In this document: piece by piece, positions 1 to 36,106 of the stretch
Layout: every line of letters starts with the position of its first letter
How positions within the stretch are numbered: the stretch's first letter is position 1
DNA from: Candidatus Aminicenantota bacterium
GTDB lineage: Bacteria > Acidobacteriota > Aminicenantia > Aminicenantales > UBA4085
DNA length: 36,106 nucleotides
NCBI GenBank assembly: GCA_030691735.1
Contig: JAUYDS010000120.1
Location: 1 to 36,106, forward strand
Direction: 5' to 3'
Made by a program: the position numbers and the translations under genes
The notes under the pieces: model-generated
Told to the model about the DNA's origin: nothing
Seen by the model: only the letters and a program-made list of their open reading frames with translations
The model's database searches: none

Positions 1-20
1 TGGCCTTCATTCTCGGCATT

Positions 21-1808
21 TTGGTCTCCGGATTTTTGGTCTACGGTCAGACCGAAGAATCCGCCAAGATCCTCGCCCAGACCGGTCCCGGCGTCATCCA
101 ACTCGTCGTCTACGGCAAAGACAAACAGGAGATCGCCAAGGGCTCGGCCTTCGCCATCGCCGACAAGATCGCGGTCACGAGCTATCATCTGATCAGCCAG
201 GCCGCGAGCTGTACCGGATTCAACATCAAGCAGAAAGAGATAGATATCAAGGGCGTCGTAGCCGTGAACAAGGCCTTGGACCTCGCCCTCGTCCAATTCA
301 GCGGCAAGGTCACGCCGCTCGCTTTCGGGGGCGGGGAGGACCTGGCCGTCGGCAAGAAGCTCTCCGTCATCGGGGTGAACGAGGCCGGGGAGTTCACGGT
401 CTACGAAGGGAAAATCCAGAGCCTCTTCGATTTCGGAGAGGGCCTGAAGGTCGTGGAACCGGCCATCACCGTTCCGGAAACGTGCTCGGGCGGCGTCGCT
501 CTCGGCGAGACCGGGAAAGTCATCGGCGTCATCCAGATCCTGGAAAGACGGCTGCGCTTCATTGCCCCGGCCGCGGCCGTATCGGCCATGCCCAAAACGG
601 CGAAACCGACGGCGTTCAAGAACTGGCAGGCCGAGGATTACCTGGGGACTTTGGAAGCCGCGTGGCTCACCGGCCGGATCTATGCCTGGACGGGTGAAGC
701 TTTCAGCGCCCAGAAAGGCCTGGAAAAGGTCACCAAAGCCCAGCCGAACAACCTGGAGGCCTGGACGCTTCTGGCCAAAGTCTATGATGGACAGCGGGAT
801 TATCAGAACGCCGTGGGGGCCTTTAAGAAAATCACTGAACTCGATCCCAATCGCGAAGAGGCCTTTTTCGGGATGGGGCAGATCTACGTCCGTATGCAGA
901 AATCCGCTGAGGCCGTGGCCGCCCTGGAGAAGGCGCTTTCGCTCAATCCGAATCACAAAGAGGCCATGTTCGCCATCGGCAACGCCTATGAGGACGCCCG
1001 CGATTTCCAGAAGGCCGGCGACGCCTACGAGAAATACCTGACTTTCAAACCTGAGAACGCCTGGCAGGCTTTTCAGCGCCTGGGAATGGCCCGGCTCAAC
1101 GCCAACCAGTTCGAGGCCGCGGCGGCGGCCCTGGCCGAGGCTTTCAAGATCCAATCGCAGGACCAGAACATCGGGTATAATCTGGCCCAAGCCTATCAAA
1201 AGGCGGGCAAGCTCGCCGAAGCGGAGGACATCTTTAAAAAACTGGCCGAGCTCTCGCCCGAGGGCGCCGTGAATTATTACAGCGCCATCTTGAAGATGTA
1301 TGGCGACGCCCAAAAGCCGGAGAAGGCCGTCGAAGCGGCGAAAAAAGTCGTCGAGCTCAAACCGAACGACGAACTGGCCTGGATCAACCTCGGCAACATG
1401 CATCTCCAAATGCAGAAATATCAGGAGGCCATCGAGGCCTTTAAAAAAGCCATCGCGATCCGGCCGACATACGACCTGGGCTATATCCAGTTGGGGGCCT
1501 GTCTCTACAACCTCAAGCGATACGCGGAGGCCATCGAATCCTTTAAAAAGGTCGTTGAGATCGATCCGAACAGCGCGACCGGCTGGCTCTATATCGGCAT
1601 CAGCAACATGCAATTGAAGAAATTTGAAGCGGCCCTGGATCCGATGAAGAGGACCGTGGAGCTCCAGCCGGAGAACGCGAACGCCTGGTATAACCTGGGC
1701 ATTTGCTACCTGAATTTAAAGGACCGGTACAGCGCCCAAGATGTCGTCAAGAAACTCCAGACGATCGATCCGGCCAAGGCGAAGCAGCTTCAAGGTTTCA
1801 TCAAGTGA
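21..1808 (+). CDS. Trypsin-like serine protease-like domain fused to multiple TPR repeats (N-terminus may extend upstream of the window)
   Basis: N-terminal half has protease-like motifs (VTSYHLIS, ALDLALVQ, CSGGVAL); C-terminal half has many TPR units (e.g. AWINLGNMHLQMQKYQEAIEAFKKAIAIRP). Confidence 0.8.
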   Translation: MVSGFLVYGQTEESAKILAQTGPGVIQLVVYGKDKQEIAKGSAFAIADKIAVTSYHLISQAASCTGFNIKQKEIDIKGVVAVNKALDLALVQFSGKVTPLAFGGGEDLAVGKKLSVIGVNEAGEFTVYEGKIQSLFDFGEGLKVVEPAITVPETCSGGVALGETGKVIGVIQILERRLRFIAPAAAVSAMPKTAKPTAFKNWQAEDYLGTLEAAWLTGRIYAWTGEAFSAQKGLEKVTKAQPNNLEAWTLLAKVYDGQRDYQNAVGAFKKITELDPNREEAFFGMGQIYVRMQKSAEAVAALEKALSLNPNHKEAMFAIGNAYEDARDFQKAGDAYEKYLTFKPENAWQAFQRLGMARLNANQFEAAAAALAEAFKIQSQDQNIGYNLAQAYQKAGKLAEAEDIFKKLAELSPEGAVNYYSAILKMYGDAQKPEKAVEAAKKVVELKPNDELAWINLGNMHLQMQKYQEAIEAFKKAIAIRPTYDLGYIQLGACLYNLKRYAEAIESFKKVVEIDPNSATGWLYIGISNMQLKKFEAALDPMKRTVELQPENANAWYNLGICYLNLKDRYSAQDVVKKLQTIDPAKAKQLQGFIK

Positions 1809-1856
1809 CCACGGCCGGTCGCGGGGCCGGCCCGAGCGCCCGCCCCGGAGCGGCAT

Positions 1857-1886
1857 TTGACAAAGATCGAAGGATTGTGCTATAAA
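1857..1886 (+). promoter_or_regulatory. Sigma70-like promoter upstream of tRNA-Leu
   Basis: TTGACA (1857-1862), 18-nt spacer, TATAAA (1881-1886). Confidence 0.6.
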
Positions 1887-1962
1887 AAAGGTCCTTCTTT
1901 GTTTCATCCTGAATTGAGATCGCGTTCTCGGATCCCCTGGCGCCTCGAGTAATACTCTTCGT

Positions 1963-2046
1963 GGGCAGATGGCGGAATGGCAGACGCGCTAGGCTTAGGA
2001 CCTAGTTCCCGATGAGGGAATGCGGGTTCGAATCCCGCTCTGCCCA
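1963..2046 (+). tRNA. tRNA-Leu, anticodon TAG
   Basis: Acceptor arms GGGCAGA/TCTGCCC, anticodon stem-loop CTAGG-CTTAGGA-CCTAG, long class II variable arm, T-arm GCGGGTTCGAATCCCGC. Confidence 0.93.
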
Positions 2047-2067
2047 TAGATCTAAAAGGACGATGTC

Positions 2068-3351
2068 ATGACTGACCAGACCGAACGTCTCAAAAGCAGC
2101 GTCAAGGAGCTGAGCGGCACGCGTAGGGAGATCGAAGCCGAGCTCCGCGCCGAAGATGTCGCGCAGGAACACGAACGGGTCCTCGGTCTATACGCCGGGC
2201 GGGTGAAACTCAAAGGTTTCCGTCAGGGCAAGGCTCCCAAAGACATCGTCAAGCGGATGTTCGCCGCGGATATCCAAAAATCCGTCCTGGACGAGCTGAT
2301 CCCGCAGGTCCTTCACGAGGTGCTGGAATCCCGCCGCATTCAGGCGGTAGGCTCACCTCTCATCAACGACATCGTTCAGGAGGCCGGCGGTCCGTTGAAG
2401 TTCAAAGCGACTGTCGAGGTCTGGCCGGATTTCGAGCTCCCTTCTTATAAAAAGATACCGGCTAAAAAAAAGGGGGCCGTTGTCGGGGAAGAAGACGTCG
2501 ACAGGGCTCTGGCCGAGCTCCGCGAAAAGGCCGCTGAATACGTCCCCGTCGAAGGGCGCGGAGTCGCTTCCGGCGATTACGTCGTCATCGAGCTTCAGGG
2601 CAAGGACCTGAAGACGAAAAGGCTGATGCCCACGGAAAAGGTCGTCGTTCTGGCCGGCCACGAGGGCAATGATCCGGCCATCAATGAGAATCTGCCCGAC
2701 CTTAAACCCGGGGAAGAGAAGACCTTCAACCATGCTTATCCGGCCGACCATAAGGCAAAGAAACTGGCCGGAAAATCCGTCGAGTACCGGCTCAAAGTGG
2801 ACTCAATCAAGGAAAAACGCCTCCCCGAGCTGAACGATGATTTCGCCAAGACGCTCGGCGAATTTGAAAACCTGGCCGGGGTTAAAGACAAGATCCGGCA
2901 AGAGATCCAGGGCGCACGCGAACAGGCCGGCCGCCGGGAAACGGCCGATGAGATCGTCCGGACGGTGGTGGATCGCGCGGCCATAGAGCTCCCCGAGAGC
3001 GCGGTCGAGGAGGAGACCGAGGCCGTTCTCAAGAACATGCTCTCGTCCCTTCCGGCCAAACAGCTCCTGACCAAGGAGCTGGTCGAGGCGCTCCAGGGAA
3101 GCGCCCGCAAACAAGCCGAGGCCAACCTCAGGCGCCATGTGATCCTGAGAAAGATCGCCGATGCCGAGGCCATCCGCGTCGGCGAGGAGGAGGTAGACCA
3201 GGAGATCAAAGCCCTCGCCCAGGCGAACAACATCCCCCTGGCCCGGGCGAGCGAGACCTTCAATCAGGAGGACCGCAGGGAAAACCTGAAAAATAGCCTC
3301 CTCCTGAGGAAGACGGTTGACTTTCTGCTCGAACAGGCTATAATGGAATAA
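2068..3351 (+). CDS. tig: Trigger factor
   Basis: N-terminal ribosome-binding region with GFRQGKAPKDIVKRMF, C-terminal chaperone domain, position directly before clpP-clpX-lon. Confidence 0.92.
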   Translation: MTDQTERLKSSVKELSGTRREIEAELRAEDVAQEHERVLGLYAGRVKLKGFRQGKAPKDIVKRMFAADIQKSVLDELIPQVLHEVLESRRIQAVGSPLINDIVQEAGGPLKFKATVEVWPDFELPSYKKIPAKKKGAVVGEEDVDRALAELREKAAEYVPVEGRGVASGDYVVIELQGKDLKTKRLMPTEKVVVLAGHEGNDPAINENLPDLKPGEEKTFNHAYPADHKAKKLAGKSVEYRLKVDSIKEKRLPELNDDFAKTLGEFENLAGVKDKIRQEIQGAREQAGRRETADEIVRTVVDRAAIELPESAVEEETEAVLKNMLSSLPAKQLLTKELVEALQGSARKQAEANLRRHVILRKIADAEAIRVGEEEVDQEIKALAQANNIPLARASETFNQEDRRENLKNSLLLRKTVDFLLEQAIME

Positions 3352-3369
3352 TCTGATCGTATCGTTCCC

Positions 3370-3966
3370 ATGACCTTAATCCCCTTCGTTGTCGAACAGG
3401 ACGGAAGAACCGAACGTGTCTATGACATCTACTCGCGGCTCCTCAAGGACAACATCATCTTTCTGGGCACGGAGATCAACGATGACCTGGCCAATATCGT
3501 CACCGCCCAGTTCCTGTACCTGGAGGCCGAAAACCCCGAGAAGGAGATCTCCCTCTACATCAATTCGCCTGGAGGGAGCATCACCGCCGGGCTGGCCATC
3601 TATGACACCATGCAATTCATCAGCAATGATATATCCACCATCTGCGTGGGTCAGGCCGCCAGCATGGCAGCCGTGCTTCTGGCCGCGGGAACGCCGGGAA
3701 AGCGCATCTCCCTGCCGAATTCCCGGATCATTCTTCATCAGCCTTCCGGAGGATACCAGGGCCAGGCTTCGGACATCGCCATCCAGGCCAAAGAGATCCT
3801 CCGGGTCCGGGAAAATATTTATCACATCCTGGTCAAGCACACGCGTCAGCCGCGAACGAAGATCCAGGCCGATATCGAGCGGGATTTCATCATGACCGCG
3901 GCCCAGGCGAAGGACTACGGCCTGATCGACCAAATCATCACGGCGAGGATCCAGGCCAAGAAATAG
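3370..3966 (+). CDS. clpP: ATP-dependent Clp protease proteolytic subunit
   Basis: [42 protein letters not shown]; standard length. Confidence 0.97.
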
Positions 3967-4023
3967 GGCCGGCTGCGCCGAACCCGCGTTTTTTTTGACC
4001 AGGTGGTAAGAAGAGCCAAGAAC

Positions 4024-5280
4024 ATGGATGACACCATTCAGCAGAAGCCGAACGCACTGGTGAAGTGCAATTTCTGCAACCGCAACCAGACCCAGGTCAA
4101 AAAGATGATTGCCGGACCCGGCGGCATCTTCATCTGCGATAATTGCATCGAGGTCGCCCATTCGATGGTCCTCTCGGACAAGGCGAAAGAGGAGGAGTGG
4201 AAGACGCCGGCCGAATTCCCGACGCCCAGCCAGATCAAGGACGCCCTCGACGAATTCATCATCGGCCAGGAGAAAGCTAAGAAAAAGATATCCGTGGCCG
4301 TTTACAACCACTACAAGCGCATCCACATGCCGCGGACAAGCTCGGAGGTGGAGATCACCAAGAGCAATATCCTCCTCATCGGCCCGACCGGGACGGGGAA
4401 GACGCTCATGGCCCAGATCCTGGCCAAGATCCTGTCCGTCCCGTTCGCCATCGCCGACGCCACGACCCTGACCGAGGCCGGCTATGTGGGCGAGGACGGG
4501 GAGAACGTCGTTCTGCAGCTCTTCCTGGCGGCCAAGAGCAATATCGCCAAGACTCAGAAGGGCATCATCTACATCGATGAGATCGACAAGATCAGCCGCA
4601 AGAGCGACAGCCCCTCGATCACCCGGGACGTCTCGGGAGAAGGCGTCCAGCAAGCCCTCCTCAAGATCCTCGAAGGGACCGTGGCCAACATCCCGCCCCA
4701 GGGAGGCCGGAAGCACCCTTATCAGGAGTTCATCCCGATCGACACGACCGACATCCTTTTCATCTGCGGGGGAGCCTTCGTCGGACTCGACCGGATCATC
4801 GCCCAGCGGCTGGGGAAAGCGGTGGTCGGCTTCAAGTCGGACGCCAGGCTGAGGCGCCCCGACGTCTCGGCGGCCCTGTTGAACGAGCTCATCCCGCAGG
4901 ACCTGATCAAGTACGGCCTGATCCCCGAGCTCGTCGGCCGCATCCCGGTCGTGGCCACGTTCACCGACCTCGAGATCGACGATCTGGTCGAGATCCTGAC
5001 CAAGCCTAAAAATGCCATCATCAAACAATATCAGAAGCTCTTCGAAATGGAAGGCGTCCAGCTCGAATTCACCGATGAAGCGCTCCTGGCCATCGCCCAG
5101 AAGTCGTTCGAACGCAAACTCGGCGCCCGCGGGCTGCGGACGATCATCGAGGACCTCATGCTCGACATCATGTTCTACCTGCCGTCCTCGAAAAAAGCGG
5201 CCAAGATCCGTATCACGAAGCGCATGGTCGATGAGAACGAATTGAGCTTCGACCGCATCAAGCAGGCCATCGGAGGATGA
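4024..5280 (+). CDS. clpX: ATP-dependent Clp protease ATP-binding subunit ClpX (start at 4024 preferred over ORF start 4003)
   Basis: Zinc-finger C-x2-C ... C-x2-C ([12 protein letters not shown]), Walker [18 protein letters not shown]. Confidence 0.97.
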
Positions 5281-7730
5281 CCATGGAAAATTCCGGCGAA
5301 CATTTCGAAATCCTGAAGAACGTGCCCCTCATCCCGCTCCGGGACCTTGTCGTCTTTCCCTCGACGCTCGTGCCGTTCATCATCGGCCGGGCCTCGTCCA
5401 TCCAGGCCCTGGAGAAAGCCTCCGAGGGGGATAAACTGGTCCTTCTGGCCGCCCAGATGGATGCCTCGCTCGACAATCCCGGCCCCAAGGACATCTATTC
5501 CATGGGGGTCACGGCCAAGGTCATCCGGACCGTCCAAATGGACGACAAGAACGTCAAGGTCATCGTCGAAGGCAAGAGGCGGGCGCGGATCCTGGAATTT
5601 GTCAGTTCCTATCCCTTTTACCAGGTCCTGGCCAAAGAGATCAAGATCATCGAGGAGGCCGGCAAGGACGTGCCGGACGATCTGAAGCGCGTCCTGGCCC
5701 TGTTCGAAGAATACCTCAAGCTCAGCCAGAACACGAACTTCCAATCCATCATCCCGGCCCTTCGGGACCACACGCCCGACCGCATCGCCGACATCATCTC
5801 CTCGCATCTCTTCCTCCCGCTCGATGAAAAACAGAACCTGCTCGAGACGATCAACGGCCAGGAACGGATCCGCCGCCTCAATTTCCTTCTCGAGAACGAG
5901 ATCTACAAGTTCCAGAGCAGCCTCCGCAAGGACGGGAAATCGCTGAACCGGCGCAAGGTTCCCTTCGGCCGGGAAGGGGGGCCGAACGTCTTCACCCCGG
6001 GCGGGGCGGCCGGTCAAAAGAAAGACGACCAGGCCGGCGAGATCGAAGAGCTGAAGAAGAAAGTGGCCGCGGCCAAAATGCTTCCCGACGCCGACGAGAA
6101 AGCCCGCAAAGAGCTCGAGCGGCTGGAGACCATGCCGCCGATGTCGGCTGAAGCCACGGTCTGCCGGAACTATCTGGACTGGCTCCTGTCCCTGCCCTGG
6201 AACAAGAAATCGCGCGAGAAACGCAATCTCAAAGAGGCGGAGAAGGTCCTCAACGACGACCACTACGGTCTGGAGAAAGTGAAAGAGCGCATTCTGGAAT
6301 ATCTGTCCATCCGCCAGCTCGTCAAAAATCCCAAGGGCGTCATCCTGGGATTGATCGGCCCGCCGGGCGTGGGCAAGAGCTCCCTGGGCAAATCGATCGC
6401 CCGGGCCACGGGCCGCAAGTTCGTCCGCCTGTCGCTGGGCGGAGTCCGGGACGAGGCCGAGATCCGCGGCCATCGCCGGACGTATATCGGAGCGTATCCC
6501 GGCCGGATCATCCAGATGATCAAGCGCGCCGGGACCAAGAACCCCGTCTTCCTCCTGGACGAGGTAGACAAGATGAGCATGGATTTCCGCGGCGATCCCG
6601 CCTCCGCGCTCATGGAAGTCCTCGACCCCGAACAGAACGGCACCTTCCTCGACCATTACATCGACACCGATTTCGACCTGTCGCAGGTTATGTTCATCGT
6701 CACGGCCAACATGATCGACCCCATCCCCAGGCCTCTCGTCGACCGCATGGAGCTCATCCACCTTCCCGGGTACACCGAGGACGAGAAGCTCCAGATCGCC
6801 AAGCAGTTCCTCTGGCCGAAGCAGCGGGACGCCCACGGCCTTTCGGACAAGAACCTGGAGATCTCGGACGCGGCTATCGCCAAGCTCATCGACGATTACA
6901 CGCGCGAGGCCGGCGTCCGCGCCCTCGAGCGCGAGATCACCTCGATCTGCCGCAAGGTCGTCAAGAAGGTCGTGACCAAAGGCAAGGGTTATCGGCAGAA
7001 GGTGACGATCAAAAACCTCGAATCCTACCTCGGCGTGCCCAAGTTCCGCCGTTCGCTCATCGACAAGGAGGACGAGATCGGCGTGGCCATCGGCATGGCC
7101 TGGACCGAGTTCGGCGGCGAGCTGCTGACGTTCGAAACGACCAGGGTCCACGGCAAAGGCAACTTCACCCTGACCGGACAGCTCGGCGAGGTCATGCAGG
7201 AATCGGCCCAAGCGGCCTTCAGCTTCGTCCGGGCCAAGGTCTTCGAGCTCAACATCGCCCGCGACGTGACCAAGAATTTCGACATCCACATTCACGTGCC
7301 CGAGGGCGCCACGCCCAAGGAAGGCCCGTCGGCGGGGATCACGCTGGCCATTGCCATTCTGTCCTTGCTCACCGAGATCCCGATTAGCAAAAAAGTGGCC
7401 ATGAGCGGCGAGATCACGCTTCGCGGCAAGGTCCTGCCGGTCGGAGGCATCAAGGAGAAGCTGCTCGCAGCCCATCGCGAGGGCATCCGCGAAGTCATCC
7501 TGCCCCTCGATAACAGGCCTGACCTGAAAGACCTGCCCAAGAATATACTCAAGACCATGAAGATCCATTTGGTGGAAAGCATGGAGGAGGTCATGAAGAT
7601 CGTCCTGACCAAGGAGCTCCCCCCGAAGTCCGAACGGAAGAAGAAGCCCAAGGACGCGGCCCCCGAGGAGGTTTCGTCGGGGACAGGGGAGGGGAGTGAG
7701 ACGCCGAAAGAACCCCCTTTGACGCATTAA
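5277..7730 (+). CDS. lon: ATP-dependent protease La
   Basis: [29 protein letters not shown], catalytic [12 protein letters not shown] and Lys in [12 protein letters not shown]. Confidence 0.97.
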
Positions 7731-7751
7731 AGTATCGATGAGAGGTGATCC

Positions 7752-9071
7752 ATGACGAAAGATCTGAAAGAGACCAAAGAGCCGATAGAAATGAAGGAGT
7801 TCAGTCTGAGTGAGCTCGAAAGCAAAGAGACCAAGGAGCTCATGAAGATTGCCGCGGCGATCGGCCTTCCCGAAGAAGAGATCGAAAAGGACAACCGGCA
7901 CAATCTGATCTTCAAGGTTTTGGAGGCCCAGGCCAAAAAACAGGGCCTGCTTTTCTCCGAAGGCGTATTGGAGTGCCTGGAAGACGGTTTCGGCTTTCTG
8001 CGGGCTCCCGAATTCAGCTATCTGCCCAGCCAGGACGACATCTATGTCTCCCCGTCCCAGATCCGGAAATTCCAGCTCCGGACCGGCGACACGATCTCCG
8101 GAATCGTCCGGCCGCCCAAGAACGGCGAAAAATATTTCGCTTTGATCAAGATCGAGGCCATCAATTTCATGGAACCGGACATCTGCATCGACCAGCGCCG
8201 GAACGTCCATTTCGAGAAGCTGACGCCGCTCTATCCCCATGAAATGATCAAGCTTCAGGACGGGAATCCCAAGAACCTCAACGCCCGGATCATGGAGATG
8301 ATGACGCCGATCGGCAAGGGCCAACGCGGCCTGATCGTGTCCCCGCCCCGCGCCGGGAAGACGACGCTGCTGAAGACGATCGCCAAGTCCATCGAAAAGA
8401 ACCACCCGGAGATCTTCCTGATCGTCCTCCTCGTCGCCGAGCGGCCCGAGGAGGTCACCGACTTTCAGCGGAGCGTCAGCGGCGAGGTCGTCGCCTCGAC
8501 GTTCGACGAACCGCCCGCCCGCAACGCCCAGGTCGCCAACATGACCCTCGAGAAGGCCAAGCGCCTCGTCGAGATCAAGCGCGACGTGGTCATCCTGCTC
8601 GACAGCATCACCCGCCTGGCCCGGGCTCACAACGCCATCATCCCGCCTTCGGGCAAGGTCCTCTCGGGCGGCATCGACGCCAATGCCCTCAACAAGCCCA
8701 AGAAGTTCTTCGGCTCGGCCCGCAAAATCGAGGAAGGCGGGAGCCTGACGATCATCGCCACGGCTCTTATCGACACCGGAAGCCGGATGGACGAGGTCAT
8801 CTTCGAGGAGTTCAAGGGCACGGGCAACATGGAGATCAACCTCGATCGGCGCCTGGTCGACAAACGGACTTTCCCGGCCATCGACATCAACCGCTCCGCG
8901 ACGCGCAAGGAAGAGCTGCTGATCGAAGAGGCCGACCTCAACCGGATCTGGATCCTGCGCAAAGTCCTCAGCCAGCTGGGTGAGGTTGAGGCCATGGAGC
9001 TTCTCATCGACAAGCTGGGCAAGACCAAAACAAACCAGGACTTCCTCAACGCGATGAGCAAGGGGTTGTAA
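7752..9071 (+). CDS. rho: Transcription termination factor Rho
   Basis: [69 protein letters not shown]. Confidence 0.97.
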
Positions 9072-9115
9072 GTCCGCCTTCTCATCCGCGTGTCAGCTGC
9101 CGTTGAGATCCGCTG

Positions 9116-9257
9116 TCCACGGCGGCCGGGGCGGCGGCAGGGGCCCCAGGCTTTGTCTGGGGATCCGCTTCCGCCGTACTCAGCCGCGTATATACATCGC
9201 GGGTGAGTGCCCCGGGCTTTGCCCGGGGGTCCACTTCCGCCGTGAAGGCTCGTCCCT
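9116..9257. repeat. 142-bp dispersed repeat, copy 1: two hairpin units, same orientation as copy 2 at 35965
   Basis: Ungapped alignment to 35965-36106 with 4 mismatches (9132, 9168, 9192, 9243). Contains CCCCAGGCTTTGTCTGGGG (9144-9162) and CCCCGGGCTTTGCCCGGGG (9210-9228). Confidence 0.95.
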
Positions 9258-9271
9258 TGACCATATCTTGA

Positions 9272-9367
9272 AGCGGAGACATCTCGAAAGACAAGGAATT
9301 CTTCGATAAATTTCTGACTTTAGGCGGAGAGGAAGCGAAGGTCAAGGCTTTTATGTCGAAAAAGTAG
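9272..9367 (+). pseudogene. Possible 3' remnant of a coding sequence
   Basis: Frame reads [31 protein letters not shown]-stop with no start; abuts repeat copy 1. Confidence 0.3.
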
Positions 9368-9723
9368 GCCCAACCCATAGACTCCGAAATCCACAGCTGC
9401 ACAAATTGTCGTCTTGGAACATTTCAACAATATTAAAATGTACGTATCTAATTGATAATAAATGATATATAAAAATAGCTAGTATTGGGTCGCATAAGTA
9501 ATATTATGTAAACTAATATATTCGAGCGCCTGAACAGGCGCCGGGAACAATTTTTCCTCTCATATTAAAACCCCTGCTATTTTACATTTAAGGTTTGTCC
9601 GACGGAGCCTAAAAAGAAATTTGAATCAATGAAGCCGTCCATTGAGTAGAAAAAAACTGCTTTTAGAAGAAATATTGACAAAAAGATTTTACGATGAGAA
9701 CGACTTGATCTGCTTAGTTTGTC

Positions 9724-10572
9724 TTATTGCGAGGATTTTAGTTTGGACAGAAGATCTTCGAGGATACGAATGATCTCCTGGCGGCTGACGGATTCTTTTT
9801 TGAATTCGATACGGACGCTATAGGAACGGTCATCTTTCGGGCTGTAGTTAAAAATATAATATTTGGGCTTTTTCTTGCCGTCGTCTTTGCCTTTAAGAAG
9901 TTTGCCCAGATCCCTTGTGTCTTCTCGTTTGAGGCCTCGTTCGTGGATCTTTTCGATCATGCCCTTCATTTCTGATTCGTCTTTGAGCTTGGAGATCTCG
10001 ATGAGGATGCTCCTGTTCTTGTCGATGGACGAGTTGACGCACAGCTTGCGGACCGGAAACGGGATCTTGCTGATGTTGATGATCTCTGTGATCGTCGAGC
10101 GGGCTTTGCCGATCTTCTCGGAGATCTGGGCATGACTATAACCGTATGTGTCCATGAGGGATTTGAGGCCGTCGGCCTCTTCGAAAACGTCCAGGTCTTT
10201 TCGCTGCAGGTTCTCGATGAGCGAGATCTCCATCGCTTCGTTGTCCGTGACGTTCATTTCGATGCACGGGATCTCTTTGAGGCCGACGTTTTTGGTGGCG
10301 ACAAAACGGCGTTCTCCGGCAATGATCTCATACTTCTCGCCCCTCGGGCGGACGAGGATCGGCTCCAATACTCCTTTGGATTTTATCGAATTCATAAGCT
10401 CGTCGATATTGCCGAGTTCGCTCCGGGCCTGCCGGGGATTAGGTTCGATGCGTTCCAAGGAGATCATCCGGACGAGCGGAGCCGCCACCTTATTAGATAT
10501 GAATTCGACGAAGTGCGTATCGTGCCGCATTCCGATAGTATCCGGAAGTCCCGATCGCTTATTTTTTTGCAC
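9724..10572 (-). CDS. parB: ParB/Spo0J-family partition protein
   Basis: IRVRP-type box (PILVRPRGEKYEIIAGERRFVATKNVGL), ENLQRKDLDVFEEADGL, HTH region YSHAQISEKIGKARSTITEIINI. Confidence 0.9.
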   Translation of the reverse strand: MQKNKRSGLPDTIGMRHDTHFVEFISNKVAAPLVRMISLERIEPNPRQARSELGNIDELMNSIKSKGVLEPILVRPRGEKYEIIAGERRFVATKNVGLKEIPCIEMNVTDNEAMEISLIENLQRKDLDVFEEADGLKSLMDTYGYSHAQISEKIGKARSTITEIINISKIPFPVRKLCVNSSIDKNRSILIEISKLKDESEMKGMIEKIHERGLKREDTRDLGKLLKGKDDGKKKPKYYIFNYSPKDDRSYSVRIEFKKESVSRQEIIRILEDLLSKLKSSQ

Positions 10573-11401
10573 GGTCTAAAATCTCCTCGGCCACTTTTCG
10601 ATATTGGAGAGCACCGGTCGAGGTGGCCGCATAAGTGAAAATCGATTCTTTATAGGCCGGACTTTCTTCGATCTTAACGCTCTTTGAAATACGGGTATGA
10701 AAGACCTTGTCCCCAAAGACCCGTTGGATCCTTTCCACGACATCCTTGGCGATGTTCGTTCGGGTGTCATGAAGAGTGATCAACACGCCCAGGATCTGAA
10801 GGCTCGGATTGGCCACGCGCCTCACCTTCTCAATGGTCTCCAGCAGGTCATCGGTTCCTTCGAGACAAAGATAGGAGGATTGAATCGGGATCAAAAGATG
10901 TGACGACGCGACCAGCGCGTTCAAAGTGATAAGACCCAGGGTTGGCGGCGTGTCAAGGAAGATGAAGTCGTAGCGGTCGCGGACCGGCTCGAGGACATCC
11001 TTCAACCGAAAATGACCGTCGATCTGGCCGAGGAGCGAGGCTTCGAGCTTGGCCATCGACATCCTCGAGATGGCCACATCTAACCCAGGCACAGTCGATT
11101 TCATGACCGCGCTCTGGATCTTAATTTCCGGATGCATCAAAACATCATATAAGGATTTTTCATTATGCTCTGTGTCTCTGACGCAGGATTTCGTACTGTG
11201 CGCTTGGGAATCGGTATCCACAAGAAGCACGCGCCGTCCGTTTAGCGCGAGCGCCGCGGAAATATTTACGGCCGTGGTGGTCTTCCCTACCCCGCCTTTT
11301 TGATTGGTCACAGCGACGATCAAAACGAGGCTCCGTCCGAACGATTTGTTGTTTTCACTGAGATGGCTACGATACATAAAATTCTTAGCGAAATCAAGCA
11401 T
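10559..11401 (-). CDS. parA: ParA/Soj-family partition ATPase (exact start uncertain)
   Basis: Deviant Walker A KGGVGKTTTAVNISAALA, DTDSQAHST, FIFLDTPPTLGLITLNAL; overlaps parB start by 14 bp. Confidence 0.92.
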   Translation of the reverse strand: MLDFAKNFMYRSHLSENNKSFGRSLVLIVAVTNQKGGVGKTTTAVNISAALALNGRRVLLVDTDSQAHSTKSCVRDTEHNEKSLYDVLMHPEIKIQSAVMKSTVPGLDVAISRMSMAKLEASLLGQIDGHFRLKDVLEPVRDRYDFIFLDTPPTLGLITLNALVASSHLLIPIQSSYLCLEGTDDLLETIEKVRRVANPSLQILGVLITLHDTRTNIAKDVVERIQRVFGDKVFHTRISKSVKIEESPAYKESIFTYAATSTGALQYRKVAEEILDRAKK

Positions 11402-11415
11402 TTTTTTACAGCTTG

Positions 11416-11431
11416 TGTCGGCCGGCCGACA
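11416..11431. promoter_or_regulatory. Perfect 16-bp palindrome, candidate parA operator or parS-like site
   Basis: TGTCGGCCGGCCGACA, 15 bp upstream of the longest parA start, within AT-rich sequence. Confidence 0.45.
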
Positions 11432-11618
11432 TATACGCTATATATTGTGTTATCAACGGGTTATAAATGCCTGCAATGAGCTAGAAGAAATTGAATGTAA
11501 AATTGTGATGTGAGCGTATAGTCTTATTGATTTAGTAGAGCTGCATGAAAGAGTTTGAATCATTCGGCTCATGAGAACTAGGCCAATATAAATCCGAGCG
11601 GACCTAAAAATGAAAACT

Positions 11619-11711
11619 CCCCGGCCTAAAGACCGGGGCTTTGGGCCATAAAGATGACTGGCCTTCGCTTCGCTCCGGGTGGCATTCATCCCCAGGCTTA
11701 AAAGCCTGGGG
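11619..11711 (-). repeat. Double-hairpin palindromic element resembling an IS200/IS605-type end or omega-RNA-like remnant (no tnpA/tnpB present)
   Basis: Hairpins CCCCGGCCTAAAGACCGGGG (11619-11638) and CCCCAGGCTTAAAAGCCTGGGG (11690-11711, 10-bp perfect arms). Minus strand reads GATGAATGCCACCCGGAGCGAAGCGAAGG...AAAGCCCCGGTCTTTAGGCCGGGGAGTTTTCA. Confidence 0.5.
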
Positions 11712-11899
11712 TTTTCTGGCATAAATATAATATTAATTATATCGGACATATAGGAATTAAAATACTTTGTGTAAAATAATTGACAAAGAAGGCATGAATC
11801 GACGATCAAAAATCGGAGCGTCATAGAATTTTCCGCGCCGAGAGCAAGATAACCTCTGCTCTCCTCGATGAAAATAGGTTGAATTTACGAGGCCGCTTA

Positions 11900-11928
11900 T
11901 TGCTGTATTAGGAATATTCGCTTATAAT
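11900..11928 (+). promoter_or_regulatory. Sigma70-like promoter for the permease/corrinoid cluster
   Basis: TTGCTG (11900-11905), 17-nt spacer, consensus TATAAT (11923-11928). Confidence 0.5.
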
Positions 11929-11992
11929 CGTTGGTAATTTACAAATGAAACGTAGATAATTATATAAGATTCAATATGTTACGATGTAAAAA

Positions 11993-13399
11993 ATGAATTC
12001 GAGAGCGGAGATGACGAAACTGGCGCGCCGGCTCGGTCTCGCCGATTCCGTTTTCCTCGTCATCGGGTCCGTCTTCGGTTCGGGAATTTTCCTGACGACG
12101 GGGATCATCGCTGGCGATCTGCCATCGCCCGGACTGATCTGGATCGTCTGGGCTGTCGGCGGTATTCTGACGATCATAGGCGCCATGACATATGCGGAGC
12201 TCGGAACTCTCTTTCCGGGGTCGGGTGGCCCCTACGTCTATCTAAGAGAAGCTTATGGTCGCAGTCTTTCCTTCCTCTACGGCTGGGCTTTTTTCTGGAT
12301 CATCGGCGGCGGAGGGATCGCCGCTCTGGCCATGGGCTTCGCCGAAAATCTCGGGTCGTTTCTTCCCTCTCTATCCCCAGCGAACGATCTGTTCCGTTTG
12401 TCTTTCGGTCCGCTGCAGCTTCATCCGAGCGTGGGCCATGTTGTTGCCGTCATTTCGATCGTCGTCCTTTCGGTCCTCAACTATTTCGGTATTCAGAGCG
12501 GGGTCCGTTTCCAGAACCTGTTCACGGCGCTCCGCCTGGCCGCCCTGGCCGCGTTCGCCGGGCTCGGCTTCGTGATCGGCCAAAAGCCCGGCTTACGGAA
12601 TTTGGCCCCGTTTTTTCCGAAAGGACCCCTCCCCTCTTTGTCGATGTTCGGAGCGGCCTTTCTTGCGGTTCTCTGGACCTACGATGGTTGGTACTCCGTG
12701 AACTGCACGGCGGAAGAGGTCCGGAATCCCGCTCGAACGATCCCCCGGGCGCTCGTCCTCGGCACGGCGGCCGTCACGGCGCTTTATTTGCTGGCGAATA
12801 TAGTTTATAGTATGGCTCTTCCGGTGGAACGCATGCGTGGAGTCATCCGCATCGGCGAAACGGCCGCGGCCGGGCTTTTCGGGCCGGACGGCGCCCTCCT
12901 CTTTTCCGCATTCATCGCGGCGGCCGTCTTAGGCTGCTTGAGCGCGAACATCCTTTTCTGTCCGCGCGTCTCGTTCGCCATGGCCAGGGATGGACTGTTT
13001 TTTAAAAGCCTGGCCAATGTCCATCCGCGATATCGCGTTCCGGCCAACGCCATCCTCGCCCAGATGATCTGGTCGGCTCTCCTCTGCTTCACCGGGACCT
13101 ATCAGAGCCTGATCGAGTACGTGGCTTTCGCCCTGGTCCTCTTTTTCGCCGCCACGGGTTTTGCCGTGTTCGTCCTCCGTCGCAAGGCGCCCGGCCGCGA
13201 ACGGCCGTTCAAGGTCTGGGGGTACCCGGTCCTGCCGGCCGTGTATGTCTTGATCAACTTGACCATTTTCATCGCCGTGTTCTTCTCCCGGCCGGTCCAG
13301 TCTCTGGCCGGCGCGGCGGTGATCTGCGCCGGTCTTCCGGCTTATTTTTTCTGGAACGCCAAGAGTCGGAAAGCGCTTGTCGAGGGAGACCGGACATGA
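11993..13399 (+). CDS. APC-superfamily amino acid/amine permease
   Basis: About 12 hydrophobic segments; SVFLVIGSVFGSGIFLTTG and GGPYVYLREAYG typical of APC permeases. Confidence 0.88.
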   Translation: MNSRAEMTKLARRLGLADSVFLVIGSVFGSGIFLTTGIIAGDLPSPGLIWIVWAVGGILTIIGAMTYAELGTLFPGSGGPYVYLREAYGRSLSFLYGWAFFWIIGGGGIAALAMGFAENLGSFLPSLSPANDLFRLSFGPLQLHPSVGHVVAVISIVVLSVLNYFGIQSGVRFQNLFTALRLAALAAFAGLGFVIGQKPGLRNLAPFFPKGPLPSLSMFGAAFLAVLWTYDGWYSVNCTAEEVRNPARTIPRALVLGTAAVTALYLLANIVYSMALPVERMRGVIRIGETAAAGLFGPDGALLFSAFIAAAVLGCLSANILFCPRVSFAMARDGLFFKSLANVHPRYRVPANAILAQMIWSALLCFTGTYQSLIEYVAFALVLFFAATGFAVFVLRRKAPGRERPFKVWGYPVLPAVYVLINLTIFIAVFFSRPVQSLAGAAVICAGLPAYFFWNAKSRKALVEGDRT

Positions 13400-15165
13400 A
13401 CCGAACGCTGAAAATTATGCCCGAGGGCCTCGTCATTAAAGTCCCGTTCGGACGCAAGCTGTCGGACGTCCTTGAAGAGGCGGGCATCAGCCTCAGCCTC
13501 TATTGCGGCGGACGGGGAATGTGCGGAAAATGTTTTGTCGAGATCGTCCGCGGCGACCTTCCCGAGCCGAACGAGGAGGAGCGGGTCTTGCTGGCGAGGC
13601 GGCACCTGCCTCCGAATCATCGGCTCGCCTGCCGCTACCGCGTCGAAGGCGATCTCGTCGTCCGCGTTCCCGCCGGCTCGCGGCTTCCCGAGATGCCCGT
13701 GCTCAGCCGGGGTCTTGGACGGACCCTGGTCTTGGATCCCGCGGTCCGCAAGATCCGCTTGACCCGGCCGACCACCGATCTGACCTCTCCGCGCGCTTTT
13801 CTGGATTCGATCGCCGGGCGGTTTTCGGGATCCCGGCTGCCCGGATCGGTGAAGACGTTGAAGGAGCTGACCCGGATCGCGTCCGTCGACACGGCGGACA
13901 CCGACATGACGGCGGTTCTATATCAGAACCGAGAATGGATCTCTCTCGAGCCGGGAGATACGACCGGCCGGAACTTCGGCATCGCCGTCGACCTTGGAAC
14001 CACGACCGTCGTCGTCGAGCTCATCGATCTCAACGGGGGGACGATCGTCGATTCGGCCGCCGGGCTCAACGCTCAAGTGAAATTCGGGGCCGATGTCGTG
14101 TCCAGGATCACGGCAGCCTTCGCCGATCCCAACAAGATGGAAGAGCTGCGCGCCGCGGTGGTCGGCGGTCTCAACGAACTGATCACGGGGTTGCTCCAAA
14201 CGAATCAGGTGGCGTCCGAGACCGTCTACGAAGCCGTCGTGGCCGGGAACACGGCCATGAGTCACCTCTTTCTGGGTTTGCCGGTCGCGACCCTCGCCGT
14301 ATCGCCCTACGCCGCCCTCTTTTCCGTCCTCCCCGCCCTGCCCGCGGACGAAACGGGCCTGGCCATTCATCCCAGGGGCCGCGTTTATCTCGCTCCGAAC
14401 ATCCAGAGTTTCGTCGGGGGCGACATCGCCGCCGGCCTGACCGCCATCGACCTGGAGCATCAGGACGGGAATTTCCTGTTCATTGATCTGGGGACGAACG
14501 GCGAGATCGTCATCAAGAAAGGCCGTCGCTTCACGACGACCTCGACGGCCGCCGGACCGGCTTTCGAGGGGATGACGATCAGCTGCGGAATGCTGGCGCT
14601 GCCCGGCGCCGTTTATAAGGCCAGATATCGCCAGGATGGGCTGAGATTGGAAACGATCGCCGGGCAGCCGGCCAAGGGCGTCTGCGGCACGGGTCTCATC
14701 GACATCATCGCCGGCGCCCTGGACGGCGGGCTCCTCAGCCCGCAAGGCCATATTCGATCCCCTTCTAAGACAATCGCTCTGACGAACGGTCTGGCCTTGA
14801 GCCAGAAAGACGTCCGGGAAGTTCAACTCGCCGCGGCGGCCGTAAAGACGGGCATCCGGATGCTGCTCGACGAGAATTCGATGACCACGGCCGACCTGGA
14901 CGGGATCTACGTCGCCGGCGCGTTCGGAAACTATCTCAACATCCCCAACAGCGTCAAGTTGGGCCTGCTCCCGCGCTTCGACCGGAGCCGGATCCATTTT
15001 GTCGGGAATTCCTCGCTCGCTGGCGCCCGAGCCCTGCTGTTGTCGCGGCCCGAACGCGCCCGTTGCGAGATCCTGGCGAGGAAGGTCCGACACGTGAGCC
15101 TGGCCAAGGGCGCCGACTTTCAGGAGCTCTTCATCGAAGCTTTGGAATTTAAAACCTGGAAATAA
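13396..15165 (+). CDS. RACo-like corrinoid activation protein: N-terminal [2Fe-2S] ferredoxin domain plus C-terminal ASKHA ATPase domain (DUF4445 type)
   Basis: CGGRGMCGKC...RLACRY [2Fe-2S] motif; IAVDLGTTTVVVELIDLNGG and LFIDLGTNGEIVIKKG ASKHA motifs. Confidence 0.85.
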   Translation: MNRTLKIMPEGLVIKVPFGRKLSDVLEEAGISLSLYCGGRGMCGKCFVEIVRGDLPEPNEEERVLLARRHLPPNHRLACRYRVEGDLVVRVPAGSRLPEMPVLSRGLGRTLVLDPAVRKIRLTRPTTDLTSPRAFLDSIAGRFSGSRLPGSVKTLKELTRIASVDTADTDMTAVLYQNREWISLEPGDTTGRNFGIAVDLGTTTVVVELIDLNGGTIVDSAAGLNAQVKFGADVVSRITAAFADPNKMEELRAAVVGGLNELITGLLQTNQVASETVYEAVVAGNTAMSHLFLGLPVATLAVSPYAALFSVLPALPADETGLAIHPRGRVYLAPNIQSFVGGDIAAGLTAIDLEHQDGNFLFIDLGTNGEIVIKKGRRFTTTSTAAGPAFEGMTISCGMLALPGAVYKARYRQDGLRLETIAGQPAKGVCGTGLIDIIAGALDGGLLSPQGHIRSPSKTIALTNGLALSQKDVREVQLAAAAVKTGIRMLLDENSMTTADLDGIYVAGAFGNYLNIPNSVKLGLLPRFDRSRIHFVGNSSLAGARALLLSRPERARCEILARKVRHVSLAKGADFQELFIEALEFKTWK

Positions 15166-15202
15166 TCGCGTGGAACGAGGATTCCGCGGACAAGGAGACG
15201 AC

Positions 15203-15868
15203 ATGGAGTCCAAAGACCGTCTTTTGGCCGCGATGACGGCGGCCATCGTCGAAGGCGACAGGGCCGCGGCCGAAGCTTTGGCCGCGAAAGCCCTGGCCGA
15301 GTCCCTCGACCTGCATGAGGTCATCGAGAAAGGCTACATTCCCGGGATTCAGAAGGTCGGGGCGCTCTGGGAAAGTGGCGAGTACTTCCTGCCCGAGCTC
15401 ATCAGCAGCGCCGAATGCATGAAGGCCGCCCTGGCCGTCCTCAAGCCCGCCCTCGCCGCCGCCCGCGCGGAAGCGTTTTTGCGAGGAAAGGTGGTTATCG
15501 GCACGATCGAGGGCGACATCCACGACATCGGCAAGAACCTGGTTGCTTCGATGCTCTCGGCCAACGGTTTCGATGTGCTCGACCTAGGCGCTGACGTCAA
15601 GCTGGCGAGGTTCATCGAGGCGGCCGAGGAGACGGGAGCGGACCTCATCTGCCTGTCCTCGCTGCTGACCACGACGATGCTCAACCAGCGCCGCCTGATC
15701 GAGATGCTGAAAGAGAGAGGGCTGCGCGGACGGTTTAAAGTGTTGGTCGGCGGAGCGCCCGTAACCCGGAAATGGGCGGAGGATATCGGCGCCGACGGCT
15801 ACGGCGAGAACGCCCTGGCCGCCGTCAAACTGGCCGTCGCGCTCGGACCGAAACGGAGGCTCGGATGA
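15203..15868 (+). CDS. Methyltransferase cognate corrinoid protein (B12-binding, MttC/MtbC-like); start at 15203 preferred over 15170
   Basis: GTIEGDIHDIGKNL (DxHxxG cobalamin motif), LGADVKLARFIEAAEETGADLICLSSLLTTTM, VLVGGAPV. Confidence 0.93.
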   Translation: MESKDRLLAAMTAAIVEGDRAAAEALAAKALAESLDLHEVIEKGYIPGIQKVGALWESGEYFLPELISSAECMKAALAVLKPALAAARAEAFLRGKVVIGTIEGDIHDIGKNLVASMLSANGFDVLDLGADVKLARFIEAAEETGADLICLSSLLTTTMLNQRRLIEMLKERGLRGRFKVLVGGAPVTRKWAEDIGADGYGENALAAVKLAVALGPKRRLG

Positions 15869-17337
15869 TCCGCACCATGCGCCCCAAGACCGAGCTGCTC
15901 AGCCGTCCCTTCATTGAAAAAATCATCGACGAGGCCATTCTCCTCCTCGGACGGCATGGCGTTTTCGTCGAGAACGCCGAGGCCCGGATCCTGTTCAAGG
16001 AAGCCGGGATGCCGACCGACGAGACGAGCCTCAAAGTTCTCATCAATCGGAAGCTCATCGAGGATTCCCTCGAGGCGACCCCCTTGACGGTCAGACTCTA
16101 TGACCGGACCGGCGAGAAGGAATATGTCATCGGCCACGACAACGTCCACTTCGATCCGGGCTCGGCCGCGGTCAGGATCCTCGACCACGCCACCCAGCAG
16201 GAGCGGCTGCCCCTGACTGCCGATCTCGTCCAAATGGCCCGCCTGACGGACAGCTGCGAGAATCTCCATTTTCAAAGCACGGCCCTGATCGCCTCGGATG
16301 TCCCGGAGATCATCGCCGACAGCTATCGGCTCTTCGTCGGCCTTCAGCTTTGTTCGAAGCCCATCGTGACCGGCCTCTTCCGGACGGCGGGATTTCGCCC
16401 GATGTTCGAGATGCTGGCCGCCGTCCGGGGCGGGGCTGAGGAGCTCCGCCGAAAGCCCTTGGCCGTCTTTGATGCCTGCCCCTCCCCTCCCTTGAAATGG
16501 AGCCACCTGACCGCCCAAAGCCTCATCGACTGCGCTCGGGCCGGCATCCCCTCGGAGCTCATCTCGATGGGCTTGACCGGCGCGACTTCGCCGGTGACGC
16601 TGGCCGGCACCCTCGTCCAGCACGTCGCCGAGAATCTGGCAGGCCTCGTCATCTGCCAGCTGGCCCAACGAGGCGCACCCGTGATCTTCGGCGGCTCGCC
16701 GGCGGGTTTCGATATGAGGAAAGGCACGACCCCTATGGGGGCGATCGAGACGATGATGATCGATATGGCTTACGCCCAGATCGGCAAATATCTCAAGCTG
16801 CCGACCCACGCCTACATGGGCCTCAGCGACGCCAAGATCAATGATTCCCAGGCGGGACTAGAATCCGGCATGGGCGCCGTCCTGGCCGCGCTGGCCGGCG
16901 TCAACGTCGTCTCGGGCGCGGGGATGATGGATTTCGAGAGCACCCAGAGCTTGGAAAAACTCTTGATCGACAACGAGATCTGCGGCATGGCCTACCGGTT
17001 GATCGGGGGGATCGCCCAGCGCGACGAACCTCTCGCCCTGCGCCTGTTCGAAGCCCTGGGGCCGGAAAACCAATTCCTGACCTTGCCCCACACCCGAAAG
17101 TGGTACAGGGTCGAACACATGTTCACGACGCTGGCCGATCGGGACACCTATGAAGCCTGGGTCGGACTTGGCCGGAAATCCATGGCCGAACGGGCTCACG
17201 ACCGTCTCGAGCGGATCCTCGGCGAAACGTCTCCGAACCTGGTCGATCCCGCTCTCCAAAAGGAGCTTCAAGCGATCATGAGGAACGACGCCCAGTCGAT
17301 CGGGATCGGCGTCTTGCCGGAAATGAAGATCGGCTGA
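15865..17337 (+). CDS. Trimethylamine methyltransferase (MttB) family protein, non-pyrrolysine type; start at 15865 preferred
   Basis: MttB-like sequence (FDACPSPPLKWSHLTAQSLIDCARAGIPSELISMGLTGATSPVTLAG; GLESGMGAVLAALAGVNVVSGAGMMDFESTQSLEKLLIDNEIC) with no internal amber codon; ATGA overlap with corrinoid gene. Confidence 0.88.
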   Translation: MIRTMRPKTELLSRPFIEKIIDEAILLLGRHGVFVENAEARILFKEAGMPTDETSLKVLINRKLIEDSLEATPLTVRLYDRTGEKEYVIGHDNVHFDPGSAAVRILDHATQQERLPLTADLVQMARLTDSCENLHFQSTALIASDVPEIIADSYRLFVGLQLCSKPIVTGLFRTAGFRPMFEMLAAVRGGAEELRRKPLAVFDACPSPPLKWSHLTAQSLIDCARAGIPSELISMGLTGATSPVTLAGTLVQHVAENLAGLVICQLAQRGAPVIFGGSPAGFDMRKGTTPMGAIETMMIDMAYAQIGKYLKLPTHAYMGLSDAKINDSQAGLESGMGAVLAALAGVNVVSGAGMMDFESTQSLEKLLIDNEICGMAYRLIGGIAQRDEPLALRLFEALGPENQFLTLPHTRKWYRVEHMFTTLADRDTYEAWVGLGRKSMAERAHDRLERILGETSPNLVDPALQKELQAIMRNDAQSIGIGVLPEMKIG

Positions 17338-17404
17338 ACGAAATGGAGACATCGGCGGCCTTCTCGAGGAGCGTCATCACGATGTTTTTAGAACGAAGGC
17401 CGTC

Positions 17405-18007
17405 ATGAACGCGCAGGTCGTTCTTAAGGACTTCACGTTCCGCTGGAACCAGGAGAAGATCTGCGTCCGTGTCGGAAGCCGCGGTGGGCTGCGGTCGGCG
17501 TCGCCTTCCCTGAGGGAGCTTCTCCACCAGGCTGAAGGGACGATGCCGGTCCTTCTCCGGCCTCGGGCGGCGTATACGATCATCGACCGTGACGAAACGA
17601 ACGGGCATCCCGTTTTTGATGAAGCGGTCAAAGTGGCGCTCGGCGTAGTGACCATCGGTCCGGCGCTCGAAACCGAGGTCCAACGGGCGTTCCGGGAGGG
17701 CGATATGCTCCAAGGGCTCGTTCTGGACGCCTTCGGGTCGGAGGCGGTCGTCCAAACGTTCCGGCAGGTCGAAGGGCGGATCGTCGATGAAGCGCTGGGG
17801 TTGGGTCTCTGGCCGAGCAAGCGGTTCAGCCCGGGCTATAAAGGCTGGCCGCTCGAAGAGCAGCGCTTTCTTTTCTCGCGCGTGGACGCGGCGGCCATCG
17901 GGGTCGATCTCAATGACTCCTGCATGATGATCCCGCGGAAATCGAATTCGTTTCGGATCAATTTCTACGCAGAACGAAGCCTCTCCACCCGCCGGCTGGC
18001 CTCTTGA
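17405..18007 (+). CDS. Stand-alone vitamin B12-dependent methionine synthase activation-domain-like protein
   Basis: PSKRFSPGYKGWPLEEQRFLFSRVDAAAIGVDLNDSCMMIPRKSNSF resembles the SAM-binding MetH activation domain; position after the MttB-family gene. Confidence 0.65.
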   Translation: MNAQVVLKDFTFRWNQEKICVRVGSRGGLRSASPSLRELLHQAEGTMPVLLRPRAAYTIIDRDETNGHPVFDEAVKVALGVVTIGPALETEVQRAFREGDMLQGLVLDAFGSEAVVQTFRQVEGRIVDEALGLGLWPSKRFSPGYKGWPLEEQRFLFSRVDAAAIGVDLNDSCMMIPRKSNSFRINFYAERSLSTRRLAS

Positions 18008-18119
18008 ATTCGCCCTGATGGCGCCCCTCGAAGAGTTACGGGATGATGTCCGCCTGAAGAAGAGAGTCGGTTTCGGCAGCGGAAGCTCTTTCGAGCGTTC
18101 TCGCATTCGAAAAAAACAC

Positions 18120-18157
18120 TTGACGTTCTCCAATCTGTTATGTTATGAATATAACAG
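18120..18157 (+). promoter_or_regulatory. Promoter with overlapping inverted repeat (possible operator)
   Basis: TTGACG (18120-18125), TATGAA (18144-18149), inverted repeat CTGTTAT-N9-ATAACAG (18135-18157). Confidence 0.45.
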
Positions 18158-18172
18158 CCAGGAGATAACGTG

Positions 18173-18493
18173 ATGCGCCCTGCCGGGACGACCCGAACCG
18201 AACGCGAGTGCCGGTCCAAACTCAAACCCATCATTTCGGGCGGAGGGATCCTTCGCGCCACTCCCACCATCCGCCAGCAAGTCTGCGGAAAGCCGGGCTG
18301 CAAGTGCCAACGCGGCGAGAAGCACGCGGCCATGGTCCTCACCCGCAGTACCAACGGAAAGATCGAACAGCTTCATATCTCGAGGGGTCAAGAAGCGATC
18401 GTTCAGCTTTGGATTCAACGGTATCACGATATTCGGGACCTTCTGGAGAATATCTCTGCGATCTATTGGGATCGATTGAAAAAGAAGAGGTAG
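18173..18493 (+). CDS. Small DUF6788-like protein with Cys motif
   Basis: RQQVCGKPGCKCQRGEKHAAMVLTRSTNGKIEQLHI; GGAG Shine-Dalgarno upstream. Confidence 0.55.
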   Translation: MRPAGTTRTERECRSKLKPIISGGGILRATPTIRQQVCGKPGCKCQRGEKHAAMVLTRSTNGKIEQLHISRGQEAIVQLWIQRYHDIRDLLENISAIYWDRLKKKR

Positions 18494-18547
18494 ATCGGAC
18501 ACTTTTCAGGCGCCCGTGCGCCGCCGCTCTAAGGGGGCGATTTCCTT

Positions 18548-19945
18548 TTAAAGATCGAAGATCTCTTTGTAGCGCGGCACCGTGACCTGCCAGCGTTTTT
18601 CGTTGGCGAGGAACGCGGCCAGGCGGAGCGAGGCCTCCTCTTCCCCATGGGTCAGGAACAGGCGCCTGGGCGCCGTCCTAAACGTTTCCAGCCATCGCAA
18701 CAGGTCGTCCCTGTCGGCATGACCGGAAAATCCTTGGATCTGGGCGATTCGGGCTTTCGTCCGGAGGATCTGGCCGTTGATGCGGACCTCGGGTCGCTTC
18801 TCGAGGATCTGCCGGCCGAGAGTGCCGGCCGCCTGGTAGCCGACGAAGAGGACCGTCGATTCCGGGCGCTGGATGTTCAGGCTGAGATGGTGCTTGATCC
18901 GCCCTCCCGTACACATCCCGGAGCCGGCCATGATGACGCAAGGCCTTTTGACGTTGTTGACGGCCTTCGATTCTTCGATGGAAGTGATCACCTTGAGGCC
19001 CGGGAAATCGAACGGCTGACGGCCGGACTGAAGAGCCCGAACGGCCTCGGGATCGAGATAGGCGGGATAATGGGCGAAGACCTTGGTCACTTCGGTGGCC
19101 ATGGGGCTGTCCAGGAAAACGGGAAGGCGCGGGACGCGGCCGGCCCGGATCAGATTGCCCAGGTAAAACAACAGCTCCTGCGCCCTTTCCAGGGCGAAGA
19201 CCGGGATGAGGACGTTTCCCCCCAAGCCGACGGTCTCATTGATGATCCGTTCGAGCATGACCTCGATCCCGGCGGGGTCATCATGGGTCCGGTCACCGTA
19301 GGTCGACTCCATGACCACGAAGTCGGCAGAGTCGAAAACGGACGGGTCATGGACGAGAGGATGGTTCCACTGGCCGATGTCTCCGGAAAAAATGACCCGG
19401 CAAGGCCGTCCGTTCTCCCGGACCTCGAGGCTCAGCATGGACGAGCCCAAAATGTGACCCGCGTCGTGGAAGCGAACGGTGAGCCCGTCGTTCAGCCGGA
19501 CCGGCTGCAGATAGGCCACGGACTCGAAGGCCGCGAATGACCTCCGCGCGTCTTCGACGGTGTATAGAGGGATCTCGGGGTGGGGCCCGATCCGGCCTTC
19601 CCTCTTGTGGCGCTTCAATTTGAAGGCCGCGTCTTCTTCCTGGATGTGGGCCGTATCGAGAAGGACGATCTCGGCCAACTCGATCGAAGGCCCCGTGGCC
19701 AGGATCCTTCGCGAGAATCCTTCTTTGACGAGCCGGGGAATATATCCGGAGTGGTCCAGGTGGGCATGGGTGAGGAGCATGACGTCGATCTCATCCGGAG
19801 GCACGGGAAAGGGCTCCCAGTTCCGAGCGAGATAAGGCCGCTCCTGATAGAGCCCGCAATCCACAAGGACCTTCATCCCGGCGGTTTCGAGGAGATAGCG
19901 GGACCCGGTGACTTGACCGGCCGCGCCCAGAAAGCGGATCTTCAT
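18548..19945 (-). CDS. MBL-fold / beta-CASP RNA-type metallo-hydrolase
   Basis: LTHAHLDHSGYIPRLVKEGF, FSGDIGQW, ESTYGDR, GSGMCTGGRIKHHL, GFSGHADRDDLLRWL. Confidence 0.92.
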   Translation of the reverse strand: MKIRFLGAAGQVTGSRYLLETAGMKVLVDCGLYQERPYLARNWEPFPVPPDEIDVMLLTHAHLDHSGYIPRLVKEGFSRRILATGPSIELAEIVLLDTAHIQEEDAAFKLKRHKREGRIGPHPEIPLYTVEDARRSFAAFESVAYLQPVRLNDGLTVRFHDAGHILGSSMLSLEVRENGRPCRVIFSGDIGQWNHPLVHDPSVFDSADFVVMESTYGDRTHDDPAGIEVMLERIINETVGLGGNVLIPVFALERAQELLFYLGNLIRAGRVPRLPVFLDSPMATEVTKVFAHYPAYLDPEAVRALQSGRQPFDFPGLKVITSIEESKAVNNVKRPCVIMAGSGMCTGGRIKHHLSLNIQRPESTVLFVGYQAAGTLGRQILEKRPEVRINGQILRTKARIAQIQGFSGHADRDDLLRWLETFRTAPRRLFLTHGEEEASLRLAAFLANEKRWQVTVPRYKEIFDL

Positions 19946-19954
19946 CTTCGGTCC

Positions 19955-20428
19955 TTAGAGCCGGCAGGCGACCGGCCGGTCGGCGAGATACGCTTCCCAA
20001 TTCTTCAAGCGGGGAAAATACATGAAGATCAGGACCAGGGAAACGAAGAAGAGCACATAGAAGTCCTTGTCAAGTCCGGCGAGGACAAAAAGGACCAGGC
20101 CGAGGATGGCCGGCATTTCGGCCAGGGTCAGCGAGATGAGGGCGGTCCGAAACAGTGTCTGGACCGTCTCCGCGTGATCAGCACCGCCCCCTTTTTTCTG
20201 GAACCGGCCGTTGATGACTCGGTTCAGGACGGACAAGGCCGCGGCCGCGGCGAAAAGAACGATCCGGAGGGTTTGGACGTCTTTGATCGAGGCGAATCCG
20301 ACAAAGGGCTTATAACTGGATTTGACGAGCTCGACAAGCACCAGATAGACAAAGAGGCAGACGACGAAAGCCGCTCCGGTAAACCGGGCGCTGGCGAAGG
20401 CCTTTTTCAGATCCTGGGAGTGTTCCAT
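19955..20428 (-). CDS. Hypothetical integral membrane protein
   Basis: 157 aa, about four hydrophobic segments, co-oriented with flanking genes. Confidence 0.65.
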   Translation of the reverse strand: MEHSQDLKKAFASARFTGAAFVVCLFVYLVLVELVKSSYKPFVGFASIKDVQTLRIVLFAAAAALSVLNRVINGRFQKKGGGADHAETVQTLFRTALISLTLAEMPAILGLVLFVLAGLDKDFYVLFFVSLVLIFMYFPRLKNWEAYLADRPVACRL

Positions 20429-20449
20429 GGGGCGTATCGTCCTCCTCGT

Positions 20450-21619
20450 TCAATCGACGTAGAGTAAAAATCCTTTCAGATAGTCGGTCTCCGGGTGAAA
20501 GATGTTCACCGGATGATCATAGGCCTGATGATGCCGCTGAAGGATCCTCACGTTCCTTGCCGCTTCGCTCGCGGCCTGGAAGAGAACCTGTCGGAAGAGC
20601 GTTTCATCGACAAAAAAAGAGCAGGAGAACGTCAGGACGAGACACGGCCGGGGGACCTTTTGGAAAACGATCCGGTGGATATCTTTATAGCCGCGGCAGG
20701 CCGGCACGACCTCGCTTTTCTTTTTAGCGAAGGCCGGTGGATCGAGAATGACCAGGTCGTAGTCCAAGGGATGGTTCCGGATGAAGTCGAAGACGTCGGC
20801 GACGTGAAAGCGCGCGTTTTCCCCCGTGAATCCGTTGAGCGCGCAGTTCTCGCGGGCCAGCCCGATCGCTCGTTCGGAGATATCCACGCTGTCGGCCGAC
20901 GCCGCTCCGCCGGCCAGAGCGAAGACGGAGAATCCCCCGGTATAGGAGAACGCATTGAGAACCCTGCGGCCGGCCGCCAACCACCTGACCAGGCGTCGGT
21001 TTTCGCGCTGGTCGAGATACAACCCGGTTTTCTGGGATTGGATGACATCGACACGGAAACGGAGCCCGTTCTCCAGGACCTCGACCGTGCCAACGGGATC
21101 TCCGGCCAGCAGGCCCTCGAACATCGGCAATCCTTCCCCGCGCCTCGAGGGGAGACTGGACCGCTCGTAGATGGAGCGCGGCCTCGTCGCCTTCGCCAGG
21201 ACGTTCAGCACGAACGGTTTCAGCCTGTCCATGCCCAGCGTGGAAACCTGAATGACGAGGATGTCACCGTACCGGTCGGCGATAAGCCCGGGAACTCCAT
21301 CCCCTTCCCCGTTGATGAGCCGGCAGGCCGTCGTCGACGCGTCGAAAAAGGACGTTCGCATCGCGATAGCCCGCTCGATGTTCTCTTCGAGCACCTCAAG
21401 CGGCGGGCGATCGTCGAAACTGAGCATCCGGCCGAGGATCGAGCAGTCGCGATTGACATAGGCCCGGCCTAGAAATTCGCCGTCCGCGCTGCGCACAGGA
21501 AGGATGCCGCCGTTCTCGAATTCGGGCAGGGACCGGACCGCTCCGGAGAAGATCCAGTGGTGGCGGTTGCGGACGGCCTTGTCTTTGCCCTTGTGGAGGA
21601 TGACGGCGGGTTCGTTCAT
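20450..21619 (-). CDS. Class I SAM-dependent rRNA methyltransferase, RlmI/PUA type
   Basis: PUA-like N-terminus (RHHWIFSGAVRSL), SQKTGLYLDQRENRRLVRWLAAGRRVLNAFSYTGGFSVFAL, DYDLVILDPPAFAKKK. Confidence 0.92.
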   Translation of the reverse strand: MNEPAVILHKGKDKAVRNRHHWIFSGAVRSLPEFENGGILPVRSADGEFLGRAYVNRDCSILGRMLSFDDRPPLEVLEENIERAIAMRTSFFDASTTACRLINGEGDGVPGLIADRYGDILVIQVSTLGMDRLKPFVLNVLAKATRPRSIYERSSLPSRRGEGLPMFEGLLAGDPVGTVEVLENGLRFRVDVIQSQKTGLYLDQRENRRLVRWLAAGRRVLNAFSYTGGFSVFALAGGAASADSVDISERAIGLARENCALNGFTGENARFHVADVFDFIRNHPLDYDLVILDPPAFAKKKSEVVPACRGYKDIHRIVFQKVPRPCLVLTFSCSFFVDETLFRQVLFQAASEAARNVRILQRHHQAYDHPVNIFHPETDYLKGFLLYVD

Positions 21620-22014
21620 TGGCTTTGATCGAAGGGCCTTCCGAGCAGGAGCCCGACCAGGGGGAGATCGGGCTTGGCGAAGTCAAAATCCCCGAGGTCG
21701 GCGGTCCGAACCCAGCGGATCTCATCGTGGTCGTTGAGAACGATCTCTCCGCCCAGGATTATGACGCGAAACGCCAACAGCTCGATGGCGAAGTGAGCGG
21801 AAACGTAGGGAAAACCGCCCAGGAACGGCCCGACGGAGGTCTCCACCCCGAGCTCTTCCTTCAGCTCCCTGCGCAGGCCGTCTTCCGGGATTTCTCCGGG
21901 CTCGAGCTTTCCGCCCGGGAATTCCCAGACGCCCCCGAACCGGTCGGTTTTTTTGCGCCGCGCGATCAGGACGGCTCCGTCCTTTTCGATAACGGCCGCC
22001 GTCACTTTTTGCAT
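21616..22014 (-). CDS. Nudix (MutT-like) NTP pyrophosphohydrolase
   Basis: Nudix box GGKLEPGEIPEDGLRRELKEELGV. Confidence 0.93.
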   Translation of the reverse strand: MQKVTAAVIEKDGAVLIARRKKTDRFGGVWEFPGGKLEPGEIPEDGLRRELKEELGVETSVGPFLGGFPYVSAHFAIELLAFRVIILGGEIVLNDHDEIRWVRTADLGDFDFAKPDLPLVGLLLGRPFDQSQ

Positions 22015-22023
22015 GGCGTCTTC

Positions 22024-22052
22024 ATCTTAGTGGGTCTCGGCGATTTTGGCAA
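22024..22052 (-). promoter_or_regulatory. Sigma70-like promoter for the Nudix gene
   Basis: Minus strand TTGCCA (22047-22052), 17-nt spacer, TAAGAT (22024-22029); start codon 9 nt beyond the -10. Confidence 0.55.
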
Positions 22053-22074
22053 GGTTCCGCTTTTATGCTAAGAT
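22046..22074 (+). promoter_or_regulatory. Sigma70-like promoter for glgA
   Basis: TTGGCA (22046-22051), 17-nt spacer, TAAGAT (22069-22074); start codon 8 nt beyond the -10. Confidence 0.55.
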
Positions 22075-22082
22075 GACGGACC

Positions 22083-23564
22083 ATGAAAATCGTTTTTTTG
22101 TCTTCCGAAGTCGCTCCCTTCGCCAAGACGGGCGGGCTGGCCGATGTGACCGGGTCCCTGCCCCGGTTTCTCGCCAAGCTGGGTCTTGAGGTCAGGATCT
22201 TCATGCCTCTTTACCGGGAGGTCCAGAAAAAAGGCTTTCCTCTTCTCAAGGTCGCCGATCGTCTGCCGTTCCATTGGGCCGGTCAGGAGGACGTGTTCAC
22301 CGTTTGGGAGTCCGCGGAGAGCGGAGTCCCCGTTTATTTCATCGATAAGCCCGCGTTCTACGATCGCGACGGGCTCTACGGTACGGCGGCCGGAGATTAT
22401 AAAGACAACGGCCAGCGGTTCGCCTTTTTTTCCCAAGCGTCCCTGGCCGCGCTCAAAGCCATGGATTTCGCCCCCGACGTGATCCATGTCCACGACTGGC
22501 AGAGCGCCATCGCCCTGGCTTATCTGAAATCGATCTATGGCCAAGATCCCTTTTTCCAGACCACCAAGTCCCTGTGCACGATCCATAACCTGGCCTACCA
22601 AGGGCTTTTCGAGCGGGACATTCTCAAGACCATCGGCCTGCCGGAAAGCCTGTTCGACATGGACGGCCTCGAATTCTTCGGCAAGGTCAATTTTCTTAAG
22701 GCCGGTATTCTCTATGCCACGGCGATCAGCACGGTCAGCTATCGATACAGCTGCGAGATCCAGACGCCGGAGTTCGGCTGCGGATTGGACGGCCTGCTCC
22801 GGAAACGAAGCGACGTCCTGACCGGGATCCTCAACGGCGTCGATTACGCCGCCTGGGATCCGGCCAAGGATTCTTTGATCGCCGCCCCCTTCACTGCCTC
22901 CGATCCCAAGGGAAAGGAGGTCTGTAAGAAAGACCTCCAGACAGCCTTCGGTTTGCCCACGGCCAAAAAAGATCTCCCGGTCATCGGTATGGTCTCGCGT
23001 CTCGCCGGCCAGAAGGGTCTCGACATGCTGATCGAGGCGCTCGGCGGCCTCTTCCCCCTTGGGGTCCAACTCGTTATCCTGGGCACGGGAGAAGCCGAGA
23101 TCCAGGAGTCGCTCGAAACGGCCCGCCGCCGTTTTCCGTCCTTCTTCGGGCTCAAGATCGCCTTCGATGACCGGCTGGCCCATAAGATCTATGCCGGCAG
23201 CGACATGTTCCTCATGCCCTCCCGCTATGAGCCGTGCGGTTTGACCCAGATGTACAGCTTGAAATACGGGGCCATCCCCATCGTCCGGGCCACCGGCGGA
23301 TTGGACGACAGCATCCGCGAATACGACGCCGCCGACGGCCGCGGAAACGGGTTCAAGTTCGAAGCGTGCTCGCCGCCGGCGCTGATCCAGGCCGTCCAGC
23401 GGGCGCTCAAGCTCTATGCCCACAAGCGCGCCTGGGCGGGTTTGGTCCAGAACGCCATGGCCTGCGATTTTTCCTGGGAACGCGCCGCGCAGGAATACGT
23501 CCTTCTGTATCAGAACATCCGGGAAGAGCGAACGTTTCCGGTCAGCGTCCGAAGCCGATTTTGA
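22083..23564 (+). CDS. glgA: Glycogen/starch synthase, ADP-glucose type
   Basis: MKIVFLSSEVAPFAKTGGLADVTGSLP, IHVHDWQSAI, PSRYEPCGLTQMYSLKYGAIPIVRATGGLDDSI. Confidence 0.96.
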   Translation: MKIVFLSSEVAPFAKTGGLADVTGSLPRFLAKLGLEVRIFMPLYREVQKKGFPLLKVADRLPFHWAGQEDVFTVWESAESGVPVYFIDKPAFYDRDGLYGTAAGDYKDNGQRFAFFSQASLAALKAMDFAPDVIHVHDWQSAIALAYLKSIYGQDPFFQTTKSLCTIHNLAYQGLFERDILKTIGLPESLFDMDGLEFFGKVNFLKAGILYATAISTVSYRYSCEIQTPEFGCGLDGLLRKRSDVLTGILNGVDYAAWDPAKDSLIAAPFTASDPKGKEVCKKDLQTAFGLPTAKKDLPVIGMVSRLAGQKGLDMLIEALGGLFPLGVQLVILGTGEAEIQESLETARRRFPSFFGLKIAFDDRLAHKIYAGSDMFLMPSRYEPCGLTQMYSLKYGAIPIVRATGGLDDSIREYDAADGRGNGFKFEACSPPALIQAVQRALKLYAHKRAWAGLVQNAMACDFSWERAAQEYVLLYQNIREERTFPVSVRSRF

Positions 23565-24426
23565 TCCCGATCGTCGCCGAAAACCCCGACAGCCCCAGCC
23601 TGGCGTGGCGCGCGTTGGAGATGGTCATCCCAGCGGGAGCCTCTTTCTGCACCACCAGCTGGGAATAGGTCGTATGGTAGGGTCTCCAGTCGTATGACCA
23701 GATCTGGGCGTCCGTTCCGCTGTCGGAGAAATCCCAGAAATCGCCGCTCCCCTCCTCCGTCCAGGAGCCGTTGAAGCCGCTGACCGAAGCGAGACGGCCG
23801 GTGAGATTGAGGCAGACGGCGAATCCCGGAGAAAGGGCGTATTCGAGGCCGGCTCCGCCGTGCAGGCCGAGGCCGAACCTGCGGCCGGATTCGAAAACGA
23901 GAGCATCCGAGCCGTTGAAGACCTGATCGGGATCCTCGGGAAGCTGCAAGCTGAGGTCCGTTTGGAAGTTCCAATCGAGCCTCGTCAGGTAGCCGCCGAC
24001 CCCCACCGACAGATCCAGGCGGAACGCGTTCGAAAGCGGGACGAGATAGTGAAAATTGATCGTCACGGGGATGACGTCGAATTTCGGACGAAGCCGTTCT
24101 TCGGCCGTCAGGCCGTTGAAGGCATAGGTCACGGTCCCTTCTTTGGACAGTCCGAAATAGCCGATACCGAAGCCGATGCCCATGTCCTTCCGGAAAGAGA
24201 AGATGATCTCTCCGCTCAAGCACAGACCGGAATGAGGAGCCGAAAATTCGCCGCTCATGCCGGCGTATTCGTCGCGGAGATAATTCGTCAGTCCGAGGAG
24301 TCCCGAGGCGAAATCGCCTCCGGATGAATAGCCCATTCCCCCTCCGAATTTGACGGCGATTTTCTGGGAGTAACTCAAAGACGCCGCCAACAACAGGGAG
24401 AGGACCAATGCGCCGAGTCTTTTCAA
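23542..24426 (-). CDS. Outer-membrane beta-barrel-like protein of unknown function
   Basis: Signal peptide MKRLGALVLSLLLAASLSYSQ followed by alternating Gly/aromatic-rich strands, C-terminal IGIKIGFGR. Confidence 0.6.
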   Translation of the reverse strand: MKRLGALVLSLLLAASLSYSQKIAVKFGGGMGYSSGGDFASGLLGLTNYLRDEYAGMSGEFSAPHSGLCLSGEIIFSFRKDMGIGFGIGYFGLSKEGTVTYAFNGLTAEERLRPKFDVIPVTINFHYLVPLSNAFRLDLSVGVGGYLTRLDWNFQTDLSLQLPEDPDQVFNGSDALVFESGRRFGLGLHGGAGLEYALSPGFAVCLNLTGRLASVSGFNGSWTEEGSGDFWDFSDSGTDAQIWSYDWRPYHTTYSQLVVQKEAPAGMTISNARHARLGLSGFSATIGIKIGFGR

Positions 24427-24472
24427 CCATGGCTCCTAAAAAACGACATGTTAACCGGATCCAGAGAGAAAA

Positions 24473-25387
24473 TCAATATTCCGCGCTGCCCAGGGAAAAG
24501 ACGAGTCCGAGGGCGAGGCGGATGAACGAGGGATTCAAGCGCACTGAGGTCGGCATCTTCGGATTGAAGCCGGCCGTAAGCAACTGGATATCTCCGTCGT
24601 TGAAGTTGATCCCTTTGATGTTGCCGAAGAAGACGCCGTCGTAGTCCCCTTTAACGAATTGCAGGGCGGCCCGCTTTTTGGGACTGAACCAATATCCCCC
24701 TTCGATCCGGACCCCGACGAGGCCGGACAGTTTGATGTTCAGTCCGAGACCGAGGTTGAACCCGAAGGATGTCCAGGACATTTTCGGAATTCTCAGCCCG
24801 ACGCGCAGGGCATCGATATATTGTTCGGAGCCGTCGGCGGACATCTTGCTGATCCCGTAGCCGAAGGAGGATTCAGCCCAAAACGTATGACGATAGCAAG
24901 AAAGCCCTCCGGCAAAGAACCCTTCGTGGCGGCCGAACCTCCTCTTCCAGATGAGATCCAGACCGACCGGCAAGGTCGTCGCCCGGCCTGTCCCTTCCCA
25001 GGTGCGCTGATTTTGAAAATACCGGCCGTCCGCCCAAGTCCAGCTGAAGGCGAAGTCGGTCAAGGCCGAAACATCCGAGCGTTGCTGTCCAACCTCCAAT
25101 CGGATCCCGATCCTGGGAGTGAAGAAATAGGAGACATGAAGGCCGAATGGGAGACTCGCTCTGGCTTTCAGGGAAATGTCGGAGGCTTCGGTGACGGAGA
25201 CAAGAAGAAGATCGCTCCAATGGTCCTGGTACGCCATCGTCGCGGCGAAAGGGGCGTTGCTCAGAGCAACGCCGCCGCAGACGCCGATCTCGAATTTTTT
25301 ATAGGTCGGGTAGTCGAAATAATATTGGGCTGAAGCGGCCCCGGCGGTCATCAAAAGCAGACAAAGGCCAATGACCGGTCTGTTCAT
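24473..25387 (-). CDS. Outer-membrane beta-barrel-like protein of unknown function
   Basis: Signal peptide MNRPVIGLCLLLMTAGAASAQ, repeated amphipathic strands (GIRLEVGQQRSDVSALTDFAFSW). Confidence 0.6.
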   Translation of the reverse strand: MNRPVIGLCLLLMTAGAASAQYYFDYPTYKKFEIGVCGGVALSNAPFAATMAYQDHWSDLLLVSVTEASDISLKARASLPFGLHVSYFFTPRIGIRLEVGQQRSDVSALTDFAFSWTWADGRYFQNQRTWEGTGRATTLPVGLDLIWKRRFGRHEGFFAGGLSCYRHTFWAESSFGYGISKMSADGSEQYIDALRVGLRIPKMSWTSFGFNLGLGLNIKLSGLVGVRIEGGYWFSPKKRAALQFVKGDYDGVFFGNIKGINFNDGDIQLLTAGFNPKMPTSVRLNPSFIRLALGLVFSLGSAEY

Positions 25388-25408
25388 GGGACGCCTCCCT
25401 CTCCCCGC

Positions 25409-26434
25409 TCACTCCCGAAGAAATTTTGCCGCCCCTTCGGGAGGGACCGGGTTGATATAATAGCCCGTCCCCCATTCGAATCCGGCGATATGGGTCAGGA
25501 CGGGGAGGATCTCCAGATACCAGTGACAAATCCGGGCGAGCCGGGGCCAGTCTTTCCGGGCCTGGTCGGGATGGGGAGATTGATGCAGGACGAGGTTGTA
25601 GGGCGGGTCGGAGACGACGGTTTTCAACTTCGTCAAGACGACTTTGAGAATCTCGGCGAGGCTGAGCAGCTCCTCGTCCCGAACCGCTGAGAACGAGGGC
25701 TCGTGGCGCAAGGGAAAGATGCGCATTTCGAACGGGAAACGCGAGGCGAACGGGGCGAATGCGGCGAAATGATCGTTGGCTAGAATGAGACGCTCTTCGG
25801 CCGCCTGTTCCTCCCGGATCGTCCGGCAGAAAATGCACTCTCCCGACCGATCGTAAAAACGGTCCGCGCCGTAGATCTCCTCCTTGATCCGCCGGGGGAT
25901 GATCGGCATCGCCACGATCTGGGAATGGGGATGGCTCAGCGATGCCCCCGCCTCCCGGCCTTTGTTCTTGAAGAGCTGAATGTACTTATACTGAGCTTCG
26001 GTCTCGATGCTTTGAACCCGCCGGCGGTAGGCCCCGAGGACTTCGCCGAGATGGCGTATCGGCAGATCGCTCATTTCCAGACCATGGTCGGGCGATTCGA
26101 TGACGACCTCATGAATCCCGACTCCGGCCATGAACTCGAAAATCCCCCGGCTCATTTTCCGCGGCATCTCTCCCCTGGTCAAGGCGGGGAATTTGTTGGG
26201 GACGACCCTGACCCTCCAGCCGGGCGCATCCGGGGCCGAACCGTCGTCACGCACGGCGAAGATCTCCTGGGGCGTTTTGGCCTCGTTCCCCCGACAAAAA
26301 GGGCAGAATACGGGATCCGTCGCTTGCATTTTATCGGGGCGAACGGAACGGAATTCGTCGGGCCTCTTGCTCCGCTCGGAAGCGATGATGACCCATTGCC
26401 CACTGAGATGGTCCTTCCTCAGCTGGGATTTCAT
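25409..26434 (-). CDS. galT: Galactose-1-phosphate uridylyltransferase
   Basis: Zn-site CPFCRGNE, EVVIESPDHG, GASLSHPHSQIVAMPIIP HxHxQ-type active site. Confidence 0.92.
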   Translation of the reverse strand: MKSQLRKDHLSGQWVIIASERSKRPDEFRSVRPDKMQATDPVFCPFCRGNEAKTPQEIFAVRDDGSAPDAPGWRVRVVPNKFPALTRGEMPRKMSRGIFEFMAGVGIHEVVIESPDHGLEMSDLPIRHLGEVLGAYRRRVQSIETEAQYKYIQLFKNKGREAGASLSHPHSQIVAMPIIPRRIKEEIYGADRFYDRSGECIFCRTIREEQAAEERLILANDHFAAFAPFASRFPFEMRIFPLRHEPSFSAVRDEELLSLAEILKVVLTKLKTVVSDPPYNLVLHQSPHPDQARKDWPRLARICHWYLEILPVLTHIAGFEWGTGYYINPVPPEGAAKFLRE

Positions 26435-26784
26435 TTGTTCAAGAGGTCTCTGATCTTGGCCTTGAGCTCGGCCAGGGACGAGGATTTGACGACATAAGCA
26501 TCCGCGGCCCAGGTCATGAAATCCTGTTTGTAACTTTGATAGGCCGTATTGATGATGATCGGGATGTCCTTCCGCAGGCCCATGATCTCGGTGATGAGCT
26601 CCACGCCGTCGCGGCCGGGCATCCGGATGTCGGTGATGATCAGATCGAACTTCTCCCGATTCAGAGCGGACAAAGCCTCTTCGGCGTTGCCGGCCGTCGT
26701 CACGTCATAGCCGTCCAGGGCCAGCTCCTCTTTGTACAGGAGACAAAGGGCGTCCTCGTCCTCGACAATGAGGATCTTTTTCAT
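26431..26784 (-). CDS. Single-domain response regulator (receiver only)
   Basis: KILIVEDEDALCLLY, DLIITDIRMPGRDGVEL, conserved T and K (INTAYQ, AYVVKSS); no output domain. Confidence 0.93.
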   Translation of the reverse strand: MKKILIVEDEDALCLLYKEELALDGYDVTTAGNAEEALSALNREKFDLIITDIRMPGRDGVELITEIMGLRKDIPIIINTAYQSYKQDFMTWAADAYVVKSSSLAELKAKIRDLLNK

Positions 26785-28133
26785 GCGTCTGTTCTCCCTT
26801 CTTCGGCGGTTCGGAAAAAGAGCCGGAAAGACGCGCCGCGTCCGACCTCGCTGTCCACTTCGATCCTGCCTCCGCTGGCTTCCATGACCCGCTTGACGAA
26901 AAGAAGGCCCAGACCCATGCCCTTGTCCTTGGTTGAAAAAAAGGGCGCAAAAAGCTTGTCTTTGACGGAGGGCGGCATGCCTTTCCCGTTGTCTTGGACG
27001 GTGACGACGACCCAGTTCTGGTCCTCGCGGCGGCCCAAGATCGTGACCTGGCCGCCCTGGGCCGTGGCTTCCAAGGCGTTGGCGATGAGATTGCGAAAAG
27101 CTTCCCCCACATAGGTCGGGTCGCCGAGCGTCTTGGGCAAACGCTCCTCGACGTCCACAAGGACCTCGATGTCGCGGCTCTTCATTTTGAGGTCCGGATT
27201 CTGAATGACGCTGAGCAGCGCGGCCTTCAGATCGAAGGGGACGGTTTTCCGAACGTCCACCTTGAGAAAGAGGGTCAGCTTCGTCACCACGTCTTCGAGA
27301 CGCCTGATCTCTTTCCGGATGATCTCCAGGTTGCGGCGTTTTTTGGTTTCTTCAATCCGATCCGTGAGGAGCTGGTCGGTGAATCCTCCGATCGTCGTCA
27401 GCGGGTTGCGGAGCTGATGGGTGATGAACACCGCCATTTCGCCCAGGGCCGCCAGGTGTTCCATCTCGATCATTTTATTGTGGAGCAATGTCGCGTACAT
27501 GTAGTTCCCGGCCATCAAACCGCACAGACTGGCCAGTCTGATGTCCTTGGATTCGATGGGCCGTTTCGTATAGGCGTTGTCGAGGATGATGAGACCCATG
27601 ATCTCGTCCCGGGCGAACAGGGGAACGCAAAGGAATTCCTCGACGCCGATCGCCTCGAGGAACTTCGGATCGACGAGCGGCTCCTGCCGGGCGTTTTTGA
27701 CGAGCAGCATTTCCCTGCGGGCCGCGGACGTCGCGGGAATGGTCAGGTTGTCCTGCGCCAGCGAATAAGCGAGGGGCTTCACGATCTGGCTGAGGGATTC
27801 AGCTTGCCCCGTCAGGAGCCGGCGGTTGTGCTCGATGATCTCGACGTAGCCGATGCCGGGCGTGGAGAGAACCTCCCAAATGGTCTTGGCCTCTTCAGCC
27901 GACCGGGGGCCGAGCCAAGCCTCGCCTTTCAGCTTGTCGCCGTCCGTCCGGAAGAGCATCGCCCGGTTGAATCCGACGCCCGAGCCCGAGGTCAACGCGG
28001 TCAGGATGACCAGGAGATTGTCCTCGATCGAGAAGGGCTGGAAGAAGCTCTGGGAGATGATCGAAAGAAGGGCCAGCTCTCGAGGTTCTTGGCTCTGGAA
28101 GTCCGGAGCCAGGAACGGAAAGCGCTCGATCAA
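26781..28133 (-). CDS. GAF-domain sensor histidine kinase
   Basis: GAF-type region, H-box GEMAVFITHQLRNPLTTIGGF, N-box NLIANALEAT, G-boxes DNGKGMP and KGMGLGLLFVKRV. Confidence 0.93.
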   Translation of the reverse strand: MIERFPFLAPDFQSQEPRELALLSIISQSFFQPFSIEDNLLVILTALTSGSGVGFNRAMLFRTDGDKLKGEAWLGPRSAEEAKTIWEVLSTPGIGYVEIIEHNRRLLTGQAESLSQIVKPLAYSLAQDNLTIPATSAARREMLLVKNARQEPLVDPKFLEAIGVEEFLCVPLFARDEIMGLIILDNAYTKRPIESKDIRLASLCGLMAGNYMYATLLHNKMIEMEHLAALGEMAVFITHQLRNPLTTIGGFTDQLLTDRIEETKKRRNLEIIRKEIRRLEDVVTKLTLFLKVDVRKTVPFDLKAALLSVIQNPDLKMKSRDIEVLVDVEERLPKTLGDPTYVGEAFRNLIANALEATAQGGQVTILGRREDQNWVVVTVQDNGKGMPPSVKDKLFAPFFSTKDKGMGLGLLFVKRVMEASGGRIEVDSEVGRGASFRLFFRTAEEGRTDA

Positions 28134-29314
28134 GCCAGCCTCCAGTTCTTGGGGATGAGCCGGATCCCGTCACCGTAGGTCTTGAACCAACGGGCGTCGG
28201 CGGCGGGGTCCTCGCCGATGACGAGCCCGTCCGGAACGATCGAGTTCTTGTCGACGATCGTTTTTTTCAAGCGGGCCCCTCGGCCGATCTGGGCTCCGGC
28301 GAAGACGATCGAATCCTGGATGAGGGCGTCCTCGCCGATCTGGACAATAGGCGAGAGGATCGAGGAGCGGATCTCGGCACGGTGGACTCGGCAGCCCGCT
28401 CCGATGATCGATCTTTGGACCGTGCTTCGGTCGATGAATGCCGGCGGGAACTGCCCCTGATAGGTCCGCAGCGGCCAGGCCGCGTCGTGGATATCGAAGG
28501 GCGGGGCGGAGGCCAGGAAAGCCATGTTGGATTTCCAGTACGCGTCGATGGTGCCGATATCCTCCCAGTAGCCTTGGTAAGGGTAGGCGTAGACCTGGTG
28601 ATCCAGGATCAGGCGCGGGAGGATGTCCTTGCCGAAATCATGGCTGCTCTTCGGGTTCTTGGCGTCCTGCATCAGGGCCCGGATCAGATTGGACGTTTTG
28701 AAGATATAAATGCCCATCGAGGCGAGGGTCAGGTTTTCGTCCGAAGGGAGGGCCGGCGGGTTTTTCGGCTTTTCCAGGAATTCCGTGATCCGCCGGTCCG
28801 CCTCGATCCGCATGACGCCGAACCGGCGCCCTTCCGCGCGGGGTACCGGCTTGGCCAGGACGACCACGTCGGCCTTCGTGTCGCTGAAGAAGCGGAGCAT
28901 CTGCCGGTAATCCGCCTTATAGACATGATCGCCCGAGAGGACCAGGACCACCTCGGGATTCTCCTGCTGGATCGTGTAGATGTTCTGGAACACGGCGTCG
29001 GCCGTCCCTTCGTACCAGCGGTCCCCCACCCGGCCCTGGGCGGGGAGCGAGATGACGTAGCCGCGGCTCTCGGGATGGAAGATGTTCCAGCCGTTGCGCA
29101 GATGGCGCTCGAGCGACAGCGATTTGTACTGGGTCAGGAGGGCGATCTTGCGCAGGCCCGAATTCAGGCAGTTGGAAAGGCTGAAATCGATGATCCGATA
29201 GGTCCCCAGGAACGGGACGGACGGTTTGGCCCGGTCCCGGGTCAGAGGATAGAGGCGTGCGCCTTTTCCGCCGCAGAGGATCATGACGAGAGTTTTTTCA
29301 AAGATCTCGGCCAT
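28130..29314 (-). CDS. glgC: Glucose-1-phosphate adenylyltransferase
   Basis: ILCGGKGARLYPLTRDRAKPSVPFLGTYRIIDF, GTADAVFQN, EFLEKP, left-handed beta-helix C-terminus. Confidence 0.95.
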   Translation of the reverse strand: MAEIFEKTLVMILCGGKGARLYPLTRDRAKPSVPFLGTYRIIDFSLSNCLNSGLRKIALLTQYKSLSLERHLRNGWNIFHPESRGYVISLPAQGRVGDRWYEGTADAVFQNIYTIQQENPEVVLVLSGDHVYKADYRQMLRFFSDTKADVVVLAKPVPRAEGRRFGVMRIEADRRITEFLEKPKNPPALPSDENLTLASMGIYIFKTSNLIRALMQDAKNPKSSHDFGKDILPRLILDHQVYAYPYQGYWEDIGTIDAYWKSNMAFLASAPPFDIHDAAWPLRTYQGQFPPAFIDRSTVQRSIIGAGCRVHRAEIRSSILSPIVQIGEDALIQDSIVFAGAQIGRGARLKKTIVDKNSIVPDGLVIGEDPAADARWFKTYGDGIRLIPKNWRLA

Positions 29315-29331
29315 TGGCGCTGAGGTGCTCC

Positions 29332-31299
29332 TTATGATGATGTCGCAGCATCACGGTCGGACAGCCGGATATGGGCCACGAATTCCTCCTCTCCGGACAG
29401 GGTGAAATGCCACGCAGGAAGGAGGCAGAAACCTTGGTGAATTATATCATAGCCCTCCTCGGATTGGGAGAGCGTCCGAAGAGAAAAGGACCCGGGTTTC
29501 TTCGTCGGAAAGATCTCGAGCCGGAGACGGCCTCCGCAGAGCGTCGTCTCGACGGGGCCGATGGCGATCTCCTCCGGGATCTGATAAAAATTCCATTCGC
29601 TGGCGAAAAGAAGGTCGGCCGGTCGATCGGCGAGATTCTTGATCCGGTACCGGACGATGAGGTCTCGGCCTCTAACCTCGATCTCCTTATAAACCCGGAT
29701 GGGGAGGCTGTCTCCACCGATCCTGACCCGGCCTTCCCGGCGCAGGCGCAGGATCGTTCCTTGGACCTCGGGATCATAGGGGCGGTCGACGAAATCGCCC
29801 CGTTCTTCGTCGTCGCCCCGTTCGAACTTTTCGACCGACGTCTCCGGAGAAAAGAAATGGTCCAGGGCGCAGAAGCGCGGGCGCCGATCATAGCGGAACA
29901 GACGTTCGGAGCCCGCCGGAAATTCCTTGACCAACTCGTGGATGCTTTTGCCTTGTTCCGTCCCTTGAGGTTGACGGGAGTGATAGGACTCTTTGCGGCG
30001 CGACAGGACGTCGGTCAGGTTCCGGAACGATGGATAATGATCGATTTCGACGAGGCTTCCGCCGAAGGCCGGCTTGACGATCAGTCCGAAGGTCGAATCT
30101 CTCAAGATCTCCTCATCGCGGCCGTCCTGGTCATAATCCATCTTCCGCCAGCCGCTCTCGATCGCGGTCATCCGCTCGGCTTTTAACAGATGCTCGTAGG
30201 CGGCTTCGCGGAGATGCGGAAAGTAGATCCCGCCGAAAACGCCGTGCCAGGTGGCGTCATTGCATTGGCCTTTGTAGAGTTCACGTTTGGCCTCTTCGTC
30301 CGCGGTCCGGTTCACCTGGCGCGAGACCAGGACCATGCGCTTGTTCAACAGATTGGATTCGGGATATTTGAGGAAGAATTCGCGAAAGAACCCGCCCCGG
30401 AGGTAACGCCTCGCCTCCGGCGGGTTCTTGGCCTTGAGATCTTTGAAGACCGCGGCGTCCCGTGGTTCGAGGACCCACTCCATCATCTCCTCATAGGAAG
30501 CGGGAGGCAGATAGACCCGCCCCGCGGGAGGCCGGGCATCCAGGATTTCCGCGTAGGTGCAGGTTCGGATCTTTTTTTCTTTGAGAAAATCCAGGAACCG
30601 GACCAACCAGCCTTCCCCATAGACCCAGGTCTTCGTGCCCGGCCACAGCCCGAACTTCTCGCCGTCATCGCCGAGGATGGCCAGGCCGTTCTTCTCTTCG
30701 ATCTCCCGGAGATAAGTTTCGATATCGGCCGTCGCATGGAAGGGGATGAGATAGCGCAGCTTCTTGTCGATGGGAAAGAGCTTCAAAGAATAACCTTGGT
30801 CTTCCGTGACGTAATAAGAATGGATATCACCGATGCCGGCGTAGTGGAAGTGCTCTTCATCGAGGAGGGTGTATTCGATACCGGCCTGAGCCAAGGTGCG
30901 CGGCAGGGACGGCTCCCAGACCCGCTCCGTCAGCCAGATGCCGCGCGGCCGCGCCTGGAAATTCTCCTCGAGAAAGCGGGACATCATCCCGAGCTGTCCC
31001 AACCGGTCCTCCTCTGGGATGACGGTCAGGATGGGCTCGTAGAACCCGCCGCCGAGGAGCTCGACCTGGCCGCGGGAGACCATTTCTTTGAGGCTCTCCC
31101 AGCACTCCCCTTCTTTGTCCCGCATGTATTCCAGGAGCGGTCCGGAATAGTGGGCCGTGAACTTGACGTTCGGATGCGTCCGGAGCTCCCGAAGGAACGG
31201 ACGGTAGCAGTCCTCGAACGCTTGTTCGAACACGGAGACGAAATTGCCGACGGGCTGGTGGTTGTGGACTGCCAGAAGGAAGACGAGCGGATCACTCAT
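29332..31299 (-). CDS. GH57 alpha-amylase/4-alpha-glucanotransferase-type protein with DUF1925/DUF1926-like C-terminus
   Basis: AVHNHQPVGNF, GIWLTERVWEPSLPRTLAQAGIEYTLLDE, GDDGEKFGLWPGTK. Confidence 0.88.
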   Translation of the reverse strand: MSDPLVFLLAVHNHQPVGNFVSVFEQAFEDCYRPFLRELRTHPNVKFTAHYSGPLLEYMRDKEGECWESLKEMVSRGQVELLGGGFYEPILTVIPEEDRLGQLGMMSRFLEENFQARPRGIWLTERVWEPSLPRTLAQAGIEYTLLDEEHFHYAGIGDIHSYYVTEDQGYSLKLFPIDKKLRYLIPFHATADIETYLREIEEKNGLAILGDDGEKFGLWPGTKTWVYGEGWLVRFLDFLKEKKIRTCTYAEILDARPPAGRVYLPPASYEEMMEWVLEPRDAAVFKDLKAKNPPEARRYLRGGFFREFFLKYPESNLLNKRMVLVSRQVNRTADEEAKRELYKGQCNDATWHGVFGGIYFPHLREAAYEHLLKAERMTAIESGWRKMDYDQDGRDEEILRDSTFGLIVKPAFGGSLVEIDHYPSFRNLTDVLSRRKESYHSRQPQGTEQGKSIHELVKEFPAGSERLFRYDRRPRFCALDHFFSPETSVEKFERGDDEERGDFVDRPYDPEVQGTILRLRREGRVRIGGDSLPIRVYKEIEVRGRDLIVRYRIKNLADRPADLLFASEWNFYQIPEEIAIGPVETTLCGGRLRLEIFPTKKPGSFSLRTLSQSEEGYDIIHQGFCLLPAWHFTLSGEEEFVAHIRLSDRDAATSS

Positions 31300-32611
31300 C
31301 TCGGATCCCCGCTTGATGATAGGCTTCCCGGATGTAGCTGTCGAAAAGAAAAGCGAATTCCTCGGTGTGATCGTCGCCGAACCACCAGAACCAGTCCGAG
31401 CCTTCGGCGATCAGCAGCTCTTCGCTCGGACCGCAGGCCTGCCGGGCTCGGCTCAGAACGGCCCAGGCCTTGTTCTTGGCCGGCGATCCCGACCATTTCG
31501 AAAAATTTCCGAGCCAGGTCCCCGGCACGAGGGAGATCTCCCGGGACGGGGGGAATCGCTTGAGATAGTCATCGAAGAAGATCGGCGTCACGTCCTCGCG
31601 GTCCGTCAATCTCCCGAAAAATTCCCGGAGGAAAGGCACGCCGTTCCGGCGATAGCCTCCCCAGGCATTCTCGCCGTCGAGAGCGAGGACGACGATCGAC
31701 CGCTCGTCACAGTACGGCCGCCGCTCGTTCAATCTGCGGAGGAAATCGGTCACCGCGTCCTCTTCGTTCCAGCTCTGGTATTCGAATCCGATGAGGTCGG
31801 ACAGCAGCCGGTCTCGGAAGAAGATGCTGAGACCCTCCGCGCGGCAGGGCATATAGAGCTTCTTCAGGTCATATGGACCGTCCAGGCTCTTCCAGAGGAT
31901 GTTCTCGTCAGTCACGGCGAAGACGAAGCCGGCTTCGGCGATGGCCGCGGCGACCTCCCGGCTCATCCCCCCTTCGGAAGGCCAAAGGCCACGGGGAAGA
32001 TCCCCGAAGACGTCCTTGAACCGTTGGCGGCCTCGCTGGATCTGTTCTTTGCCGTCTCCGGCCTGACGGAAGGAGGCTTCGGGTTTCTCGGGCCCGGCCG
32101 CGTCCGAATCGAAGATCATCGGCAGGAGCGGGTGGTAATACGGGGTGACCGTCAGCTCGGTTTTGCCCTCACGGCTCAGCCGGACCCAGGACGGGATCAG
32201 ATCTTGCTGGATCCTCTTCTGCCGGTCGAGAAGCTCGAACTTATCGGTGGCGATCGCGTCGATGGGGGAAAAGAACGATTCAAGCGCTTTCTGCTGGAGC
32301 GTCATCGGGCGCGTTTCTTCAGGCGCGAATTTACGCAAGCGATCGATCTCGATGGGCCCCAGGCGGTCGGGCGGGACCTCCAGGGCCAACTGAAAGGGAT
32401 CGAGGGCCGAGCCTTTCGCGTAATCCTCGATCTGGTCCAGGAGACAGGGGACAAAATTGAAGGTGCAGGGAAAACCCGTCTCTTCGACTAGGCGGGCCAT
32501 CTGATGGTAGTTCTTGGTCGCGTGGTAGTTGACCCAGGGCAGCACGTAGGCGCGGCTCCGCGGCCGGCGGTAGATGGGTTGATGAAAATGCCAAAGGATC
32601 GCCAGATACAT
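31292..32611 (-). CDS. GH57 family glycoside hydrolase (alpha-amylase-like)
   Basis: LWHFHQPIYRR, GLWPSEGGMSREVAAAIAEAGF, VVLALDGENAWGGYRRNG. Confidence 0.9.
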   Translation of the reverse strand: MYLAILWHFHQPIYRRPRSRAYVLPWVNYHATKNYHQMARLVEETGFPCTFNFVPCLLDQIEDYAKGSALDPFQLALEVPPDRLGPIEIDRLRKFAPEETRPMTLQQKALESFFSPIDAIATDKFELLDRQKRIQQDLIPSWVRLSREGKTELTVTPYYHPLLPMIFDSDAAGPEKPEASFRQAGDGKEQIQRGRQRFKDVFGDLPRGLWPSEGGMSREVAAAIAEAGFVFAVTDENILWKSLDGPYDLKKLYMPCRAEGLSIFFRDRLLSDLIGFEYQSWNEEDAVTDFLRRLNERRPYCDERSIVVLALDGENAWGGYRRNGVPFLREFFGRLTDREDVTPIFFDDYLKRFPPSREISLVPGTWLGNFSKWSGSPAKNKAWAVLSRARQACGPSEELLIAEGSDWFWWFGDDHTEEFAFLFDSYIREAYHQAGIRDE

Positions 32612-32645
32612 CGCTTAATTTCCTTTTTGAATCGATCGAATGAAG

Positions 32646-33125
32646 CTAGCCCGCCTTCCTTTTGAGCTTGGAAAACAGCCAATTTTTGTCCTTGGGGTCC
32701 CGGCTTTTGAGCTTGATCAGGCAATAGGCTCCCTTCAATTTTTTTCCGTGGATCTCGAAGACGCGTTTCGCGGCGGCGGTTTCCAAGGGATCGTAGGTCC
32801 CCCGGTCCCAGATCTCGACCTTCCCTGCCCCATACTCGGGTTCGGGGATCGTCCCTTCGAAGTTGGCGTACTCGAGCGTATGGTCTTCGACGCTGACGGC
32901 CAGCCGGCGGACGCCCTCTTTGGTCGGGGGCTCTTTGGGGACGGCCCAGCTTTTCAAGACGCCGCTCTCCTCCAGCCTCAGGTCCCAGTGGAGATGGCGG
33001 GCTTGGTGGCGCTGAATGACATAAATCAAGCCTCCCTCCGTCCCGGTTCCCTTTTTGGGCGCGGACGGCCTGGGTTCAGGGGTCCTGTCGAATTTTCGTT
33101 TTTTCTTGTATTCCTTGAGGCTCAT
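32646..33125 (-). CDS. Stand-alone LigD-type DNA 3'-phosphoesterase domain protein (start at 33125 preferred)
   Basis: IYVIQRHQARHLHWDLRLEESGVLKSWAVPKEP, EYANFEGTIPEPEYGAGKVEIWDRGTY; no ligase or polymerase domain. Confidence 0.88.
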   Translation of the reverse strand: MSLKEYKKKRKFDRTPEPRPSAPKKGTGTEGGLIYVIQRHQARHLHWDLRLEESGVLKSWAVPKEPPTKEGVRRLAVSVEDHTLEYANFEGTIPEPEYGAGKVEIWDRGTYDPLETAAAKRVFEIHGKKLKGAYCLIKLKSRDPKDKNWLFSKLKRKAG

Positions 33126-33154
33126 GGCAGTCGAGGAGGGTCTCTCGGCGAGTT

Positions 33155-34246
33155 TTATCGGTGCAGGAAACAGCGTTCGCAATCGACTTCGCCCGGCCGG
33201 CGCGTGACGATCATCGCCAGCCCCAGTTCGTCCGCCTTGGCGATGACCTCGTCGTCCTTGACCGAGCCGAGAGGATAGATGATCGCTGTGATGCCGTGCC
33301 GTGCGGCGAGTTCGACGACGTCGGAAAAGGGCATGAAGGCGTCCGAAGCGAGGACGCACCCTTCGGGCCCGTATCCGCGCCGCGACAGTCGGATGGCGTC
33401 TTCGGCCGAGTCGATCCGGCTCCGCTGACCCGAGCCGATACCGTGAACCTTGTCGGCTTTGCCGATGACGACCGCGTTGGAACGGGTGAAGCCGGCGATC
33501 GTCCAATTGAAAATGGCGGCCTGGAGCTCTTCGGCCGTCGGTTTCCGTCGGGAGACGACGTCGACGGACTCCGGCGAGACGATCTTTGAATCGAACCGCT
33601 TCTGGACGAGCAGCCCTCCCGAAACCCGCTTGAACTCGAGGCCGTTGTCTACGGCGGGCTCGTCGAGTGGCGCTCCCATCTTCACGACGCGGAGCGGTTT
33701 TCGCGTCGCCAGGACCTCAAGAGACTCCGGCAGGAAGTCCGGGGCGTAAACGACCTCGATGTTCCGCGGGCTTTCGACGAGGAGGCGGGCCAGGCCGGCA
33801 CCGATGGGGTAGTTGAAGACGTTGACGCTGCCGAAGTTGGAGAGAGGATCGCACTTCCAGGCTTTTTCGAACGTCTCTTCCGGCGCGTCGCCGAGAGCGA
33901 CGCCGCTCGGCATCTCGTGCTTGATGAGCGCGCACACGTGTTTATTCGGGTGGATCTCCGTCAGCTTCTTCGCCAAACGCTGGCCGAGGTCCATGTCGCC
34001 GACGTTGATATAGCCTAAGCCCTTGCTACCTTCCTGGAGGACCTCCAGAGTCGCCATGTTCGGACCGGAGGCCTTTTCCTCGACATAGAACGCGGCCGGA
34101 TAGCCGGGGTTCTCCCCGTAGCGCATGGACAGGCGCTTCAAGAACTTCTTTCCGCCGAAATCCATGAGCTCCGGGAAATCCTCCTTGATTTTCGTGAAGT
34201 ATTGTTTCCGGGCCGATGCGTCGGGCTTTTCCTTGCTCATCTCCAT
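33155..34246 (-). CDS. AICAR transformylase-type protein (PurH C-terminal domain only)
   Basis: RYGENPGYPAAFYVE, KHEMPSGVALGDAPEETFEKAWKCDPLSNFGSV, GIGSGQRSRIDSAEDAI, LASDAFMPFSDVVELAARHGITAIIYPLGSVKDDEVI. Confidence 0.85.
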   Translation of the reverse strand: MEMSKEKPDASARKQYFTKIKEDFPELMDFGGKKFLKRLSMRYGENPGYPAAFYVEEKASGPNMATLEVLQEGSKGLGYINVGDMDLGQRLAKKLTEIHPNKHVCALIKHEMPSGVALGDAPEETFEKAWKCDPLSNFGSVNVFNYPIGAGLARLLVESPRNIEVVYAPDFLPESLEVLATRKPLRVVKMGAPLDEPAVDNGLEFKRVSGGLLVQKRFDSKIVSPESVDVVSRRKPTAEELQAAIFNWTIAGFTRSNAVVIGKADKVHGIGSGQRSRIDSAEDAIRLSRRGYGPEGCVLASDAFMPFSDVVELAARHGITAIIYPLGSVKDDEVIAKADELGLAMIVTRRPGEVDCERCFLHR

Positions 34247-34971
34247 GTCCTTTCGTCACGATTGATGATGTGCAGGCGATGGTCCTTCATGTCCGAGGCC
34301 TTGGCGAAAGCGCAAACCACGGCCACCCGGAAGTCGTTCCCTCCCGGCCGGGACCCGAGAGACTCGTAGACCGCCTCGGCCATGGCTTTGGCCGAGGTCT
34401 CTTGAAGGTCGAGATCGATCGGCTCGCCAAGAAATGAGGGCAGAGGGTCCTTGTTCTCGCCCCCGTAGGTCGAGATCATCTTGCCTTTTCCGGGGGTCAA
34501 GGGCAGCTCGAAAAAAGAGCGCAGCGCCTCGCCATCGGCCTCCCTCCGGATCACGCTGAGGGCCGCCCGTTTCGAGGGCAGGATGCAGCCGCTGATCCGG
34601 GGCGTGAAGATGGGCGCATCCGGTTCGTAGGTCCAGTTCTTCATGCCTGAATCTAGGATTTGGATGGGGCTTCCTTGTCCCTGCGGATCGATATCGGCCG
34701 TCTGCTTGCCGTTGCTGACGGCGATCCCGGCTCCGAAGATGAGCGCGGGATAGACGAGCAGGTCGGGATTTCCCTTTTTCAGGACCTCAGGATCGGTCGG
34801 CTTCGTCCAGACGGCATTCCCCTCGGCGACGAGCTTTCGCGCCTGGCTCGAAGGCGAGCGGCCGGTGATGGCATAGATCACGATATTGAACGCTCCGGAC
34901 ACGTCCCGGCCGACGGCGATCAGCCGTCCCGGATAGGTCATTCGCTTCAGGCAGGCCAGCGGCTGTCTCAT
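34237..34971 (-). CDS. PurO-like IMP cyclohydrolase family protein (start at 34971 preferred over 35010)
   Basis: YPGRLIAVGRDVSGAFNIVIYAITGRSPSSQAR, PALIFGAGIAVSNGKQTADI; overlaps the AICAR transformylase gene by 10 bp. Confidence 0.7.
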   Translation of the reverse strand: MRQPLACLKRMTYPGRLIAVGRDVSGAFNIVIYAITGRSPSSQARKLVAEGNAVWTKPTDPEVLKKGNPDLLVYPALIFGAGIAVSNGKQTADIDPQGQGSPIQILDSGMKNWTYEPDAPIFTPRISGCILPSKRAALSVIRREADGEALRSFFELPLTPGKGKMISTYGGENKDPLPSFLGEPIDLDLQETSAKAMAEAVYESLGSRPGGNDFRVAVVCAFAKASDMKDHRLHIINRDERTWR

Positions 34972-35020
34972 CCCGTCTCCTTCCTTATCGATAGCCCCTA
35001 TAGATACCATAGCGGATTCA

Positions 35021-35049
35021 TTGAAGTCAAAACGCCTTTGGGCTAGAAT
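35021..35049 (+). promoter_or_regulatory. Sigma70-like promoter for the LOG-family gene
   Basis: TTGAAG (35021-35026), 17-nt spacer, TAGAAT (35044-35049). Confidence 0.55.
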
Positions 35050-35073
35050 GGGCTATCCAGGAACGAGGACGAC

Positions 35074-35826
35074 ATGGACGACATCACCATTCCCCCGAAG
35101 GCGTATGAAAACCCCGAATTTTTGGCCTCTCCCGAAGCTCGGACGGTCCGGATCCTCAGCGAATACTTGGAGCCTCTGTCGCGATTCAAAAGGCTGAAGG
35201 TCAATTCGACGGTCCTTTTTCTCGGATCGTCCCTGGCCGGCGGCCGCGATAAGAACTCCCTCCTGAACAAATATTATTGGGAAGCGGAGGAATTGGCCTA
35301 TCGGATCACCCGGTGGGCCATTCCTTTGAAGCCCAAGGGCAAGAACTTCGTCGTCTGCACGGGCGCCGGCCCCGGGATGATGGAGGCCGCCAACCGCGGC
35401 GCGGCCAGGGCGGGCGGCAAGACGATCGGGATGAACATCGCCCTTCCTCGGGAACAGCGGCCGAACGCCTACATCTCGCCCGAACTGGCTTTCGTTTTCC
35501 ATTACTTTTTCATGCGCAAGTTCTGGCTGATCTCCCGGGCCAAGGCGGTGATTGCGTTTCCCGGCGGTTATGGAACGCTCGACGAACTCTTCGAGATGCT
35601 GACCCTCGTCCAGACGGGAAAGATCGACCGCGAGGATGTCTTCATCATTCTCTACGGCGAGGCGTATTGGAGGAAGGTCCTGAATTTCGAGGCACTGATC
35701 AAGGCCGGGACGATCACGCCGGATGACGCGGGCTTGTTCACGTTCTTTTCCGATCCCAGCAAGGCTTTTGCCTTTCTCAAGAAAAAATTGATGAAGTTCT
35801 GCCGGATCCTCGGTCCTACGATCTGA
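35074..35826 (+). CDS. LOG-family (TIGR00730-type) putative nucleotide 5'-monophosphate phosphoribohydrolase
   Basis: VCTGAGPGMMEAANRGAARAGGKTIGMNI and PGGYGTLDELFEMLTLVQTGKI. Confidence 0.9.
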   Translation: MDDITIPPKAYENPEFLASPEARTVRILSEYLEPLSRFKRLKVNSTVLFLGSSLAGGRDKNSLLNKYYWEAEELAYRITRWAIPLKPKGKNFVVCTGAGPGMMEAANRGAARAGGKTIGMNIALPREQRPNAYISPELAFVFHYFFMRKFWLISRAKAVIAFPGGYGTLDELFEMLTLVQTGKIDREDVFIILYGEAYWRKVLNFEALIKAGTITPDDAGLFTFFSDPSKAFAFLKKKLMKFCRILGPTI

Positions 35827-35965
35827 CGATCACCCAAAGCTCCTCCCGCGGCTTGACCGATTCGTTCCCGGAATGTCGGAAAAATCCCCACGCAGACGCG
35901 GCCACGGCGATAAGCAGTCGCAGATCAAGGATCCCGGGGGATAGACTTTTTGTCGTCCCGTCGAT
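35816..35965 (-). pseudogene. Possible C-terminal coding fragment truncated by repeat copy 2
   Basis: Minus frame reads IDGTTKSLSPGILDLRLLIAVAASAWGFFRHSGNESVKPREELWVIVRS-stop; no clear start; upstream frame hits TGA inside the repeat. Confidence 0.3.
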
Positions 35966-36106
35966 CCACGGCGGCCGGGGTGGCGGCAGGGGCCCCAGGC
36001 TTTGTCTGGGGATCCGTTTCCGCCGTACTCAGCCGCGTATTTACATCGCGGGTGAGTGCCCCGGGCTTTGCCCGGGGGTCCACTTCCGCCGCGAAGGCTC
36101 GTCCCT
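35965..36106. repeat. 142-bp dispersed repeat, copy 2 (may continue beyond the window)
   Basis: 138/142 identical, ungapped, to 9116-9257; hairpins at 35993-36011 and 36059-36077. Confidence 0.95.

Follow-up and report, generated by a model that had tools for sequence, protein, structure and literature searches.

A five-gene corrinoid methyltransferase operon in uncultured Aminicenantes and its probable role in a split cobalamin-dependent methyl-transfer hub

Five genes at the locus

The window analysed here is a stretch of 36,106 nucleotides from an uncultured Candidatus Aminicenantes bacterium, whose genome is 92.5% complete. Five genes in it form a single + strand operon, which follows an A+T-rich region:

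11402-11992, no strand: A+T-rich intergenic region separating the cluster from the divergent parA; one terminator-like hairpin per strand (consensus matches only)
11993-13399, + strand: APC-superfamily amino acid permease (LAT-like; PF13520), putative substrate importer; alternative start ATG 12011
13396-15165, + strand: RACo/RamA-like ATP-dependent corrinoid reductive activase, with an N-terminal [2Fe-2S] domain and an ASKHA domain
15203-15868, + strand: corrinoid protein of the MtgC/MttC type (TIGR02370, PF02607, PF02310); longest ORF from GTG 15170
15865-17337, + strand: non-pyrrolysine MttB-superfamily methyltransferase of a distinct subfamily (PF06253, E 4e-86)
17405-18007, + strand: stand-alone MetH-type (AdoMet-binding) reactivation protein, TM0269-like (profile and Foldseek matches to 1j6r)

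The original prediction had named these five same-strand genes and their families, and both the reading frames and the domain matches agree with it. The permease and RACo genes overlap by 4 nt (ATGA at 13396), and the MttB start, ATG 15865, overlaps the stop of the corrinoid gene by another 4 nt; a gap of 67 nt separates MttB from the activator gene. For the corrinoid gene, ATG 15203, with AAGGAG upstream, seems a more likely start than GTG 15170. The same gene order is found in other Aminicenantes (L078, L079, L081 and L085), with MttB identities of 83-92% and 68-70%. Since it recurs in independent metagenome-assembled genomes (MAGs), chance or an assembly accident can be excluded. Antisense ORFs are abundant in the GC-rich DNA of these loci. 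At Rfam's gathering threshold, a tRNA was the only match in the window, and no riboswitch was detected.

The methyltransferase is of the non-pyrrolysine kind, as had been proposed: its frame lacks an in-frame amber codon (TAG) and has Leu at the pyrrolysine position of MttB. It scores 397.3 bits against TIGR02369, the equivalog model of the pyrrolysine trimethylamine methyltransferase, under the curated cut-off of 525, and the absent codon and low score together rule out that enzyme. The structural model (pLDDT 89.4) matches MttB (7xcl, TM 0.92) and MtgB (9yce, TM 0.91) best in Foldseek. The sequence is 34% identical to MttB and about 30% (30.5%) identical to MtgB of Desulfitobacterium hafniense. 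A phylogeny including MtgB places the window protein outside the clade of that glycine betaine enzyme, in a subfamily (37 rows) that is monophyletic with 100/100 support, apart from MttB, MtgB and 4yyc, in a tree with long branches. The corrinoid protein passes TIGR02370 (223.1 bits, cut-off 215.3), has both B12-binding (PF02310) and B12-binding_2 (PF02607) domains and shows the DxHxxG motif as GDIHDIG.

RACo carries Fer2, Raco_middle (PF17651), RACo_C_ter (PF14574, E 1.6e-67) and PF00111 domains, matches structure 3zyy (E 2.8e-100) and has the [2Fe-2S] cysteine pattern CGGRGMCGKC...C. The fifth protein scores only 17.4 bits (E 0.003) against Met_synt_B12 (PF02965), under the cut-off of 25 that its relatives L071 (27.0) and L188 (28.4) pass. 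Its family profile matches TM0269/1j6r (E 2.5e-13), and its AlphaFold model (pLDDT 95.8) has 1j6r as best Foldseek match (E 5.3e-13, TM 0.77); the significant structure matches, 19 out of 19, are MetH reactivation domains. The AdoMet-binding RxxPGY motif is conserved as R-x-S-P-G-Y, with R140, P143, G144 and Y145 invariant in A3. Despite the sub-cut-off Pfam score, the protein is thus predicted from profiles and modelled structure to have the MetH activation-domain fold. In MttB-negative sister families its homologue is coupled to a three-domain MetH without activation domain.

The transporter is APC-type, again as proposed (PF13520, AA_permease_2, E 5.5e-54). It scores 235 bits against TIGR00911, under the model cut-off, and the solved structures nearest to it are light chains of the LAT/xCT type and a bacterial transporter of amino acids and polyamines. 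An APC permease upstream of RACo is kept in family f1 and in many other Aminicenantes clusters.

Candidate methyl acceptors in the genome and its relatives

The original prediction left the methyl acceptor open, a question that is largely answerable from the window genome and its relatives. The only homocysteine methyltransferase found in this genome is MtgE, a stand-alone PF02574 protein of 295 aa (C89:5083-5970); neither MetE nor MetH, nor a MetH-sized ORF, was found in the 92.5% of the genome that is covered. Hence two marks of an MtgBCDE hub occur in one genome: a PF06253 donor enzyme with a stand-alone PF02607/PF02310 corrinoid protein, and a stand-alone MtgE with no full MetH found. MtgE scores best against MetH/PRK07534-type models. 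A role as MmuM (S-methylmethionine:homocysteine) is not favoured, the MmuM model scoring lowest, at 123 bits, where the two best models reach 210-260.

Linkage of MtgE to the donor genes is common among relatives. In 25 of the 64 non-redundant related clusters with adequate flanks MtgE lies beside MtgC and MttB, in orders such as RACo-MtgE-MtgC-MttB, MtgC-MtgE-Act-MttB and MtgE-RACo-MtgC-MttB-Act, and these clusters include Zixibacteria and Krumholzibacteriota. One Gemmatimonadota locus has MtgC-MttB-MtgD-MtgE all together. Among the MttB-positive genomes of the order, the MtgE clade is present in 24 of 25 and so is RACo, the draft G393 being the sole exception for both. Counting against a hub, MtgE of the window genome is on another contig than the cluster. 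The genome also encodes a second stand-alone corrinoid protein (on C40), which could be the partner of MtgE rather than the MtgC of the cluster.

No pterin methyltransferase is visible in the cluster, as the original prediction had said; in the genome, pterin-binding domains occur only in FolP and in a fused MetF-MetV-pterin methyltransferase (C144). The candidate MtgD-like part is the C-terminal portion of this fusion (31.5 bits, cut-off 25.5). A profile built from seven MtgD-like proteins, together with the pterin domains of MetH and of the fusion, was run on 118 fetched loci and picked up a pterin gene anywhere in only two of them, which speaks against a pterin partner hidden within the clusters. 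A separate MtgD follows MtgE in four genomes (G060, G120, G111 and G344), where both genes lie in a serC-serA-nifS-[MtgE]-[MtgD]-asnS-rimO block; the same block holds MtgE alone in the window's family, and MtgD alone where MtgE has moved into the MttB operon. In genus g4 the pterin and MetF genes adjoin. Nor does the genome seem to lack cobalamin uptake: a cobalamin riboswitch lies directly upstream of a TonB-dependent receptor, a signal of B12 acquisition.

A proposed pathway and its alternatives

We propose, with a probability of roughly 0.7, a split methyl-transfer hub that depends on cobalamin and resembles MtgBCDE, in which the cluster provides the methyl-donor and corrinoid half. The hub would probably take methyl groups off a methylated amine brought in from outside and pass them both to homocysteine, giving methionine, and to folate. 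The APC permease would import an N-methylated, amino-acid-like compound, from which MttB, judging from its family, would move one methyl group to Co(I) on MtgC. MtgE, present in the genome and linked in relatives, might then demethylate methyl-MtgC with homocysteine to yield methionine. In the window's family, the fused MetF-MetV-pterin enzyme might also demethylate it, giving methyl-THF, oxidisable by MetF, or might work in reverse and feed methyl-THF through its pterin domain into methionine. When MtgC is oxidised to Co(II), it would be rescued by RACo, using ATP and electrons from a [2Fe-2S] donor, by the TM0269-like protein through AdoMet-dependent reductive methylation, as in MetH, or by both. 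Precedents are the genetics of MtgBCDE in Ruegeria pomeroyi (PMC12478193) and the split MetH with a RamA-like reactivator of Phaeobacter inhibens (PMC5764234).

How far might such a hub stand in for the folate route? In five MttB-positive genomes of Ca. Saccharicenans (g9), MetH, MetE and MTHFR were not detected, whereas two MttB-negative genomes of the genus (G256 and G387) encode a three-domain MetH with an adjacent MTHFR and no RACo, MtgE or MttB. This contrast suggests that methionine synthesis fed by MttB can replace the folate route. One might speculate further that MttB, MtgC and MtgE make up a folate-independent, B12-dependent methionine synthase with a methylated amine as obligatory donor, i.e. 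a MetH whose folate module was swapped for MttB, and that this is the only methionine route in MttB-positive Saccharicenans. We hold this tentatively, at less than even odds, and equally tentatively that MetH's modules for homocysteine and B12 were retained, as was its activation module in some lineages. If true, these bacteria need imported or internal betaine-like compounds for the methyl groups of methionine and AdoMet. Yet MtgD-like pterin proteins persist in the MTHFR-less Saccharicenans genomes, which a pure replacement of folate leaves unexplained. The five MttB-positive genomes of family f7 carry a cluster MtgE together with a MetH-like long ORF; methionine synthesis is thus not in every case left to the MttB hub alone. 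Because every genome here is an incomplete MAG, gene absences are provisional.

The joint presence of RACo and a SAM-type reactivation module, noted in the original prediction, stands for the window and is found in few relatives. Across the 64 clusters, 25 have RACo only, 19 the activator only, 7 both and 13 neither. The two reactivators look largely alternative among relatives, the window belonging to the minority that carries both. The 25 clusters with RACo and no cognate activator, and the position of the activator gene 3' of MttB without overlap, might indicate that RACo alone reactivates the system and that the activator has a different corrinoid enzyme as its target or persists as a redundant remnant. 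This is unlikely: the activator is within the cluster in 26 of the 64 loci, it is the only MttB-linked reactivator outside the order, its PGY core is kept where RACo is also present (the window included), and no full-length MetH that could be its client was found in the window genome.

Alternatively, the cluster might perform an ordinary catabolic demethylation of quaternary amines: the MetF-MetV-pterin fusion would pass the methyl group of MtgC to tetrahydrofolate and to no other acceptor, so that it is oxidised or assimilated as a one-carbon unit, while an unrelated MtgE makes methionine with the second corrinoid protein. THF is the usual acceptor for characterised non-Pyl MttB proteins (PMC8604678, PMC12155760), and the MetF-MetV-pterin fusion of the window's family, the neighbouring pterin and MetF genes of g4 and the presence of another corrinoid protein are all in line with this scheme. 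Yet what accompanies MttB and MtgC is MtgE and not the pterin enzyme (25 of 64 clusters against 2 of 118 loci), and the MTHFR that would oxidise methyl-THF is undetected in the five MttB-positive Saccharicenans. We regard the scheme as quite improbable and favour the split hub.

As for the substrate of that hub, glycine betaine is neither supported nor excluded. To our knowledge, quaternary amines are the substrates of every characterised non-Pyl MttB protein; moreover, APC carriers can move a broad range of compounds, and the permease has a weak match to one TMAO permease model. It is very doubtful that the donor is another methyl compound suited to an APC carrier, such as trimethyl-lysine or another methylated amino acid whose alpha-amino group is free, or a sulfonium such as S-methylmethionine, with the remaining scheme unchanged, even if the linked transporter is LAT-like APC and not BCCT/ABC, the MttB subfamily is a long-stemmed clade of its own with 30-34% identity to characterised members, and MtcB and MtyB already differ in preferred substrates at 53% identity (PMC8604678).

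Comparison with known systems

Searching the literature on Aminicenantes with MttB or methionine synthesis, we found no description of this operon, and Aminicenantes are absent from the main text of the Stordalen Mire methylotrophy paper. The closest system is MtgBCDE of Ruegeria pomeroyi DSS-3 and Sinorhizobium meliloti (Mausz et al. 2025, PNAS, PMC12478193). It too has an MttB-superfamily donor, a corrinoid MtgC common to all reactions and a separate MtgE, along with a RamA-like reactivator. Its pterin protein MtgD, also separate and with MetF as partner, may correspond to the MtgD of some relatives and to the pterin part of the fusion. In Aminicenantia, however, MtgE lies beside MttB and MtgC with the pterin enzyme elsewhere (as part of the MetF-MetV fusion in the case of the window's family), whereas in the cited marine bacteria mtgE is away from mtgBCD. 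The transporter is APC instead of BCCT, and the window MttB forms a separate subfamily. The marine systems have DUF1638 as second reactivator, in place of the TM0269-like MetH activation protein seen here; Aminicenantia clusters would be reactivated by RACo, the TM0269-like activator, or both.

The three-part methionine synthase of Phaeobacter inhibens (Price et al. 2018, PMC5764234) likewise has homocysteine, B12 and pterin modules on separate genes and a DUF4445/RamA-like reactivator, but its description lacks MttB, and it uses DUF1638 and no PF02965 protein. MtgABC of D. hafniense, whose MtgB is about 30% identical to the window MttB, and MtpB/MtcB/MtyB with MtqC/MtqA of Eubacterium limosum pair a non-Pyl MttB with a cognate corrinoid protein, often with RamA-like reactivation. 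Their acceptor is THF, through MtgA/MtqA, and a homocysteine enzyme and a MetH-type activator are absent from the systems as described. In Thermotoga maritima, MetH works with a separate TM0269 (1j6r, the best structural match of the fifth product), so the activation domain is there also a protein of its own. The partner in the window is an MttC/MtgC-type corrinoid protein (TIGR02370), where T. maritima has a B12 domain within the MetH polypeptide itself.

The combination of genes across this group of uncultured bacteria is thus a new variation on a pathway reported in 2025 in marine bacteria. The recently found connection of betaine demethylation to methionine synthesis, known from aerobic marine Proteobacteria, is thereby extended to an uncultured Acidobacteriota-related group and to several further phyla; here the homocysteine enzyme is encoded within the MttB operon. 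The exchange of MetH and MTHFR for MttB and MtgE inside one genus offers a testable case of an amine methyl donor replacing folate, and a shared corrinoid protein served by ATP-driven and/or AdoMet-driven reactivators provides the parts to ask why lineages keep one, the other or both.

The gene cluster and its two predicted reactivation proteins

The five ORFs of the original prediction lie on the plus strand, at the positions it gave, and its family calls were right. Permease and RACo genes, like corrinoid and MttB genes, share a 4-nt ATGA overlap, a 37-nt spacer separates RACo from the corrinoid gene (given a corrinoid start at ATG 15203), and the activator gene, last in the cluster, follows MttB by 67 nt. 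The corrinoid protein is of the MttC type (TIGR02370 score above cut-off). The same five-gene order occurs in the nearest named match, a Candidatus Aminicenantes MAG with 92% MttB identity. Two features flank the cluster:

11619-11711, one on each strand: two GC-rich hairpins, perfect or near-perfect, with T-rich tails, in the A+T-rich stretch that separates parA from the cluster
18170-18493, plus strand: small DUF6788 protein, directly 3' of the cluster

The hairpins could be terminators, or else the ends of a small mobile element; the DUF6788 gene is probably a separate unit.

In fold searches the predicted MttB structure matches MttB (7xcl, TM 0.92) and MtgB (9yce, TM 0.91), and Leu fills the pyrrolysine position. 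In a tree with MttB, MtgB and 4yyc the subfamily is monophyletic (support 100/100, with a caution for long branches), and it shares 34, 30 and 27% identity with them, respectively; given this separate clade and these identities, their substrates are not transferable to the cluster enzyme. Members of the subfamily with 51-60% identity also turn up in MAGs that bear the labels Heimdallarchaeota, Ignavibacteria and Bacteroidetes (L157, L127, L138, L144), which suggests lateral transfer or binning error.

The activator scores under the Pfam cut-off; profile, structure prediction and fold search concur in identifying it as a MetH-type activation protein like Thermotoga TM0269. Among 64 non-redundant clusters with enough flank, 25 carry RACo alone, 19 the activator alone, 7 both and 13 neither. 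The activator occurs in all seven MttB-positive members of the class outside the order, and RACo in none of these seven. In two MttB-negative families (f6, f9), an activator homologue overlaps MetH by 4 nt (L181, L182; same layout in L184), and this MetH has homocysteine, pterin and B12 domains and no activation domain. The best reading of the family is thus an activation domain that has become separate from MetH, its partner in MttB clusters being the MttC-type corrinoid protein. A CxxC...C motif ends the activators from outside the order (C-termini of L053, L062-L075; A1 alignment) and is absent from the window's version.

Candidate methyl acceptors in the genome

The original prediction saw no pterin acceptor, and the window indeed shows no acceptor enzyme of any kind; its leaving the acceptor open needs amending, as relatives' clusters encode a homocysteine S-methyltransferase. 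This stand-alone enzyme (MtgE) fills a space of ~900 nt between RACo and the corrinoid gene; of the 64 clusters, 25 have an MtgE-type gene and 54 a corrinoid gene. In the window's genome (2.86 Mb, 211 contigs, the window being C191) PF02574 finds a single protein (295 aa, C89:5083-5970), whose top scores are to MetH/PRK07534-type models, not MmuM. In this 92.5% complete assembly the search found no MetE and no MetH; PF02607 matched two stand-alone corrinoid proteins only, and PF00809 only FolP and a fusion that is the sole MTHFR found:

C144, L036:7920-10403, minus strand: 828-aa fusion of MTHFR (MetF), MetV-like DUF5981 and pterin-binding methyltransferase
C40, L037:8504-9130, minus strand: second stand-alone corrinoid protein, MtgC-like

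Among the genomes searched, such fusion ORFs (830-870 aa, both domains) occur only in the window's family. No methyltransferase adjoins the C40 gene; its homologues in other Acidobacteriota adjoin MttB, activator and MtgE. A cobalamin riboswitch lies upstream of a TonB-dependent receptor gene.

We propose an MttB-fed split methionine synthase: the transporter would import the substrate, a methyl group would pass from a quaternary amine and go on to homocysteine and folate, and RACo and the activator would each contribute a reactivation chemistry.

Co-occurrence and exchange among relatives

The MtgE clade and RACo each occur in 24 of the 25 MttB-positive genomes of the order, the draft G393 lacking both. 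G320 keeps RACo and MtgE while MttB is missing, so a contig gap is likely there; two Candidatus Saccharicenans genomes (G256, G387) lack all three. In one relative (L168, G351:C112), genes for acetyl-CoA synthase and the corrinoid iron-sulfur protein are followed by a longer RACo (642 aa) and MtgE, which ties a Wood-Ljungdahl gene cluster to this system.

MtgE and the pterin methyltransferase MtgD also recur in a block ordered serC-serA-nifS-[MtgE]-[MtgD]-DUF4416-like-asnS-rimO (the DUF4416-like label was assigned by eye). Both are adjacent there in G111 and G344, and in G060 and G120 the portion from serC to MtgD was seen. The window's family, its own genome included, has MtgE without MtgD; Saccharicenans and G264 have MtgD without MtgE, and their MttB-positive genomes hold MtgE inside the MttB operon. 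These patterns link MtgE and MtgD functionally with the MttB operon, as parts of a single set. It is as if MtgE had moved between block and operon. Both genes appear gained or lost inside an otherwise kept block (L077 and other loci). A Gemmatimonadota locus has MtgC-MttB-MtgD-MtgE consecutively.

Within Saccharicenans, neither MTHFR, MetE nor a MetH-like ORF was found in the five MttB-positive genomes (G178, G186, G209, G224, G232), and the MttB-negative G256 and G387 encode a MetH-like protein with MTHFR adjoining (homocysteine, pterin and B12 domains checked in G387). A still more diverged MTHFR could escape detection, since the MTHFR model gives homologues in another genus (g4) only 37-39 bits; with genomes 90-93% complete, assembly gaps are an unlikely cause of five independent absences.

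Comparison with known systems

Among described systems, MtgBCDE of Ruegeria pomeroyi comes closest. In it, methionine synthesis and growth on betaine both require MtgC and MtgD (PMC12478193), and it builds on the P. inhibens methionine synthase, likewise split (PMC5764234). The module set is common to R. pomeroyi and the Aminicenantia. Yet linkage differs, MtgE in the Aminicenantia lying with MttB and the predicted pterin enzyme elsewhere or fused to MetF-MetV, and so do the transporter, the second reactivator and the MttB subfamily.
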